Shown: in pieces, positions 1 through 64,000 of the stretch
How the letters are laid out: each line of letters begins with the position of its first letter
Numbering within the stretch: position 1 is the stretch's first letter
Assembly (NCBI RefSeq): GCF_014284125.1
Contig: NZ_JACOFX010000004.1
Span: forward strand, 248,001-312,000
Direction of reading: 5' to 3'
DNA: 64,000 nucleotides
Origin: Undibacterium umbellatum
GTDB taxonomy: Bacteria > Pseudomonadota > Gammaproteobacteria > Burkholderiales > Burkholderiaceae_D
Position numbers and translations under genes: made by a program
The notes under the pieces: generated by a model
Told to the model about the DNA's origin: nothing
The model's database searches: none
Seen by the model: the letters and a program-made list of their open reading frames with translations, nothing else

Positions 1-2
1 GA

Positions 3-320
3 TTTACTTCAGGTGAATACCCGACCTTTGCAGGCCCTGTAGAAATGGAATGGCGCTCCAAAGACGGTACACAGCTTAAGCATACACTGGATCTCGACAG
101 TATTTTTAAAGATAGAAAAATCCTTCATAAAGAAGACCCGGCGCGCATTTATAAACCCATGCCAATTTCAGGTGTTCCACCCATCATCATCATCGAAGCA
201 AATGACCGCACTGTGAACGTATATATGTTCACCACAATACAAATCATCCCCGAAGACCCTAATACCACCCGCCGTGAAGTCCACAACAATTGTGTGCTGG
301 CGTATTCAAAAACCTTGTAA
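3..320 (+). CDS. 3' end of a small unknown protein (partial)
   Basis: The reading frame is open from the first bases of the window, so this is the C-terminal part (about 105 residues) of a gene that begins upstream. The segment has no membrane helix; it shows alternating beta-type stretches and ends in a short hydrophilic tail. It stops 18 bases before the DUF2235 lipase start and is probably in the same operon. Small proteins in this position next to Tle-type lipases are often immunity or adaptor proteins, but nothing in the visible residues proves that. I do not recognise the family; the missing N-terminus would show whether it carries a signal peptide or lipobox. Confidence 0.6.
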   Translation, partial: FTSGEYPTFAGPVEMEWRSKDGTQLKHTLDLDSIFKDRKILHKEDPARIYKPMPISGVPPIIIIEANDRTVNVYMFTTIQIIPEDPNTTRREVHNNCVLAYSKTL

Positions 321-338
321 GTCTTTTTGACAGGACAG

Positions 339-1694
339 ATGATGGCCGAAACCGCAGGCAATGATGGCGTGGACGTCAAAGTGGCGACGCCCGAAGATCT
401 CGCCACTTACACCAAAGCGCAAGCCCAGGTCGATGCATTTAAAGTACCGACGATTTACGACACTCATGACCCGCATGCCAGAGTATTTGTCGCCCTTTTT
501 GATGGCACTGGCAATGATGCCATCAATGACCCTGAGCACTTGACGAATATTGGCATTTTGAAGGAACAACTTGAAGACATCAATAGGAAAAATCCAAATA
601 TCGCTTCTCGTTACATAGAAGGCCCAGGAACGCAAGGTGGCGTCATGGGCACGGCCGATGGTGCGCTGGGCTTGACGCACAGCGCTCGCGTTGAGGCCAT
701 GTACAGAAAGTTTGAGGTTGTAGCTAACAACTGGCTCAGGGAAGACCCGGATGCCAAGATCAGCGTCATCAACACCGGCTTTAGTCGCGGCGCTGAAGAG
801 GCGGCGACATTTTCTCGTCTCGTCGCTGAACGCGGGGTGCTCGACCTGCAATCCAAAATCGTACAGGCACCACTAGATGGCTCAGGCCCGCCTACTGCGT
901 CCTATACTGCGCCGCCGCTGCGCTCAGGCGACAGCATGCCGCAAACCCTGGCTTTGTTCGACCCCGTCGGCACGGGTGTGCCATGGTTAGGTGACCGAAG
1001 ACCTGCGCCGTCGGTTGTGTCGGGCTTGCAATTTAGCGCCAAGGATGAGCAACGGGTGCAATTTCCCGGAACAAATTATTGGCCCGAAGGCACGTCTGCT
1101 GATGGCCGTTTTTTGAGAGTGACAGTGGCCGGGGCGCATTGCGATATTGGCGGCGCTTACGAAAAAAATGGCTTGTCGAATCGCAATTTCAATATGATGT
1201 CGCAGTTTATCAATGTCTCGCTGGGGGACAATCTGGTCAAGAAACTGGAGATACCTGCAGACCCAGCCATGAGTGCGATTCACGATTCATCGCAGCATAA
1301 AATGTATTGGATAAAAAAACCTGGGGATCGTCTTACCATTGACAGGCTGGATATTTTGGGCAGAAGCACAGAACCCATGAACCCGGCGATGGAGATCTAT
1401 ACAAAAAACGCCAAAGCCCTGGGTGCGCCGCAGGAAGAGAGCAAACTGGCTGCTACTGGTTCTGCCACGACGCCTGCGGCCGCAGCTGTGCCAGCCCCGG
1501 CCTCGTCAGCAACCGCCATCAAACTCGATGGCAAGGAAGATCAACAACCCAGGCAAGCAGCGCCAGTGGCTGTTGAGCCAGATGCCAAGCCTGTAACCAA
1601 TACCGGTTTGCTGACGATGCATGACAGCCCGTCCAGCCGTTTGATGTCGCAATTCAAAGAGACGCCACGAGCAACGGCACAAGCCAAACTATAA
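339..1694 (+). CDS. DUF2235 / Tle1-like alpha/beta-hydrolase, putative T6SS-type phospholipase
   Basis: Protein of about 451 residues with the DUF2235 hallmarks: a strand-turn VALFDGTGND near residue 50 and the nucleophile elbow GFSRG (Ser about 149) followed by a small-residue helix, the signature of Tle1-type lipases delivered by type VI secretion. A later ALFDPVGTGVP segment and AGAHCDIGG supply the expected acid/histidine regions. The last 80 residues are an Ala/Pro/Thr-rich linker with a short tail and no recognised domain. The frame is open from a TTG at 327, but ATG at 339 or 342 behind an AGGA sequence is the likelier start. It has no signal peptide, as expected for a T6SS cargo or cytoplasmic enzyme. 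No T6SS structural gene is in the window, so the delivery route is inference. Confidence 0.8.
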   Translation: MMAETAGNDGVDVKVATPEDLATYTKAQAQVDAFKVPTIYDTHDPHARVFVALFDGTGNDAINDPEHLTNIGILKEQLEDINRKNPNIASRYIEGPGTQGGVMGTADGALGLTHSARVEAMYRKFEVVANNWLREDPDAKISVINTGFSRGAEEAATFSRLVAERGVLDLQSKIVQAPLDGSGPPTASYTAPPLRSGDSMPQTLALFDPVGTGVPWLGDRRPAPSVVSGLQFSAKDEQRVQFPGTNYWPEGTSADGRFLRVTVAGAHCDIGGAYEKNGLSNRNFNMMSQFINVSLGDNLVKKLEIPADPAMSAIHDSSQHKMYWIKKPGDRLTIDRLDILGRSTEPMNPAMEIYTKNAKALGAPQEESKLAATGSATTPAAAAVPAPASSATAIKLDGKEDQQPRQAAPVAVEPDAKPVTNTGLLTMHDSPSSRLMSQFKETPRATAQAKL

Positions 1695-2405
1695 GCGCAC
1701 CGGAATAGCTTATGGGTATGGCTAGTTTCGCCAATACTGCCGCCCAGGGGATAATGCCTTGGGCAGGTCTTGCGTCACGGCAATTCTAAATTAAAAAAAT
1801 GTATGAATGAAAGCCCCCCTCCTGCCTTGCAAAACCGCCATACGCAGAAATCGGCTGCACGCAATATTCCTTGAACTCGTGGTAGAGCTAAGAGATCACT
1901 GGCCCGTATTGCCAGCTGCAAAAAAAATCATCAAACCAGCGGATCTTTCTTCAGGGCCAAATGCCAGGACTGGGCATAAAAAATCTTTTTTTGCAGCTTC
2001 ATCGGCTTAAGATTGTTAAGCCCTCCCTCGAGCGAGCACTCGATGAATGCATTTGCCACGACCATCGCCGAATAAGCGATTTTCACCCCGCTGCGCGCCC
2101 GCCACCATGTCCTGCGCCTTCTATCCTTACCAAGTCATCTGGTTTCACAAATTGTCTTGCCATGTATGCATACTGAACAAATGATCAGAATCATGCTATT
2201 TTGGCATTTTTTATACTTATAAATATGTTATTTTACTTAATAAATTCATATGCACGTCATCACCACCCCACATCATCACCTGGCAGCACCAAGCAAGCTC
2301 AAGTAAGCCCAAGTAAGTTCATAAAGCTGCTCGCAACACCTCAGTAAGCACTACCGGCGGTAAAAAAGCTAGCCTCACTCGCATAAAATCACAACAGGAG
2401 CAGCA
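1695..2405. other. Intergenic region, no convincing gene
   Basis: About 710 bases between the DUF2235 lipase and the patatin gene. Short frames here have poor starts and no family resemblance. Around 1800-1830 a short stretch containing ATGAATGAAAG resembles the conserved start of the two IS110 left ends further right, but only over about 14 bases, so it is not called as a third copy. Bases 2190-2260 are AT-rich and probably hold the promoter of the patatin gene. A short direct repeat CAAGTAAG lies near 2300-2320. Confidence 0.4.
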
Positions 2406-4214
2406 ATGTCAGAACAGACTTATGAAATAGGATTAGTGGGCGCCGGCGCTATCTCGGCAGGTGCCTATACCGGCGGCGTCGTCGATTTCATGGTGCAGGC
2501 ACTCGATGCCTGGTATGCTGCCAAGGAGCAAGACCAGCAAAACAGCAACACCACTGTGCCTCCGCATGATGTCAAACTGTCGGTGTTTTCCGGTGCTTCT
2601 GCAGGTGCCATGACCGCCGCCATCGCCACCGCCTATCTGGCCTCAGAACAGCCACCTGTTACCAGCCCCGACGATGCCCGCAACAAGGCAGGCCAAAACA
2701 AACTCTATGACAGTTGGGTAGAACGCATCGACATCAGCCACCTGCTAGAGAGCAAAGACCTGGCACATGACAACGCCCCCGTCACCTCTCTGCTGGACTC
2801 CAGCATCCTCAGCGACATCGCCAACAGCGGCGTCTCCATCAACCCGCGCCCCGCACCGCGCCCGTACCTGGCCAGCAACTTTGAACTCATCCTCACCGTC
2901 ACCAACCTGCGCGGCATTCCCTATGGCTTCAACCTCCTTGGCAGCCAGCAAGGTAGCTACAATATGTCCCTGCATGCCGACTATGTTCATTTTCGCATCA
3001 ACCAGAACGGCGACCAAGCCCTGCCAGACCGCCACAGCATGCGCTGGGTCGACTTCCAGACCGACTCCCCCATCAAAGACAAACTCAAGCTGGCCGCGCT
3101 GGCCTCCGGTGCCTTCCCCTTCGGCCTGGCACCACGCCTGCTCGACAACTCCATCGCCAGCGCCCCGGCAACTGACCTGTATGGCGCCCGTAGCTGGCCC
3201 GTACCCACGCCCGACGCTGTTCCCCACCAATGCACCAGCTACCGCAACATCCCTGCCAGTTTTGGCCAGTTGCCGCCAGAATACCACTACGCCTATTATT
3301 GCGTCGATGGCGGCGTCATGAACAATGAACCGCTGGAACTGGCACGCAAAACCCTGCTCACCGATGGCCAGCACAATCCGCGCGAAGGCAACAAAGCCAC
3401 CAAGGGTCTGCTGCTGATCGACCCCTTCCCCAATAACAGCGAATTTACCCAGCAATACCCGGCCAGCCCGGAAGTGCCCGACATCATCAGCACCGGCATG
3501 GCCCTGTTCTCTGCCCTCACCAACCAGGCTCGCTTCAAACCCGATGAACTCTTGCTGGCCGCAGATGAAAACGTCTATTCCCGCTTTATGGTCGCCCCCA
3601 GCCGCGACAATTCCGCCACCCCCATCGCCTGTGGCACCCTCGGTGGTTTTGGCGGCTTCCTCAAGCAGGATTTCCGCGCCCACGACTTTTTCCTGGGTCG
3701 TCGCAATATGCAGAAATTCCTCAAAGACCACTTCGTCCTGCCAGAAAACAACCCCCTGTTCGAACACTGGCCAGAAGAAATGCGCGCCAAATATTGCGTA
3801 AAAGACAAAGACGGCAAACCCCTGCGCTACCAGGAACAGCAACCAGGCCAGAATCAAGGTGAGGGCGAGGGTGAAGAGCAGGGCGAGATCGAGAAGCAGG
3901 ACAAGGACACAGTCAAAATCCCAGCTCCGCGCCTGCTGCCCATCATCCCCCTGGTCAACAACAGCCTCATCGACGGATGCTACAAACCAGTCTGGCCCAG
4001 CTATAGCCAGGACGAACTTGAACAACTGCGCAGCCAGATCAAAAACCGCCTCGACAACGTGGTGGACCATCTGATCCAGCATTACCTGAGCAAACAATGG
4101 CTGATCACCCGCTGGATAGCCCAATTCGTCGTCTTCAGAAAGAAGCCAGAAATCCTCGACAAAGCATGCGTCTATATCAGCGCTGAATTGAAAAAGGCAG
4201 GCATCATGACATAA
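2406..4214 (+). CDS. Patatin-like phospholipase family protein
   Basis: 602-residue patatin-fold acyl hydrolase that would cleave acyl chains from phospholipids or related lipids with a Ser-Asp dyad. The N-terminus has a Gly-rich oxyanion-hole segment (GLVGAGAISAGAYTGG, residues 9-24), the nucleophile elbow GASAG (Ser65) and the dyad motif VDGGVMNNEP (Asp301). Residues about 480-500 form a Gln/Glu/Gly-rich linker before a helical C-terminal region. There is no signal peptide. An AGGAG-type ribosome site precedes the ATG. With the DUF2235 lipase upstream it makes a two-lipase locus, which suggests an effector or antibacterial role, though a housekeeping esterase cannot be excluded. Codon use matches the neighbours. 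Confidence 0.85.
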   Translation: MSEQTYEIGLVGAGAISAGAYTGGVVDFMVQALDAWYAAKEQDQQNSNTTVPPHDVKLSVFSGASAGAMTAAIATAYLASEQPPVTSPDDARNKAGQNKLYDSWVERIDISHLLESKDLAHDNAPVTSLLDSSILSDIANSGVSINPRPAPRPYLASNFELILTVTNLRGIPYGFNLLGSQQGSYNMSLHADYVHFRINQNGDQALPDRHSMRWVDFQTDSPIKDKLKLAALASGAFPFGLAPRLLDNSIASAPATDLYGARSWPVPTPDAVPHQCTSYRNIPASFGQLPPEYHYAYYCVDGGVMNNEPLELARKTLLTDGQHNPREGNKATKGLLLIDPFPNNSEFTQQYPASPEVPDIISTGMALFSALTNQARFKPDELLLAADENVYSRFMVAPSRDNSATPIACGTLGGFGGFLKQDFRAHDFFLGRRNMQKFLKDHFVLPENNPLFEHWPEEMRAKYCVKDKDGKPLRYQEQQPGQNQGEGEGEEQGEIEKQDKDTVKIPAPRLLPIIPLVNNSLIDGCYKPVWPSYSQDELEQLRSQIKNRLDNVVDHLIQHYLSKQWLITRWIAQFVVFRKKPEILDKACVYISAELKKAGIMT

Positions 4215-4238
4215 GCTAGCCCAGTAGTAGCAATGCCA

Positions 4239-4261
4239 GCCATGCCATGTGCTGGCATGGC
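4239..4261 (+). terminator. Stem-loop downstream of the patatin gene
   Basis: Perfect 9-base inverted repeat GCCATGCCA / TGGCATGGC with a 5-base loop, 25 bases after the patatin stop codon. No T-run follows, so it may be a 3' stabilising hairpin or a factor-dependent end rather than a classic intrinsic terminator. Confidence 0.4.
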
Positions 4262-4570
4262 GAGCCTCTGGTAGAGCCACCACCGCAAAGTTTTCCCCAC
4301 AACAAGAAAATTAGATAAATTTGCAACAATCTGCAAAATATATTGATTTTTTGCTCATTTTAATTATGAAAAATGCTAGCCTAATACGCATTAGGTGAAA
4401 CGTGATTTTCCGCAAAAAAAATTGGAAACATCCCTTGATATAAGGCAGATTTCCAAACACTGGCACGCCTGGCAAGCAAAGCGAAGTGCCGGTGATGTTC
4501 GCACCGGTTGCCACTCAAAAAACAGCAATAAGCCAGCCATCGGCGCAGACCAAGACACAGGGAGGACAAC
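4262..4570. promoter_or_regulatory. AT-rich upstream region with a palindrome
   Basis: Leader of the small exported-protein gene. It is AT-rich from 4290 to 4375 and holds the palindrome CCTAATACGCATTAGG at 4380-4395, a possible operator. A good ribosome site (GGGAGGACAAC) lies directly before the ATG at 4571. No promoter boxes are clear enough to call. Confidence 0.3.
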
Positions 4571-4873
4571 ATGCACAACATCAGTCTGACGACAACACTG
4601 CTTATCAGTATTGCCTTATTGATGCTTGACGGGCGCGCATGCGCCCAAGGCCTTTCAGGTAATACAAAAACGCCTCTAGTCAAATCCGAGCTTACAGTAG
4701 AGTTAATCAAGGCGATGTCTGATAGCGATAAAAAACGCATCTACATCATCCAGGGCGAAGATTACGTCGTGATCAAATCTCAGGGCGGCAAGGTGTACAC
4801 AGTCAACCTGTTTGCGGCCGATGCTGTCAAAAAAAATACGGCTGACAAACCCGAAGATAAAAAATCGGAATAA
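4571..4873 (+). CDS. Small exported protein, unknown function
   Basis: 100 residues with a clear Sec signal peptide: short N-terminus, hydrophobic core TTLLISIALLML and a likely cleavage after ACA-QG near residue 25. The mature part is about 75 residues with one compact beta-rich segment (KKRIYIIQGEDYVVIKSQGG) and a Lys/Glu/Asp-rich tail, so it is predicted periplasmic. A strong GGGAGG ribosome site supports the start. It lies 77 bases before the next gene and is probably co-transcribed with it. I do not recognise the family. Confidence 0.7.
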   Translation: MHNISLTTTLLISIALLMLDGRACAQGLSGNTKTPLVKSELTVELIKAMSDSDKKRIYIIQGEDYVVIKSQGGKVYTVNLFAADAVKKNTADKPEDKKSE

Positions 4874-4950
4874 CACAACGGCCATTCAAACACTGCCGTG
4901 TAGCAGATCAGCAGATCAGCAACCCAGGCATATCAGCAAGAGGAGCAAGC

Positions 4951-6255
4951 ATGCCAGCAATCGACGCGACACAAGCCACGGCACCGGAAGCAAACACGGC
5001 CACGCATGCTGGCATAACAAGTACGAACAGTACCACCGGCAATACCCCCAGCAACGAGTCCATCGCAGCCAGCGCCAGCCCACCTGCCAACGTACCAGGG
5101 ACAGCAGACGCTCCCACACCGCCATCGCGCAAACCCGCCAGCAGCATTATCGTCGTGCTACTGCTCGCGATCAGTTTGCTATATGTCATCACCGCCACTG
5201 AACACCACTACAACAGCGCCCACGATAAAAATCTGCTCATACAAAAGCAAATCCTCTGCCTCTCCCTGGAGAAAAACCTGCAAGCCCAGCTCAAGACCAG
5301 CAGCGACAATTCACACATCAGGGTAACCAAAGAAGTTCTCAAACAATGCGAAAAAAGCCTGTACGACAACCCTGATTTTTCTGGCTATGCGGACAAACTG
5401 ACTGCTGACAAAGACGCTGAAGAAGCAAGCAAAGCAAAATTGCTGGAACGATTCTTCTTCTCGCCGGGTGGCGCGGGCAACTTCGTCTATAAAATTGGTC
5501 TGGCCGCCTTGTATGCCATCATCATCCTGTGCGCCTCACTCATCCTTATCGCCATCATAGAATCGCAAGGACTGATTCACCATGACAGCAATGACATCAT
5601 TGACAAGCTCAAAAGCTGGATGGGGAGCAAGAGCGATGACAAAGACAAGAACAAATCCGCCCTACCCGGCCTGCTTGCCACCGCCTTGTTTGTCGGCCCC
5701 GCAACAATGGGCGGCTTCATGGCCATCCATACTGAGCCACTCAACATATCCATGAAAGCAAGTGGCAAGATTGGAACTGGTGGCACCAACAGAGACATCC
5801 ATATCGGCGGTGACGGTAAACCCATCAACATTCCAGTCAAGTTTGATGTCGACCCCGTCAGCACCTCCCTGCCCATCACCCTCAAACCAATTGCCGCGCC
5901 TGTCAGCATCGACGTCAATGTCAATGGAGACGCAAAAACTGAAACCACCTTACAACATCAGGTCAACGTCGCCCTGCCCACGCTGGAAGCCAAACTGGAA
6001 AACAATTTTCGAATTCAAGATGAACTTAACACGCGCCTGATCGTTCTATTGAACAAGCCCACTCCCAACATTGCACTAGATACCGCTGGTATCAGCTCCG
6101 CCATTACTCGCTTGTCCCATGCACAGGAAGAAAACCTCAAGATTCTCTCCAGCCTTAGCAAAGAACTCATCAACCTGTCAAAGAACGAAAAATCCAAAAT
6201 CAACTCCAGCGGCCTGGAATGCACCATCAAAGGTAATTGCCCCCCGATGCATTGA
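4951..6255 (+). CDS. Multi-pass membrane protein, unknown function
   Basis: 434 residues. The first 65 are low-complexity Ala/Thr/Pro-rich. A transmembrane helix follows (about 66-84, SIIVVLLLAISLLYVITA), then a helical segment of about 95 residues, a second strong helix (about 178-203, LAALYAIIILCASLILIAII), and a weaker hydrophobic stretch near 235-260. The C-terminal third is beta-rich (repeated INIPVKFDV and PVSIDVNVNG type strands) and ends in a coiled-coil-like helix with a CxxKGNC pair at the very end. A ribosome site AGAGGAGC supports the ATG. It sits immediately downstream of the small exported protein. No family is recognised; the topology would suit an envelope-spanning scaffold. 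Confidence 0.7.
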   Translation: MPAIDATQATAPEANTATHAGITSTNSTTGNTPSNESIAASASPPANVPGTADAPTPPSRKPASSIIVVLLLAISLLYVITATEHHYNSAHDKNLLIQKQILCLSLEKNLQAQLKTSSDNSHIRVTKEVLKQCEKSLYDNPDFSGYADKLTADKDAEEASKAKLLERFFFSPGGAGNFVYKIGLAALYAIIILCASLILIAIIESQGLIHHDSNDIIDKLKSWMGSKSDDKDKNKSALPGLLATALFVGPATMGGFMAIHTEPLNISMKASGKIGTGGTNRDIHIGGDGKPINIPVKFDVDPVSTSLPITLKPIAAPVSIDVNVNGDAKTETTLQHQVNVALPTLEAKLENNFRIQDELNTRLIVLLNKPTPNIALDTAGISSAITRLSHAQEENLKILSSLSKELINLSKNEKSKINSSGLECTIKGNCPPMH

Positions 6256-6361
6256 CAAGCTCCTAACCAGCAAAACGTGCTGACTTTCCTACCTCAAACA
6301 GCGCCCTGACTCCTCCTCGTCCGGCTCAGTCGCTGGCATGGCCCAGCTTGCTTACAATGTG

Positions 6362-6604
6362 GGACGACAATTCAAAGCTAATAAACTGCATGAATGAAAG
6401 TCCTGGGTATCATCTAGCCTTCCCCCTCCTCTGGCGTTAGCCAAAGGAGTAAAGTTAATGTGCGAACGAAACTTTAACGAGGAGGACTGTATGTTATTTT
6501 GCGGGATAGACCTGCATTCGAACAATTGCGCTGTGACTATTTAAGTCAAATCCGACAAAGTATTGTACACAAGGCAGCTGGATGATGATCTGCCCATCCC
6601 TTAG
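6362..6604 (+). pseudogene. IS110-family left end and transposase 5' fragment (copy A)
   Basis: Remnant of an IS110-type element: about 130 bases of non-coding left end followed by the first codons of the DEDD transposase. From ATG 6491 the translation is MLFCGIDLHSNNCAV, the typical IS110 N-terminus carrying the first catalytic Asp. Codon 18 is TAA, after which the same frame continues as VKSDKVLYTRQLDDDLPIP, also transposase-like, to a TAG at 6602. The leader holds a hairpin AAAGTT (6451-6456) / AACTTT (6470-6475) just upstream of an AGGAGG ribosome site. IS110 left ends can encode the bridge RNA; whether this hairpin belongs to one is inference. The remainder of the transposase is missing. 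Confidence 0.75.
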
Positions 6605-6986
6605 ACACAACACGGTACTCAGATGTTTCTGGAATAGCTATGATACTTGGGCGAAATCCAGGATGATGTTTCGCTGAATCCACATGGGAGAAGCTGCGAT
6701 TCACGCAAGCACACGTTGAAGCGAAAGGCACGACCGCATTTTGAAACAAGTGTGTGGTGACTCAGTAAATATGATCGCGGTGTGTTGCGAGTATGTTGTT
6801 CGCCTACTTGACTAACGTGGGGAAATGGGTGGCCCCGGCTTTTGCGACACATGTTTTGTGGTGTCTTTCTTTGGCAAAAAAATTATCAATAGTTATCACA
6901 AATTACATGAATCGGTGCACAATACAAGAGCTGACGGCAGCTCAATTTCTTCCGTCCCCATCACCATTTCATAAAGGAGTGTCGAT
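6605..6986. other. Intergenic region before the lysozyme
   Basis: About 380 bases after the IS110 remnant. No frame shows recognisable protein sequence on either strand. Bases 6870-6910 are AT-rich and probably contain the lysozyme promoter. An AAAGGAG ribosome site lies 7 bases before the lysozyme ATG. Confidence 0.4.
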
Positions 6987-7544
6987 ATGCCTGCTCTGCT
7001 CTGGGATCGCAAAAGCGTGCCGCCCGCTGCCACCGTGGTAGTTAAACGAATCGAAGGTTTCTTCAGCAACCCATACGACGATAACGGAGCCTTACCTGGC
7101 GGCACCTGGACAATTGGTTACGGCACCATCGTCGATGCTGACGGCAAGGCGGTGACGCCGCGAACGGCTGCGATCACCGAAGCCCAGGCGCAAGAATTAC
7201 TTCGACGTGACATGGGCGGCGCGGCGCGAGATGTCGCCCAGCGCGTCAACGTGGAATTGACCGAAAATGAAGCGGCTGCTCTGATCTCCTGGACCTACAA
7301 CTTGGGTGGCGGCAATCTGTCCAAGTCGACCATGCTAGTCAAGTTGAACTCCCATCAGAAATCTGGCGTGCCGACCGAGATGCGTAAATGGATTAACCAA
7401 GAAGGCAAGCCTTTGGTCGGCTTGTTGCGCCGGCGCTGGGCCGAGGCCGCCATCTTCAGCGGCATCGATCCCATCAATGCTTGCGTGCTTGCCTGGAAAA
7501 ACATCGATTCGCTCGACGACTGGCCCGATTTCCCCAATGCTTGA
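6987..7544 (+). CDS. GH24 (T4-type) lysozyme / endolysin-like muramidase
   Basis: 185-residue glycoside hydrolase family 24 protein that would cleave the MurNAc-GlcNAc bond of peptidoglycan. The catalytic signature is visible: Glu23 in KRIEGFF, Asp31/32 in NPYDDNG and the TIGYGT motif (Thr42-Tyr45). The C-terminal helical lobe contains NEAAALISWTYNLGGG and RRRWAEAAIFSG, standard for phage-type lysozymes. Length is normal for a single-domain endolysin. There is no signal peptide or SAR helix, and no holin, spanin or phage structural gene nearby, so this is not an intact prophage lysis cassette. It could be a domesticated phage enzyme or an effector-type muramidase. AAAGGAG precedes the ATG. 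Confidence 0.88.
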   Translation: MPALLWDRKSVPPAATVVVKRIEGFFSNPYDDNGALPGGTWTIGYGTIVDADGKAVTPRTAAITEAQAQELLRRDMGGAARDVAQRVNVELTENEAAALISWTYNLGGGNLSKSTMLVKLNSHQKSGVPTEMRKWINQEGKPLVGLLRRRWAEAAIFSGIDPINACVLAWKNIDSLDDWPDFPNA

Positions 7545-7545
7545 C

Positions 7546-7829
7546 TAGGGCGTGTTGACATATCTTTTAGACAAAGCGTTCCCGCCATATCGCGGGCTGG
7601 CAAGGCGTGCGGTGCAGTCAGGGCTGGCGCCCCTGACAAGACGCGCAACGCAGTCCAGCGTGCGATATGGTGGGGGCCGCCTAGGTGGAACCCGGAGGGA
7701 ATAGGCCAGAAACCTCGCCTGGCGTTGTTGTGCGTCGCTCACTTGGCTCGCCAAGCAGCGCTCCCCACGCCTAGCCAGGCAAGGTTTCTCACCCATTCGC
7801 TTGACTAAAAGATATGTCAACACGCCCTA
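7546..7829. mobile_element. MITE-like element with about 29-bp terminal inverted repeats and TA target duplication
   Basis: The left end (7546-7574) and right end (7801-7829) are near-perfect inverted repeats sharing GGGCGTGTTGACATATC, each bordered by TA, the target duplication expected of IS630/Tc1-type transposition. The interior (about 225 bases) has no plausible gene. It contains nested inverted segments: CCCGCCATATCGC near 7583 against GCGATATGGTGGG near 7661, and GAAACCT-GCCTGGC against GCCAGGC-AGGTTTC further right, so a transcript would fold into a branched hairpin. The element begins two bases after the lysozyme stop codon. No transposase for these ends is in the window. Confidence 0.8.
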
Positions 7830-7851
7830 ATGTGTAGTAGGCGCGACTGAT

Positions 7852-7891
7852 CTACGGGGGGCTGGTCCCCCCATTTTTTTTACCGTAGCTA
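7852..7891 (+). terminator. G/C hairpin with T-run (terminator or IS3 end)
   Basis: GGGGGG (7856-7861), 5-base loop, CCCCCC (7867-7872), then eight T residues at 7874-7881. An outer pairing CTACGG/CCGTAG encloses it. It has the form of a rightward intrinsic terminator, but it also abuts the minus-strand IS3 transposase remnant and may be part of that element's end. Confidence 0.5.
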
Positions 7892-8132
7892 AAACTAGCA
7901 CTATGCCGCAATGGCGAGTTTTTGTTTCGGAGCCCCACCCACCCAAGGCCATGTTGCGCCTTTGGTGACTGTATGGCCAAAGCCACCCTGTGCCGCAATC
8001 CCGTACTTCTTCCACAGTATCAAACAGATGATGGGATACCCATCGATAGCGCGGTGGGTATCGTGCCGCGCTTGCCGCTTTGGTTTTGAAAACCAACCTG
8101 CTTCGCATCGAAATTGTTGTTAAACGCATCAT
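7885..8132 (-). pseudogene. IS3-family transposase (OrfB) C-terminal remnant
   Basis: On the minus strand the translation includes SHHLFDTVEEVRDCGTGWLW followed by PYSHQRRNMALGGW, recognisable as the end of an IS3-family integrase-core transposase, which typically reads WLWTYNHERPNMALGG. The catalytic DDE residues and all upstream sequence are gone, and the tail after MALGGW does not match a normal C-terminus. It is a decayed fragment lying between the MITE and the VioB-like genes. The assignment rests on the conserved C-terminal motif only. Confidence 0.6.
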
Positions 8133-8346
8133 TCATGCAAATTTAACAAAATAATGCTGGCATTCTTATTATCATATAGTAAAGTCATTATATTAATTTT
8201 CATCCGTCTGCCTGCTTCTTGTCTACCGCCTGTGTATGAGGTGGCAGACAGCTAGCAGGCGGCAACAGACTGGCCTTATGGTCAGCCTGCTCTTGCTCCA
8301 TCCTTTCCACCCGCGACACCACCTTGCCAGCTATAGGAGAAGCGCC
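8133..8346. promoter_or_regulatory. Upstream region of the VioB-like operon
   Basis: About 215 bases. The first 80 (8133-8200) are strongly AT-rich and probably hold the promoter. A G/C-rich stretch with partial inverted repeats around 8205-8265 could form a leader hairpin. A textbook AGGAGA ribosome site (8335-8340) precedes not the ferritin-like gene but the small leader ORF at 8347. Confidence 0.35.
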
Positions 8347-8409
8347 ATGAACACCTCTTTGACTCTTGCCAGCCCCCAGCACCCCCACGCTATAAGGGGG
8401 CAAGCATGA
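8347..8409 (+). CDS. 20-codon leader ORF, translationally coupled to the VioB-like pair
   Basis: ATG at 8347 sits 6 bases after a strong AGGAGA site and opens a 20-codon frame (MNTSLTLASPQHPHAIRGQA) ending in TGA at 8407-8409. This stop overlaps the ATG of the ferritin-like gene at 8406 as ATGA, the classic arrangement for translational coupling. The downstream gene also has its own GGGGG site at 8396-8400 inside the leader. The peptide is slightly Pro/His-rich but has no run of a single amino acid that would suggest classic attenuation. It may alternatively be just an untranslated segment with a chance frame. Confidence 0.4.
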   Translation: MNTSLTLASPQHPHAIRGQA

Positions 8410-9413
8410 TACGCCTGCAACTCAACCCCATTGCCAGCATCGCCGATGCCCAGGCCATGTTGCAAACCGCCATCAATGTTGAATTTGGCACCCTGCCGCC
8501 CTATCTGTATGCCCAGCTCAGCATACTGCCGGGTAGCAATGCCCCCGCCATGGCGCGGCTGCAAACCATTACCCATCAGGAAATGATCCACCTCTGCCTG
8601 GGCGCCAACATCCTCAATTCTCTCGGCGGCAGCCCCAAGCTGGTGGCACCGGTCTATCCTGGGCCCCTGCCGGGCGACATCGGCTTTGATGGCAAAGTGC
8701 TGACCCTGCACCTGCTGCCGTTTGGCAAGGACGCCATGAAACAGGGCATGGACATAGAAATGCCGGTAGACCCAATCGACTTCCCGCAGCTCAAAACGGC
8801 CACCCTGACTGCCACCAAGGCCGTCACCATCGGCCAGTTCTATGAAGCCCTCGATGCCTATCTGAAATCCCTGCCCGCCAGCGCCTGGCAGATGAACCGC
8901 AACCAGATCAGCGACGCCCAGTTCTTCCCTGGCCAGATCTTTGCCGTCAACAACTATGCCGATGCCCACCGCGCCATCCAGGTCATTGTCTCCGAAGGTG
9001 AAGCCACCAGCACCAGCCCGCTCGACTTCAGCAATGAACTGGCTCACTTCTACCGCTTTGAAGAAATCTACCGCAACCAGGTGCTCACCAGCATCCCGGC
9101 CAATCCCGGCTATGCCTGGGGTGCGCCGCTAGGCGTTGACTTTGCCAAATCCTACCCCGCCGTTAACGACCCACAATTGCTCGACTACAGCAAACAGCCA
9201 GAAGCCGCCCGTGCCGCCCAGCAAGCCTGCACCGTTGCCTACACCGCCATGGTCGACAGCCTTAACCTGGCCTTGAACGGCGATGCCGCCCAGCTTGGCA
9301 TTGCCGTACGCCGCATGTTTGACCTGCGTATGGCCGCCATCCACGTCCTGCAGACGCCGCTGGCCGACAAGAGCAAAGTGGCCGGACCGGCCTTCATCTA
9401 CCACGCTGCCTGA
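8406..9413 (+). CDS. Ferritin-like protein homologous to the C-terminal half of VioB/RebD
   Basis: 335 residues resembling the ferritin-like (iminophenyl-pyruvate dimer synthase type) domain that forms the C-terminal half of VioB and RebD. Metal-ligand motifs of a four-helix di-iron bundle are visible: Glu26 in NVEFGTLPPYLYAQ, Glu59/His62 in THQEMIHLCLGANIL, Glu197-Glu199 in VSEGEA, and His214/Glu219 in AHFYRFEEIY. The VioB equivalents are ALLEIAHEEMIHY and the later HFxRLxE motif. It is free-standing here, and the gene for the VioB N-terminal-type half follows 35 bases downstream, so gene order is reversed relative to the fused enzyme. No VioA, C, D or E gene is in the window, so violacein synthesis is not implied. 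The product is unknown; an oxidative step on an amine or imine substrate is an inference from the family. Confidence 0.82.
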   Translation: MIRLQLNPIASIADAQAMLQTAINVEFGTLPPYLYAQLSILPGSNAPAMARLQTITHQEMIHLCLGANILNSLGGSPKLVAPVYPGPLPGDIGFDGKVLTLHLLPFGKDAMKQGMDIEMPVDPIDFPQLKTATLTATKAVTIGQFYEALDAYLKSLPASAWQMNRNQISDAQFFPGQIFAVNNYADAHRAIQVIVSEGEATSTSPLDFSNELAHFYRFEEIYRNQVLTSIPANPGYAWGAPLGVDFAKSYPAVNDPQLLDYSKQPEAARAAQQACTVAYTAMVDSLNLALNGDAAQLGIAVRRMFDLRMAAIHVLQTPLADKSKVAGPAFIYHAA

Positions 9414-9448
9414 ACACGGCACACCGCAACGATCACGGGAGAAACAGC

Positions 9449-11347
9449 ATGAGCATTCTGCAACTACCACGCATCCACTTCAGGGGACAAATGTCCTGGG
9501 ACCCCATCGTCACCAACAACTACCCCAATTTCTATAATGAAGACACCGCCCAACCCGCCCTGACCCCATCTGAGAGCATGAACCAGTTCCGCCAGGCAGC
9601 CATTGAAGCTGCCAAGGGTGGCAACTGGAATCCGCACGGCACCCACCGCTCCGCCTTCTTTGACACCAGCGTCACAGCCGTTGACCTCGGCCATGGCCCG
9701 GTCACCACCGACAAACTGTGCGGCGCACCGGCGGTCCTTAACGCCATGCTGGTTGACCTGGAACCGTATGGTTCCTGCTCCTCACAATTATTCTTTGACA
9801 CACTGCGCTTTGGCATAGACGGCGGCTGCCGCATTGTCGCACCGCGTAATGAACGCTTCACCGCCCGCTACATCAACTTTAATCGCAACCCTTTCGGCTT
9901 TACTGCTGGCGGCGCCTCCGTCAACTGGCAAACTACATTCGCCACCGCTGGCCTCACCATCAACAGCCACGGCAGCGATGTCCTGCACGCCCTGCAGCAA
10001 GCCCTGCATGAGCCAGACGCACTTGGCCTGGTAGTCGCCTTCAATGCCTACCGCACCATTTATTTTGATGACCCCACGCTGCAAAATAGCAAGCCCCCCA
10101 GCATACCGGTACAAAACCAGCGCGAAATACTCTACCAAAAATTGCTGGCCGGTGGCTTCCAGCCAAATCCCGCCCGCAGCCTCATCGTCGGCACCATCGG
10201 CGTCTGGCGCAAGGGCGAAGCCACGCACGAACCGAGTGACCGCGCCCTCTTGCCCGATGCCAATGCCAAAGCCTTTGTCGCTACGGCCCATGCCCGCATA
10301 GACCGCGGCCATGTCAACCTCGATCTCTCCAACAGTATCAGCGAAACCGGCGCAGCCCTCATCAAGCAAGACCTTGGCACCCTGCAAGTGGTGGCCGTCG
10401 ATGCAGCCAGCAAAAAAGAATACCAACTGGCCAGCTTCAACTACCCCCAATATGACCGCCACGCCTATGAAGCCAGCGCCGGCATTGTCAGCGTGCCGCT
10501 CAACCCGGCCTTAAGCGCCGCCGACCTGGCCCATGCCGAACTGGCCGACTGGCAATTACGCAGTAGCAAAGAAGGCTTGCTGCTGAGTGAATCGGCGACC
10601 CGCATCATCCCGCAAAGCCCCAATCTCTACCTCGACCAGGGCCCGGCTGGCAACACCAAACTGCAACTCTACCTGCATGGCAAACCCGTGCAAAAAATCA
10701 GCGACGTCACCGTCTACCAAGTCAAAACCAACCTGCAGACCGAAGAACTGGACATCATCGGCACACAAGAACTTAAAACCAATGCCCAGGGCCAGCTCGT
10801 CATCAGCGCCGATGCCAGCACTGGCAATGTGTATGGCTACCTACCCCTGCTCGGAAAAAACCTGCCCCCCCCACCCGACCTGAAAGACGGCATCGACACA
10901 CAGACCTACACCTATGCCTACGTGCGCGTGCTGCCTGCCGACAGCGCCACTGCCGCCCTCCCACCAACCTGGGACAATGTGTACAAAAACGTCCTCATCA
11001 ACTGGAACGCCATGGCACCCTGCATGGACAACTGGCTAGACCTGGCCAACCCGGTACAAGTCCACAACTACGCCAGCATCCTGCAGCGCCTGACCGACCC
11101 CAAAGCTTTTGAAAGCTACCTCTTCATGCCCGTCACCCGCGACATGACAGTCGGGCAGCGCAGCCTGCTGAACAACTTCCTCAAGCAAGCCCTGCCTCAT
11201 CCAGCCGACCTGGTAGAAAAAGTCAGCACCCGCACGGTGGCCACCGCAGCACCAGTCAGTGCCAGCACAGCGCCCCAGCAACAGCCAAACGGCAAGCCCA
11301 ATTTTGTCGAGCTTAGCCGCAGCCTGCGCAATGTCGACAATGAATAA
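9449..11347 (+). CDS. VioB/RebD N-terminal-half-like protein
   Basis: 632 residues. The N-terminus MSILQLPRIHFRGQMSW matches the opening of VioB and RebD (MSILDFPRIHFRG in VioB, from memory), and later segments such as NNYPNFYN, INFNRNPFGF and VGTIGVWRKGE follow the same family. The protein ends at about residue 630, before the ferritin-like domain that completes VioB; that domain is supplied by the gene just upstream (335 residues). Together they total 967 residues, close to a full VioB of about 1000. A GGGAGAAAC ribosome site supports the start. The C-terminal 40 residues are a Thr/Ala/Gln-rich tail. The two products probably form a complex; function unknown. Confidence 0.78.
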   Translation: MSILQLPRIHFRGQMSWDPIVTNNYPNFYNEDTAQPALTPSESMNQFRQAAIEAAKGGNWNPHGTHRSAFFDTSVTAVDLGHGPVTTDKLCGAPAVLNAMLVDLEPYGSCSSQLFFDTLRFGIDGGCRIVAPRNERFTARYINFNRNPFGFTAGGASVNWQTTFATAGLTINSHGSDVLHALQQALHEPDALGLVVAFNAYRTIYFDDPTLQNSKPPSIPVQNQREILYQKLLAGGFQPNPARSLIVGTIGVWRKGEATHEPSDRALLPDANAKAFVATAHARIDRGHVNLDLSNSISETGAALIKQDLGTLQVVAVDAASKKEYQLASFNYPQYDRHAYEASAGIVSVPLNPALSAADLAHAELADWQLRSSKEGLLLSESATRIIPQSPNLYLDQGPAGNTKLQLYLHGKPVQKISDVTVYQVKTNLQTEELDIIGTQELKTNAQGQLVISADASTGNVYGYLPLLGKNLPPPPDLKDGIDTQTYTYAYVRVLPADSATAALPPTWDNVYKNVLINWNAMAPCMDNWLDLANPVQVHNYASILQRLTDPKAFESYLFMPVTRDMTVGQRSLLNNFLKQALPHPADLVEKVSTRTVATAAPVSASTAPQQQPNGKPNFVELSRSLRNVDNE

Positions 11348-11405
11348 GCAGAGGTGAAACAGAGAAAAGTAATATAGCGAAAAGCACCGAAGGCAGCACC
11401 AATGC

Positions 11406-11439
11406 AGGGCGCAGGCTTTTGTTCACGAGCCTGCGCCCT
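11406..11439 (+). terminator. Stem-loop after the VioB-like pair
   Basis: An 11-base perfect stem AGGGCGCAGGC / GCCTGCGCCCT with a loop of about 12 bases, about 60 bases past the stop codon. Only a weak TCTTCG follows, so it may be a factor-assisted terminator or an mRNA 3' cap. Confidence 0.45.
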
Positions 11440-11597
11440 CTTCGTCACAGATGAATACAGGGCAAACTACCGCAGCGTTAGCACCTGTTGACGATCTTGA
11501 ACGTAAGCGCGAGCCTGGCGTATGCGCTACATAAGCTGCTCGTGAACGAGAACCCATTTCGCTTTTATGCCAGATCAAAATGAAATCAGGTCCTACA

Positions 11598-11835
11598 TCA
11601 CGACAATTAAAATCAATAATCTGCATGAATGAAGAACTCATAATCATCTAGCCGCCCCCCTCTTCAGCAATTGGCCAAAGGAATAAAGTCAAGGCGCGAA
11701 CGGACTTTAACTTGGGGACGGTACGTTATTTTGCGGCATAGACCTGCATGCAAACAATTGCGCTGTGATTTTTTAAGACGCATCTGACAAGGTGTTGTAC
11801 CCAGGTCCGCTGGCCATTGATCTGGAAACTATTTG
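11598..11835 (+). pseudogene. IS110-family left end and transposase 5' fragment (copy B)
   Basis: Second copy of the remnant seen at 6362-6604, in the same orientation. Homology begins at ACGACAATT and runs through CTGCATGAATGAA and ATCATCTAGCC into the transposase start. Here the start codon is ACG (11723) instead of ATG, and the frame reads LFCGIDLHANNCAVIF, TAA at codon 18, then DASDKVLYPGPLAIDLETI. The hairpin near the ribosome site is AAAGTC (11685-11690) / GACTTT (11703-11708), one base pair different from copy A with pairing preserved. Everything past about 11835 diverges. Confidence 0.75.
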
Positions 11836-12055
11836 TGACCACAGCCTTTTTTCATGCCTCGATTTTAGATTTTCCATGCAGTTATCCTGGCTTATTTACG
11901 CAGGCGCACGGATTCCGATTGTCCCAAAAAGCCAATATGACTGCACGAAGCAAACGATCCTTTTCCGCATGCTCTGCTTTGCGTATTTCTTTTCACGTGA
12001 CCACACTGAAAGCTGGCGCAATGGACGTTCTATTCAGTATCAAGAAAGGATCTCA
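11836..12055. other. Unassigned sequence between IS110 remnant and VIT fragment
   Basis: A frame runs through here from the IS remnant, but its translation has no recognised family and mixed composition. I regard it as junction DNA between two decayed elements. Confidence 0.35.
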
Positions 12056-12059
12056 CGCA

Positions 12060-12460
12060 TGGCCTATCGACACAGAGAGTTTCACAGGCTGGAAAATATA
12101 GGATGGTTGCGTGCTGCTGCTTTAGGTGCAAACGATGGCATAGTTTCGACTTCAAGTTTGATACTTGACGTTGCTGCGGCACATGCAACCCACAGTAGCA
12201 TAGTCATTACCGGTATGGCGGACCTGATTGCTGCTGCCAAGGGAAAAATAATGCACTGCCTGACGGTGCTTCAAATCCGCAAGGGCTTGCGGGTTCGCCA
12301 TGCAAATCCAGATAGGCAGGTGCAGCGTGGGCGATACTCAGGAAAGTGCCTGGGCGATCGGTCGTCAAGCTAGCAGCAGATCACGCGAGCACCCAACTGC
12401 AGTGCGATACGCGCCTGCCGCATCTCGCACCGCAACGCAGAAAACAAATAGAGTGAAACC
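12060..12460 (+). pseudogene. VIT1/CCC1-family iron/manganese transporter N-terminal fragment
   Basis: The translation from ATG 12060 contains GWLRAAALGANDGIVSTSSL followed by ILDVAAAHATHSSIVITGMADLIA, a clear match to the first two membrane helices of VIT1/CCC1 (nodulin-21-like) transporters, including the conserved GANDGIVST. After that the frame loses similarity. Around 12375-12430 a different frame reads AADHASTQLQCDTRL, reminiscent of the cytoplasmic metal-binding helices that follow in intact proteins. The rest of the roughly 230-residue transporter is absent. It is a decayed gene, probably disrupted by the same rearrangements that left the adjacent IS110 end. Confidence 0.65.
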
Positions 12461-12587
12461 ATGCACACAACTGGATACAAATTGTTGCAACTCTTTGAAA
12501 AATGAAAAGCTAAGATGGCGCTCCCAGCTTGACATTTATTGATGTGCAAGCCATTCCCATAGCAGAATATCTACCCCAAATAATACA

Positions 12588-13616
12588 GTGACACACAAAT
12601 CCACCACAGCCCATACTCTGGCTTGCATCAGCCTGGCCTTGCTGGCTACCGCTTGCAGCAAGAAAAACGAAGATCCCTCTGCCCCAGCAATGGCATCCAT
12701 GCCAGCAGTAGCGTCTGTCGCTGCAAGCACCCCGGCAGCAACTGCCAGCAATGCAGCAGCCAAACCTGCAGAGGCTGGTTCCAGCAAGTTGCAAGACTAT
12801 ATCGCCTGCTATAACAAGCTGGACGGTGACGCCCACCGCAGCATTGCGCGCTATCAAAGCTGGGTCAAGGACATGGACAAAGGCCCAAACGGAAAAGAAA
12901 TGGTGGTGTATGGTCTGTATAAAATCGATATGGATGACATCGCCAAATGCAAAGCAAGTTTTGGCAAGGCCGCACAAAGCAAGCTCGACAATGCCGCGAC
13001 TGCCTATATCGACATCCTGAGTGAACTGGGCGCGCTGGTTACTGAAGCAGAAGTGTACTACAGCCGCGACAATTATAAGGACGATGCCTTTGCCAAAGGC
13101 AAGAAACTGCATGGCCCACTAGCCGATGCGATGAAACGCTTTGAAGAAAAAAGCAATGTCTTCTCGAATGAAATCGAAGTCGAGAATGACAAGGCCCTGG
13201 ATGCAGAAATGCAGCAACTGGAAAAATCCGAAGGCCGCCAGCTGCCCTATTTGCAAATGGCATTGATGAGCAAGGCCAAGCAACTGGTGCGCCTGATCGG
13301 TGAAGAAAGTTTCGACGCTGCTGCCGCCGGTAAATTGTTGGCCGACTATGAAAGTCTTACCGATGAAGCCATCGCCTACGCCAAGAAGAATAGCGAAAGC
13401 GCGGCCAGCGGCTGGTCCACTCTTGAACGTGCAACAGAAGATTATCGCAAAGCTGCAAAAGAACGCGTACGCCGTATCCGCGACAAGGTGGCGTACAGCG
13501 AAGGTGAAAAAATGATGCTGAAGCCAGGCTCAGGCTGGATGGTGGAAGGCAGTCAGGAAAAAGTCACCAAAGCCTACAATGCGATGATAGAGGCGAGCAA
13601 CCGCATGAATCGCTGA
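12588..13616 (+). CDS. YiiG-family (DUF3829) lipoprotein
   Basis: 342 residues with a lipoprotein signal ending in LLATAC (Cys23), then an Ala/Ser/Pro-rich linker of about 45 residues and a long all-helical domain of the DUF3829/YiiG type. The domain includes the conserved N-terminal YIACYNKLDGDAHRSI segment and the C-terminal SGWMVEGS and VTKAYNAMIEASN region. It is predicted to be anchored to a membrane facing the periplasm; its molecular role is unknown in the family. The start is GTG at 12588, chosen because it gives a proper signal peptide; no strong ribosome site is visible. A strong terminator follows. Confidence 0.78.
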   Translation: MTHKSTTAHTLACISLALLATACSKKNEDPSAPAMASMPAVASVAASTPAATASNAAAKPAEAGSSKLQDYIACYNKLDGDAHRSIARYQSWVKDMDKGPNGKEMVVYGLYKIDMDDIAKCKASFGKAAQSKLDNAATAYIDILSELGALVTEAEVYYSRDNYKDDAFAKGKKLHGPLADAMKRFEEKSNVFSNEIEVENDKALDAEMQQLEKSEGRQLPYLQMALMSKAKQLVRLIGEESFDAAAAGKLLADYESLTDEAIAYAKKNSESAASGWSTLERATEDYRKAAKERVRRIRDKVAYSEGEKMMLKPGSGWMVEGSQEKVTKAYNAMIEASNRMNR

Positions 13617-13718
13617 TACAGATAACACCGGGACTTTCGCAGCACAATTGAGGCAAAAGTCCTGAACACAGAACCAACCCGGTAGTGCTCCAGTCCCCAT
13701 CTGGAGTCGCTCTTTATA

Positions 13719-13747
13719 ATGCCCTCGTTTTTTGAGGGCATTTTTTT
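13719..13747 (+). terminator. Rho-independent terminator
   Basis: Stem ATGCCCTC / GAGGGCAT with a 7-base loop followed by a T-run (13741-13747). It ends the YiiG-family gene. Its T-run overlaps the stop codon of the convergent hydrolase gene. Confidence 0.85.
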
Positions 13748-14855
13748 ATGGTTGCACAGATTTGCATTGCGCCGCTTGCTTGCCGATAGTCGCCTGGTCG
13801 CCAAACAACAGCCTCACCCCACATTGAGAACCAAACATCTTGCTCTGGTCATGCCCCACCCCCTGCACATCAAAATAATGATGCACGAATTTGCCTGATG
13901 CTTTGTCTGAAACTTTGCCTGCCTGGCTTTGTCCGCTCAGGTATTGCTCATAGGCCCAGTAAGCATGGGCGCGTTCGAAACGTGTGGCACCCTGGGCCTC
14001 TGCTGCACAAGACTTGTCTAGTACGCGGTGATTGGGGTCGGTATCAAGGCTGCCGACCAGATAAGTCACCTGCCTTTGCAGATGGCGCTGGGATAAATCC
14101 TTGCCCGCCATGCCCCTGGCATAGGCGACCATATTTTGCATGCCATAACGATAGTCATCATAGGCCGGGCAGATGGTTTTATCATAGGGCGCAAATTGAC
14201 CGGTACGCTGTAGCCTGTCAGGCGTGAAGTGTAAATAGGAAGACGGGTTCGCCACCACATACTGCACGTCCAGCCCTCTGGCCCGCAAGCTTTCATCGAC
14301 ATGGTTCAACACTGCATAACGATGCACCAATTGCCCGCCACCAGAATGTCCGGCGAAAGTGATTTTCTTTAGCAGCGGCAGACGCGATTTATCGGCAAGG
14401 AACTGAGCGATATCATCCAGCACCTGCAGGGAACTGAGACCAGCCAGCGTCCCGGTGCCAGGCAAAGCGGCGTCACCCCCCGTCCATCCTTGCACAGACC
14501 AGACCGGCATTTGCTCAAAGCCCTTGTCAACATCGGGCTTGCCAGGAAAATTAGGCGCCAGCACCAGCACCTCATCCTGCGAACGGCCAGATGCCTGCAA
14601 CAAGGCCATCGCCGCTGCATAATAATCATTCCCATTGCGCTGTATGCCATGCTGGACGATGATGACTTCACGTATCTGGCGCAAGTCCCCTTTCAGGACA
14701 TGATTGGCATACACAGGGAAGTCATAACCTGCCTGTTGCTCAGGCACAGGCAGGTGCAAGCGCTGCCATACCGGGGCAGCAGCTTGTACAGGCAGTGCCA
14801 GACTGGCGGCCAGGACAAACACTGAAAGCGGGCAGAGGAAATGATATGGTCTCAT
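13746..14855 (-). CDS. Secreted alpha/beta-hydrolase
   Basis: 369 residues with a Sec signal peptide (hydrophobic LSVFVLAASLALP, likely cleavage after VQAAA). The alpha/beta-hydrolase core shows an oxyanion segment VQHGIQRNG (residues 67-75), the nucleophile elbow GHSGG (Ser171), an acid candidate in GSLDTDPNH and a C-terminal His in GVGHDQSKMF. These form a plausible Ser-Asp-His triad. It has several Cys residues in the mature part, consistent with periplasmic disulfides. The substrate is not predictable; esterase or peptidase activity are both possible. It is convergent with the YiiG gene and shares the terminator region. Confidence 0.75.
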   Translation of the reverse strand: MRPYHFLCPLSVFVLAASLALPVQAAAPVWQRLHLPVPEQQAGYDFPVYANHVLKGDLRQIREVIIVQHGIQRNGNDYYAAAMALLQASGRSQDEVLVLAPNFPGKPDVDKGFEQMPVWSVQGWTGGDAALPGTGTLAGLSSLQVLDDIAQFLADKSRLPLLKKITFAGHSGGGQLVHRYAVLNHVDESLRARGLDVQYVVANPSSYLHFTPDRLQRTGQFAPYDKTICPAYDDYRYGMQNMVAYARGMAGKDLSQRHLQRQVTYLVGSLDTDPNHRVLDKSCAAEAQGATRFERAHAYWAYEQYLSGQSQAGKVSDKASGKFVHHYFDVQGVGHDQSKMFGSQCGVRLLFGDQATIGKQAAQCKSVQP

Positions 14856-14927
14856 GTAAGCCTCAACTAAAGTATCGTAGCAATCATGGCTTGCCGATGT
14901 TGTCGATGCAGGGCCGCGCCAGGTTTG

Positions 14928-15524
14928 TTAATGTATGCCGGTAAAGGGTTCAGGTTTTATCCACCTTGTACCTATTGTGATCCTCGTTTGAGCGGGGCCG
15001 GAAAATTCATTCACGGATGGCACATTATTGCGCGACTCCAGCGCCATGAAGGCTGGCAGGGTGACCTGAAAATCACTACCGAGAGGGGTATCAAGATGGA
15101 AGCTGATGAACAGATTGCTGCGTGTACTGCCACTAAATCCCTCCGCCTCCCGCGTGATTGTGTCGATGGTATCGCATGTGTTTGCGTTTATATGGACTGG
15201 GCGGTAAATCTTGCCATGATTATGTACCATGGCTGACTGACATAGCACGGCAAAAGTATACTCAGGGCCTCGTTTTTCAAAGACATGATCTGTGCTGACA
15301 TGAATACTCACTTGCCGGATGTAGCTGTCTGCGGAAATGGAATAGGCAACCCGGTCTTCCTGGCTGACTTGAAAAAACGTAGGCTGCGTCGCATATTCCT
15401 TGCGACGGATGACTTTGATGGCACTGTCGTCAACCACGTCATAATATCGGCCACAGGCACTGAGCAGCAAAGCACCCACGCAAAGACCCATAGCTTTCGT
15501 GATTTTTTGATTGATTCTCAACAT
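14928..15524 (-). CDS. Lipoprotein, unknown function
   Basis: 198 residues with an N-terminal lipoprotein signal (hydrophobic GLCVGALLLSAC, lipobox LSAC, Cys24). The mature part is beta-rich with two further Cys residues (VLCQS, NTCDT) that could form a disulfide. No family is recognised. It is transcribed away from the AraC gene and lies 72 bases upstream of the hydrolase gene, so the two could be one transcription unit. Confidence 0.6.
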   Translation of the reverse strand: MLRINQKITKAMGLCVGALLLSACGRYYDVVDDSAIKVIRRKEYATQPTFFQVSQEDRVAYSISADSYIRQVSIHVSTDHVFEKRGPEYTFAVLCQSAMVHNHGKIYRPVHINANTCDTIDTITREAEGFSGSTRSNLFISFHLDTPLGSDFQVTLPAFMALESRNNVPSVNEFSGPAQTRITIGTRWIKPEPFTGIH

Positions 15525-15679
15525 ATGATGGACTATTCCAATTACCTTGTATGCCAGAAATCCGAGACATTCTCTATGAATGACTATTTGCTTTCTGCGC
15601 CTGCCACGTATTTGGCGACGATTGGGCGGCAGGCTTGTATTGATGCTAGCATAAGATGCCTGAGAGGGACCATATCGTC

Positions 15680-16507
15680 ATGAACAAACACCGCAGCGAC
15701 TGGATACTTCACGCACCTGGCTCTGCCAGGCTGGAACGCATAGAAGCCTTTTTTGCTGGCAATGCCTACGCCATGCACAGGCATGATACCTATGCCATCG
15801 GCACCACCCTGTCCGGCGTACAGAGTTTTCTCTATCGCGGTAGTGAGCGGCATAGCCTGCCTGGTGGCACCATGGTGCTGCATCCTGACGAGGCCCATGA
15901 TGGGCAGGCGGGCACAGGGGCAGGTTTTCATTACCGCATGATCTATGTCGAACCTGCCCTGATACAGCAGATACTGGGCGGCCAGGCCTTACCGTTTATC
16001 AGGCATGGCCTCTCGACAGACCCGCGCCTGTTTGCCGCCACCCAGGCCCTGATACAGCGCATGGACAGCCCCATGGACGCTATGGAAGAACAGGATGCCC
16101 TGTTCGACTTGGCCCAGGCCTTGCACGCCTGCTCTGACAAACACATCGTCGATGCCGCCAGCAAACAGTATTTTGATTATCGCGCGGCGGAACGGGCACG
16201 CGAATACATGCACAGCGCGCTGACCAACAATATCACTCTGGAAGAACTGGCAGAACACAGTGGCCGCGACCGCTGGAGCCTGTCACGCGACTTTCGCCTG
16301 CTGTTCGGCACCAGCCCCTACCGCTACCTGACCATGCGCCGCCTGGACCTGGTCAAGAGCCTGCTGATGCAAGGGTACACGCTGGTGCATGCTGCACTGG
16401 CGGCTGGCTTTAGCGACCAAAGCCATATGAGCAAACACTTCGTCAAAACCTTTGGCCTGACACCGCTGCGCTGGCTGAACATGCATGGCAAGGTGACGCG
16501 TCGTTAA
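15680..16507 (+). CDS. AraC-family transcriptional regulator
   Basis: 275 residues. The N-terminal half is a cupin-type AraC effector domain (HRHDTYAIGTTLSGVQSF and LPGGTMVLHPDEAHDG motifs). The C-terminal half carries two helix-turn-helix motifs: NITLEELAEHSGRDRWSLSR and LVHAALAAGFSDQSHMSKHF, the latter followed by the conserved FGLTPLRW. An in-frame ATG exists at 15656, but ATG 15680 follows a GAGAGGG site at better spacing. It is followed 82 bases later by a small cupin gene on the same strand, a possible operon partner or target. Confidence 0.88.
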   Translation: MNKHRSDWILHAPGSARLERIEAFFAGNAYAMHRHDTYAIGTTLSGVQSFLYRGSERHSLPGGTMVLHPDEAHDGQAGTGAGFHYRMIYVEPALIQQILGGQALPFIRHGLSTDPRLFAATQALIQRMDSPMDAMEEQDALFDLAQALHACSDKHIVDAASKQYFDYRAAERAREYMHSALTNNITLEELAEHSGRDRWSLSRDFRLLFGTSPYRYLTMRRLDLVKSLLMQGYTLVHAALAAGFSDQSHMSKHFVKTFGLTPLRWLNMHGKVTRR

Positions 16508-16589
16508 GAACTGACGCACAAACGTACAAGAATTGCAGATGGGGCTTGCGTATGCTGGGGCTTTTCAAACATAGCCAGGGATACCAGCC

Positions 16590-16964
16590 ATGAGCAGCAA
16601 GACCTATCAAAGCATCAACTTCAACAGCAAATTCAGCCTGTTCAGCGAACAGTGGTCACAAAAAGTCATCGCCGAAATGAACGACTACCAGTTCAAAGTC
16701 GCCCGGCTGCAAGGTGATTTCATCTGGCATGATCATGCAGACACAGACGAGAGTTTCATCGTCCTCGAAGGACAATTACGCATCGATTTTCGCGATGGCC
16801 ATGTGTTGATATCAGCAGGTGAAATGTTTGTCGTACCGAAAGGCGTAGAACACAAACCCAGTGCGGTCGATGAAGTCAAACTCTTGCTGATAGAACCGCG
16901 CGGTGTCGTCAACACCGGCGCTGAAGGTGGTGAGCGTACCAGTGCGATGGATGTGTGGATTTGA
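16590..16964 (+). CDS. Small cupin-domain protein
   Basis: 124-residue single-domain cupin. Motif 1 is WHDHADTDESFIVLEG (His47, His49, Glu53 candidates) and motif 2 is VPKGVEHKPSA (His90), the standard metal site of small cupins such as mannose-6-phosphate-isomerase-like proteins. It starts within a proper cupin fold and is full length. It follows the AraC gene on the same strand. Substrate unknown. Confidence 0.82.
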   Translation: MSSKTYQSINFNSKFSLFSEQWSQKVIAEMNDYQFKVARLQGDFIWHDHADTDESFIVLEGQLRIDFRDGHVLISAGEMFVVPKGVEHKPSAVDEVKLLLIEPRGVVNTGAEGGERTSAMDVWI

Positions 16965-17053
16965 GGTTTAAAGTTCGCTTCGTCGCCTGCGATTGGCTTT
17001 TCTGCATCGTCTAAAAAGAACGCACCACTCATTCTAAGCGACCAATCCCAAAA

Positions 17054-17204
17054 CGTCATGCCAGACTTGATCTGGCATCCAGCGGCGTTGGTCGTGCACA
17101 TGTGCAGTAATCCGTTGATCACAAATCAGCAAGCGCATAGACCGCCAGGAAATTTACAGTCACGGTTGGACGACGCTGGATGCCGGATCTAGTCCGGCAT
17201 GACG
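17054..17204. repeat. Paired inverted palindromic repeat (REP/MITE-like)
   Basis: Two copies of a roughly 32-base imperfect palindrome in opposite orientation: 17054-17086 (core GCCAGACTTGATCTGGC) and 17173-17204 (core GCCGGATCTAGTCCGGC), each bounded by CGTCATG / CATGACG and CCAGCG / CGCTGG. The pair would fold into a large stem with about 85 bases between. The type is common in intergenic regions of proteobacteria. Confidence 0.75.
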
Positions 17205-17295
17205 AGTGTAAGGATAATCGCCAGAAATCGACACGACGTTTATACCCTTAAATTTATGCTTATTTCATGCGTCGCAAGAGGTTTAAATTGCGACG

Positions 17296-17604
17296 TCAAT
17301 TTCGAAATTCTGGTGCGAGACACGCATCAAACACTTCGTGCAATTTTTCCAAGTCTATATTCCGTGGAAAAATCTTATCCTGGGTTTTAGCACTACCATG
17401 CAGTACCGTAAAAATCGCCCAATCCATTTTAAGCAACCGCTCGTTGTCTTTAATAGCGTAGATATCCTCATATACTCTATCATGCAGTGTACTCAGCTCA
17501 GGTATGGTTACGCCACCGTTATCATGAAATTTTTTACTGCTTACATCAATGCTTGCTGGCCAGAGCGAGACCACCATCTCAAACAATACATCAAAATTTG
17601 TCAT
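17296..17604 (-). CDS. Hypothetical protein
   Basis: 102 residues starting at MTNFDVLFEM; the longer frame to 17649 lacks a ribosome site, whereas GAGGATTACGG precedes the ATG at 17604. It is a soluble, mixed alpha/beta, slightly acidic protein with segments HDRVYEDIYAIKDNERLL and MDWAIFTVLHGSAK. No family is recognised. AT-richer than its neighbours. It lies downstream of the DUF6624-like gene, separated by about 70 bases and on the same strand. Confidence 0.5.
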   Translation of the reverse strand: MTNFDVLFEMVVSLWPASIDVSSKKFHDNGGVTIPELSTLHDRVYEDIYAIKDNERLLKMDWAIFTVLHGSAKTQDKIFPRNIDLEKLHEVFDACLAPEFRN

Positions 17605-17673
17605 CCGTAATCCTCGATTATTTTCTGATACGCACAGCACATCCGGCAATTGTGTAGCGACATATTGAAGTAC

Positions 17674-18309
17674 CTATCTGTTTTTATCCACAGCAACAAG
17701 CTTATTTACCTGCGGCGGATATTTTTCATCAAACACCTTAATGCGCAGCATACCTATTTTCTCGCGTCTTTCATTAAGCTTTTCTGGTTCATGAACCTCC
17801 CCATATAATTCTACGCCGTCTTTTCCAGGAACAAAATGAGTCCCATACAGCTGACCCAAGCCCTGATCAAAACGCATGCGGTCCAGCATCATGACATAGC
17901 GAAAACTGTGCAGCTGATTATTCTCATATAGCTTTTCAAAGTAAGGAAAATATTCGATTCTGTCTTCCTTGCTGCTGTGCTGGATAGTCAGGAACATGGC
18001 AGAGTTGGCCTTGTAGCTCAGTTGTTTTGCATCAGGCCAGCCACAGGTGTTGAAAATATCGTGGACGATGGCGCGATTTTTTGCATCTGCCACAAGTATG
18101 TCTTGCAGGATTTTTTCTACTTTGGCTTTATTTTCAGGACCGGGCGCAAATTGTTGATCATAGCCAGCCAGCATATGCGCAGTACGCAAACCCTGATCAC
18201 GCTCCAGCACTTGTTCAAGTTCTGCATTCATCTTGCTTGCTACGCAGATTTCTTGTGCCGGGCATAAAACAGAATGGAATGCGAGCAGCAGAAAAAGTAT
18301 TTTTTTCAT
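17674..18309 (-). CDS. DUF6624-like exported protein
   Basis: 211 residues with a Sec signal peptide (KKILFLLLAFHSVLCPAQ). The mature part resembles DUF6624: LERDQGLR near the start, DAKNRAIVHDIFNTCGWPDA in the middle, then LTIQHSS and the C-terminal MLDRMRFDQGLGQLYGTHF block. The function of the family is unknown. A GAGAGACATCA ribosome site supports the start. It is divergent from the GntR gene, from which it is separated by about 235 AT-rich bases. Confidence 0.7.
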   Translation of the reverse strand: MKKILFLLLAFHSVLCPAQEICVASKMNAELEQVLERDQGLRTAHMLAGYDQQFAPGPENKAKVEKILQDILVADAKNRAIVHDIFNTCGWPDAKQLSYKANSAMFLTIQHSSKEDRIEYFPYFEKLYENNQLHSFRYVMMLDRMRFDQGLGQLYGTHFVPGKDGVELYGEVHEPEKLNERREKIGMLRIKVFDEKYPPQVNKLVAVDKNR

Positions 18310-18544
18310 TGATGTCTCTCAAAAATGTTGATGAGCGATTGCGGCAAGAAGACGCGTGCTTACTTCCCTCACCCAAGCGTGAATATGAACATAGCAACAA
18401 GTTATCATTAAAGCACTTGTCATTTCACATAAACAACATATTTTTATGAAAGACAAATATTATTTCCTGTAATATATTACATATTGCTCTTCAGTACTTT
18501 TACCAGAACAACGCATTAGCAGTCATTCACAGCCAAAAACCAGC

Positions 18545-19243
18545 ATGCCCATCCCAGCCAGCACAGCCCCCTTAACCCGCTCTCTTGCCCGAGAAGAGGT
18601 GTACCGCAATCTAAAGCAATGGATCATAGAATTGCAGCTCGCCCCTGGCGAGATACTGCGTGACCAGGAGCTGGCGACGCAGCTGGGGGTGTCGCGCACG
18701 CCCGTGCGTGAAGCCTTGCGGCAACTGGAGGATGAGGGTCTGGTCGTCACCAGTTTTCATAAATGGACCAAGGTCGCACCGTCCAACCTGGCCGATATTG
18801 CCCAGCTTTATCCAGTCGTCGCCGCATTGGAAGCCGCCGCGCTGGAACTCGCCTTGCCACATTTGACGCCTGCCGATTTGCAGGAGCTGGCTGCGAGCAA
18901 TGACGCATTGGCAGCGGCGATTGCGGCGCAAGACCACCAGCTTGCCACGGCGCTGGATGCGGAATTCCATGCCATCATCGTTCGTGTCAGCATGAATCTG
19001 GAAATAGAAAAGATGCTGGCCAGCCTGCGCCCGCGCATACGCCGCATAGAACTGGCGCATTTTGGTGACCAGCGCATGGCACCGCAATCAGTTGCAGAAC
19101 ATGCGGCCATCATCGAGGCTTTGCGTGCTGGTGACAGCCAGGCTGCTGTGCAGCTCATCAAACAAAACTGGAGCCTGCCGCCAGATTTATTGCAACTGGC
19201 CACCAAGACCACGATGGACCCGGCCCCAGCCACCCTCACCTGA
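18545..19243 (+). CDS. GntR-family (FadR/FCD type) transcriptional regulator
   Basis: 232 residues. An N-terminal winged helix shows the GntR motif DQELATQLGVSRTPVREALRQLEDEGLV written across residues 39-67. The C-terminal FCD domain has the metal/ligand pattern FHAIIV and later EHAAIIEALRAGD. Such proteins repress adjacent catabolic operons and respond to small organic acids. It is the first gene of a same-strand run with an isochorismatase-like hydrolase (28 bases away) and a PLP lyase, which are its likely targets. Confidence 0.88.
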   Translation: MPIPASTAPLTRSLAREEVYRNLKQWIIELQLAPGEILRDQELATQLGVSRTPVREALRQLEDEGLVVTSFHKWTKVAPSNLADIAQLYPVVAALEAAALELALPHLTPADLQELAASNDALAAAIAAQDHQLATALDAEFHAIIVRVSMNLEIEKMLASLRPRIRRIELAHFGDQRMAPQSVAEHAAIIEALRAGDSQAAVQLIKQNWSLPPDLLQLATKTTMDPAPATLT

Positions 19244-19271
19244 CTAAGCTCATTTTTTGGAGACTTCCCTC

Positions 19272-19790
19272 ATGTCATCTGCCCTGCTCATTATCGACTT
19301 CCAGAAAGCCGTCTTCACCGAGCCGCCCGCCTATCAGGCTGAACTGGTGCTGGCCCGCATCAGCGACCTCATCACCAGGGCGCGCAAGGCGGGCATGGCG
19401 GTCGTCTACGTACAGCATAATGAAGCAGGCACGGTATGGGAAAAAGACAGCGAGACCTGGCATTTCCCCATGGAGATTGCGCCGCAAGCTGACGACTATA
19501 TCTGCCACAAGCAGCATAGCAGCGCCTTCCAGCAAACCGGTTTCCAGGCCGGGCTGGCAGAGCGTGGCATCGATGAAATCTATGTTTGCGGTTATGCCAG
19601 TGAATTTTGCCTGGACAGCGCGATACGCCAGGCCGCAGCCCTGGGCATCAAGACCAATGTAGTGGCCGATGCCCACACCACGCGCCAGCGCCCACACCTG
19701 GATGCGCCTACCATCAGCAACCACCATAACTGGGTGTGGAGCGAGATGGGCCAGATCAATGTCATCCCGGCGGCGCAATTGCCATTTTGA
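19272..19790 (+). CDS. Isochorismatase-family cysteine hydrolase
   Basis: 172 residues from the ATG at 19272 (GGAG ribosome site in TTGGAGACTTCCCTC; a TTG at 19257 is less likely). The catalytic triad of the family is visible: Asp9 in IIDFQKAVF, Lys80 in ICHKQHSSAF and Cys113 in GYASEFCLDSA, with a cis-peptide GYAS in place of the usual GVxT. Family members hydrolyse isochorismate, nicotinamide, N-carbamoyl compounds or oxamate-type amides. The pairing with a GntR regulator and a Cys/Met-metabolism lyase suggests a small nitrogen/sulfur catabolic pathway; the substrate is unknown. Confidence 0.87.
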   Translation: MSSALLIIDFQKAVFTEPPAYQAELVLARISDLITRARKAGMAVVYVQHNEAGTVWEKDSETWHFPMEIAPQADDYICHKQHSSAFQQTGFQAGLAERGIDEIYVCGYASEFCLDSAIRQAAALGIKTNVVADAHTTRQRPHLDAPTISNHHNWVWSEMGQINVIPAAQLPF

Positions 19791-19805
19791 GACTGAGATA
19801 AAACC

Positions 19806-20951
19806 ATGACTCATATCAGCAGCCAACTGGCACAGCCTGCCAGCGATATACCCGAAGGCTTTGCCTCATTGTCGCAAGGCGTGTTCCATGCATCGACCAT
19901 CGTCTTCCCCGATGTCGCTTCCTTCCTGCACAGGCAGGAACAGGCGCATACCGGTTATAGCTATGGGCAAAACGGCACGCCTACCCATTATGCGCTGGCA
20001 CATAAGCTGTCCGAACTGGAAGGCGGCGGTTACACCGCGTTGGTGCCCAGCGGCCTGGCGGCCATCGTGCTGGTCAACAGCATGCTGCTGGGTGCAGGTG
20101 ACCATGTGCTGCTGCCAGACACCATCTATGGCCCCACCCTGACAGTCACGCAAACCCTGTTTGCCAAGTGGGGCGTGCGCCATACCATCTACCCCAATGA
20201 TGTCGGTGCAGATATTGCCGATTTTTTTGAAGATACGACCAAGCTGGTCTGGACAGAAAGCCCTGCCTCCAACAGCATGGAAATGCAAGACATACCCGCC
20301 ATCGTGGCTGCCGCCCATGCGCGCCAGATCAAGGTCGCCATCGACAATACCTGGGCCACCGCGCTGGGTTTCAGGGCGCTGGACTCGGGCGTGGATTTCA
20401 GCATACAGGCCCTAACGAAATACGTAGGTGGCCATTCTGATTTACTGATGGGCGCAGTCAGTACCCGCGATGAAGCCAGCCATCACGAACTGCGCAGGAC
20501 TGCAGAATTGCTGGGCTATTACGTCGCCCCCGATGAATGCTTCCTGGCCCTGCGAGGCTTGCCAACACTAGCCTTGCGCATGGAAAGACAATACGCATCC
20601 GCATTGCGCATGGCAGAATTTTTGCAAAGCCATGCGGCGATAGACCAGCTACATTATCCGCCGCTGCCAGGCGATGCTTATCATCATTTGTGGAAACGTG
20701 ATTTCAAGCTGGGCAATGGCCTGCTGTCTTTTACGCTCAAACAAAATGAGCTGTCCAACATAGAAAAATTTGTCGCGGCGCTGAAGCTATTCACTCTGGG
20801 CAATAGCTGGGGCGGCGTGCACAGCCTCATCGCCGTGGCACCACAGCGCGCCCCCAAAACCGGCTGGCTGCTGCGCCTGCATGTGGGGGTGGAACACGTG
20901 GATGATTTGCTGGAAGATGTGAGGACGGCGCTGGAAGCGTTGGAAATATGA
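19806..20951 (+). CDS. Cys/Met-metabolism PLP enzyme (cystathionine beta-lyase type)
   Basis: 381 residues of the trans-sulfuration (fold-type I) family. It shows the cofactor-binding YSYGQNGTPT, the phosphate-binding SGLAA segment (82-86), Asp180 in KVAIDNTWA for the pyridine nitrogen, and the Schiff-base Lys205 in QALTKYVGGHSDLLMG. The C-terminal SWGGVHSL and RLHVGVEHVDDL elements are typical. MetC-type beta-lyase activity is the best guess; gamma-lyase or cystathionine gamma-synthase are alternatives. It begins 15 bases after the isochorismatase gene and overlaps the next gene by 4 bases (ATGA). Confidence 0.87.
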   Translation: MTHISSQLAQPASDIPEGFASLSQGVFHASTIVFPDVASFLHRQEQAHTGYSYGQNGTPTHYALAHKLSELEGGGYTALVPSGLAAIVLVNSMLLGAGDHVLLPDTIYGPTLTVTQTLFAKWGVRHTIYPNDVGADIADFFEDTTKLVWTESPASNSMEMQDIPAIVAAAHARQIKVAIDNTWATALGFRALDSGVDFSIQALTKYVGGHSDLLMGAVSTRDEASHHELRRTAELLGYYVAPDECFLALRGLPTLALRMERQYASALRMAEFLQSHAAIDQLHYPPLPGDAYHHLWKRDFKLGNGLLSFTLKQNELSNIEKFVAALKLFTLGNSWGGVHSLIAVAPQRAPKTGWLLRLHVGVEHVDDLLEDVRTALEALEI

Positions 20952-21670
20952 AAATAATCGCATTCATACTCACCTTACTTGCATCCAACCTGGCACAGGC
21001 CACTGACTTCGCCGGACAATTGCAAGCCATGGGCTTTAGCCAGCAAACACGGGAAAAACCAGGCGGCATAAAGCTGGATCGCATTCATCTTCCCTTTTAT
21101 GGCGTCAAAAGTGATAAAGGGCAGCTCGTTGTCAATCAGGGTCAACGTACGCCAAATGGCCTCAGCTTCTATATCGACAGCAAGCGATATCACTATGAAG
21201 CACGCGACAATGGCGAGTTTGGTGGCAAACTGATCGCTACCGATAAACAGGGAAAATCCTTCACTGTCATTAAAGAAAACATCAAGGGTTTCTTCAAACT
21301 GAACCAGCAAATTTTTGTACTTGCCGGACTTGCGCATCACCTTAGCGACAGTGGCCGTCTCTACCGCATTGATGAGAGTAGCGGCAAACCTGAGCTGGTG
21401 CTAATCACCCTGTTGACAGGCGCACCCGTCGATGTCGCTACAACGCAAGACCGCGTATATGTGCTGACAAGAAATGAATTGGAAGTAATCAGATTTTACA
21501 AGGATGAAGTTAGTTTGAGCATCATAGTTCACAATGCGCCGTGGTACTCTGTACCAGCCAATATCACCATGCATGATGAGGAATTCGCCATCGGCATGCA
21601 TGCCGGTGTGGTGGTCGTTAACTATGATGAACTCAGAAAAATTGCTGACATACAGTATTTTTCTAAATAG
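20948..21670 (+). CDS. Exported protein, unknown function
   Basis: 240 residues with a Sec signal (IIAFILTLLASNLAQA, cleavage about residue 18). The mature part is almost all beta strands in repeated units (RLYRIDESSGKPELVLITLL, DRVYVLTRNELEVIRFY), suggesting a partial beta-propeller. The start overlaps the stop of the PLP lyase gene by ATGA, so it is translationally coupled, although a periplasmic beta protein is not an obvious partner of that pathway. No family is recognised. Confidence 0.65.
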   Translation: MKIIAFILTLLASNLAQATDFAGQLQAMGFSQQTREKPGGIKLDRIHLPFYGVKSDKGQLVVNQGQRTPNGLSFYIDSKRYHYEARDNGEFGGKLIATDKQGKSFTVIKENIKGFFKLNQQIFVLAGLAHHLSDSGRLYRIDESSGKPELVLITLLTGAPVDVATTQDRVYVLTRNELEVIRFYKDEVSLSIIVHNAPWYSVPANITMHDEEFAIGMHAGVVVVNYDELRKIADIQYFSK

Positions 21671-21689
21671 TATTGAATAGCTGAGCACA

Positions 21690-21712
21690 GCGCCGCCAGT
21701 CGACTGCGGCGC
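21690..21712 (+). terminator. GC-rich stem-loop
   Basis: Perfect stem GCGCCGC / GCGGCGC with a 9-base loop, 20 bases after the exported-protein stop codon. No T-run follows, so the terminator role is tentative. Confidence 0.4.
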
Positions 21713-21877
21713 ATCATGCAGATTGCTTTCGCCAGATATGCTCTTGCAAAAAACAATTGCATCCTCAACTACGCAATATCGACACAGGTAAAAGAGTACA
21801 CATCATGAACCATCATTACAGACAGTTCCTACTGATCCATAAAGCGGCAATCGGGCCGCCAGGATTGATGAGGAACA

Positions 21878-22102
21878 ATGATGAAAGATCTCTCTCGCGC
21901 CCTACGCAGGCATCATGCTGCGCGGCTTAAAAAGAAACGTCAATACTATTTCTATCGCTGGCCAAAAAGACTCACCCTGGCCGAATTAGGCTCGGTGCTG
22001 AATACGGCAACAAGATGCAGCTGCTTCATGTGCGGCAATCCACGCAAGTATTTTAAGGAACGCAGCGTGCAGGAGAAACGCTGGATGCAGGTAGTAGAAT
22101 AA
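21878..22102 (+). CDS. Small basic Cys-containing protein
   Basis: 74 residues, strongly basic in the first half (RRHHAARLKKKRQYYFY) and with the motif CSCFMCGNPRK, a compact CxC-x2-C cluster that could bind zinc or iron, followed by YFKERSVQEKRW. Similar short proteins with a CSCxMCGNPRK core are widespread and unannotated. A GATGAGGAAC ribosome site precedes the double ATG. Probably real; function unknown, with nucleic-acid binding conceivable from the charge. Confidence 0.6.
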   Translation: MMKDLSRALRRHHAARLKKKRQYYFYRWPKRLTLAELGSVLNTATRCSCFMCGNPRKYFKERSVQEKRWMQVVE

Positions 22103-22118
22103 TAGAATGATGCACTTT

Positions 22119-22232
22119 GTAGGTACGATATAGCTCAGCGTAATCGTTCGCATGCAACAAGTAGCAGCTCAGCATTGCTGCTATTTACAGGTACGACATG
22201 CGTACGATTACGCGATGCTAATCGTACCTACG
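22119..22232. repeat. REP-like inverted repeat pair (GTAGGTACGAT family)
   Basis: 22119-22154 (TGTAGGTACGATATAGC ... CGTAATCG) and 22197-22232 (CATGCGTACGATTACGC ... AATCGTACCTACG) are inverted copies of one palindromic unit. A third copy lies at 23462-23505. The type resembles the common dispersed units of form GTAGG-T-CGATTAGC found between genes in many proteobacteria. Confidence 0.7.
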
Positions 22233-22386
22233 CGAGCTGCGGGGCATCCTACAAATTACAGACATTCGCCAACCATAGGAGCGATTACTGACTGCTAATC
22301 GCCCTTAATCGCTGGATGGATATTAGAGCCAGGATGAACAGTCTTAAAAATGACTACGATTTCGTTTGTAAATGGGGAAATTTATA

Positions 22387-22584
22387 ATGAGTTTTGCACT
22401 TTTCGAAGTTGTTTTTTTGAACGAGAATTTATCTGATGAAGGTCTACTTGTGGGGACGAAAGGTACTGTAATTGACATTTACATACAGCCAAGTGAAGCA
22501 TATGAAGTTGAATTTTGCGATAGTGCAGGAAGAACTATTGCAACCCTGGCTCTATTGCCGAATCAATTGAGGCTGAATGAATAA
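22387..22584 (+). CDS. DUF4926-family small protein
   Basis: 65 residues from the ATG at 22387, preceded by GGGGAAATTTATA. The sequence follows the DUF4926 pattern: FEVVFLNENLSDEGLLVGTKGTV-type opening, then YEVEFCDSAGRTIATLALLP, a small SH3-like beta barrel. The family is often found near toxin/immunity genes, but its role is not established. It is AT-rich and sits 68 bases before the SUKH-like gene, within a segment bracketed by REP-like repeats. Confidence 0.7.
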   Translation: MSFALFEVVFLNENLSDEGLLVGTKGTVIDIYIQPSEAYEVEFCDSAGRTIATLALLPNQLRLNE

Positions 22585-22652
22585 GAGCTGTTTCAGGCTC
22601 GATATTCATACATTTCAAACCCAGCGGGGGAAAACCATTCAGTGCTTTTGAG

Positions 22653-23303
22653 ATGAACACGTTAAATAAACTAGTAAATTTGTTGACGCCATATGTGAAA
22701 GACAAAACACCTGTTGCCGAGTCAAAAATCTGGCAATTCGTACACGAGAAAAATATTTTCTTGCGCGAAGATCATTTGAATTTTTTGATGGAGTTCGGAT
22801 TTGAGGTGCAGAATGGTCGGGTGCAAATCTTTAAGAACTATGGAGGAGATTTTGACTTCGAGCAATTTGCTAGAGTTTATACCCAAAATCATCCTGATAT
22901 GGCTCTACCAAATGGATATACTTACTTTGGCTCCACTTTTGTTGGTGAGGCGTATTGCATTGAGCACGAGTCAGGAAAAATTTTTACTTATGACTCAGGT
23001 GAGAGATACGATTTGGTGCATGAAAGCATAGCTGGTTTTCTTTTAAATTGTTTTCTTATAAAAGACTATGAGTCTGCATTTGCCAATACGACAGCAAGAC
23101 AAGATTTGGATTTGGAGTTTTTTACTAAATTTAGATCGACAAATGAAAATGGCAAAATAAATGAGGCAACACGCTTTGAAGATAGTAGTGGTCAAATCAA
23201 TGTCGACTCTGAATTTTACTCAATTGATAGACAGTTAATTAAGTTGTTTTTGCCGAGAAGAGCTATGGTCACAATGAGTGGAGGTATTTTAGATCAGTTG
23301 TGA
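22653..23303 (+). CDS. SUKH-like (SMI1/KNR4) putative immunity protein
   Basis: 216 residues, markedly AT-richer than the flanking core genes. The first 145 residues follow the SUKH pattern: a helix ending LREDHLNFLMEFGF, NGYTYFGSTFVGEAYCIE, then SGKIFTYDSGERYDLVHES and a hydrophobic helix IAGFLLNCFL. SUKH proteins commonly act as immunity proteins against secreted nuclease or polymorphic toxins. No cognate toxin is adjacent, so it would be an orphan. The ribosome site is weak, leaving the start uncertain. Base composition suggests transfer. Confidence 0.55.
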   Translation: MNTLNKLVNLLTPYVKDKTPVAESKIWQFVHEKNIFLREDHLNFLMEFGFEVQNGRVQIFKNYGGDFDFEQFARVYTQNHPDMALPNGYTYFGSTFVGEAYCIEHESGKIFTYDSGERYDLVHESIAGFLLNCFLIKDYESAFANTTARQDLDLEFFTKFRSTNENGKINEATRFEDSSGQINVDSEFYSIDRQLIKLFLPRRAMVTMSGGILDQL

Positions 23304-23629
23304 AATCGGGATCACTCGTTAGCCCTCGATAGTCATGTAGTCGAACCAAATACTCGGAACACTCCGAGATCATATTTGGACTACTGGCTTTTTCCAGCAG
23401 CTCGATGACGCCAGGGGCAACAGTAATTGAGGCTCAACATCTCTGCCATTTCCAGGCACAACATGCGTACGAATGTATGATTGCGCGATGCTAATCGTAC
23501 CTACGACACTGAAGCCTCTGCACCATCTCAGTGTCTCAGTATCTCAGTATCTCTGTAGTGATATTTTTGCTCTTATTCAGTGATGACGTTACAAGTAACG
23601 GCCCCTACCTGGTATTGCCAGCGTTCAAT
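23304..23629. other. Intergenic region with hairpin, REP-like unit and short tandem repeat
   Basis: 23336-23382 forms a long imperfect hairpin (nested CTCGGA/TCCGAG and CCAAAT/ATTTGG pairs), a possible terminator for the SUKH-like gene. 23462-23505 is a copy of the GTAGGTACGAT repeat. 23527-23556 contains an imperfect tandem repeat of TCTCAGTAT. No gene is seen. Confidence 0.5.
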
Positions 23630-24190
23630 TCATTCCGCAGACTCTTCCAAACGCTGCCGCATCAAAACCACAAAACTATCCAGCTCAGGCGCAGGCCCAG
23701 CGCCCAGATTGGCGTTGGTCGCCATGTCGTCTATCTCGCGCAAGACAGTGCCGCCGCCCATGGAGGTCTGGCCTAACACATAGTAGCGGATGTGCTCATT
23801 TCGTTTGTCGCGCACGACGCCGGAGAAATGCGGTGCTATCACCCAGGTGCCTGCGCTTTGCGTTATTTCCTTGACGGACTTGCCTGTCAGGTCCACCGCC
23901 ACCGGCTGTGGATAGGCGAGTACCAGCAAGCTATGATTGGCATCAAGATCAAACTGGTGCCAGTGATATTGCCCGGCTTCATCTTGCAGGCTGGGGATGG
24001 AAAGTGATTTGCAGGCCAGGTGATAAAACAGAAAATGCGAAGTCTCGCTGGAACTTTCGACGATATCAAATAACTGCTTTGCCTGACGGAAAACGTAATG
24101 GGGCAGTATCTGGTAAGCAATGTTATAAGACAATTGCTCCAGGGAGGTGCGTGCAGGAGGTTTGCTTTTGAAAAAGTCCAACAGTCCCAT
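23630..24190 (-). CDS. Hypothetical cytoplasmic protein
   Basis: 186 residues starting at MGLLDFFKSKPPAR, with GGGAAAATAAC before the ATG. A short amphipathic N-terminus is followed by a globular alpha/beta domain (SHFLFYHLACKSLSIPSLQ, HWHQFDLDANHSLLVLAYP, TWVIAPHFSGVV). There is no signal peptide or membrane helix. A repeated Gly/Met stretch TSMGGGTVLREID occurs late. The FFKSKPPA start resembles small housekeeping proteins found next to Smi1-like genes, but I do not recognise the family. Confidence 0.6.
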   Translation of the reverse strand: MGLLDFFKSKPPARTSLEQLSYNIAYQILPHYVFRQAKQLFDIVESSSETSHFLFYHLACKSLSIPSLQDEAGQYHWHQFDLDANHSLLVLAYPQPVAVDLTGKSVKEITQSAGTWVIAPHFSGVVRDKRNEHIRYYVLGQTSMGGGTVLREIDDMATNANLGAGPAPELDSFVVLMRQRLEESAE

Positions 24191-24415
24191 GTTATTTTCC
24201 CGGAGTGTCGTTAAGAGGATTTCTCGCAAGATGGCGAGCGAGAAATTCAGTCAGGAGAGCCACTGGCTTAAGTCCGGGGCTTAAGCAAATGAAAACATAA
24301 GCGATGTTGTTTTGTCAACCATTCAAACGAATAAGAAACATAATTTCATCATGTTTCACATCGCCAATTCAGGTGCTGCATGCTGCGCATGATGGGTAGC
24401 ACGCAGCACACAAAG

Positions 24416-25600
24416 TCAAGCCATGCTTTCCAGCGCCCGCGCCAGCTTTTCCACATCATCAAGAGTATTCAGATAAGAGAAAGATGCCCGCGCAATGCTG
24501 TGCAGGCCACGTGCCTGCATGTCCAGCGGCGTGTACGGTACGCCATTGGCACCGATATAAATGCGCTCTTGCGCCAGTTTGTTTTTAAGTGCCACCGCAT
24601 CATGACCACGAAAATTGAAAGCGACGATGCCTGATTGCGCGCCCTCGCCCATGTCATGCAGGCTGATGGCGGGTATGCTGGCCAGCCTTGCGCGGCAGGC
24701 TTTTGCCAGCGCAGCGCTGACACTGCCGAGATTTTCCACGCCCAATGTCAGTGCGAGTTTGACGGATGCAGCAAGGCCCAGTTGCAGGGCCACGGCGGCT
24801 TCACTGGTTTCGAAGCGGCGGGCGCCCTGGCGTAACTGCACTTCGTCTGCTGCTATGGGGGCTGAGGATACATCGACCCAGGCAGGTTCCAGTTTATCGA
24901 GAAATGATTTGCTCACATACAGCAAGGCCGTGCCGCGTGGGCCGCGCAAGTGTTTGCGGCCTGCGCTTTTGAGCACATCGCATTGCAGTGCTTGCACATC
25001 AACAGGTACTTGGCCCAGGGCTTGCCCGGCATCGATGAGATAAGGCACGCCTGCTGCGGCAGTGACCTTGCCCACGGCAACTGCATCGTTGATGAGGCCG
25101 CCATTGGCGGGCAGCCAGGTTAGTGAAACCAGGCGCACGCGGCCGTCCATCATCTGCGCCAGTGCGGTGGCATTGACACTGCCATCGGCATGACAGGGGA
25201 TGGTTTCTACCGTGGCACCGGCTGCCTGTGCTGCGCGCTGGTAGTTTGCCAGGTTACCGCCCCATTCTTGTCTGCCTACCAGTATGCGGTCGCCCTGCTG
25301 CAATCTCGGCATGGCGGCGAATGCACTGCCAAAGCCGCTGGAGCCTGAGGTCATGAGGGCGATTTCATCGCTGCGGGCATTGATGAGTCTGGCGGCATCT
25401 TCACGCAATGCTTGCAGTTTGTCGGCCACCAGCAAGGCCGCTTCCATGGGGCCGACCTGTGCTTCCAGATCAAGATGTTCATGGATGGCTTGCAAGGCAG
25501 CCTGTGGCAATAGCGAAGCACCGGCATGGTTCAGGTGCAGGCCCTTATCCAGACCCGGAGTTTGCGCACGCAATTGAGCAAGCTGTTCAGTGCTGATCAT
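24416..25600 (-). CDS. Class V aminotransferase family PLP enzyme
   Basis: 394 residues with class V aminotransferase/cysteine desulfurase fold features: N-terminal HLNHAGASLLP, cofactor residues in TSGSSGFGSAF, Asp190 and Gln193 in YLIDAGQALGQ, and Schiff-base Lys216 in SAGRKHLRGPRG. The C-terminal lobe includes ARASFSYLNTLDDVEKL. There is no active-site Cys loop characteristic of desulfurases, so it is more likely an aminotransferase, lyase or epimerase acting on a small amino acid. It overlaps the RidA gene start by 4 bases (ATGA) and forms an operon with it and the oxidoreductase. Confidence 0.85.
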   Translation of the reverse strand: MISTEQLAQLRAQTPGLDKGLHLNHAGASLLPQAALQAIHEHLDLEAQVGPMEAALLVADKLQALREDAARLINARSDEIALMTSGSSGFGSAFAAMPRLQQGDRILVGRQEWGGNLANYQRAAQAAGATVETIPCHADGSVNATALAQMMDGRVRLVSLTWLPANGGLINDAVAVGKVTAAAGVPYLIDAGQALGQVPVDVQALQCDVLKSAGRKHLRGPRGTALLYVSKSFLDKLEPAWVDVSSAPIAADEVQLRQGARRFETSEAAVALQLGLAASVKLALTLGVENLGSVSAALAKACRARLASIPAISLHDMGEGAQSGIVAFNFRGHDAVALKNKLAQERIYIGANGVPYTPLDMQARGLHSIARASFSYLNTLDDVEKLARALESMA

Positions 25601-26061
25601 GCTGGCACCAGTTGCACTATCGCATCCACTTCAACGGCTGCACCCGTCGGCAGGCTGGATACCCCTATCGCCGTGCGTGCATGGCGGCCACGTTCACCGA
25701 GGGTGGCTACCATCAGGTCTGACGCGCCATTGGCGATGGCGCTATGGCTGTCAAAGTTTGGTGTTGCAGCAATGAAGACGCCCAGGCGCTGTACCTGGGC
25801 GATGCGTTCTACATCGCCACCAGTGACGGCATCGATGATGGCCAGCACACCGAGGGCGGCAATTTCTGCATCCTGTTTTGCGGCTTCCGGCGACAAGCCA
25901 GCGCCGACCACGCCAGCCTTGGCCGCACCGGGGCGGCCGATTTGTCCGGCGATGATGAGCAAATTACCTTGCAGGGTGTAGCTGAGATAATTGGCTGCCG
26001 GTGCCTTGACTGGTGGCAGGGTGTGGCCAAGTTCTTGCAGTTTTTGTGAGATGCTAGTCAT
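25597..26061 (-). CDS. RidA/YjgF-family enamine/imine deaminase
   Basis: 154 residues of the RidA family, which hydrolyses reactive enamine/imine intermediates made by PLP enzymes. Visible motifs are LLIIAGQIGR (about 34-43) and the C-terminal GRHARTAIGVSSLPTGAAVEVDAIV, containing the catalytic Arg and the conserved Glu of the family. It is about 25 residues longer than the shortest members, like the RutC/YjgH-type clade. Its gene lies between a PLP enzyme and a quinone oxidoreductase, so it probably detoxifies or processes the product of the neighbouring aminotransferase. Confidence 0.87.
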   Translation of the reverse strand: MTSISQKLQELGHTLPPVKAPAANYLSYTLQGNLLIIAGQIGRPGAAKAGVVGAGLSPEAAKQDAEIAALGVLAIIDAVTGGDVERIAQVQRLGVFIAATPNFDSHSAIANGASDLMVATLGERGRHARTAIGVSSLPTGAAVEVDAIVQLVPA

Positions 26062-26070
26062 GATGATTCT

Positions 26071-27045
26071 TTAGCTAAGTTGTGGATTAATCGAGAGCAA
26101 GAGCTTGCCTTGTGTGCCGCGCTCTGCCAGTGCAATATGGGCTTGGGCTACATCGGCCAAGGGATATTCTGCATGGATGCGCAAGCTGACCATGCCTGTG
26201 GCCAGATATTGAAATACCTTGCTGGCAGCTTCTTGCAATGCCTCAGCCGTGTTCAGATAATGCGGCAAGACCGGGCGCGTCAGGGTGATGCTCTTCTTCA
26301 TGAGTTGCAAGACATCGACAGGATCAGGCTGGCCGCTGGCTGCACCAAACAGGATGACGTGGCCACAAGCGGCGACTAGTTCCAGGCTTTGCGTGAATGT
26401 GCTTTTACCGACAGAATCGAACACCACATCCACGCCACGCCCCTGGGTTTGATCAAGCACCTGGGCAAGCCACTTGCTACCATCATCATAGCGAACAGGC
26501 TGTACGCCAACACTGCGCAACCAGTCTGCCTTACTGGCAGACGAGGCCGTTCCAAACACCGTCAAGCCACGTGCCAGCAGTATTTGCACCAGCCAGCCGC
26601 CAACCCCACCAGCCGCGGCATGCACCAGCACGGCACCAGACCTGGGCAAACGCGCCACCTGATCGACCAGCATGATGGCAGTCAGGCCATGCTCGATTGC
26701 CGCGCAGGCATCACGCAGGCTGACCTCATCCGGCACGCGCATCAGATGGGCGACAGGCACCGCTACCTGGCTCGCATAACTGCCCTGTACACCGATGGTG
26801 TAAGCCACTCTGTCACCCACGCGCCAGCTACTGTCTGCCGGGGCCGAGGCAACGATGCCCGTACCTTCTATACCCATGGCCCAGGGCAGTTTGACGCCAG
26901 GGTAACGGCCTTCGCGCTGGTAGATATCCACAAAATTCACCCCCGCCCAGGCGGCATTGACGATGACTTCGCCAGTTGGGGCAGGCACTTCTTGCAGTTG
27001 TAACTGCTCTGGCCCGCCGAACTGATTGACGATGATTGCTTGCAT
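26071..27045 (-). CDS. Quinone oxidoreductase (zeta-crystallin-type MDR enzyme)
   Basis: 324 residues from the ATG at 27045 (AGGAAAAAGCAA ribosome site; a longer frame extends to 27393 but overlaps the divergent LysR gene). It is an NADPH:quinone reductase of the medium-chain dehydrogenase superfamily, with the N-terminal GroES-like part (GVNFVDIYQREGRYPG, LPWAMGIEGTGIV) and the Rossmann motif HAAAGGVGGWLVQ. The catalytic zinc ligands of alcohol dehydrogenases are absent, as expected for the quinone-reductase branch. It is the first gene of the three-gene operon, 9 bases before the RidA gene, and divergent from a LysR regulator. Confidence 0.87.
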   Translation of the reverse strand: MQAIIVNQFGGPEQLQLQEVPAPTGEVIVNAAWAGVNFVDIYQREGRYPGVKLPWAMGIEGTGIVASAPADSSWRVGDRVAYTIGVQGSYASQVAVPVAHLMRVPDEVSLRDACAAIEHGLTAIMLVDQVARLPRSGAVLVHAAAGGVGGWLVQILLARGLTVFGTASSASKADWLRSVGVQPVRYDDGSKWLAQVLDQTQGRGVDVVFDSVGKSTFTQSLELVAACGHVILFGAASGQPDPVDVLQLMKKSITLTRPVLPHYLNTAEALQEAASKVFQYLATGMVSLRIHAEYPLADVAQAHIALAERGTQGKLLLSINPQLS

Positions 27046-27142
27046 TTGCTTTTTCCTGGATTGAACAATGCTGAAATTATTGTCGTAATATGTCAGGACA
27101 AAAAACGATACTTTCGCAATATGAGAGTGAGGAAAAATCAAT
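27046..27142. promoter_or_regulatory. Divergent control region of oxidoreductase operon and LysR gene
   Basis: 97 bases separating divergent start codons. It is AT-rich (ATTATTGTCGTAATATGTCA near 27076-27095). LysR regulators usually bind such shared regions; a T-N11-A type site could be placed here, but several positions fit, so none is called. Confidence 0.4.
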
Positions 27143-28084
27143 ATGCATGGCAAACTGCCGCCCCTGTTCACCCTGCAAGCCTTTGAGGCAGCCTCGCGCC
27201 TGGGCAGCTTTAGCCGTGCAGCAGAAGAATTGAGCCTGACGCCCGGTGCCATCAGCCGCCAGATACGCCAGCTGGAAGACTGGAGCGGCCTCACTCTGTT
27301 CAAGCGCCATGGCCCAAAGGTGAGCCTGACGGACGATGGCACCGCCCTGCTGACGCGCCTGGCCGGGCCTTTGTCTGCCCTGCACCAGGCCATTTACCCG
27401 CCAGCCGACACCACCCAGAAAACCCTGCACATAGCCACCCTGGCATCGATCGCCAAAGAATGGCTATTGCCGCGCCTGGGCAGCTTTAGTTCTGCCAATC
27501 CACATATCCGCCTGATCATTGATACCGACTATGCCCTGGTGCGCGCTGCACCGCGCGTGGCCATGGTGGCGATACGCCACGGCAGCCGCCAAAGCACAGA
27601 CCAGATTTGCGAAACCCTGTTCACAGACCGGCTCATGGCCCTGACTTCTCCAGAACTCAAAGCGAAGCTGGGCACCGATCCCACATCCTGGCCCGCCAGC
27701 GCCATGCTGCAACACCTGTCGCTGGACCCGGCAGCATGGCTTGCATCCGCAGACATGCCAGAAGACTTTACACTGCAAGGCCAAGCCTTTAACGATGCCG
27801 ACGTGCTGCTCGAAGCAGCCCAGCTTGGCCAGGGCATTGCCCTTGGCCGCCTCTCCATCGCCTGGCGGCGCTTGCAGGCGGGCAGCCTGGTCCTGGCCTG
27901 CGACACCATTTGCCCAACGCCACGCGACAACCTCCTGATCTTGCGAGAAGATAGCGCCAGCTTGCCCGAAGTACATGCCTTTACCACCTGGCTGCGCGAA
28001 CAGGCAGGTGCATGGCAGCTGGAAGTGGATGCATTTGATAAGTATCAACGCAAGAACAAAGACATTGGCCCATCTGGAAATTAA
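27143..28084 (+). CDS. LysR-family transcriptional regulator (GcvA-like)
   Basis: 313 residues. The N-terminal winged HTH is LysR-typical: LFTLQAFEAASRLGSFSRAA followed by EELSLTPGAISRQIRQLE. The C-terminal effector domain resembles GcvA/AmpR-type regulators (LHIATLASIAKEWLLPRL, ARVAMVAIRHG region, DNLLILR near the end). GAGGAAAAATCA precedes the ATG. It is divergent from the quinone oxidoreductase-RidA-aminotransferase operon, which is its probable target. Confidence 0.9.
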   Translation: MHGKLPPLFTLQAFEAASRLGSFSRAAEELSLTPGAISRQIRQLEDWSGLTLFKRHGPKVSLTDDGTALLTRLAGPLSALHQAIYPPADTTQKTLHIATLASIAKEWLLPRLGSFSSANPHIRLIIDTDYALVRAAPRVAMVAIRHGSRQSTDQICETLFTDRLMALTSPELKAKLGTDPTSWPASAMLQHLSLDPAAWLASADMPEDFTLQGQAFNDADVLLEAAQLGQGIALGRLSIAWRRLQAGSLVLACDTICPTPRDNLLILREDSASLPEVHAFTTWLREQAGAWQLEVDAFDKYQRKNKDIGPSGN

Positions 28085-28207
28085 ATACCTGCATGGAACT
28101 GGTGGGCACAAGGGCCTGATACAAGATGTTTCTTGGTCATTTCACTGACGAAAACGCAAATGAAGACTAAAATGTAGTCTACGCAGTCTTTCAGTGAGAG
28201 TGGCTAC

Positions 28208-28891
28208 ATGAAACCCGTCAGCAAGACCCCAGAATTAGCAAGCACAAGCGCAATCGTTGGAATACTAGGCATCGCGACTTTAGCCGGGCTACTGTATGTC
28301 ACGATTACCGATACCACTCACACTGCAGCCCCCATCAAACTGACACAGGCCAGCACCAAACTTGCAGGCAACACACCGGCGTCTGGCAAAGCTGGCTGGA
28401 ATCAATTAAATCCTGCACAGCAAAAAGCCTTGCTGCCCCTGCAATTGCAATGGGACAAGCTCGATGAAAAGGATAAAGCGAAATGGCTGAAAATTGCCAA
28501 CCGCTATGCCAGCCTGGCACCTGAAGAACAAAAACGCTTTCATAAGCGCATGGAATCATGGGCGCAACTCAGCCCCGAACAAAAACAAATCGCCCGCCTG
28601 AATTATTCCCAGGCAAAGAAACTCGAAGCCACACAAAAATCCAAACAGTGGGAGGCCTACCAGCAACTACCCGCAGAACAAAAGCAATTGTTGGCCAGCG
28701 GCGTGCCACCTCAATTCGCCAAAGTACCATCACCCAAGCCACTGGCTGACACCATCAATACGGCACTGGAAAGTAACCCAGCATCAGCATCCGTCAATGA
28801 ACAAAGCGCCGCATCTGCCAGCATAGGAGCTGACCAGGATGCCCGGAGTACGCCGGGTTTTCAGGCTGATTTGACTGGGGTGGGGAAGTAA
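28208..28891 (+). CDS. DUF3106-domain membrane-anchored protein
   Basis: 227 residues. One N-terminal transmembrane helix (AIVGILGIATLAGLLYVTI, about 17-35) is followed by the DUF3106 helical domain (residues 63-150), with its characteristic repeats of the form LxPxQQKxL and LxPEEQKRFHKRMESW, LSPEQKQIARLNY. The C-terminal 60 residues are low-complexity. DUF3106 proteins are usual in betaproteobacteria, often before an RDD-family gene, which is missing here. Function unknown, presumably envelope-associated. Confidence 0.82.
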   Translation: MKPVSKTPELASTSAIVGILGIATLAGLLYVTITDTTHTAAPIKLTQASTKLAGNTPASGKAGWNQLNPAQQKALLPLQLQWDKLDEKDKAKWLKIANRYASLAPEEQKRFHKRMESWAQLSPEQKQIARLNYSQAKKLEATQKSKQWEAYQQLPAEQKQLLASGVPPQFAKVPSPKPLADTINTALESNPASASVNEQSAASASIGADQDARSTPGFQADLTGVGK

Positions 28892-29359
28892 GGTTTTCAC
28901 GACGTTCTTATGAATTTTTCAGCGCCATGTTAGCGAGATGGGTGGCAATGGCATTGAGCAAACCAGTCACCCAACAACAATTTTCTACATGGAGAGTGTC
29001 TGTGCAAAATTACAAATTGATTTTTCCAATTTTTCTTTTGACCTTAAGTCAAATCGTATCAGGAGAAACTATGCTGGAAAAGATAAGTTAAAAAGCAGTG
29101 AACCTTTTAAGAAAAACATTCGCCTTATCGATGCAAAACAAAATGCTGAAGCAACTGCCGTTGTAGCTGCGCGCGGGATACCAGGCAAATCTCAGTGTGA
29201 TCTGAAACAGCAATCGATTCAATTCGAGTTGTCACGACTAAAATGATCTTCACATCGGATAACGTTTGATGGCGAGGTCGCACAGGTGCGATTAGCTGTA
29301 TTAGTTTTGATATTTTCCGGCTTGATATTTGGCGAGGATGATACCTATTTCGGGCTACC
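28892..29359. other. Intergenic region containing a decayed small gene
   Basis: About 470 bases between convergent genes. Apart from the frameshifted exported-protein candidate at 29002-29246, described separately, I see no gene. Bases 29247-29359 contain nothing recognisable. Confidence 0.4.
29002..29246 (+). pseudogene. Possible frameshifted small exported protein
   Basis: From GTG 29002, 5 bases after GGAGAG, the frame reads VQNYKLIFPIFLLTLSQIVS, a convincing signal peptide, followed by GETMLEKIS and a stop. In the adjacent frame a continuous coding-like stretch (KLKSSEPFKKNIRLIDAKQN, then AEATAVVAARGIPG) runs on to 29246. Joining the frames at the GGAAAAGATAAG stretch would give a secreted protein of about 80 residues. 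This could be a genuine frameshift, a sequencing error in the A-run, or coincidence. Confidence 0.35.
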
Positions 29360-29812
29360 TCAATTGCCCTTATAAATCCCCGCTTCCAAGGTGTACTCGC
29401 CACTGCGCACGTAGTAGGTGGATTTGTTTTCCAGTTGTTTGGTGACAGGATTATTGTAGCGATAATCAACCCAGCCTTTGCCCTTGGCTTTTGCGCCTTC
29501 GACAATTTCTTTGCGGAAGAATTTGCCGTCAGCATCGGGCAAGACTATCATGTTTTTTCCTATCAATTTGGGATTGATAGGATGCGCCAGGGTGGTGCCA
29601 TCGAGGCTACGCACGACGAGGTAAAGGTCGCCTTTGACGAATTCAGGGTTTTTGTTATTCACTTCTTTGATGAGTGCTTCAACACTGTTTTTCTTGACGT
29701 AGGCCAGACCTTTTTCAACCATGTCTATGGCGTCAGCCGGGCTGTCAGCATAAGCATTCGGGAAAATCATGGCACTTAACAGTGCCAGAGAGATCATTGC
29801 AAATCGCTTCAT
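29360..29812 (-). CDS. Periplasmic single-Cache domain protein
   Basis: 150 residues with a Sec signal (FAMISLALLSAMIFPNAYA) and a single Cache domain: the N-terminal helix DAIDMVEKGLAYVKKN, DLYLVVRSLDGTTLAHP and LIGKNMIVLPDADGKFF, and C-terminal GWVDYRYNNP and YTLEAGIYKGN. Cache domains sense small organic ligands and are usually the extracellular part of receptors; free-standing periplasmic versions are common. GGAGACATC precedes the ATG. It may act as a soluble ligand-binding protein for a sensor elsewhere. Confidence 0.82.
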   Translation of the reverse strand: MKRFAMISLALLSAMIFPNAYADSPADAIDMVEKGLAYVKKNSVEALIKEVNNKNPEFVKGDLYLVVRSLDGTTLAHPINPKLIGKNMIVLPDADGKFFRKEIVEGAKAKGKGWVDYRYNNPVTKQLENKSTYYVRSGEYTLEAGIYKGN

Positions 29813-29964
29813 GATGTCTCCCGATGTGATAATGTTTCCTCAGTATATGCAAGGAGCATAGCTGAGACAAGATAAATTGCTGGCTTGCCTGTCGGTAGTG
29901 TGTATTGTCTTCAGGGATGCTGAAACGATACCGTTCGCCGGAAGGCATGGCTTAGCATGCCAAA

Positions 29965-31008
29965 TCATTCAAGTGCTGACAGCGCACCTTCCGTCACTAC
30001 CAGCAACACGCAACTATCACCATCGATCCCATGTTCTGCTCTTAATGCAGGGTCTGCTGCGACATGCAGTAAACCCGCCAGGCCAGCACAGCCGGATGCG
30101 GTGCTGGCTGGGCCGCCGTAGGTTTGCATGATGCTGATGGCAGCCTGTAATTGCGCTTCGCTGACGCTGATGGCGCTGGCCTGGTGTTGCAGCAAAATCG
30201 CCAGTGCCGGGGCAGACGCCAGGCCGCAGGAGAGCATCTGGGCGCTAGTATCCAGGTCACCAGTGACATTGATCGGGCTGCCTGCTTGCAGGGCCAGGGA
30301 GACACAGGCGGCTGATGCAGGTTCGACGGCGATGATGCGGCGTGGGTCGCACATGCCGCCGCGCAAGCCCTGCGCCATCGCGGCGGCCAGGCCACCAACG
30401 CCTGCCTGGATGAAAAGGTGGCTGGGCCGCTGCGCCAGCTCTGTCGGCAATTGCTGTTGCAATTCTGTACAGATCAGGCCATAACCATCCATGACGTCCT
30501 GCACAACGATGTCATGCGGGTCTGCCGATGTGTCTGCCACCAGCAAGCCTGCGCCGCTACTGGCGGCGGCTGCGGCTTGCAAGACCGCTTCATCATAGCT
30601 GCCCTTGATCCAGACGACTTCACCACCCAGATGCTGTATGCGCTCTGCCCTGGTTGCTGCCACGCCCTCTGGCAAGTAGATGATGGCTTTTGTGCCTGCG
30701 CGTTTGGCTGCGGCTGTGACTGCCAGGCCGTGGTTACCATCGCTGGCGCAAATGAGTCGGGGTAGCCTGGTGGCTGTTTGGAGTTCTTCCAGCGTCGCTT
30801 TGCCTGTGGCGCGGGCCAGTGCGCGCAAGGCCGCGACCATGCCGCCCAGTACCTTGAAATTACCTAGCGGGCGCTGGTTTTCTGCCTTGACCAGAACGCG
30901 CCGGACTCTGGCCGCGGCAGCCATTTGTGGCAAGTCCAGCAAGTCTGTGGCCTGATAAGCATTCAGCAGGTCGGATGCCTGTATATGGTGTAGTGATGTG
31001 GTTTTCAT
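29965..31008 (-). CDS. Diaminopropionate ammonia-lyase-like PLP enzyme (fold type II)
   Basis: About 347 residues; the frame also starts at a GTG two codons earlier. It is a threonine-dehydratase-superfamily protein whose motifs follow diaminopropionate ammonia-lyase: Schiff-base Lys in LGNFKVLGGMV (about residue 52), SDGNHGLAVTAAAKRAG, KAIIYLPEGVAATRAERI, GSYDEAVLQAAA, DVMDGYGLICTE and the phosphate-binding AGVGGLAAA. Such enzymes deaminate 2,3-diaminopropionate or related beta-substituted amino acids to pyruvate and ammonia. Shorter than typical DpaL (about 400). An Lrp-type regulator lies nearby. Confidence 0.82.
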   Translation of the reverse strand: MKTTSLHHIQASDLLNAYQATDLLDLPQMAAAARVRRVLVKAENQRPLGNFKVLGGMVAALRALARATGKATLEELQTATRLPRLICASDGNHGLAVTAAAKRAGTKAIIYLPEGVAATRAERIQHLGGEVVWIKGSYDEAVLQAAAAASSGAGLLVADTSADPHDIVVQDVMDGYGLICTELQQQLPTELAQRPSHLFIQAGVGGLAAAMAQGLRGGMCDPRRIIAVEPASAACVSLALQAGSPINVTGDLDTSAQMLSCGLASAPALAILLQHQASAISVSEAQLQAAISIMQTYGGPASTASGCAGLAGLLHVAADPALRAEHGIDGDSCVLLVVTEGALSALE

Positions 31009-31157
31009 CTGCACAGATTACCGTTTCGCCAAAAATCTACGCCGCAAAGATGGTGAGAACTTGCCAGAAACAGGCAGATTACAGCCCTCCATTGCGTCGA
31101 AAACGCGCGAGACTGGGATTAGCATGGGGCAGTCTCTCACTACATGAAAACATCGCC

Positions 31158-31775
31158 ATGCAATTACTTTATCAAACCCATTCTCCCTATGCACGCAAAG
31201 CCCTGGTATTTGCACATGAAGCCGGCCTGGCTGGCCAGTTGGAAGTCATCCACCATGAAACCAGCCCGACCAACCGCAATGAAGCCGTCTATGCACAAAA
31301 CCCGCTGGGCAAAGTGCCGGTATTGTTGCGGCCTGGCTTGCCACCTGTTTTTGATTCTGATGTGATTTGCGAGTACCTGGACAGCCTGCACACGGGCCAC
31401 CCGCTCATCCCCTTGCAGGGCGAAGCACGCTGGCATGCCTTGCGGGTGCAGGCCGTCGCCAAGGGGATGGCAGACTCTGGCATTGCAGTACGCTGGGAAA
31501 CCTCGCGCCGGCCAGAAGCCTTGCGCTATCCGCCATTGCGTGATGGCCATACACAAAAACTGCTGGCCAGTTATGACTGGCTGGAGCAGGAACTGGATGT
31601 GGGCGGCGCGGTGCATGTCGGCCATATCGCCGTGGCAACATCGCTGAGCTGGCTGGAGTTTCGTGAGCTACCTGGCTTCAGGGATCAACGACCAAAATTG
31701 ACGGCATGGTATGAAGCCTTCATCGCACGACCATCGATGCTGGCGACGCCTTTATCAGGTGAAACCCAGGACTAA
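31158..31775 (+). CDS. Glutathione S-transferase family protein
   Basis: 205 residues from the ATG at 31158; a longer frame to 30927 overlaps the divergent lyase gene. The N-terminal thioredoxin-like domain has SPYARKALVFAHEAGL with a candidate catalytic Ser/Tyr and the glutathione-binding NPLGKVPVLLRPG plus FDSDVICEYLD (Asp-Ser pair). The helical C-terminal domain follows, with HIAVATSLSWLEFR. It resembles the beta/nu-like GSTs of proteobacteria. Substrate unknown. Confidence 0.85.
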   Translation: MQLLYQTHSPYARKALVFAHEAGLAGQLEVIHHETSPTNRNEAVYAQNPLGKVPVLLRPGLPPVFDSDVICEYLDSLHTGHPLIPLQGEARWHALRVQAVAKGMADSGIAVRWETSRRPEALRYPPLRDGHTQKLLASYDWLEQELDVGGAVHVGHIAVATSLSWLEFRELPGFRDQRPKLTAWYEAFIARPSMLATPLSGETQD

Positions 31776-31785
31776 TGGATTAACA

Positions 31786-32262
31786 TTATTCTGCCTCATC
31801 CAGCGGCACAGGAATACTCAAGCCACGCTTGACCAGCCCCAGGGCGACGTTGGTGGTGTAGCGTTTGACGTTGGCATTTTCTTGCAGCAGGCGCGACATC
31901 AGTGCTTCGAAGGCTTCCATGTGAGGTGCCGTGACGATGAGGACAAAATCGACTTCGCCGGTGACATAGAAGGCTTGCTGTATTTGTTCTTGCTCATTGA
32001 GCCAGGAACGCAATTGTGCCAGCAGCTCTGGTCGCTCGCGTTCTACTTCCAGCGAGACGATGAAGAAATTGGGGCGGCCTATTTGAGCAGGGTCAAGCAC
32101 CGCGGCATCACGCATGATGACACCCTGCTCGCGCATGCGGCGCAAGCGTCTTTGTATGGCCGAAGGTGACAAGGCCACCTGTTCGGCAAGGCGCTCAGCC
32201 GCCAGGCTGGAATCTTGCTGAACCAGGTTGAGTAACTGGCGGTCGAATCGGTCGAGTTGCAT
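31786..32262 (-). CDS. Lrp/AsnC-family transcriptional regulator
   Basis: 158 residues: N-terminal HTH (LDRFDRQLLNLVQQDSSLAA, AEQVALSPSAIQRRLRRM) and a C-terminal RAM ligand domain (FFIVSLEVERE, VTGEVDFVLIVTAPHMEAF). Lrp-type proteins respond to amino acids. It is convergent with the GST gene (10 bases between stops). The diaminopropionate-lyase-like gene, on the far side of GST, is a plausible amino-acid-related target. Confidence 0.9.
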   Translation of the reverse strand: MQLDRFDRQLLNLVQQDSSLAAERLAEQVALSPSAIQRRLRRMREQGVIMRDAAVLDPAQIGRPNFFIVSLEVERERPELLAQLRSWLNEQEQIQQAFYVTGEVDFVLIVTAPHMEAFEALMSRLLQENANVKRYTTNVALGLVKRGLSIPVPLDEAE

Positions 32263-32342
32263 GGCGAATGTGAGCTAAGTCGTCAGGAAGTGATCTGGTG
32301 CGGAATTGTAGCACCTGGAACTTCTAACTCATTTATGCAAAC

Positions 32343-33275
32343 TTATTTGCGCGGTTTTGCCTTGACAGGAAAAGCCATGCCAAACACCTGCCTAGCCAGC
32401 GGGTGAGCATCTTCAGGCAACCGGCCTTCGTAGTAAGAAGCGATGGTTTCCAGAAAGTCGCGGCGGGCAAGGACGGCATTAATCTGTTCTATGGCTTGTT
32501 CGCCAAACGGGCTTTTGGCGCATGCAACATAACCCAGCAGGAAAGGGGGTTGCTCTTGCAGGGGATAGAATTTCAGGTCGACAAAATCTGCACTGTCACG
32601 ACTGTTCAAAAAACTGGCTTCATAGGGATAGCCGAGGATCAGGTTAACGCGACCCAGGGCATTCATCTGGAACAGGCTTTTCGCCGCATTGGGGGCGCTG
32701 TTGAGAAGGATGTTTTTCTTGCCCTTATCCTTATAGATCTGCAATAGTTCATCAATGGCAGCACCATAGCTGCGGCCACTTTGCACGCCAACAGTCAGGG
32801 CCTCGTCCTCCAGCAGCCTGCTCAGGTTGAGTTTGTCGCCCGCCCCCAGATACGGGCGCAATTGCGCAATCTGCGCACGCGGCATCATGGCACCGGGTGA
32901 TATCTGGGCAAAGAATGGCGTTGAGAACACCATGGTTTTTTCGCGCTCGGCATTTTTAAACAGGCCCAGGGCACAGGCATTGGGTTCATCTCTGAGCATC
33001 AACTCCAGACGCTTGAGCGGCACGTGGATGAGCTTGTGCTGGTAGGCAGGCAAGGCGGGGATGAGATGGCGTTTCAAAGCAAGATCAAGGATGCCCTCAG
33101 CCTTGTTTGGACCCTCAGGGATATACAGCGGTGGCAAAGGATAGACATACCAGTTGATCTCGCCCGCAGTCTCCCCAGCAGCCTGGCTCATGCCACTGGC
33201 AAGCAAGCCAGCGGCCAGGGCTATTCCCTTGAACCACTTTCCAGCAAACGCATGCAGAAACGAAGCACCCCGCAT
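32343..33275 (-). CDS. Periplasmic substrate-binding protein (family 3 / TIGR02285-like)
   Basis: 310 residues with a Sec signal (KGIALAAGLLASGMSQAAG, cleavage near residue 33). The mature part has the amino-acid-binding (SBP_bac_3) pattern with INWYVYPLPPLYIPEGPNKA at the start, CALGLFKNAEREKTMVFSTP, and LGYVACAKSPFGEQAIEQIN near the end; this most resembles the TIGR02285 group. There is no transporter gene beside it. A GGAGAGGG ribosome site supports the start. A role in amino-acid sensing or as an orphan binding protein is likely. Confidence 0.78.
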   Translation of the reverse strand: MRGASFLHAFAGKWFKGIALAAGLLASGMSQAAGETAGEINWYVYPLPPLYIPEGPNKAEGILDLALKRHLIPALPAYQHKLIHVPLKRLELMLRDEPNACALGLFKNAEREKTMVFSTPFFAQISPGAMMPRAQIAQLRPYLGAGDKLNLSRLLEDEALTVGVQSGRSYGAAIDELLQIYKDKGKKNILLNSAPNAAKSLFQMNALGRVNLILGYPYEASFLNSRDSADFVDLKFYPLQEQPPFLLGYVACAKSPFGEQAIEQINAVLARRDFLETIASYYEGRLPEDAHPLARQVFGMAFPVKAKPRK

Positions 33276-33448
33276 TCACCCTCTCCTCTTCACTACTTGT
33301 CATAGTACAGCACAAGTATGTCACATTTTGCATATTTGACAAAGATGGAAGAGAGGCGTCTTTGCTGGATGCGGAGTGCGCACCATCATTGTTTTTCATA
33401 CGTCAAAGACTGTGCGCGCAGTGCTCCCTATTGTGAGGCCAGAATTAC

Positions 33449-34288
33449 TCAAAAATCCCCGTCAGTTGACACCGACAATACCCGCCATTGTTGCAATTCC
33501 TGCTGGTGTTTTTCCAGGCTGGCAGCGACGACTTCTACGGCATCAGAACCGGCTGCATAGCGCAATGGTGGTTCTGCCATATTGCTGATGGCCAATACCG
33601 CAGCACCCAGTTTGACCGGGTCACCAGCTTGCTGGTGGTTGTAGCTGGCGAAGGTATCACGGCTGTTGATACCGCTGTTGGCGTAATCGCTTATCGTCTT
33701 GTCGCCATAGCGTACCGATGTCTGGTCAAGAAAATCTGTCCTGAAGAAGCCAGGTTCAACGATAGTAATATGGATACCGAAGCGTGCCACTTCAAGCGCC
33801 AGTGATTCTGAGAATCCTTCGATGGCAAATTTGCTGGCGCAATAGACAGATGCACTTTCAAAACCGGCCACGCCACCTATCGATGACAAGTTGAAGATAT
33901 GCCCGCGCCTTTGTTCACGCATGACAGGCAAGACTGCGCGTGCCATGTTCATGCTGCCATACACATTGGTGTCGAATTGCTGGCGGATTTCTGCGGTGCT
34001 GATTTCTTCAAACAGACCGAGTTGACCATAGCCCGCATTATTGACCAGCACATCCAGGCTGCCAAACTGTGCGCAGGCGGCCTTGACGGCGGCTTGAGCC
34101 TGGGCTTCGTCATTGACATCCAGCGTCAGTGCCAGCACTTTATCACCATAGCTGGCAAACTGGCTTTGCAGTTTGCCGATATCGCGGCCAGTAACGACGA
34201 CCTTGTCGCCACCATCCAGTGCGGCCCTGGCTATGGCTGCGCCTATGCCGCGGGTGGCACCAGTAATTAACCAGGTTTTTTGTTTCAT
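33449..34288 (-). CDS. Short-chain dehydrogenase/reductase (SDR)
   Basis: 279 residues from the ATG at 34288 (AAGG ribosome site; a longer frame reaches 34351). Classical SDR: cofactor motif TGATRGIG (residues 9-16), LDVND, NNAGYGQLG, catalytic Ser in LSSIGG and YCASK (Tyr/Lys about 147-151). The VVVTGRD acceptor after the second strand favours NADPH. It is divergent from an AraC regulator, a common pairing in which the regulator controls the reductase. Substrate unknown. Confidence 0.88.
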   Translation of the reverse strand: MKQKTWLITGATRGIGAAIARAALDGGDKVVVTGRDIGKLQSQFASYGDKVLALTLDVNDEAQAQAAVKAACAQFGSLDVLVNNAGYGQLGLFEEISTAEIRQQFDTNVYGSMNMARAVLPVMREQRRGHIFNLSSIGGVAGFESASVYCASKFAIEGFSESLALEVARFGIHITIVEPGFFRTDFLDQTSVRYGDKTISDYANSGINSRDTFASYNHQQAGDPVKLGAAVLAISNMAEPPLRYAAGSDAVEVVAASLEKHQQELQQWRVLSVSTDGDF

Positions 34289-34456
34289 GATCTGCCTTTC
34301 GAGTATGACCGCTGATTGCGGAATGTGGCCATGATAGGCAGACAGCACCACAAACTAAATGCCGGAAACTTTCTGATTCTTGCCTAATCCTATTGCGCCC
34401 GGCAAATTTGCGGCGATTATTGCTATGATGAATGCCTGTTCCTCTTCTTCACACTT
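34289..34456. promoter_or_regulatory. Divergent SDR/AraC promoter region
   Basis: 168 bases between the divergent starts of the SDR and AraC genes. A likely shared operator region by architecture; no inverted or direct repeat is clear enough to name as the binding site. Confidence 0.35.
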
Positions 34457-35401
34457 ATGCAAAACCAGGACGATATCAACCAGAAACTGGCCAACATGGT
34501 GGCCAGCCTGACGCCGCAAGAGGGCTTTACTGCCTCGGCGCTGGACTATGTGCATTTCATGCGCAGCGACCATGCCTATAGCCGCACGCCTGTCATGTAT
34601 GAGCCCTGCATCTGCATCATCGTGCAGGGGCGCAAGCGGGCCTATCTGGGGGATGCCATGTTTATCTATGATGCGCGGCAATACCTGGTGGTCTCTGCGC
34701 CCATGCCCTTTGAAGCCGATACCGAGGCCAGCACCGAGCAACCCATGCTGGGTATCCATGTCGGCATACAGCAGACCCTGGCGGCAGAACTGGCGCTAGC
34801 AGTTGAAGAGGCACAAATTGCACAGCCTGCCAGCATGAACGGTGGCACAAGCGCAGCCGCAGCCTTCATGTATGCCACGCAGGTGGACGATACCCTGGCC
34901 CAGGCCGTGCTGCGCCTGTTACAAGCCCTGGCATCGCCGCTGGAGGCAAAGATATTGGCACCTGCCATTGTGCGGGAAATTTACTTCCGCATCCTCATGG
35001 GCGAACAGGGCGCAGCCATGCGCGCCGCCCTGAGCCAGGGCAGCCATTTCCAGAAGATCACCCGCGCCCTGCGCAAGATACATGAAGGCTACAGCGACAA
35101 GCTCGATGTGGACAGCCTGGCGCGTGAATCAGGCATGAGCCTGCCCGCCTTTCATCTGCACTTCAAGCAGGTGACCAGCACCACACCCGTCCAGTACATC
35201 AAGGCCATGCGCCTGCACAAGGCACGCCTGCTGATGATACGTTCCGGCATGAATGCCTATACCGCATCGAATACCGTGGGCTATGAAAGCAGCTCACAAT
35301 TCAGCCGCGAATTCAAACGCCTGTTTGGCCGCAGCCCACTGGAAGAAGTCAGGCAGATGCGTACGGCCTTGCGCATGCATGAGGGGGCTGGCTTGAATTG
35401 A
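34457..35401 (+). CDS. AraC-family regulator with AraC_N domain
   Basis: 314 residues. The N-terminal AraC_N-type domain has MYEPCICIIVQGRKRAYLGD and YLVVSAPMPFEAD. The C-terminal DNA-binding part has two HTHs: DVDSLARESGMSLPAFHLHF and ASNTVGYESSSQFSREFKRL followed by FGRSPLEEV. This subfamily typically sits beside oxidoreductases it controls, as here with the divergent SDR. Confidence 0.9.
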   Translation: MQNQDDINQKLANMVASLTPQEGFTASALDYVHFMRSDHAYSRTPVMYEPCICIIVQGRKRAYLGDAMFIYDARQYLVVSAPMPFEADTEASTEQPMLGIHVGIQQTLAAELALAVEEAQIAQPASMNGGTSAAAAFMYATQVDDTLAQAVLRLLQALASPLEAKILAPAIVREIYFRILMGEQGAAMRAALSQGSHFQKITRALRKIHEGYSDKLDVDSLARESGMSLPAFHLHFKQVTSTTPVQYIKAMRLHKARLLMIRSGMNAYTASNTVGYESSSQFSREFKRLFGRSPLEEVRQMRTALRMHEGAGLN

Positions 35402-35544
35402 TTTTATCCCTGGCCTCGTCGCGCAGGCTGACTATCATTCCTGCTCATGTTGCTGGTGTATACTTGCGTCAGCATATCTGAGCCCCCATATTTTTCTTGT
35501 TCTCAACATCTTTACTGGCCTAAACTTTTCTTGCGCCCACCTGC

Positions 35545-36012
35545 ATGACTCAATCAAAAGACCTAATCACCATCGCCACTTTTCTCAATCCCTGGGATGC
35601 CCATATCTTGCGGGGATTGCTGGAATCGGAAGACATCCCGGCATGTCTGGCTAGCGAACATGTAGTCTGGCTCAACTGGCAATGGTCTATGGCATTGGGT
35701 GGCGTAGATTTGCGTGTGCCTTATGCAGCGCAGGACCGCGCCAAAGAAGTGCTTGAGCAGTATATGCAGGGGGATTATGCCGCTGCCCTGCAAGCGGCAA
35801 CGGATGCCGAGTTTGGTGCTGCTGAACAGGCAGATGCTTGCCCGCATTGCGGTAGCCGCGATATCTCAAGCAGCAATACCAACCCGGGCATGCTCAGTGC
35901 TCTCGGTATATATTTTTTCCTGGGCGTTATCGTACCTCAGCCCAAGGCAATAAAGTGCAGGGCTTGTGGTCACTCTCTTAAAGAACTGGCTGAAGATGCA
36001 AGCAAGAGCTAA
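35545..36012 (+). CDS. DUF2007 domain protein with zinc ribbon
   Basis: 155 residues. Residues 8-75 are a DUF2007 (putative signal-transducing) domain: ITIATFLNPWDAHILRGLLESEDIPACL and LRVPYAAQDRAKEVLEQY. The C-terminal part has a CPHC (about residue 99) and CRAC (about 139) pair flanking a hydrophobic stretch, together forming a split zinc ribbon with a membrane-leaning segment (ALGIYFFLGVIVP) between. Possibly a small regulatory or membrane-associated protein; function unknown in the family. Confidence 0.75.
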   Translation: MTQSKDLITIATFLNPWDAHILRGLLESEDIPACLASEHVVWLNWQWSMALGGVDLRVPYAAQDRAKEVLEQYMQGDYAAALQAATDAEFGAAEQADACPHCGSRDISSSNTNPGMLSALGIYFFLGVIVPQPKAIKCRACGHSLKELAEDASKS

Positions 36013-36088
36013 AGTGCGTGGCTTGCCTTGGCCATTTTACAATGTAAAATAGCTCATGTAATTAAGCCAAATCCATCTGGAGTATTTC

Positions 36089-36646
36089 ATGACCATCACC
36101 ATCGTCAACAACACTGGCTACGAAGCTTTCTTCACCATCAACAAAGGCGATCTCGTCATTGCGCATTGGACACACCTGAGTGGCAATGGCAAGCTGGAAA
36201 TCCAGACCGATATGATAGGCACCATCATCGCCAGGGCGAATTTTCTGAATACCGAATACGTCTCTGACAGGATGCAATTGAATGACACCGCCGCCTATGT
36301 CGCGCAGATAGACCAGGACCTGGAAAACAAATCCTATGTCTTGCGCCTGGTGGAAACCGGCAGCAGCAAACCGCCTTTCATGCAGCTCTACAAGACCTGT
36401 ACTCCGCCAGTCAGCTTTATCCTGCAAATGCATGGTTTGTTCGAACAGGAAATCACCCAGGGACGTGGCTTTAACGCACTCAATTTGCAGACCGGCCCCG
36501 GCTATACGGTACAGGCTGTGATCAACGGTATTACGCTGCCGACAGTGAACTTTAGTGATGAAAACGCCAGCATCACTGCGGTGGCGGTAGAAGATAATCC
36601 TGTGGCAGGCTTTTACAAGCTGGAAGTGACTCAATCAACGAACTGA
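36089..36646 (+). CDS. Hypothetical beta-rich protein
   Basis: 185 residues, no signal peptide. The sequence is strand-rich throughout with regular hydrophobic alternation (TITIVNNTGYEAFFTINKGD, FILQMHGLFEQEITQG, ITLPTVNFSDENASITAVAV), suggesting a beta-sandwich. The start, TITIVNNTGY, resembles lectin-like or crystallin-like small proteins, but I do not recognise a specific family. GGAG precedes the ATG. Stand-alone gene. Confidence 0.6.
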   Translation: MTITIVNNTGYEAFFTINKGDLVIAHWTHLSGNGKLEIQTDMIGTIIARANFLNTEYVSDRMQLNDTAAYVAQIDQDLENKSYVLRLVETGSSKPPFMQLYKTCTPPVSFILQMHGLFEQEITQGRGFNALNLQTGPGYTVQAVINGITLPTVNFSDENASITAVAVEDNPVAGFYKLEVTQSTN

Positions 36647-36811
36647 GGGTTGGCAGTATCAACAATCGACGTATGCAGTTTGCAAATTGGGCCAGCCCAA
36701 GCGACGAAACTGCCCCTGGCTCTGGTGTGTATTCCTCTATGCCTGCCCGGAGAACCAGCAGGGAATCCGAACGACATGCTGTTTTCCATCCTATCGAGGA
36801 CTGCTATACGC

Positions 36812-38452
36812 CTACGGACGCACCAAACGCAAGTTGGGGCGTTTGGGTGGCATATCTTCCGCCGCAATCGCATTGACGACCTGCAATTTGGCCTGAGGTC
36901 CCTGCATGGTTCCAAGTTTGAAGCCGCCACCAAGTTGCGCCAGATGGTTTGCCTGCTGCTCCATTAACCTGGACGTGGTCGTGCTCACGCCCAGCAGGAT
37001 GGCGTCTTTGCGGTTCGCGTAATCCATGTCGCTGACTGCGTGCCTGATTTGCCTGATGCTGGCTTCCTGTTCTTTGGTGGAGGCATTGATACTTGCCATC
37101 ACGGTATGGGAATACTGTATGGCAGTGAGCAGATGTTCAGTGCCTGCGCCGCCCTGGCTGATCAGCTTGCTGCCGTTCTCCATTTTCTCCTGCGACTCAT
37201 TGAGCAGATTTTTTATTTCTTTGCTGGCAAGGGCAACACACTGGGCCAAGTGGCGTATTTCTGGTGCTGTCACCGCAAGACCCTGGCTTGCATCAGATGC
37301 AGTGCCGTCTTCCATCGTGGCCTTGAGCGCCAGGGTGTCAATCTGGAAGGCCAGTTCATCAATCACGTGGATGTTGTCGGCAATCTTGTCCGATGCATGC
37401 CGGATTTGTGTGATTGTCTCAAACGCCCCACTGGCCGACTCCATTTTTTTAATGGCAAGTTCGCTACTGTCATCGACCGCTTGCATGGCCTGCCGTGCTT
37501 TCTCACTATTGTGGCGCACTGCTGATGCCAGTTCTTTGGTGGCAGTTGTTATTTGCCTGTGCAAGCTGGCTTGCAGATCAATGCGCGAGGACAACATTGC
37601 ATTATGGTTCACTTGCAGGCCAGATGTTCTGGCGATGTGGGCAGTGTCCAGACGCATGTCCTTGACGGTTTTTGTCAAACCCCTCTGCAATTGCTGCATT
37701 GAGGCCAACAAACTTGTCCCCTCAGTCACATCTGCGGTGATGTTGACATCGAGATCACCGTCAGCAATTTGTCTGGCTATCTGAGCGGCATAAGCTGGCT
37801 CACCACCAAGCTGGCGATACATGACCTGGATAAGGAAGTAAGCCAGTGCTGCGGCCAGTACCAGGCCCAGGGCGATGATAGCCAGTATCAGCTGGTTTGC
37901 TGTGTCGTATCTGGCTTGTGCACTTGCATACTCTTTTTTCGCCAGGTCCAGCTGCGCGGTCCGCAAGCCTTGCACGGCGTTGATGATGGGGCCATGAAGC
38001 GGCTCGGCGAGCCGCTTGATTTCTCTGATTCTTGAGGTGTCAGCATCGCGCAGGGCTTCGATGAGAGGCAAGCTGACTGCGTGGTCGAAACCGATACGCA
38101 AATTTGTCAGTTCGTCTGCTTTTTTTCTGGTTTCTGGTGACATGGAATGAGTTGCAAATTGCATCCACAATTGATCCATATCACGCTTGTCGCGCTCGAT
38201 CTCCTCTGCGCTTGCCTGCATTCCTTCTATTGTTGGATCGGCCAAAGAAGCTGGAATAGCATAGCGACTATTTAATAATAATTTCTCTATGCGGTAGATA
38301 TTATCCAGCACTAACGTGTGCTCTGCATGGCTGGTTTTAAGACCTTGGTGCAAGGCATTCATCGCAAACAGGCCTGCCAGCCCGACCAGTATTATCATCG
38401 CACTCATGATACCCATCACGAGCATCAGCCTGGTTTTTAGCGTCGTCTTCAT
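36812..38452 (-). CDS. Methyl-accepting chemotaxis protein with degenerate signalling tip
   Basis: 546 residues from the ATG at 38452. There is an N-terminal transmembrane helix (MLVMGIMSAMIILVGLAGL), a four-helix-bundle type periplasmic domain of about 150 residues, a second transmembrane helix (ILAIIALGLVLAAALAYFLI), HAMP and a cytoplasmic helical hairpin. The hairpin tip, normally highly conserved ([28 protein letters not shown] region), is strongly altered here: LAFQIDTLALKATMEDGTAS, then DASQGLAVTAPEIRHLA. The EAARAGE segment that contacts CheA/CheW is lost. Methylation-type Glu/Gln pairs are sparse. It may not signal through a canonical array. Confidence 0.82.
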   Translation of the reverse strand: MKTTLKTRLMLVMGIMSAMIILVGLAGLFAMNALHQGLKTSHAEHTLVLDNIYRIEKLLLNSRYAIPASLADPTIEGMQASAEEIERDKRDMDQLWMQFATHSMSPETRKKADELTNLRIGFDHAVSLPLIEALRDADTSRIREIKRLAEPLHGPIINAVQGLRTAQLDLAKKEYASAQARYDTANQLILAIIALGLVLAAALAYFLIQVMYRQLGGEPAYAAQIARQIADGDLDVNITADVTEGTSLLASMQQLQRGLTKTVKDMRLDTAHIARTSGLQVNHNAMLSSRIDLQASLHRQITTATKELASAVRHNSEKARQAMQAVDDSSELAIKKMESASGAFETITQIRHASDKIADNIHVIDELAFQIDTLALKATMEDGTASDASQGLAVTAPEIRHLAQCVALASKEIKNLLNESQEKMENGSKLISQGGAGTEHLLTAIQYSHTVMASINASTKEQEASIRQIRHAVSDMDYANRKDAILLGVSTTTSRLMEQQANHLAQLGGGFKLGTMQGPQAKLQVVNAIAAEDMPPKRPNLRLVRP

Positions 38453-38876
38453 TGCACTGCTCCGATCATCAATCTTTACCAAAAAATAAATCAGCAAAAT
38501 ACATGACAGCGCACAAATATTATTTCAACAACAAGCACCCTGAGGTTTAACTTGTCATGTATTTCACTTTCTTCAAGCGACATATTTGCGGCGTTACTTT
38601 TGCGCTGCTATTCATGAAGGTAGAGGAAAATTGCCGGATGGAAAACCATATTTAGCAATCTTTGACGGTCGGTAATATGAATTCACATTCATATAGAAAT
38701 GATACTAATGGATCATCTTGCCTATCCCAGAATCTGGGGCGCTGCTGGCATACATCACGACGGTGCCATTTTCCTGCATCGTCGTCAAAATAATTGCTGC
38801 TATGTGCGTTATCGAACTGTTCATAACAGTGTAAGCGCGCATGCTCAAGTCTCCACTTACCCAGAAGGACAAGATA
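38453..38876. other. Intergenic region, divergent promoters expected
   Basis: About 424 bases between the chemoreceptor (left) and the PRC-barrel gene (right), transcribed apart. The middle part (38500-38700) is AT-rich. No RNA gene, repeat or additional CDS is recognisable. AAGGACAAGATA precedes the PRC-barrel ATG. Confidence 0.35.
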
Positions 38877-39287
38877 ATGATTGATACTACGTCCAGTACA
38901 TATACGCCCAACGGTCCAGCTGTCAGCAGCAATGGACACCAAGGTCCAGGCCCTGAACTGATGGGTGCCAACACACTTACCGGTAACAACGTCGTCAACC
39001 AGGCCGATGAAAATCTGGGTGACATCAAGGAAATCATGCTGGACATGCGCACAGGCCGTGTTGCCTATGCCGTAGTGGCTTTTGGTGGCATCCTGACCAT
39101 AGGCGAAAAATTGTTTGCCGTACCATGGTCAGCGCTGACGCTCGATACCCTCAACAAACGTTTTGTGTTGAACATCGAAAAAACCCGCTTTGAAAACGCA
39201 CCCGGTTTTGATTCTGACAACTGGCCAGATATGGCCAACCAGGCATGGGCAGACTCCATCCACAGTTACTACGGCCTGACAGTATGA
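38877..39287 (+). CDS. PRC-barrel domain protein
   Basis: 136 residues from the ATG at 38877 (AAGGAC site; an in-frame ATG at 38841 lacks one). The PRC-barrel is visible from MGANTLTGNNVVNQADENLG (Gly-rich strand) through IKEIMLDMRTGRVAYAVVAF to FAVPWSALTLD. The C-terminus has an extra WPDMANQAWADSIHSYYG segment common to stress-associated PRC proteins next to BON/CsbD/ferritin-type genes. It starts a run of stress-type genes. Confidence 0.82.
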   Translation: MIDTTSSTYTPNGPAVSSNGHQGPGPELMGANTLTGNNVVNQADENLGDIKEIMLDMRTGRVAYAVVAFGGILTIGEKLFAVPWSALTLDTLNKRFVLNIEKTRFENAPGFDSDNWPDMANQAWADSIHSYYGLTV

Positions 39288-39383
39288 ATGCATGACGAAA
39301 CGCTGCAAGCGCAGATCGCCGCAGTCAGAAAGACGACCTTGATCTATGAACAGCAGCATTTCGTTTTTGTAGATGACGAGTAA
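39288..39383 (+). CDS. Possible 31-residue ORF abutting the PRC-barrel gene
   Basis: ATG immediately after the PRC-barrel stop codon opens MHDETLQAQIAAVRKTTLIY and continues to a TAA at 39381. No ribosome site of its own is seen, but re-initiation is possible given zero spacing. Could be chance. Confidence 0.25.
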   Translation: MHDETLQAQIAAVRKTTLIYEQQHFVFVDDE

Positions 39384-39469
39384 AAGTGACACAAAAACTG
39401 GTGCTGTTGGCTGAAGAGGCACAGCGCCAGTTTTGCGTCAAAAGTAATAACAAAGCAAGGAGCACGATC

Positions 39470-39664
39470 ATGGACTATACAGAAATGCTGTTCGCCTTTA
39501 ACGTACATGAAAAGGCGGTGCATCAGCGCAGCCGCCATTTGTTCCGCACACCAGAACCCCAGCGTGATGCCGAAGAAAAAACTTATACACTGGAAATGGC
39601 TGTCAATGAAGTATTGGCAGAAACCCGTAAAGTGGCGTTGATGATCAGGACCAGTCCTTACTAG
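39470..39664 (+). CDS. Small hypothetical protein
   Basis: 64 residues from the ATG at 39470, which has a good CAAGGAGCACGATC ribosome site; the frame also runs back to a GTG at 39386 without one. The sequence is charged and helical (EMLFAFNVHEKAVHQRSRHL, LEMAVNEVLAETRKVALMIR). It lies between PRC-barrel and AsmA genes. No family recognised. Confidence 0.5.
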   Translation: MDYTEMLFAFNVHEKAVHQRSRHLFRTPEPQRDAEEKTYTLEMAVNEVLAETRKVALMIRTSPY

Positions 39665-39666
39665 TT

Positions 39667-41769
39667 TTATTTGGCAGTTTTCAACAAACTGCCGCATCCA
39701 CTTTCTTGAGCCGGCCCTGTATTAATCAGGGGCAGCAAGGCAGCAAAAGGGCTCAGCAAGGCCAGTCCGATGGCACCACCGGCGCGCATGGCCATGACGG
39801 TTTTATCGACCGTCACCTGGGGATGTAAAAACGTGCCGCGTACATACAATGGCGCACGCAAGGACAGGATGCGCAAGCCCTTGCTGTTGGGCTTGATCGT
39901 CAGGTTCAAGTCTTCTTTCTGTAAATTGATGCTACCAGTGATGTCTATCAGTGCCTCGTCAGTATCAATCAAAAAACTGCGTGCATTCATTTGACCATTG
40001 GTGACCGAAAAATCTGCCAGCATGCAATTGAGTTTGACCTGTTTGTCACCAGCAAGACGGGTCAGGATGACATTGCCGATATTCAAGCCCATTTCTTCCA
40101 GCAAGAGTTTGCTGACAGAGCCATGGTTGATCACGCTGCTCAGTTCGCCATTGGATGATGCCAGCAACTCAGCCACAGAATCACCGGTGGCAGTCAGCCT
40201 GGCATCGGCATTGATCTCCCCCACAGTCAGCTTTGATGCGGCAAGCGTGGGGATGAATTTTTGCAATTGCACATGTCTTGCCGTCACCTGCATTTTTGCC
40301 CGTATGGCTGGTGCCTGGGCTATATTGCTGTCTTGAACCATTTCCTTGCTCTTGACTTTGTTACCGTCGCCGCCACTGCCATCGAGAGTAATATGCGCCT
40401 GCATCTGTCCACCAGCCAACTCGAAACTCAGGGGTAGCATGGTGATCACGCCATCTTTCATGATCAGCCTGGTTTGCAGTTTGTGTATGGGCAAGACTTT
40501 TTGACGTATCAGTTTGGCGGCGCTCAAGCTTACATCTGCATCGATGCTGCGCCAGCGTTCCGTATGAAAGCTTTCTACTGGCAAGAGTTTGTCAGCAGGT
40601 TGCACGGCTGCCGTACCACGCTTGATTTTGCTGGCATTGGAATCGGCACCAACCAGCGGTGCCAGGTCGATAGATTGCAAAACTTCAGAGCGCATATTGC
40701 CTTGCAACAGGGGACGCAACTTGCCCCCTTTTCTGGTTTGGTAATCCAGGCTGCCAGCGAGGTCGCTGGACCCGACCTTGCCGGTGAATTTTTCATACTT
40801 CCAGTGATTGTCGATCTTGCCCAGGGTGGCACTAAGATGGCCTGCGGTGCTATACGCCGGGGTTTCAGGCAGGACTATGCCGGTCAGCGGATACAAGCGC
40901 GCCATACTATTGCCGGATATTTTCAGTTGCATATTGACGGCTGCCAGTTCGCTGGGCCTGGTGACACTGCCTTCGACACTGACTTTGGTTTGCCCCATTT
41001 GCAATTGTGCCAGGATGGGAAAAGGCTGAGTCTGATTTTGCAAACTCAGGATGGCCCCTGCCTTGCCACTGCCAGTGACAGCTTCGCCATACAGTTTGCC
41101 CTTGAGTTTCCAGCTGATCCCATAGTCAACATCCGTACTGAGGCTGTCTATATCTGCGCTGATGTCTGCATGGCGGATGGCATCTATGTAATGCACTTTG
41201 CCCTGGCTGAGTACCACTCTGTGCAATTCCAGCCGCCAGGGTGAGGATGTAGTGTTTTTCTTGAAGGTCCAGTTATTGCTGCCATCGGCATAGCGCTGCA
41301 AGAACAGGCTGCTGTCCTGGAAGCGCAAAACAGGGATGTCCAGCTTTTTTTCAAGCAAGGCCAGCGGGTTCAGCGAAAAAGACACTTCATTGATCTGTGC
41401 CATGTTTACTGCCGGAATCGGACCCGAGGCGGAAGCGGATGCCGGCACTGGTTTTTCTGGATGCGCTATCCCTGCAATATCTGGTGGCAGGCCGATATGG
41501 ATATCCTGGGCCAGCAAATGCGGCCAGGGAATCTTGCCGCGCCAGCCAGTCACTGTTTCTGGCCCGCTGTGCGGCTCTTCCCAACTCAGGGCCAGATTGC
41601 CGCGTATGCTGAATGGCCGTCCCAGGGCTTCGCTGGTGCGCTCATTGAGCCAGGGCTTGGCGCGATTCCAGTCCATATTGAGTACGATCACCACGAAAAT
41701 AGCCACCAGGCTGATCACCCCCAGCATCAGCCAGAGACTGATGCGCACTATTTTATTGTTGATTTTCAT
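39667..41769 (-). CDS. AsmA-family protein
   Basis: 700 residues. One N-terminal transmembrane anchor (ISLWLMLGVISLVAIFVVIVL) is followed by a long periplasmic part: AsmA N-terminal segment with LGRPFSIRGNLALSW, repeated beta strands, and the C-terminal AsmA-like block GDSVAELLASSNGELSSVIN, LDYQTRKGG-type units and LRAPLYVRGTFLHPQVTVD. AsmA-like proteins form beta-taco channels that help move phospholipids to the outer membrane. Length is normal for the shorter members. It is convergent with the small hypothetical gene. Confidence 0.86.
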   Translation of the reverse strand: MKINNKIVRISLWLMLGVISLVAIFVVIVLNMDWNRAKPWLNERTSEALGRPFSIRGNLALSWEEPHSGPETVTGWRGKIPWPHLLAQDIHIGLPPDIAGIAHPEKPVPASASASGPIPAVNMAQINEVSFSLNPLALLEKKLDIPVLRFQDSSLFLQRYADGSNNWTFKKNTTSSPWRLELHRVVLSQGKVHYIDAIRHADISADIDSLSTDVDYGISWKLKGKLYGEAVTGSGKAGAILSLQNQTQPFPILAQLQMGQTKVSVEGSVTRPSELAAVNMQLKISGNSMARLYPLTGIVLPETPAYSTAGHLSATLGKIDNHWKYEKFTGKVGSSDLAGSLDYQTRKGGKLRPLLQGNMRSEVLQSIDLAPLVGADSNASKIKRGTAAVQPADKLLPVESFHTERWRSIDADVSLSAAKLIRQKVLPIHKLQTRLIMKDGVITMLPLSFELAGGQMQAHITLDGSGGDGNKVKSKEMVQDSNIAQAPAIRAKMQVTARHVQLQKFIPTLAASKLTVGEINADARLTATGDSVAELLASSNGELSSVINHGSVSKLLLEEMGLNIGNVILTRLAGDKQVKLNCMLADFSVTNGQMNARSFLIDTDEALIDITGSINLQKEDLNLTIKPNSKGLRILSLRAPLYVRGTFLHPQVTVDKTVMAMRAGGAIGLALLSPFAALLPLINTGPAQESGCGSLLKTAK

Positions 41770-41936
41770 GAATAAGTAGTTGATGTTTTATTGCCAGACT
41801 ATAGCCTACTGGAAAACAATATGGCTCTATGTACGGCAGCGTACTGACGTCATTTTTGGCGGAGTATATAAAGGAGTCTGGGCGAAGCAAGTCGTCTATC
41901 AGAACTCCTTATTATCTCTTTAACCGGAAAATCATC

Positions 41937-42473
41937 ATGCATGAAGTCAATAGCAATCTCCGCAATGGCATGGACACAGCGGCCATACGCGAAGCAGCCA
42001 AGAATCTTGATGACGGTGCTGTCACCGCAGGGTATCAGGGCAATCGCAAGGAAGTCATCGCCATGCTCAATGGTGCTCTGGCCACCGAACTGGTCTGTGT
42101 CTTGCGCTACAAGCGCCATTATTACACAGTAGCTGGCGTACATAATGGACCTATCAAGGCAGAGTTTTTGCAACATGCCATGGAAGAACAGGGACATGCA
42201 GATTTGCTGGCAGAACGCATCGTCCAGCTCAACGGCAAGCCTGACTTTAACCCGGCCTCACTGGCTGAGCGCAGCCATGCTGAATATGATGATGCCGAGG
42301 ACGTGCGCGCCATGCTGAAAGCCAATCTGATTGCGGAACGTGTGGCCATAGAATCGTACAGGCAGATGCTGGAAAAAATCGGTGACAGCGACCCAACTAC
42401 GCGCCATATGCTGGTGGGAATCATGGCCAAGGAAGAAGAACATGCGGATGATATGCGGGATTTACTGGCATAA
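41937..42473 (+). CDS. Ferritin-like (bacterioferritin/Dps-type) protein
   Basis: 178 residues from the ATG at 41937, which has a GGAAAATC site; the frame extends upstream to 41829. A four-helix ferritin-like domain with di-iron-type ligands is visible: Glu in NGALATELVCVLRYKRHYY, ExxH in HAMEEQGHADLLAERI, Glu in LIAERVAIESYRQM and ExxH in AKEEEHADDM. This is the bacterioferritin-like group common in stress loci near PRC-barrel and DUF883 genes. Iron storage or peroxide protection is the likely role. Confidence 0.86.
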   Translation: MHEVNSNLRNGMDTAAIREAAKNLDDGAVTAGYQGNRKEVIAMLNGALATELVCVLRYKRHYYTVAGVHNGPIKAEFLQHAMEEQGHADLLAERIVQLNGKPDFNPASLAERSHAEYDDAEDVRAMLKANLIAERVAIESYRQMLEKIGDSDPTTRHMLVGIMAKEEEHADDMRDLLA

Positions 42474-42562
42474 GCCAGGCCCGCCATAAAGAAACGCAGC
42501 ATCACCACAGCAGCACCAACTTCAAGAATTGCAGTTCCAACTCAACACCTAAAGGAAATATC

Positions 42563-42868
42563 ATGCTCGAATCTGATTTTAAATCTGTCAACAAAGACAT
42601 CAAAGTATTACTCAAAGATGCGCAAGCATTGTTTAATTCTGCGGCAAGTCTCACCGGCGAAAAAGCCGATGAAATGCGTGCGCGCGGTATGAAGATGGTG
42701 GATGCGGCGATGGCCATGACGCACGATGCGCAAGTGTCGGTCGTGGCCACTGGCAAGCAGATGGCAGTGTCTACCGACACGTATGTCAAGGAACATCCTT
42801 GGAGCACCATAGGCGTGGCTGCAACTGTCGGCATGCTGGTGGGCCTGCTGTGTTGTCGCAAATCTTGA
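42563..42868 (+). CDS. DUF883 / ElaB-YqjD-family membrane-anchored protein
   Basis: 101 residues: amphipathic helices (FKSVNKDIKVLLKDAQALFN, EKADEMRARGMKMVDAAMAM) and a C-terminal anchor STIGVAATVGMLVGLLCC ending in RKS. This is the DUF883 (YqjD/ElaB) pattern of inner-membrane, ribosome-associated stationary-phase proteins. AAAGGAAATATC precedes the ATG. It ends in a bidirectional terminator. Confidence 0.82.
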   Translation: MLESDFKSVNKDIKVLLKDAQALFNSAASLTGEKADEMRARGMKMVDAAMAMTHDAQVSVVATGKQMAVSTDTYVKEHPWSTIGVAATVGMLVGLLCCRKS

Positions 42869-42892
42869 TCAGCTACAGCCAGTTACGCCGAT

Positions 42893-42925
42893 AAAAAAGC
42901 AGCCTGATGTCAAGGCTGCTTTTTT
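42893..42925. terminator. Bidirectional rho-independent terminator
   Basis: Stem AAAAAAGCAGCC / GGCTGCTTTTTT with a loop of about 9 bases. The A- and T-runs flank a GC stem on both sides, so it can end the DUF883 gene rightward and the lipid-transport operon leftward; the lipoprotein gene's stop codon lies inside the loop. Confidence 0.85.
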
Positions 42926-43551
42926 CTTGCCTGCGTTGTTTGTGTAATTTGCTCTACGCAAAACACCCGCAATTGCTGCAAGACCTGGGCCACGGCCTGA
43001 TTGCTGGCGACAACACCGCCATAGGCATCTTCACTTGCAGTGGCGGTGCTGGCGCTGAATTCGCGCCAGGCAATGATTTGCTGGTTTTGCCGGTCTGACA
43101 GATGAGCGCGCAGTTTGAACTGGATGCTGCTGGGGGTGCTGCTGAAGTCTTGTTGCAGGCTGAGTATTTCCAGGTCCAGCCGATAAGTTGTCAGCACAGC
43201 GCTGGGTGCCTGCAAGACCACCTTGAAGATGCCGCTCGATTCCAGTGCGGTGGCAACCAGGGGCATGAGCATGGCAGCAGGTGGTTTTTGCCACTGGCTT
43301 TGCTGGAATTCTTCGATCTGGTAGGGCTGCCGCATGAAGAGCATGCGACTGGTATCATAACCAGCCGCAGCACGGATATTACCAACCAGGATACTGGCCG
43401 TGGCATTGGCGGGCACAGGTGAACTACTGGGCACGACGGCATCCAGCCTGTACACTGCCATCGGTGGCACATTGGCAGGTTGCAGGGCTGAACAAGCAGT
43501 GAGAGTTGCTACCAGTGTGGCGATCAAACTGATGTGATGTGACTGCTTCAT
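42910..43551 (-). CDS. ABC-type transport auxiliary lipoprotein (PqiC-like)
   Basis: 213 residues with a lipoprotein signal (LIATLVATLTAC, Cys20) and the PqiC/DUF330 domain: YRLDAVVPSSSPVPANATAS, RMLFMRQPYQIEEFQQSQW and TYRLDLEILSLQQDF. These outer-membrane-anchored proteins complete MCE transport systems. It is the last gene of the operon, its start overlapping the MlaD-type gene by 4 bases. Confidence 0.85.
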   Translation of the reverse strand: MKQSHHISLIATLVATLTACSALQPANVPPMAVYRLDAVVPSSSPVPANATASILVGNIRAAAGYDTSRMLFMRQPYQIEEFQQSQWQKPPAAMLMPLVATALESSGIFKVVLQAPSAVLTTYRLDLEILSLQQDFSSTPSSIQFKLRAHLSDRQNQQIIAWREFSASTATASEDAYGGVVASNQAVAQVLQQLRVFCVEQITQTTQARKKQP

Positions 43552-44492
43552 GGCGTGACTCCTTTGGATTCACCCGGACCTGGCGGTGGTGATTGTCGCC
43601 CTCTGATCAGGCTGCTGGGATTGTGTTCGGTCTGTTCTATGAGGCGGGTCATGGCGGCTGACAAGGTCGTCAGTTCTGCCATCAGTCTTTGCAGTTCTGG
43701 CAGCGTGTCGCTGCTTAACTGTCGCACGCCGCCGCCAAGTTCATCGGCAGTTTTCCTGGTGCTGTCGCTGGCCTTGCCTGCCTTGTCTGCCATGCTCGCC
43801 ACTGCATCGGCGCTCTTGCCTATACGCTGGAACAAGGCATCGATCTTGGCACTGGCCTGGGCAGTATTGTGGGTGGTGATGGCGGCATCACTGATAGCCA
43901 CGCGCATGGCATTTTTTTGCGAGGCCAGTGTGTCCATGACGGTGGAGGTGTCACGCAAAATCTTGCTGAAGGCTGCGCGGTTTTCATCGTTCAGGATGGC
44001 ATTCACATTGGCTGCAGTACGGTCGAGATTGGCCAGCACCGCACTCAAGACATTTTCCAGCCTGGCGCTTAAAGAGGGTTTCGTCGGTATCTGTGGATAG
44101 GGTTGGCCTTCTGTTGCCTGTAACAGTGGCGCTGCCGGCGAACCGCCGCTCAACTCTACATAGGCAATACCTGTCAGCCCCTGGGTTTTTAGTACTGCCA
44201 GGGTATCGGTCTTAATGGGTGTGCCAGCGACAATGGCAAACACCAGTTGTACCTGCTGCGGATTGGCTGGGTCCAGGCTGATGCTGCGTACCTTGCCGAC
44301 GTTGACGCCCTGATATTTGACAGGCGCTTCCAGATTCAGGCCTGCCACTGATTCATTGACAATGGATTGGTACAAGACGGTCTGCTGGCGCTTGCCCAAG
44401 CCGACCGACAGCCACAATACCGCAGCCACCAGCAACGCGCCCAGTGCCAGCACAAAGGCGCCAACGGCAGCATAATTTACTTTGGTTTCCAT
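43548..44492 (-). CDS. MlaD-type MCE-domain protein
   Basis: 314 residues. N-terminal anchor (VGAFVLALGALLVAAVLWLSV), MCE domain about residues 40-115 (SVAGLNLEAPVKYQGVNVGK, VRSISLDPANPQQVQLVFAI, TGIAYVELSGG), then a long helical needle-type region ending in a Pro/Gly-rich tail. MCE proteins form hexameric tunnels for lipids across the periplasm. Its start overlaps the ATPase gene by 16 bases, and its end overlaps the lipoprotein gene by 4 bases. Confidence 0.87.
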   Translation of the reverse strand: METKVNYAAVGAFVLALGALLVAAVLWLSVGLGKRQQTVLYQSIVNESVAGLNLEAPVKYQGVNVGKVRSISLDPANPQQVQLVFAIVAGTPIKTDTLAVLKTQGLTGIAYVELSGGSPAAPLLQATEGQPYPQIPTKPSLSARLENVLSAVLANLDRTAANVNAILNDENRAAFSKILRDTSTVMDTLASQKNAMRVAISDAAITTHNTAQASAKIDALFQRIGKSADAVASMADKAGKASDSTRKTADELGGGVRQLSSDTLPELQRLMAELTTLSAAMTRLIEQTEHNPSSLIRGRQSPPPGPGESKGVTP

Positions 44493-45337
44493 GGATTTTC
44501 CTGTGTAGCCCGTTTTTCACTACTATGTTTTTCATTGCTATGAACTTGTTGCTGCGCAGCCCTGCCGCGTGCCCCATCGAAATAATCACGGATGATGGGG
44601 TGCTCCAACTTAGCCAATTCTTCCATGGTGCCCACCGCCAGCACCTTGCCCTCGCCCAGCACTGCCACCCTGTGCGTGACTTGCCATAGCAAATCCAGGT
44701 CATGGGTAATCATCACGATGGTGGGCTGGTAAAGCGCATGCAGATCGCGCAGCAAGGTGTCCAGGCCACCGGCACTGGCGGGGTCCAGGCCGGCAGTCGG
44801 TTCATCGAGGAACAAGAGTTCCGGATCCAGTGCCAATGCCCTCGCCAGTGCAGCACGTTTCAACATGCCACCACTTAATTCTGCCGGGTACAGGCTGGCC
44901 GATTCTGGCTCGAGACCACTCAACGACAATTTCCAGGCAGCGATGTCGTTGATACTGGCATCATCCAGTTCGCTGTGTTCGCGCAATGGCAAGCCTATGT
45001 TTTCTGTGACTGTCAGCGTGCCAAACAAGCCGCCTTTTTGAAACATCACGCCACAGCGTTGACGTAAAGAACTGGCCTGTTCGTCGCTAACGCCAGCCAG
45101 ATCACAACCGAGTACCTTGACCGTACCTGAATCCGGGGTGTGCAGCAGAATCATTTCACGCAGCAAAGTCGATTTGCCAGAACCGCTGCCGCCGACGATC
45201 GCAAATATCTCACCACGGCGTATCTGCAAGTCCAGCCCCTCATGCACGACCTTGTCACCAAAGCGGGTGCAGACTTGCTGCATTTCAATGGCATAGTCAT
45301 AGCTCGCAGCCTGGGGCGTGGACTGAGTATCTGTCAT
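44477..45337 (-). CDS. MlaF-type ABC transporter ATP-binding protein
   Basis: 286-residue ABC ATPase: Walker A GGSGSGKST (residues 49-57), signature LSGGMLKRAALARAL, Walker B LLFLDEPTAGLDP and switch His in MITHDLD. The family-specific loop PAELSGGMLKRA with Met rather than Gln after the signature Gly is typical of MlaF/Ttg2A. It has a Lys/Glu-rich C-terminal tail of about 30 residues. Start and previous stop are fused as TAATG, a 1-base overlap with the permease gene. Confidence 0.9.
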   Translation of the reverse strand: MTDTQSTPQAASYDYAIEMQQVCTRFGDKVVHEGLDLQIRRGEIFAIVGGSGSGKSTLLREMILLHTPDSGTVKVLGCDLAGVSDEQASSLRQRCGVMFQKGGLFGTLTVTENIGLPLREHSELDDASINDIAAWKLSLSGLEPESASLYPAELSGGMLKRAALARALALDPELLFLDEPTAGLDPASAGGLDTLLRDLHALYQPTIVMITHDLDLLWQVTHRVAVLGEGKVLAVGTMEELAKLEHPIIRDYFDGARGRAAQQQVHSNEKHSSEKRATQENPWKPK

Positions 45338-46530
45338 TACAATCCCATCAAATTAAAGATGACAGAGAACACGGCATCCAGCACGATCACAATGAATATC
45401 GCCTGCACCACACTGCGAGTGGTCTGGCGGCCTACACTGTCGGCATTGCCCTTGGTACGAAAACCCTGATAGCAGCCGATGATGACGATCACTGCTGCAA
45501 ACACCAGTGATTTACCCAATCCTATGAGCAAGGTCTTGAGAGGGATTTCTGTGGCAAAGCGGGTCATGAATTCATGCGTGCCCACGTCGAGCTGGCTGCT
45601 GGCCATCAGCATGCCACCTGTGACACCGACCAGATCGGCAAACAGGGTCAGTAGCGGCAAGGCCAGCATTAGCGCCACCAGTTTGGGCAGCACCAGCAAT
45701 TCTATGGGCTTGATACCTATGGTTTGCAGGGCATCGATTTCCTCGGTCACGACCATGGTGCCTATCTGCGCTGCATAGGCAGAACCAGAACGACCGGCGA
45801 TGATGATGGCAGTAATCAGTGGTGCAAATTCGCGTAGCATGGCATAGCCAACCAGCTCGACCACGAAAATATTCGCGCCATAATGCTTGAGCTGGTCTGC
45901 GCCCTGGTAGGCGATTACGATGCCCAGCAAGAATGAAGTGACACCGACGATGGGCAATGCCTCGAAACCGGCCACCTGGATATTGTGCAGGATAGTACGA
46001 CCACGCCAGCGGCGCGGATGCAGGAACAGACCCAGCAGGCTGAGGGCGGTCTCGCCCATGAAGCTTAACAATGCCAGATTGTCTTTGTACACATCAACAC
46101 TGGCCTTGCCGATTTTTTCCAGCATGCCTGGCGTTTTTTTGACAGGGGTAGCAGCAGGCGGTATTTCACCCAAACCATCCAGCATTTGCTGATATTGCGC
46201 AGGCCAGCCATTCATCTTCAATTGCACGCCGCTGTCCCGCATTTTTTTCAGACGCGATTGCAATACCCAGGCCGTGATGCTATCGATTTTTTGTATTTGC
46301 TGGCCGTCCAGTTCCACCACTGCTGGATGTCGCATGAGCAAGGCATCCATCTGGCGTATGACCTTGCCTAGTTGGCAGACTGTCCACGTGCCGGAAAATT
46401 CCAGCACTCCTGGTGTCGTTTGCTTGATGCTGGCAGGCATGGGGGCGGGGTCATTGGCAGCTATTTGGCCGGCAACTTTGTTTGTTATGGTCGCGACTGG
46501 TTCAGGGGGGCTGGTGGGGGCGGCGGGCAT
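45337..46530 (-). CDS. MlaE-type permease with fused N-terminal STAS domain
   Basis: 397 residues. Residues about 45-125 form an MlaB-like STAS domain (TPGVLEFSGTWTVCQLGKVI, VVELDGQQIQKIDSITAWVL), fused to the MlaE permease (SFLLGIVIAYQGADQLKHYG, FAPLITAIIIAGRSGSAYAA, then four to five membrane helices). In canonical Mla systems the STAS protein is separate, so this operon encodes its regulatory subunit within the permease. First gene of the four-gene operon permease-ATPase-MCE-lipoprotein. The N-terminal 30 residues are Pro/Ala-rich and the true start could be a later Met. Confidence 0.87.
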   Translation of the reverse strand: MPAAPTSPPEPVATITNKVAGQIAANDPAPMPASIKQTTPGVLEFSGTWTVCQLGKVIRQMDALLMRHPAVVELDGQQIQKIDSITAWVLQSRLKKMRDSGVQLKMNGWPAQYQQMLDGLGEIPPAATPVKKTPGMLEKIGKASVDVYKDNLALLSFMGETALSLLGLFLHPRRWRGRTILHNIQVAGFEALPIVGVTSFLLGIVIAYQGADQLKHYGANIFVVELVGYAMLREFAPLITAIIIAGRSGSAYAAQIGTMVVTEEIDALQTIGIKPIELLVLPKLVALMLALPLLTLFADLVGVTGGMLMASSQLDVGTHEFMTRFATEIPLKTLLIGLGKSLVFAAVIVIIGCYQGFRTKGNADSVGRQTTRSVVQAIFIVIVLDAVFSVIFNLMGL

Positions 46531-47176
46531 GATGATTTATTTTTTGATGCACATGCTGACTAGCTTGCCGTGTTATTGGGTCTTGATCTGTTCGGTGGCG
46601 TACCAAGTTTTATTTTGCTGGCTGGGGTAGTTTTAAGGGGTGCGCATGGCAGTTTGATGAATCGATGATCCCTATCGAAGCATGCATGGGTGATACGCTC
46701 GTTTCCTTCAGCTACGTTATTCCAGCGTGTGGTTAGCTGGAATCCATCGGGCTGGCGTTCCAGCGGAGTTCGTAGCGGGCCACGCAATGTATCAAATTCA
46801 GAATCGAGGATTTACGAATTGGATTTTCAAATACTCTCATCAGTCATTCACGATTGCAGGCCGGGGGTAGCCCGGCGGCTACTCCCTTTTCTTGCTCGCC
46901 AAGAAAAGGAAGCAAAAGAAGGCGACCCAGGCGTCGTCGCCCCTGCGGGGTTCCCGTTTGTGCGGTACAAAAAATGGGAAATGCCCGAAACTCGCTACGC
47001 TCAAACAACGGTCATTTCTTTTTCCATTTTCTGTACCGCACAAACGGCGTCGACACATGGGAACTGCGAACGTCAAAAACAACAGCAACGTCAAAGTCAA
47101 CAGCAACGTCAATACGACCACTATTCATATTGTTCAGTTCATTAAGTACCTATGCAATAAGCTTCCCTTAGCATGA
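46531..47176. other. Intergenic region between the Mla-type and efflux operons
   Basis: 646 bases without a credible gene. It includes the dispersed repeat at 46855-47050 (separate entry) and, at about 47065-47113, an imperfect 18-base tandem repeat (CAACAGCAACGTCAA units, nearly three copies). Bases 46531-46850 show nothing further. Confidence 0.5.
46855..47050. repeat. Dispersed repeat with long inverted arms
   Basis: The left part has a hairpin CTTTTCTTGCTCGCCAAGAAAAG (nested in 46885-46915) followed by AAAAGAAGGCGACCCAGGCG, a combination seen as an intergenic repeat in many Burkholderiales. The right part is a large inverted repeat: GTTTGTGCGGTACA near 46957 against TGTACCGCACAAAC near 47033, with paired ATTTCCCATTTT-type sequences inside. 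Frames across it are artefactual. Confidence 0.6.
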
Positions 47177-48628
47177 TCACTGCCCCCGCCACCCTCCCCC
47201 CAGCGCCTTGTACAAGCCCAGTTGCGCCTGCAATCTGGACAGGCGGATTTGTGTCAGTTGATCCTGTGCCTGGAAACGGCTACGTTGGGCATCGAGCAAG
47301 ACTAGCAGGTCGTCGGTACCGGCGCGGTAGCGCACTTCTGACAGGCGCAAGGCCTGGTCGCTTTCTTGCAGGCTGGCTTGCAGCAGGTTCTCTAGCGACT
47401 GGGCGCGGCTGCTGGCTGCCAGGGCGTTGTCTACGTCGGCCAGGGCAGCCAGTACGGCTTTGCGGTAGGCCAGCAGCAATTCGCGCTGGCGTGATTCAGC
47501 GATGCTGACCTGGCTGCGCAGGCGGCCACCATCAAAGATGGCTTGCGTCAGGCCAGCGGCGATGTTGAAGGTAGTCAATGGGGCATTGACCAGGCCTTGC
47601 AGGCTATCGCTGGCGAGGCCCAGAGAGCTGCTGAGGCTGATGCTGGGGAACAGCGCGGCGCGGGTGGCATCGATGTTGGCGTTGGCAGCCGCCAGTTGCG
47701 CTTCGGCGCTGGCCAGGTCAGGGCGGCGCTGCAAAAGGCTGGCGGGCACTCCGGCTGCCACGGCAGGCAGATTCAATTGCTGTAGCTTGTCACCTGCGAC
47801 CTGGAAGCCAGGTGTTACCTGTCCCAGCAAGATTGCCAGGGCATACAGATATTGCTGTTCTTGCAGTTGCAAGGGTGGGATGGCGGCTTGCTGGTTTAGT
47901 ACGGCGGCACGCTGGCGCGTCAGATCGAGTTGAGCGGCTGCGCCGTAACGCACGCGTGCTTCCACCACTTGCAAGACACGGCGCGCAATTGTCAGGTTTT
48001 CTTGTGCCACGGCCAGACGTTCACGTACTGCCAGGATTTGAAAATAGCCTGTGGCGATACCGGCAACCAGGCTGAGTTGCAGACTGTCGCGATCAAACTG
48101 GCTGGCTTGTTGCTGACTTTTGGCGACACGCACACCAGCGGCATTCTTGCCCCAGAAGTCGAATTCATAACTGGCGCTCAGGCCCAGGCTGGTGCTGTTG
48201 CCACTACTGCTGCTATTGTTATTACTGCCGCCTGCATCAGTAGTTGCCGTGTTGCCGCCACGTGTTTCGCGATGCGATACACCAGCAGAACCAGACAACA
48301 CAGGAAACAGCGATGCCCCGGCGATGCGGGCCTGCGCTTCTGCCTGCACGATACGTTCAGCGGCCATGCCGAGATCAGGATTATTTTGCAAACCTAGCGC
48401 GATCAGGCTATCCAGTTCAGGTGAAGCAAAATCTTGCCACCATGTCGCAGTGATCGTGCTGGCAGAACTTGCCTGTGCCTCTGACCATTGTGCAGGCAGG
48501 TCTTTCACGACAGAGGCACTGTCCCGACTGGTACTCTGGCTGGCGCAGCCATTGAGTAACAGCAAGATGACAATGGCAAGGCCAAGGCTGAGGCTGGATG
48601 TCAAGGTGTCAGGATAGCGTTTCATCAT
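47177..48628 (-). CDS. TolC-type outer-membrane efflux factor (NodT family)
   Basis: 483 residues with a lipoprotein signal ([14 protein letters not shown]) and the NodT/OprM pattern: [68 protein letters not shown] and [17 protein letters not shown]. It forms the trimeric outer-membrane duct. A Ser/Asn-rich insertion lies around residues 130-150. The gene starts inside the end of the macB-type gene (ATGA overlap) as the third gene of the efflux operon. Confidence 0.9.
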
Positions 48629-50610
48629 TTGCCCAGTGCGATAACAGGGTCAACCTGGGCTGCCTTGCGTGCCGGGAAGTAGCCAAACACCAGGCCTATT
48701 GCCAGTGCGCAGCCAAAAGCCAGCACCACCGGTGCGATGGAAAATTGTATCGGTGTGCCAAACATATTGATGATGAGAGCGGCCAGCATGCCCAGTGCCA
48801 CGCCCAGCGCACCACCCAGCACGGATACGACCAGTGCCTCGATCAAGAACTGTTGCAGGATATTGCGCATGCGTGCGCCAGTCGCCATGCGTATGCCAAT
48901 CTCCCGCGTGCGTTCAGTGACGCTGACGAGCATGATATTCATCACGCCTATGCCACCCACCAGCAAGGAAATCGCAGCAACAGAAGCCAGCAATACGGTC
49001 AGGGTATTCTGTGTATCGGTGGCGGTTTCCAGTATGCTGGCCATATTGCGAATCTGGAAATCGACCGCCCGATGGCGTGCCTGTAGCAAGCTGCTGACGG
49101 CATCCTGGGTGGCATCTATGCCTGCTACATCATCGACTGCGACGGTGATGGTGCGTAAAAAGCGCTGGCCAAACAGCCGCAGGCTGCCTGTGCTCAAGGG
49201 TAGAAGTACCACGTCATCCTGATCTTGCCCGCCAGGCGATGCGCCGCGTGCGGCCATCACGCCTATCACCTGGAACAGCACATTATTCAAGACCACATAC
49301 TGGCCTATGGGTTTGCTGTCGCGGCCAAACAGATTATCCACCACGGTCTGTCCCAGCACGACCACGGCGGTGTAGCTGCTGACATCGTCTTCCGAAAAAA
49401 AGCTGCCCTGGCTGACACCCCAGTTGCGCGCCAGTGGAAAGCTGGCCGAAGTGCCGGTGGCCTGGGTCTGGTAATCGGCATTGCCAAAGCGGGCGGTGAC
49501 GCTGCCACCGAGTTCAGGCACGGCTGTCAAGACATTGGGCAAGCTGGCAATAGCGTCGGCATCTGCAGATACCAGTGTCGCCACGCTGCCACCAACGCCA
49601 CGGCGGTTGGGTGCACCAGGGCGCACCACCAGCAAATTACTGCCCATGGAGCTGATGCGTGCCAGCACAGTCTGCTTGGCACCATCGCCTATGGCCAGCA
49701 TGGCAACGACGGAACCAACGCCAATAACGATGCCCAGCAAAGTCAGCACGGTGCGAAACAGATTCGAGCGCAAGGCCCTGAGTGCGGTCTTGGCGGCAGC
49801 CAGCAAACCACTGAGGAATGCTTCACCCCGGTCATCACTGCTGTTGAAAGTATTGTCCAGCGTGGGATTGTCTTTTTGTGCTGCCCTGGATTCAGGCGCT
49901 GTGATATCTGGGCTGCGCGTACCAGAGTCGGCGACGATCATGCCATCCTTGATCTGAATTATGCGATGCGCCTGTTCGGCCACCTCTTGTGCATGGGTGA
50001 TCAGGATGATCGTATGGCCGCGGCGCGACAGGTCTTTCATCAAGGCCATGACTTCGATGCCGCTTTGGGTATCGAGCGCACCGGTAGGCTCATCTGCCAG
50101 CACGATGCGACCTCCATTCATGAGGGCGCGGGCAATCGAGACGCGCTGTTGCTGGCCACCAGACAATTGACTGGGACGGTTACGCAGGCGTTCACCCAAG
50201 CCCAGGGTGGTCAGCAGGGAATTGGCACGCTCACGTCTTTGCAAGGGTGCCACACCGGCATAGAGAGCTGGCACTTCGACATTCTCGACCGCATTTGCAG
50301 TGGGGATAAGGTTGTAACTCTGAAACACAAAACCAAAGGCTTCACGCCGCAAGCGCGCCAGTTCATCGCGCTCGAAACCGGAGACATCATTGCCTTCAAA
50401 CAGATACGTGCCAGACGTGGCGCGGTCCAGGCAGCCGAGTATGTTCATCAGCGTGGTCTTGCCGGAGCCAGATGCGCCCATGATGGCAAGAAATTCACCC
50501 GCATAGATTTTCAGGCTGATGCCATGCAAAATCTCTACTTCCATGTCCGCGGTCTGGTAAGACTTCCTGACATCACGCAATTCTATTAACGGCAGGTCGG
50601 GGCTGCTCAT
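48625..50610 (-). CDS. macB: MacB-type ABC transporter (ATPase-permease fusion)
   Basis: 661 residues. ATPase domain: Walker [10 protein letters not shown] (45-53), signature [15 protein letters not shown], Walker [13 protein letters not shown]. Permease half: first membrane helix [20 protein letters not shown], a large periplasmic domain, and three C-terminal helices, including [36 protein letters not shown], the FtsX/MacB hallmark (positions about 545-580). This matches MacB, which drives efflux of macrolides and peptides with MacA and TolC. Overlaps both neighbours by 4 bases, so the three genes are a coupled operon. Confidence 0.9.
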
Positions 50611-52064
50611 CTTGGGCCGCCGCGCTGATTATTGCCGGTCAGGGCGCCACCTGGCGTTGCGGTCGCCGGGGCGGCGGCTGACCTGGTGCCAACCACCACT
50701 TTTTCACCTACTTCCACGCCCGACAGGATTTGCGCCGACACCCGCGTCATGACGCCAACCTGCACTGCCCTTTCGCTGACTTTGCCGTCCGCATCCATGA
50801 CGCTGACCATGGCCTTGCCATCCTTGAACTGGCCACGCGGGTCCTGAGCCGAACCGCCACGCCTGCCAGTTTTCGCAGGCTTGCCATTTTCAGGCACGGC
50901 ATGCAGGGCTGTCAGCGGTACAAAGACGGCATCCCTGGCACTGGCGAGTACAAAGAATACTTGCGCCGTCATTTGCGGCAGCAGGTTCTGGCGTGTATTC
51001 GGCACTTCAAACAGGGCATCGTACAAGACTACGTTATTGACAACATTTGGGGTAGGCGAGATTTGCCTGAGCTTGCCGTAGTAGCGGCGTGTGCTGCCAC
51101 CCAGGGTGGTGAAATATACATCCATACCCAACTTGAGTTTGCCCACATCAGCTTCTGATACCTGTGCCTGCACGGTCATGATGGACAGGTCGGCAATGCG
51201 CATGATGATAGGTGCCTGCTGGTTGGAATTCAGGGTCTGCCCTTGCCGGGCAGTTTGCGAGACTACCGTGCCTGCTATTGGCGCATAGATTTTGGTGTAA
51301 CTCAGATTGGCATCATCACCACGCAGGGTCGATTCAGTCTGTTGCATCTGGGCCTTGAGTGCTGCTACCTGGGCCACGGCAGAACGTTGCTGTGCCTGGG
51401 CGATTTGCAAAGCTTCTTCTGTCGTGGCCTGTTCCTGCATGAGGTTTTTTTGGCGCGTCAGTTGCAGCTCAGCCAGTTGCAGTTGGGCTTGCTTGTCGCT
51501 CAGTTGTGCAGTCTGGTTGCGCAACTGGGCGCGGTCGGCGTCGGCCTTGGACAAATACACGGTGGGGTCTATTTCAGCCAGCAAGTCCCTGGCCTTGACG
51601 ATGGCACCGACTTCCACATGCAGCTTTTTAAGCTGGCCGGATACCTGGGTGCCGACATCGACAAAGTCTTTCGGTTGCAGGCTGCCGGTGGCGGTGATGG
51701 CATCTTCGATATCGGCCTTTTGCACCTGGGCAGTGAGCAGTTTTTCAGCATTGTCTGTACCATCCATGACCAGATTTCGCACATAGATACCCCCGGCAAT
51801 AAACAGGATCAAGGCAACAACGATCGCAGTGATGATGCGAGGGCGTGTCCAGCGACTGTGCGGTCTGATGGCGGGCGTGCTGGTCAGTAATGGCGACGCA
51901 GATGGTGGCTTGCTCACCGGGGTGACAGTAGCGGCATTGGCATCACCAGTCGCCACACTGGCGACTGCGGTATCTGCCATCAATAAGGTAGCTGTGTTGG
52001 CGGTGGCAGATTTTTCAGGGTGCTTTTCTGAAGCAGGCTGAGATGGCAGCTCAGGCGCACTCAT
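50607..52064 (-). CDS. macA: MacA-type periplasmic adaptor
   Basis: About 485 residues if it starts at MSAPELPSQ; the frame continues upstream to a GTG at 52169 with Met candidates at 52136 and 52079, none with a convincing ribosome site. It has an unusual Ala/Thr-rich cytoplasmic segment of about 70 residues before the membrane helix [19 protein letters not shown]. Then come a lipoyl-like domain ([20 protein letters not shown]), a coiled-coil hairpin ([19 protein letters not shown] onward), [10 protein letters not shown] and a C-terminal membrane-proximal domain. The tail is Gly/Arg-rich. The first gene of the MacA-MacB-TolC operon. Confidence 0.85.
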
Positions 52065-52532
52065 GACTTCGCCAGCCATGTAGTCGCTGGCATCACCAAG
52101 AGCAACTTGCGCAAAACCGCTCCAGCGACCCAGCATGGCATTTTCATGCACATGCCTTGTATGGGCCACCGTATTATGCCAGAGCGATTTTGCGGAAGTT
52201 CTCTCATGCGGAATACCCCTGAAAAAGTTGCTGCACTCAGCACTTGCCAGACCCTATGCTGACAGCGCTGCATTGCGACGTCCGTACGCTGGCGAACAGA
52301 CGCGTATTCACTCCTGCAGCAGGATGACGGTGTGCGACCAGATAACAGCACATTTTGAATCCCATGCAAACCAGCATAGCAATGGTGAGACTGGTGCGTA
52401 GCAACAAAATGTATCGCTTTGCATCTAGTTGTAGATATTACCAGTACTGAACACCTGGTCACAAACCAGGTGGACAGCTTCCTTGACCCGGCGCAATCAC
52501 CTTGATCGCGCCCCTGTTATTGAGAGAAAATC
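52065..52532. promoter_or_regulatory. Region upstream of the efflux operon and lmo0937-like gene
   Basis: Intergenic bases between divergent units (the leftmost 105 may be the N-terminal extension of the adaptor). A perfect hairpin CACCTGGT / ACCAGGTG with a 5-base loop lies at 52452-52472 and could be an operator or terminator-like element. No other feature is clear. Confidence 0.4.
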
Positions 52533-52679
52533 ATGCTCTATACTATCGCTATTATTTTACTTGTCTTGTGGCTGCTCGGCATGGTGTCTGCTTACACCAT
52601 CGGCGGTCTTATCCATATCTTGCTGGTGGTTGCCATCGTCATGGTGCTGCTGCGTGTGATACGTGGCGAGCGGCTCTGA
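52533..52679 (+). CDS. lmo0937-family 48-residue membrane protein
   Basis: 48 residues (MLYTIAIILLVLWLLGMVSA, then YTIGGLIHILLVVAIVMVLL, then RVIRGERL): two hydrophobic helices with a GLIHILL turn and a basic tail, exactly the layout of lmo0937-family small membrane proteins. A TGAGAGAAAATC site precedes the ATG. It ends 5 bases before the probable TTG start of the YihY gene, so the two are likely co-transcribed. Confidence 0.8.
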   Translation: MLYTIAIILLVLWLLGMVSAYTIGGLIHILLVVAIVMVLLRVIRGERL

Positions 52680-52684
52680 AGCCT

Positions 52685-53602
52685 TTGTCACATATACCCA
52701 GGGCTTTGCTGCAACGTAGCATTGCTCTGGGGCGTTTGCTGCCCGGCATAGGCAGCATCTTGCAGTGCGCCGTCACTGAATGGATACGCCACCGCTCCTC
52801 CAGCAAGGGAGCTGCGCTGGCTTTTTACACCTTGTTCTCAATGGCACCAATACTGGTACTGGTGCTGGCAATTGCCGGGTTTTTCTACGGTAAAGAAGCT
52901 GCCCAGGGGCAGCTATTCCATCAACTGCAAGGTCTGGTTGGACGTACCAGCGCCGAGGCCATACAAGCCATGCTGGCAGGCGCACGCAATGAGGATGAAG
53001 GCCGTCTGGCTACCATCATTGCCAGCGTATTGTTGCTGGTGGGCGCCACCAGTGTGTTTGCCGAATTAAAAGAATGCCTGGATGAAATCTGGCAAGTGCC
53101 ACTGCAAACAGATAACGGTATCTGGTATTTGCTGCGTACTCGTCTGTTGTCGTTTGGCTTGATCCTGGTGCTGGCCTTCCTGTTGCTGGTATCACTGGTG
53201 GTCAACGCGGTCTTGCTGGCACTGGAGCATTATTGGCGCGGCAGCCAGATTACCGTGACTTTGGTGTTTTTGCCCCTCTCTGCCCTGGTGGGCTTTACCG
53301 TGATTGCCTGCCTGTTTGCCGTCATCTTCAAAATGCTGCCAAGAGTACGCCTGTCGTGGAATGATGTCTGGGTAGGTGCACTCGGCACAGCCGCTTTATT
53401 CCATGCTGGCAAATATGCCATAGGCGTGTATATAGGCAACAGTGGCATCGCCAACAGCTTTGGTGCCGCCGGATCAATGATCGCGATTTTGTTGTGGGTA
53501 TACTATTCGGCACAGATTTTCCTGCTCGGTGCAGAGTTTACTCGCCAGTATGCGTACTCACTGGGCAGCTTGCAAAAACAAAAGCAAACTGCCACGTCGT
53601 AA
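52685..53602 (+). CDS. YihY/BrkB-family membrane protein
   Basis: About 305 residues with six transmembrane helices: AALAFYTLFSMAPILVLVLA (conserved family start), ATIIASVLLLVGATSVFAEL, LLSFGLILVLAFLLLVSLVV, and the C-terminal YIGNSGIANSFGAAGSMIAI and YYSAQIFLLGAEFT motif. No in-frame ATG gives a sensible N-terminus, so TTG at 52685 is proposed; upstream frame overlaps the lmo0937-like gene. YihY proteins are integral membrane proteins of uncertain function. Confidence 0.82.
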   Translation: MSHIPRALLQRSIALGRLLPGIGSILQCAVTEWIRHRSSSKGAALAFYTLFSMAPILVLVLAIAGFFYGKEAAQGQLFHQLQGLVGRTSAEAIQAMLAGARNEDEGRLATIIASVLLLVGATSVFAELKECLDEIWQVPLQTDNGIWYLLRTRLLSFGLILVLAFLLLVSLVVNAVLLALEHYWRGSQITVTLVFLPLSALVGFTVIACLFAVIFKMLPRVRLSWNDVWVGALGTAALFHAGKYAIGVYIGNSGIANSFGAAGSMIAILLWVYYSAQIFLLGAEFTRQYAYSLGSLQKQKQTATS

Positions 53603-53647
53603 AGTAGAACTCATTTCATCAATAGGGATGAGTGCTAAGCACCTGAC

Positions 53648-53878
53648 TTATTTAGCCGAGACTCTCCAGATGATGTTACCAACGTCATCTGCCACCAGTA
53701 CCGCCCCCGCTTTGGCGATATGAATGGTGGGCAGCAATTTTTGTTCCGGCTCAGGCAATACAGGCTGGCTGCCAAAACCTGGCGTGTCTGAAAGTGCGTT
53801 TGACTGCACAGACGCTACCATGCAGGCCTGCAAGCTCAACAGCACGCAGGTGCTGAGAATAGGTAATGTGGGTTTCAT
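53648..53878 (-). pseudogene. Sorbosone-dehydrogenase-type PQQ enzyme with large internal deletion
   Basis: A 76-residue frame from the ATG at 53878 with a lipobox (STCVLLSLQAC). Residues 28-51 (PGFGSQPVLPEPEQKLLPTI, then HIAK) match the N-terminal end of PQQ-dependent L-sorbosone dehydrogenases, whereas the last 20 (AGAVLVADDVGNIIWRVSAK) match their extreme C-terminus. About 370 residues, including the whole beta-propeller, are missing, with the ends fused in frame. The product cannot be an enzyme. It may still be secreted as a short lipoprotein. Confidence 0.65.
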
Positions 53879-54290
53879 CCGTTTCTCCAGAGCAGAAAAG
53901 TAACTTTTCAATAAGCGATATAGACAATCGATATAAAAGCACTGGAGCTGATTGCGCGTCTGTTCGTCAAAGCACACTGATCAAAAAATATAGACCCTAA
54001 GCAATTCAGGGATAAAAATACTAGCCGCCTGTGCAACACAGGAGGAAAGGTTTCGCCTTACAGAATAAATCATATTGAGTGACGAAATGCTTGAACTCAT
54101 ACCAAAAACATCAGGTTTCGGTGAAATTTCATCACACCATTTTAATGCCGAAATGTTTGCTTACAATCATCCATGATTTGTCACCGAATTAATATTGTTA
54201 AACAATGTAAACTGTATATTATTACTGCTGGTTAATAGTTTTATCAATGGAAACGCAACTGCCCAGTTTCGTTTTATCCATTCAGAGCAC
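53879..54290. other. AT-rich intergenic region
   Basis: About 410 bases between divergent genes; AT-rich, especially 54150-54240. A frame running into the next gene from 54195 has no proper start. No repeat, RNA gene or clear promoter boxes noted. Confidence 0.35.
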
Positions 54291-54911
54291 ATGAACACAG
54301 CATTTCTACATGTAGTAAAAGAGCCTGATCTGGCAAGGGATTTGAGCCGGATTGCGGATGATTTTGACATACTCGGTTTTTTCCATCACTTTGGCAGTTC
54401 CTGTTTTGCCATGTCAGCCATGCTGGCACAGATACTGTCAGCAAAAGGCTATCAGGCCAGAGTCCAGGCTTGTTATGGTGAAATCTGGAAAGATAATGGC
54501 GTTTTTTACATAGGCTATCAGGGCTTTGCCCATGAGGGGCAAAAAGAAGGCCATGCCGTCTGTATCGTCAATGAACAATACCTGGTCGATTTTGGTCTGG
54601 GCACCTTAAAAAAACACTATGACCCGAATTTTGAATCTGCACTGGTCTGCGAACTTGCTGACGGCGCGGAGCATATTGCGCACACCCAGCTCGATAATGG
54701 CGCTGACATGCTCTGGAGGACCGACTGGATTTCCCCCATGGTAGAACTGGAATTGCAGTCACAAGAGCTGGGTATCCAGCGCATTTTGGCAGTCTATCAA
54801 GATTTTCAAAAAAACCGTGTGGCGTATCTGGTCAAAAAAATGTTTGCCGCCCCCCCTCTCATGCCAATCCCGGATGCGCCATTGGTCTTGCGTCTGGCAA
54901 CCGCCGCATAA
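54291..54911 (+). CDS. Papain-fold-like protein with Cys-His-Asp pattern, unknown function
   Basis: 206 residues from the ATG at 54291. Candidates for a papain/transglutaminase-type triad are well spaced: Cys38 in HHFGSSCFAMSAMLAQILSA at the start of a helix, His88 in KEGHAVCIVN on a strand, and Asp100 in QYLVDFGLGTL on the next strand, as in transglutaminase-like and arylamine N-acetyltransferase folds. There is no signal peptide, so it should be cytosolic. The C-terminal part (YQDFQKNRVAYLVKKMF) is helical. Substrate unknown; peptidase, acyltransferase or catalytically silent forms are possible. Confidence 0.6.
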   Translation: MNTAFLHVVKEPDLARDLSRIADDFDILGFFHHFGSSCFAMSAMLAQILSAKGYQARVQACYGEIWKDNGVFYIGYQGFAHEGQKEGHAVCIVNEQYLVDFGLGTLKKHYDPNFESALVCELADGAEHIAHTQLDNGADMLWRTDWISPMVELELQSQELGIQRILAVYQDFQKNRVAYLVKKMFAAPPLMPIPDAPLVLRLATAA

Positions 54912-55129
54912 TCCTCACACTGATGGCCGCAGCCGCAAGGCCCGCTTTACCATTTCGCCTTGCACCGGGGATGCCAATATGGTTAATATTGGCTATCAAA
55001 TAATAATCACAGCATTGAGAAAAATATTACCTTAAGTCACCATTTGAAAAGCTAATCATCTTGAGAGCATGTTAAATTATTGCTCTTAAAGCCTGAGGTT
55101 TTTCAAATCACCCAATGTGGAAAAGCATC

Positions 55130-58100
55130 ATGACTGAACCGCGTGTAGACTTGCCCGTCAGAGTGCCGCCAGCACCGGCCAGGTCCATACGCAATTATTT
55201 GCTGATGCTTGTGCTGGCAGTATCCCTGCCTTTGGCGGCGGTTGTGGGCTTTGGTATTTATCACGACTTCCAGCAATCCACCGAATTCACCAAAAATTCC
55301 CTCAAGATCATGACGAATGTCATGTTGAAGAATACCCGTGGCAAACTGGATCAGGCCCACAAGCTGATGGAAGGTGTTGCCAGTTTACCTCTGGTCAGAA
55401 AATTGCAATTGCAGGATTGCCCTGAAAAAATGGCTAACCTCGCCAGCCTGAACCCGGCCTATGCCCGCCTTGTGATTACCGATTTGCAAGGACAAATACT
55501 GTGCAGCGCCAGGACTGGCTCCGCAGCATCCATCACAGCCGTGGTCAGTACTGCTGAACTTGCAGATACCATCAAGAGCGGGAAACTGAGCATTTCGCCG
55601 CCACGCCGCCTGAATGCATCGGCAAGCTGGAATACCGTCATGAGCCTGCCTGTGCGCAATGAAGAGCAAGCCATCATCGCGCTCGTCATCCTGTCGCTGG
55701 ATGTGAATTTTTATGATCCTGCCATCCCTGCCGAATTTTTGCCTGAGTCCAGCCGCTTTGGTTATTTCCGCGATGATGGCATCATGGTGTGGCGTAATGT
55801 TGATCCCGATGGTGTCATAGGCACCCGCCCCAATGCAGATGCTGCAAGGCGTATCGTCAAAGTAAAAAGCGGTGAATTTGAAAGCCGGGCCGTAGATGGG
55901 ATAGTTCGCTTCTTTTCTGTCGCACCGCTGACTGAGTATGGTCTGGTGGCCTTTGTCGGTGTGCCATCGGCTACCATATTTGCCGAGGCCCGCAGCCGTG
56001 CCTATGAATCCATAGGCCTGAGCCTGGCGATGATCAGTCTGCTGTTGTTGGTGGCGCGTGTGATAGGACGCTGGATCACCCAGCCCGTGACTGCCCTGGG
56101 ACGTGTCGCCCATGCGGTCAGCCATGGTGACCTGGGCGCCAGGGCGCAATTGCAGGGGCCTGCTGAATTGCAGGCCGTGGCCTTTGAATTCAATCGCATG
56201 TTGGCGGCGCAGCAGCATAGTGATGCCCAGTTCCGCGCTTTTCTTGACAATAGTGCCATCGTTGCCTGGATCAAGGACGAAGACGGCCGCTATCAGTTTG
56301 TCAGTGACAACTATTTGCGTCGCTTCGCCTTTCAGGCAGATCAGGTGCTGGAAAAAACTGACCATGATTTCCTGCCTGCCGAGCTTGCCGATGCTTACCG
56401 CGCCAGTGACCTGGCCTTGCTCAACAGTGGCGGGCAAGATGAAGCCATCTGGCCTTCTGTCAATGCGGATGGCAGCAATAGCTGGTGGCTGGTCAACAAG
56501 TTTGTTTTTCTTGCGTCTGATGGCAAGCGCCAGCTTGGCGGCCTTGCCGTCGATATTACCGAACGCAAGCGCATGACCGATCTCGATGAAATGATTTTGC
56601 AGACCGCCATGGATGCTTACTTGATGGTGGATAAACATGGCAACATCAAGGCCGTCAATGAAACTGCATGTAGCATGATGGGTTACACCCGCGAAGAACT
56701 GCTAAATCTGAACATAGACGATATCGATCTGCTGTACGAAGAACATGGCAAGCCCGCACATGAAAGACTGGACAATGTACGCCTTGCTGGCGCCATGCAG
56801 TTTGAAGCCAGGCACAGATGCAAGGAAGGGCATATCATTGATGTTGAAGTCTCGGTGCGTTACTTGCCAGGCCAGGAATTATTCCCGGCCTTTGTGCGCG
56901 AAATAACAGCGCGCAAACAGGCAGAGCAAAGCCTGCATCTCGCCGCCACCGTGTTTGAATCGCATGAAGGCATGTTCGTGACAAATGCCAACAAGATTAT
57001 CCAGCAAGTCAATCGCGCCTTTACCGAGATCACCGGCTATAGCCGCGAGGATGCGATAGGAAAAAGCCCCAAGATTCTTAATTCTGGCCGCCATGACACG
57101 GAGTTTTTTGCCGAGATGGATGTACATCTGGGCATGAGCGGCTCCTGGCAGGGTGAAATCTGGAACCGGCATAAAGACGGCCATATCAGCCCGCAATGGC
57201 TGGCCATCACCGCCGTGTATGGGCACAATAATGAATTGCTGCATTATGTCGGCACCCTCGTCGATATCTCCATGCGCAAGGCAGCAGAAGATGAAATCAA
57301 AACCCTCGCATTTTATGACCCGCTGACCCGCCTGCCCAACCGCCGCCTGCTGACGGACCGCCTGCAGCAAGCCTTGCTCGCTTGCGCCCGCAGTGGCCAC
57401 AAGGGCGCGCTGATGTATATCGACCTCGACAACTTCAAGACCCTGAATGATACCCAGGGCCATTACAAGGGCGACCTGTTGTTGCAGCAAGTCTCGGAAC
57501 GCCTCATCCATTGCGTGCGCGAAGGTGATACCGTGGCACGCATAGGAGGTGACGAGTTTGTCGTCTTGCTGGAAAATCTCAGCGAATTTGCTCATGAAGC
57601 TGCCAGCCAGATAGAAATGGTGGGCAAGAAAATCCTCGCTGCCTTGAACCAGCCATATGAACTCGAAGGCTATGAATGCCATAGCACACCCAGCATAGGC
57701 GCGACCCTGATTGCCGTGCACGACTGCGGCTATGAAGAATTGATGAAGCAAGCTGACCTCGCCATGTATGCTGCCAAGACCGCAGGCCGCAACACCCTGC
57801 GCTTTTTTGACCCCGCCATGCAAGCCGTCGTCAGCGCGCGAGCAAGCATGGAAAAAGAATTGCGCGAAGCCTTGCGTGAACAACAACTGCGTCTGCATTA
57901 CCAGGCCCAGGTGGGCCGCCATGGCGAACTGGTGGGGGCCGAAGCGCTGGTACGCTGGCAGCACCCGCAACGCGGCATGATTTCACCCGCCGAATTTATC
58001 CCGCTGGCAGAAGCGACTGGCCTGATCCTGCCGCTGGGCCAGTGGGTCTTGCGCACCGCTTGCCAGCAATTACTGATCTGGGCCAAAGACGCCGACAGCG

Positions 58101-58612
58101 CGCAACTGACCATCGCCGTCAATGTCAGTGCACGCCAGTTCAGGCAGCTAGATATCGTTGAGCAAGTCCTCGGCATTCTGCAAGAGACTGGCGCAAATCC
58201 GCAATTATTGAAACTGGAACTGACCGAAAGCCTGCTGGTTGATGATGTCGAAGACACCATCAGCAAAATGGAGCAACTCAAGGCCGCTGGCCTGTGCTTT
58301 TCACTGGATGATTTTGGCACCGGTTACTCGTCACTCACCTATCTCAAGCGCCTGCCACTGGATCAGTTAAAGATAGATCAGTCCTTTGTCCGTGATGTAC
58401 TGACAGACCCGAATGATGCCGCCATCGCCAGGACCATCGTCGCCCTCGGCCAGAGCATGGGCCTCTCCGTCATCGCCGAAGGTGTAGAAAGCGCAGAACA
58501 AAGAGACTACCTCGCCAGCCAGGGTTGCTATGCCTATCAGGGTTATTATTTTGGCAAACCTGTGGCAATTGCAGAATTTGAAGCAGCAAGAATCAAGACA
58601 TTCGCGAGCTGA
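55130..58612 (+). CDS. Membrane-bound Cache-HAMP-PAS-GGDEF-EAL c-di-GMP enzyme
   Basis: 1160 residues from the ATG at 55130 (GGAAAAGCATC site). A first membrane helix (about 22-42, YLLMLVLAVSLPLAAVVGFG), a periplasmic Cache-type sensor of about 250 residues, a second helix near 300, HAMP, then three PAS domains (about 375-735), GGDEF and EAL. The cyclase signature IGGDEF is intact (806-810), and the EAL motif is intact (E938-A-L in GAEALVRWQ), with LDDFGTGYSSL and KIDQSFV. Both synthesis and hydrolysis of c-di-GMP are therefore possible; which dominates cannot be told. Confidence 0.9.
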   Translation: MTEPRVDLPVRVPPAPARSIRNYLLMLVLAVSLPLAAVVGFGIYHDFQQSTEFTKNSLKIMTNVMLKNTRGKLDQAHKLMEGVASLPLVRKLQLQDCPEKMANLASLNPAYARLVITDLQGQILCSARTGSAASITAVVSTAELADTIKSGKLSISPPRRLNASASWNTVMSLPVRNEEQAIIALVILSLDVNFYDPAIPAEFLPESSRFGYFRDDGIMVWRNVDPDGVIGTRPNADAARRIVKVKSGEFESRAVDGIVRFFSVAPLTEYGLVAFVGVPSATIFAEARSRAYESIGLSLAMISLLLLVARVIGRWITQPVTALGRVAHAVSHGDLGARAQLQGPAELQAVAFEFNRMLAAQQHSDAQFRAFLDNSAIVAWIKDEDGRYQFVSDNYLRRFAFQADQVLEKTDHDFLPAELADAYRASDLALLNSGGQDEAIWPSVNADGSNSWWLVNKFVFLASDGKRQLGGLAVDITERKRMTDLDEMILQTAMDAYLMVDKHGNIKAVNETACSMMGYTREELLNLNIDDIDLLYEEHGKPAHERLDNVRLAGAMQFEARHRCKEGHIIDVEVSVRYLPGQELFPAFVREITARKQAEQSLHLAATVFESHEGMFVTNANKIIQQVNRAFTEITGYSREDAIGKSPKILNSGRHDTEFFAEMDVHLGMSGSWQGEIWNRHKDGHISPQWLAITAVYGHNNELLHYVGTLVDISMRKAAEDEIKTLAFYDPLTRLPNRRLLTDRLQQALLACARSGHKGALMYIDLDNFKTLNDTQGHYKGDLLLQQVSERLIHCVREGDTVARIGGDEFVVLLENLSEFAHEAASQIEMVGKKILAALNQPYELEGYECHSTPSIGATLIAVHDCGYEELMKQADLAMYAAKTAGRNTLRFFDPAMQAVVSARASMEKELREALREQQLRLHYQAQVGRHGELVGAEALVRWQHPQRGMISPAEFIPLAEATGLILPLGQWVLRTACQQLLIWAKDADSAQLTIAVNVSARQFRQLDIVEQVLGILQETGANPQLLKLELTESLLVDDVEDTISKMEQLKAAGLCFSLDDFGTGYSSLTYLKRLPLDQLKIDQSFVRDVLTDPNDAAIARTIVALGQSMGLSVIAEGVESAEQRDYLASQGCYAYQGYYFGKPVAIAEFEAARIKTFAS

Positions 58613-58736
58613 ATATGTCACTTTCGAGTGCAAAACTTGTCTGATGCGAGCGCATGCTGCTATAGTCAAATGAAGAATTGCATTTGCAGAACATTGCCAG
58701 ACCAACCTGATGAAAAACGCCAGGCAAAGGAGCAGC

Positions 58737-59504
58737 ATGAAAATCATCTGTATCAACGCTTGTTTGCGTATGGCATTCTTAATGATTTTCATCATGTCTG
58801 GGCACAGCTTTGCCCAGCCCCAAAAACCTGTATCCCCGAACTACCCTGCCCTGATCCTGAATTCGGAAGACTTCCCGCCTTTCAATTATCCTGACACCGA
58901 TGGTAAGTCAGCAAAAGGCCTGGCGTCGGAAAAAATCATCGAGTTAATGGCACGGGCAGAAGAACAATACAGTATTCATTTCTTTCCTTGGGTGCGCTCT
59001 TTCCAGTCTGCGCAGAAAGATGCAAATACCTGCATCTATGTCACCACCCGCACGCCTGCCCGCGAAGCGATGTTCCAGTGGGTAGGCCCCCTGGTAAAAA
59101 ACACATGGACAGTGTTTGCGCGTGCCGACGATACGCGCCGCCCGATCAGCATAGATGACTTGCATCCCTACTTGCTGGGTGCTTATCGCCAAGGTGCGGT
59201 ATCAGAGCATTTACTGGCCAAGGGCTTTCGCACTGAACTTGCCAATGCTGACCGCGACAATCCGAGGAAATTGTTAGCAAAACGTTTTGATTTTTGGATA
59301 ACAGGCGAACTGGTAGGGCATGCGTTCATTAAGGACCTGGGTCTTAAAAATCAAATCGTACCCATCTTGCCTTTACAAACCAAATATCTCTACCTGGCTT
59401 GCAACCACGGCGTCGCCAAGGAACGTATAGATCGCTTGAACATGATCTTGAAAAATATGGAGAACGATGGCACCAGTGCCAATATTGAGAAAAAATTTCG
59501 CTAA
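58737..59504 (+). CDS. Periplasmic substrate-binding protein (family 3)
   Basis: 255 residues from the ATG at 58737 (AAGGAGCAGC site). Sec signal (MAFLMIFIMSGHSFAQ), then an amino-acid-binding-protein-like fold: LILNSEDFPPFNYPDTDGKS, GLASEKIIELMARA, CIYVTTRTPAREAMFQWVGP and a C-terminal KERIDRLNMILKNM. It resembles the orphan SBPs with an FPPFNY motif frequent in betaproteobacteria. It lies 124 bases after the c-di-GMP gene on the same strand and might feed its sensor domain, which is inference. Confidence 0.8.
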   Translation: MKIICINACLRMAFLMIFIMSGHSFAQPQKPVSPNYPALILNSEDFPPFNYPDTDGKSAKGLASEKIIELMARAEEQYSIHFFPWVRSFQSAQKDANTCIYVTTRTPAREAMFQWVGPLVKNTWTVFARADDTRRPISIDDLHPYLLGAYRQGAVSEHLLAKGFRTELANADRDNPRKLLAKRFDFWITGELVGHAFIKDLGLKNQIVPILPLQTKYLYLACNHGVAKERIDRLNMILKNMENDGTSANIEKKFR

Positions 59505-59853
59505 AGGCTGCGTTATTAAAGAAACCAGTCAGCACAGTTTTCCGGATGTATGTAACGGCCCCAGATCCAGTAAGAGAAATTCAACACCACCATCAATGAC
59601 AGCAACATGCGCATGTGCCTCAAACCACAGTTATTGAAACCAAGTCTCTGATAAAACGGCGCTTGCTCGCTCACCGTGGACTCTCCTGCCAAATAGTAGT
59701 AATAGTGCAACCAAATATGAAGCAAGCGATGTAAGGCGGCAGAGACAGTCCATAGTCGACACAGAAACGACAGGGATAATGCATACTTCCTGGCAATAAA
59801 AAAAGCTCTTGGGCATAGTAGAATGACGGCATACCCCCTTACCGGAAATCTGC
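59505..59853. other. Intergenic region
   Basis: About 350 bases. A 69-residue minus-strand frame (59516-59725) includes a hydrophobic stretch (RMLLSLMVVLNFSYWIWGRY) but has no clear ribosome site, so it is not called. GGAAATCTGC precedes the next gene's ATG. Confidence 0.35.
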
Positions 59854-60255
59854 ATGTCCAAGAAAAACGAACTTACCCTGCTGATGGCAAAAGTTCTTTT
59901 AAAACTCACCTCCGAGTCCCCGCAAGCCTGGGACCAGTCGTATTGCCGTTTTTTGGCCCAGGATAAAAACCAAGCCAGCTTCCAGTTCATGTCCAGACTG
60001 GGCAAGACACTCAGGGTCTTACCAGCCCCGCCTGAATACACAGACTTGCTGGGTCCATTGATGCATTCGCTGTTTGATGAAATGCAGACAGAAACCACGC
60101 ACAGGCCAGTCCTCGCCGTACTGACCGTCGATGCCGCCAAGACGTATAAACTCAAGCTGGAATACCATAACCCACATGCCCATGAGATCAGCCTGCAGGC
60201 GCTGGGCACAAAGACCTCGTACTTTGCCAGTGACGAAGTAGACTTGCCGCTCTGA
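59854..60255 (+). CDS. Hypothetical protein, possible immunity-type fold
   Basis: 133 residues, no signal peptide. N-terminal helix (ELTLLMAKVLLKLTSESPQA), then strands and a helix (DLLGPLMHSLFDEMQTETTH) and terminal strands (VLTVDAAKTYKLKLEYHN). The arrangement, with an N-terminal helix followed by a strand pair, is like small immunity proteins of polymorphic toxin loci, but no specific family is recognised. A convincing ribosome site GGAAATCTGC supports the start. The opposite-strand frame covering it is a shadow. Confidence 0.5.
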   Translation: MSKKNELTLLMAKVLLKLTSESPQAWDQSYCRFLAQDKNQASFQFMSRLGKTLRVLPAPPEYTDLLGPLMHSLFDEMQTETTHRPVLAVLTVDAAKTYKLKLEYHNPHAHEISLQALGTKTSYFASDEVDLPL

Positions 60256-60523
60256 GACATCTCACGGCACAGAAATGAGCAGGAGATTGCAATCGGTAAA
60301 AGCCTGAAATGGTGCGCGAGGTTTTCTGTTGATATTCATACGATTACGCATAGAATCTAATTGAACCTGCGCGGGCTACTAAACACCCTGCAACATCATT
60401 TGCGTCAGCAAGTTCCAAGCGAGTCCTTTCCAACAGTAAAGTTACATGGCAAATGTAAATTTACCAACATCATTACACAACTCTATCATGATTTGACTTC
60501 GCTCGAACGGCTTTCCGGGGAAT

Positions 60524-60550
60524 TTGATATATACGCCAATGGCGTATAAT
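60524..60550 (+). promoter_or_regulatory. Toxin-antitoxin promoter with palindromic operator
   Basis: A candidate -35 TTGATA (60524-60529) and -10 TATAAT (60545-60550), 15 bases apart, with a 17-base perfect palindrome ATACGCCAATGGCGTAT (60531-60547) filling the spacer and overlapping the -10. This is the classic layout for autorepression by an antitoxin. The 15-base spacing is shorter than the optimum. Bases 60256-60523 otherwise show no gene. Confidence 0.65.
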
Positions 60551-60586
60551 ATAAAGATAAGGTATCAATGTATTGAAAGGGTGTCG

Positions 60587-60898
60587 ATGGTTTTTGTAGA
60601 AACTACTGTTTTTACCAGTCAATTGAAAGGCTTGTTGACTGATGAAGAATACAGGCAATTACAAAACGAACTGGTAGAAAACCCTGAATCTGGCAGCCTG
60701 ATTAGTGGTGGCGGTGGAATTCGAAAGATACGTGTCAATTACGGCAGTAAAGGTAAAAGCGGCGGGGCAAGAGCAATTTACTATTTTAAATCAGCAAATG
60801 ACCAAATCTACATGCTCGTGATTTATCCAAAATCAGTGAAAGACAATTTATCAGCCGCCGAAAAAGCCATACTCAAAGATTTGGCCAAGTCATTGTAA
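60587..60898 (+). CDS. RelE/HigB-family toxin
   Basis: 103 residues from the ATG at 60587 (AAAGGGTGTCG site; a longer frame reaches 60524 inside the promoter). It is a RelE/ParE-superfamily toxin of the HigB2 type: VFTSQLKGLLTDEEYRQLQN, GSLISGGGGIRKIRVNYGSKGKSGGARAIYY and LVIYPKSVKDNLSAAEKAIL. These are ribosome-dependent mRNA interferases or close relatives. The expected Arg/Lys/Tyr set is present. It precedes its antitoxin by 23 bases. Confidence 0.87.
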   Translation: MVFVETTVFTSQLKGLLTDEEYRQLQNELVENPESGSLISGGGGIRKIRVNYGSKGKSGGARAIYYFKSANDQIYMLVIYPKSVKDNLSAAEKAILKDLAKSL

Positions 60899-60921
60899 GT
60901 CGCAAATGCAAGGAGTTAAAA

Positions 60922-61290
60922 ATGGACAAAGAATTATTCGCAAACCTGGTTGCCAGTCTTGCAGAAGCAGGCAAAATCGCTAAAGGCGAGGCCAAGCCTG
61001 CTCGTACTACGACATTAAATAAATCTGGCAAGACGAACAAAGTTCAGGCAAAACCAGGAAACAAAACTGCCACTGTGCCAGCAATTCCACATACAAAAAT
61101 CGATGCCAGACAAGTGCGCGAGAAAACAGGTTTGTCACAAAGCGATTTTGCCACTGTCATGAACGTCAGTATCAAGACCCTGCAAAACTGGGAACAACAC
61201 AGACGTGAACCAACTGGTGCGGCAGATTCCCTACTCAGAGTATTTGCCGCTGCGCCAGAGCTGGTTTTGAAGGCTTTGCATCAAGCCTGA
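60922..61290 (+). CDS. XRE/NadS-type antitoxin
   Basis: 122 residues with AAGGAG before the ATG. A Lys/Thr-rich N-terminal linker (residues 20-60) is followed by a helix-turn-helix: DARQVREKTGLSQSDFATVM then NVSIKTLQNWEQHRREPTGA, as in the NadS/HigA type, and a final helix (LRVFAAAPELVLKAL). It would neutralise the toxin and repress the operon through the palindrome upstream. The order toxin-antitoxin is the HigBA arrangement. Confidence 0.87.
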   Translation: MDKELFANLVASLAEAGKIAKGEAKPARTTTLNKSGKTNKVQAKPGNKTATVPAIPHTKIDARQVREKTGLSQSDFATVMNVSIKTLQNWEQHRREPTGAADSLLRVFAAAPELVLKALHQA

Positions 61291-61392
61291 TTGCTTTTTA
61301 TTTAGCAAGCGTAGCTAGGTTTCCACAGAATCTAATCGCATCTACGCGAGTTCACTCAATTTTTGTAGGAATTTTGGATTTGAGATAGCAGC

Positions 61393-62184
61393 TTAAAATA
61401 CAGTAAATTTAATGTAATCACACCCTAATTGATGCTCTTTTTCTCGCCAGTCGTATACGTATTCATTTTCGTCAAATCCTTTGCATGCAATGCCAAATGA
61501 TGTCGTGCCATTTGGATTGGTGACAGCTTTTCTAGCAATGTACTTCCAATACAAATAATTACTTTTGTTAAATTTCTCGGATTCGAAGCGCGATAATTGG
61601 ACAATTCCACATTCGCCGTCAGGTGCTGATTTTGCAATCCACACAGGCATCTCTCCACTAAATTGTGGCGCTGGTTGAAAGCTCTGCTTAAATGTTTGAG
61701 AAGAAACTTTGCATGTTCGCATTTCACGGTCATGACTATTGCGGACAATATTTAAATAATTGCTTTCATCAGCTTTATCACAGAACGCAACTAAGTCTCG
61801 CCCCAATTTTGCACCATCCCTTTTTTCAGTGGCACTCATCTGACTTAATTTTTCACTTTTCGGCGCTTTGCGCTTACCGTCAAATATCTCAATCATTTGG
61901 CGATAAGAGTCGCACTCTTCTGCACTAAATTTGATTGGATTTTTATTGTATTCTTCTTTTGCCTTAATTAATTTTTCAGGCAAGTTCTCTGGACTCGTCA
62001 ATCTTCGAACGCTTGATTGTGTAAATTCGCAGTCTAATAAGTTTGATTCTCGATTTAAACATCTATATGTAAGAGAATGCGTTTCTTTGGTGTTATAGAG
62101 CAAACCGACAGTTGGTGCCTCTGATGCAATTGCAACCTCAAAAAAAAGAAGCGTTATCAAAAAAAATAATCGAAAATTACGCAT
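61393..62184 (-). CDS. AT-rich exported protein, unknown function
   Basis: 263 residues with a Sec signal (FRLFFLITLLFFEVAIA). The mature part contains at least eight Cys residues (NLLDCEF, EECDSYRQ, DGECGIVQLS, FGIACKGF), suggesting a disulfide-stabilised periplasmic or surface protein. The composition is markedly AT-richer than most of the window, implying recent acquisition. No family is recognised. Confidence 0.6.
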   Translation of the reverse strand: MRNFRLFFLITLLFFEVAIASEAPTVGLLYNTKETHSLTYRCLNRESNLLDCEFTQSSVRRLTSPENLPEKLIKAKEEYNKNPIKFSAEECDSYRQMIEIFDGKRKAPKSEKLSQMSATEKRDGAKLGRDLVAFCDKADESNYLNIVRNSHDREMRTCKVSSQTFKQSFQPAPQFSGEMPVWIAKSAPDGECGIVQLSRFESEKFNKSNYLYWKYIARKAVTNPNGTTSFGIACKGFDENEYVYDWREKEHQLGCDYIKFTVF

Positions 62185-62233
62185 AATATTTAACTAGATC
62201 AGGTCTTTGCATTAGTTCGATATTCAACAAATA

Positions 62234-62482
62234 TCACTTCTTATTTTTTGCCTGCGCTAACGCACTACCAGCAGCTGATTTCGATTGAGCACTCGTTCGA
62301 CCATCACGCAACACCTGAGAAGCAGCACTTGCAGCAGAGGACGAAGTTTGTTTTTTAGGTGCACTTGTCTGTGACAAAGCACTAGCAGCGGCAGTTTTCG
62401 AATTTGCACCAGTTGAATTGCTATGTAGAGTTTTGGAGGCTGATGTGGCTGCTTTGCTTCCTGTGGTCTTAGTATTTGCCAT
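62234..62482 (-). CDS. Low-complexity Ala/Ser/Lys-rich small protein
   Basis: 82 residues made almost entirely of Ala, Ser, Thr, Lys and Gln. It contains the recurring unit SAASQVLRDGRTSAQSKSAA and shorter AASALSQ repeats, as in a group of short basic proteins frequent in proteobacteria. It is predicted to be disordered and would bind nucleic acid or nothing. AGGAACGAAGT precedes the ATG. Function unknown. Confidence 0.55.
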   Translation of the reverse strand: MANTKTTGSKAATSASKTLHSNSTGANSKTAAASALSQTSAPKKQTSSSAASAASQVLRDGRTSAQSKSAAGSALAQAKNKK

Positions 62483-62776
62483 ACTTCGTTCCTGTTATTG
62501 AGTGACACCAACATTCAAAAAAATTGATTTTAAATTTACTTAATTTTTATTTAAGTATATGCATTACATTCGGTTACATTTACCAAGAGAGTGATATATT
62601 TTAGACATTTAACAAAATTAAAACTTTTCTGTTGTATTTGTGTGTTGACTCAAGTTAAAAAGAAGACAAATTTACGACTTAGAAGAATTTTTCATTCGTA
62701 AACATTTCCAAATTGCATCACGTCGTTATATGAATCTATTTATTTGCCAAGCTAGGAAATTTGTATTTAATTTCTC
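62483..62776. other. AT-rich intergenic stretch
   Basis: About 290 bases, strongly AT-rich. No gene, repeat or RNA feature is recognised before the terminator at 62777-62814. Confidence 0.4.
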
Positions 62777-62814
62777 AAAAAAAATGACTGCGTCACCTCC
62801 AAGTGATGCAGTCA
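62777..62814 (-). terminator. Rho-independent terminator of the NPCBM gene
   Basis: Read on the minus strand: stem TGACTGCATCAC / GTGACGCAGTCA with a 6-base loop and a run of eight T residues after it (62777-62784 on plus as A). It lies about 70 bases past the stop codon at 62885. Confidence 0.8.
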
Positions 62815-62884
62815 CATAATCAGTATAGACAGAAGTGTCACGCCCTGGGAATTATCAACGTGATCTCTATTTTTCTATCCATCG

Positions 62885-64000
62885 CTACTTCCCCACCCTA
62901 TCCCCCGCAAACCCGATCACCGACGCATTCGCCCAGTTTGCGCACACCCTGGCTTTGTCATTCGCCTTGATGCCTGTCGTCTTTAACACCAGCTTGCTGA
63001 TGCCGCGTATGTCGAGTTCTGGTTTGACTACGGCTGGTGCTGTGATCAGGCCGCTGTCGAACAGGAGTTTGTCGTCGCCCCAGACCTGGAATTGCAGGCC
63101 GCCGTTGTTGCGGCAACTGTCGTCTATGCCGACGTCGGCGCGGAAGGTTTGCCAGTTGCCTGTGAGTTTGTAGCCGACTTCGCTATTGCCTGTCACACCC
63201 AGGCCTTTGCGGAAGCGCAGGCCGTTCATTTGCATGCTCGCGTCTCCTTTGCTTGCCTGGACTTTATACGCCATATCTCTGGCGTAGCTGGCGCTATTGC
63301 TGGCAACAGCATCAGACAAGAACACTTGCGCCTTGGGCTTGTCGGGCATGGGGTGTTCGAGGATGCTGAACTCTGAAATAGTGATGGGGGTGACGATCAC
63401 GGGGTTGAAGGCATTGTATGCCTTGGCAGTGTTGGTCGCGCCTGTGCTGGTCAGCACCATCGGGTCTTGTGCTTCGCCATCATCATTCTGGTCATGCGTG
63501 CTAAGTACGCGGAAGCGGAACAGGCGGCCTGCTCTGGCGGCAAATTCCACTTTTTGTTTTTCTTGCTGTTTTTTCAGACGACCTGTGTAAACCGGTTTGC
63601 CCCATTCGCCATTGGTATCGGCCAGGTAGATTTCAAAGTCTTTGACCTGGCCGTATTGCCAGTTCTTGTCATTGCGTGGCGCGATTTCAAAACCGCTGAC
63701 CATGCGGCGTTCGCCCAGTGCCAGGCTGAATTCATGGGCACCGGTTTTTTGTGACTGGTCACGCAGGGTGCGGAACCAGGTGCCGGGCTTGCCGTCGAAG
63801 GCATTTTCCAGCGGATGGCCAGGTTCTTCTGCCGGGCGGTTCAAGACGATGAGGTTGTCTGCAGCGATGGTGTTGCCCAGATCAGGTGCAGCCGGGTAGT
63901 CAGCCGTCGCTGCCAGTTGCTTGCTGGCGGCAATTGCCAGGTGAAAGCTGTAGGCTTTATCTACGGGTAGTTTGGCAGTTTTTACGTGGACAGTGCCGTA
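62885..64000 (-). CDS. NPCBM/discoidin-type carbohydrate-binding protein (partial, runs off the window)
   Basis: The frame is open to the window edge (base 64000), so only the C-terminal 371 residues are seen; a TTG at 63842-63844 is not a start. A discoidin (F5/8 type C) domain spans roughly residues 65-165 (NAFDGKPGTWFRTLRD, ERRMVSGFEIAPRNDKNW, KDFEIYLADTNGEWG). An NPCBM/NEW2 domain follows (FLSDAVASNSASYARDMAYK, GLRFRKGLGVTGNSEVGYKL, FRADVGIDDSCRNNGGLQFQ). Such domains end glycoside hydrolases such as alpha-galactosidases; the catalytic part would lie upstream, outside the window. Confidence 0.85.
   Translation of the reverse strand, partial: YGTVHVKTAKLPVDKAYSFHLAIAASKQLAATADYPAAPDLGNTIAADNLIVLNRPAEEPGHPLENAFDGKPGTWFRTLRDQSQKTGAHEFSLALGERRMVSGFEIAPRNDKNWQYGQVKDFEIYLADTNGEWGKPVYTGRLKKQQEKQKVEFAARAGRLFRFRVLSTHDQNDDGEAQDPMVLTSTGATNTAKAYNAFNPVIVTPITISEFSILEHPMPDKPKAQVFLSDAVASNSASYARDMAYKVQASKGDASMQMNGLRFRKGLGVTGNSEVGYKLTGNWQTFRADVGIDDSCRNNGGLQFQVWGDDKLLFDSGLITAPAVVKPELDIRGISKLVLKTTGIKANDKARVCANWANASVIGFAGDRVGK

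Follow-up and report, generated by a model that had tools for sequence, protein, structure and literature searches.

The 64-kb window, the whole stretch of 64,000 nucleotides analysed here, lies within a single contig (C48) of the 6.46 Mb genome of Undibacterium umbellatum and carries on its forward strand two open reading frames separated by a 35 nt gap. The first (positions 8406-9413) encodes a 335-aa ferritin-like protein that corresponds to the C-terminal half of VioB and RebD, based upon Pfam (PF12902), NCBIfam and alignments. The second (positions 9449-11347) encodes a 632-aa protein that corresponds to the N-terminal half, based upon NCBIfam, an alignment and an AlphaFold model. VioB and RebD are the enzymes that form the bisindole cores of violacein and rebeccamycin. 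A sequence-only reading of this DNA had proposed that the halves of such an enzyme occur here as separate genes in reversed order, and both frames were found in place, with each product aligning to a genuine VioB. Immediately upstream, a mini-ORF of 20 codons (8347-8409, forward strand) overlaps the start of the ferritin gene by 4 nt; versions of 17-20 codons are present at all three other Undibacterium loci, and the mini-ORF may play a role in translational coupling. A promoter-like site (8143-8172, forward strand) matches 10 of 12 consensus positions, which is weak evidence, as four such sites occur in the region against a mean of 2.5 in shuffled sequences.

The closest relative of the pair is found in Undibacterium hunanense (G004), a member of the same genus, with 90% identity in the N-half and 90% nucleotide similarity across positions 8093-11462 on the forward strand, the full extent of the shared segment. 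Because the flanks differ between the two loci, the pair behaves as a small cassette-like unit in different surroundings. Both genes are under purifying selection in this comparison, with dN/dS of approximately 0.07 for the ferritin gene and 0.18 for the N-half gene. Readings of the pair as a defence system or as phage genes were rejected, since PADLOC returned no match for the pair and neither protein matched PHROG.

Homology was examined with protein family models, pairwise alignments and custom profiles. The 335-aa protein matched PF12902 with an E-value of 4.3e-48 (164.5 bits, above the gathering cut-off of 22.3), and the Pfam search with the 632-aa protein gave no match. The NCBIfam model for VioB, TIGR04492, was matched by the 632-aa protein (E 3e-14, positions 266-581 of 1003) and by the ferritin half (E 2.5e-4, positions 667-846), although at 51.8 and 19.0 bits, far short of the required 1250 bits, so that neither protein is a VioB. 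A 1003-aa VioB that scores 1746.7 bits on this model (L049) served as a yardstick, as did three plasmid-borne proteins that we label RebD-like, from Pseudonocardia (L095), Nocardiopsis (L099) and S. clavuligerus (L096). The 632-aa protein aligned with VioB over residues 1-578 versus 1-580 (21% identity, E 3.6e-12), upholding its assignment to the N-terminal half, and the 335-aa protein over residues 36-234 versus 649-844 (23% identity, E 3.6e-5). Pairwise BLAST of the ferritin half against the RebD-like proteins was weak (E 0.03-0.23), and one shuffled control sequence reached an E-value of 0.014 with the N-half; profiles were clearer. An N-half profile of 18 rows (16 N-halves of reversed pairs plus those of L046 and L047) scored 100.9 bits against VioB (E 4.2e-31) and 89.3-99.1 bits against the RebD-like proteins (E 1.5e-30 to 1.4e-27), which establishes the N-half as homologous to that of the VioB/RebD superfamily. 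A profile of 16 reversed-pair ferritins scored 25.2 bits against VioB and 17.4-29.9 bits against the RebD-like proteins. None of 100 shuffled controls exceeded 1.7 bits (E 0.45) with the N-half profile or 2.3 bits with the ferritin profile. One reversed locus (L041) was omitted from the folding and profile alignments, and some ferritin alignment rows begin a few codons inside the gene. The combined length of 967 residues, which the sequence-only reading had equated with one VioB, is not diagnostic, given that the VioB used here has 1003 residues and the RebD-like proteins 1079-1205.

The ferritin half retains a full set of candidate diiron ligands, namely E26, E59, H62, E118, E199 and H214. 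The first four are invariant across all 49 C-half rows and the last two across the 48 rows ungapped at those positions, VioB and the three RebD-like proteins being among them in both cases. As their number and kind fit ferritin-like proteins, these six residues are predicted to bind two irons. The motif HFYRFEE had been put forward as a source of ligands, and this holds in part: its first histidine (H214) is its sole invariant residue, and its E220 is not conserved in the VioB/RebD-like rows. In a comparison with solved structures, the C-half profile matched the stand-alone PF12902 protein 3hl1 (E 1.1e-26) and the bacterioferritin 1nf4 (E 8.3e-6), with the helix-1 glutamate and the ExxH motif in register. 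The AlphaFold model of the 632-aa N-half is beta-rich, with an Ig-like domain at approximately residues 382-496, and a helical region follows at 499-592. Sequence searches detected no solved structure for the N-half, and a 2021 review lists the VioB structure as missing. VioB and RebD are described as heme-containing, imine-coupling enzymes in two reports (PMC9705886, PMC10851217), the first of which assigns heme b and catalase activity to VioB.

The reversed order is a conserved arrangement. A contig profile search with a close three-row N-half alignment yielded 20 loci, and the ferritin gene lies directly 5' of the N-half gene on the same strand in 16 of them (L029-L044), a share that does not stand for a natural frequency because the search was seeded with, and biased towards, window-like N-halves. 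These 16 loci belong to five phyla (Pseudomonadota, eight; Acidobacteriota, four; Verrucomicrobiota, two; Planctomycetota and Myxococcota, one each), and the two genes share a 4-nt start/stop overlap in six of them. A seventeenth reversed locus (L045) is divergent, with a 600-aa PF12902 protein preceding the N-half; two of the remaining loci (L046, L047) lack a ferritin gene and one (L048) is cut off. The pair is thus no singular oddity, and a swapped pair that occurs across several phyla indicates a real family of putative oxidases rather than a broken gene. The N-half is nevertheless rare in genome samples. That of the window was found in 2 of 41 genomes (its own and U. hunanense) and in 2 of 398 genomes of the phylum (its own and one with a distant match, G169), and N-half profiles detected members in 6 of 369 genomes of the class, its own included, and in 5 of 227, 1 of 230 and 1 of 214 genomes of further samples, with the centre genomes counted. 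The literature surveyed, which covered a minority of subscription papers, yielded no account of a VioB that is split or has its halves reversed.

Phylogenetic trees, all of them unrooted, were built for both halves. In quick trees (52 rows for the N-half), the 17 reversed rows, comprising the 16 loci and the window, formed one clade set apart from VioB/RebD, with branch values of 100 for the N-half and 96 for the C-half. A careful N-half tree, from which 11 of the 52 rows were dropped (three on very long branches, five that were near-duplicates or carried inserts, and three that were distant and N-only), kept 15 reversed rows together at 100/99. The divergent L045 fell outside the clade in all three trees. 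Within the clade, N-half and C-half distances were correlated (r = 0.871), a value reached in none of 5000 permutations.

There is no neighbouring gene common to all reversed loci. The commonest neighbour is a lipoprotein-like family, F1, found near 5 of the 16 (L035, L037, L038, L042 and L044), none of them an Undibacterium locus, and also near four pairs in which the N-half gene comes first (L016, L020, L022 and L098); six F1 members scanned against Pfam gave no match. At L032, the pair is directly followed by genes for a gluconate-dehydrogenase subunit 3 and a GMC oxidoreductase. At L030, an ORF located approximately 5.5 kb upstream of the ferritin gene has a weak halogenase match (4.5e-4). 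The window had been said to contain no violacein, indolocarbazole or tryptophan-oxidase gene, and phmmer at 1e-5 agreed, detecting no RebO-, RebC- or RebP-like protein among ORFs of at least 100 aa; the same was true of the 17 related loci (L029-L045) at this threshold. The clustering with a tryptophan oxidase gene (VioA/RebO) that marks VioB/RebD was therefore seen neither in the window nor at these loci, and this absence from the window, together with scores far below the cut-off, places the pair outside VioB.

We consider it fairly probable that the two genes encode a heteromeric diiron oxidase, resembling VioB but assembled in trans, whose substrate is probably derived from an amino acid. 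The products would be two subunits of one O2- or peroxide-using enzyme of VioB/RebD-like build. The 335-aa ferritin-like subunit, with its four-Glu/two-His set, would probably hold two irons, and the 632-aa subunit would serve as a scaffold and probable substrate-binding half, docking on the ferritin subunit as the N-half of VioB does on its own C-half. The most likely joint activity would be oxidation or coupling of a small substrate that derives from an amino acid, is probably of aromatic imine or enamine type and is supplied by an enzyme encoded elsewhere. We infer the complex, its metal, the substrate class and the reaction from several observations: both halves have VioB/RebD homologues, the ligand positions are conserved, the two genes are adjacent and co-inherited across phyla and are under purifying selection, and the same halves are fused in VioB, in RebD-like proteins and in one Undibacterium gene. 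Against this reading stand the scores of 51.8 and 19.0 bits where 1250 are required, 13 alignment columns that differ from VioB/RebD, the absence of a RebO-like ORF from all 18 loci, the lack of a universal neighbour, and the pairing of some N-halves with a protein of a CXXCH-containing family.

That last family, F7, and the loci with other gene orders bear on a broader proposal, which we entertain tentatively: the N-half of VioB may be the core of a wide modular family whose redox partner is either a diiron ferritin-like protein (encoded on either side of it or as part of the same protein) or an exported c-heme CXXCH protein encoded directly upstream, and whose products are dimers derived from amino acids and exported by ebo proteins, VioB/RebD being one late, fused branch. 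An F7 gene lies directly upstream in 9 of 15 ferritin-less N-half rows; five of these neighbours built the F7 profile and four were new matches, and the CXXCH motif, near the C-terminus, is common to the five that were aligned. Four F7 members scanned against Pfam gave no match. One of the F7-linked N-half genes is a third N-half gene (L028) in the genome of the window itself. A ferritin partner is thus not obligatory for every N-half. By eye, the F7 members at L016 and L047 have signal-peptide-like N-termini and the window N-half has none, which makes a direct complex of F7 with the N-half unsure.

Two-gene pairs with the N-half first were seen 11 times. Six are plasmid-borne with flanks of at least 8 kb (two each in Azospirillum and Mycetohabitans, one each in Gloeothece and Aureibacter), and ebo genes are adjacent to four of these (L016, in part, L018, L020 and L097) and were not found in the flanks of the other two (L017 and L098). 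The remaining five have flanks of only about 1.5 kb, too short to judge ebo linkage. A fused VioB-like gene lies between ebo genes in three Undibacterium genomes (L005, L074 and L075), including that of the window, where it is located outside the 64 kb. The ebo-linked N-first pairs, from Mycetohabitans, Aureibacter and Gloeothece, and this fused gene contain the same two halves as the window pair but carry the N-half first, form their own clade and adjoin ebo genes, whereas the window contains no ebo gene (phmmer, 1e-8) and its pair does not belong with them. Because the fused Undibacterium gene clusters with the N-first pairs and not with VioB/RebD, the fused or split state has changed at least twice. 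Fused forms thus occur in at least two separate places, and since unrooted trees are compatible with two fusions or with an ancestral fusion followed by several splits, they do not tell whether the two-component form is ancestral, as had been suggested. EboE was detected in 10 of 16 genomes searched (those of L032 and L041 being excluded), namely 9 of 15 with a reversed pair, which are not independent as four of the nine are Undibacterium, and one cyanobacterium with an F7-linked N-half. Among 14 unmatched control genomes there was one match, and none above the cut-off. In the remaining five EboE-bearing genomes with a reversed pair, those outside Undibacterium, no N-half, C-half, F1 or F7 gene was found in the 16-20 kb surrounding EboE.

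A stricter version of the two-subunit enzyme, which we regard as unlikely, is that it dimerises indole-pyruvate-type imines produced by an oxidase of tryptophan or another aromatic amino acid whose gene lies elsewhere in the genome. The kinship with VioB (iminophenyl-pyruvate dimer synthase, of the violacein pathway) speaks for it, in that both halves are homologous and the six ligand positions coincide. The N-half also starts with the same MSIL-x-x-PR-x-x-F-x-G segment as VioB; halves and ligand positions are likewise those of the RebD-like proteins, our representatives of the RebD/StaD chromopyrrolic acid synthases. The four VioB/RebD-like rows agree with one another in 101 columns, and in 27 of these their residue is shared by 16 or more of the 17 reversed rows. 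The quick and careful N-half trees place VioB/RebD with the reversed pairs opposite the N-first pairs (100 and 100/100). In the careful tree, however, a closer relation between VioB/RebD and the reversed clade receives weak values (67/83), and VioB and the RebD-like proteins form a clade apart from the reversed pairs (100/100). In the C-half tree, VioB/RebD join the ferritin-only proteins and not the reversed pairs (100). A further 13 columns fixed in the four VioB/RebD-like rows are near-fixed with different residues in the reversed clade (at least 16 of 17 rows), which argues for another substrate or reaction. VioB and the RebD-like proteins are single polypeptides in N-C order; in the window the halves are separate genes and the C-half comes first. 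Each RebD-like gene has an FAD oxidoreductase gene directly upstream and adjoins a P450 gene, and in Pseudonocardia halogenase genes as well, whereas no RebO-, RebC- or RebP-like ORF accompanies the pair.

It is less plausible again that the genes are independent, with a stand-alone PF12902-type oxidase merely lying beside the gene for an unrelated beta-rich protein. Relatives of the ferritin half do occur in 164 plasmid records, against just 8 for the N-half; at both ferritin-only plasmid loci examined, a GMC oxidoreductase gene lies directly upstream and an N-half gene is absent, and N-halves without a ferritin have a CXXCH-family gene upstream in most rows. Co-inheritance as one clade in both trees, the 4-nt overlaps and the repeated fusion of the same two halves argue against independence. 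Lastly, the view that the pair is what decay or rearrangement has left of a VioB gene, no longer functional, is highly improbable and was rejected, for although decay does occur in this family, the fused VioB-like gene of the U. hunanense ebo cluster being a remnant with a frame of about 139 codons (91 bits), the frames here are intact, dN/dS is low for both and the arrangement recurs in five phyla.

The heteromeric oxidase that we favour would be a naturally split form of a VioB-like enzyme, whose halves could be expressed, mixed and assayed separately so that the binding of substrate, metal and heme could be assigned to one or the other. A set of "hypothetical proteins", for which the Pfam searches made gave no match, becomes a recognisable family, and the pair points to uncharacterised oxidation reactions in Acidobacteriota, Planctomycetota, Verrucomicrobiota, Myxococcota and Pseudomonadota.

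A mini-ORF of 17-20 codons precedes the ferritin-like (PF12902) gene of the reversed pair in 4/4 Undibacterium loci, lying at 8347-8409 on the forward strand of the window. Its end overlaps the ferritin start by 4 nt in the window and in the Undibacterium locus L029; the same 4-nt overlap is obtained in L030 and L031 if the ferritin gene begins at the ATG adjoining the mini-ORF stop. Upstream of the pair, all on the forward strand, are genes for a protein with a Tle1-like type VI secretion phospholipase domain (327-1694), a patatin-like phospholipase (2406-4214) and a phage-type lysozyme (6987-7544), a stretch with no nucleotide match in the three other Undibacterium loci compared. The window's own contig also encodes a long PF12902 protein of 668 aa (L006:7543-9552, reverse strand).

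Several N-halves have other neighbors. Immediately upstream of each of nine that lack a ferritin partner is a gene of family F7, such as L016:11110-12444 and L013:3292-4410 (reverse strand), L046:1154-2578 and L047:2523-3857 (forward strand), and one upstream of 1501 in L028. A CXXCH motif is common to the five F7 members aligned, and no Pfam match was found in four members scanned. The lipoprotein-like family F1 occurs repeatedly near VioB-like N-halves of several types (L037:11783-12847, L044:7972-8931 and L098:11935-13053, forward strand; L035:7680-8804 and L042:7610-8584, reverse strand), with no Pfam match in six members scanned.

In the Mycetohabitans locus L020, where the N-half gene comes first, genes for a LodA/GoxA-family oxidase and a tryptophan 7-halogenase lie a few kb upstream of the pair (L020:1-2572, forward strand). 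PMC4417212 mentions fungal PF12902 genes close to lodA-like genes.

In Undibacterium, Mycetohabitans and Aureibacter, VioB-like genes adjoin ebo genes, and in Gloeothece this is partly so. They are either fused or an N-half plus ferritin gene (L005, L018, L020, L097, L016), the region concerned in the window's own genome being L005:4226-14258 on contig C37. Two F7/N-half units stand beside ebo genes in G169 (L014), a genome with a distant N-half match. The words ferritin and VioB are absent from the texts of two ebo papers (PMC5133447, PMC6282210). In the ebo cluster of U. hunanense (G004), the fused VioB-like gene was found as a remnant only (L107:11975-12391, reverse strand), while this genome retains the reversed pair.
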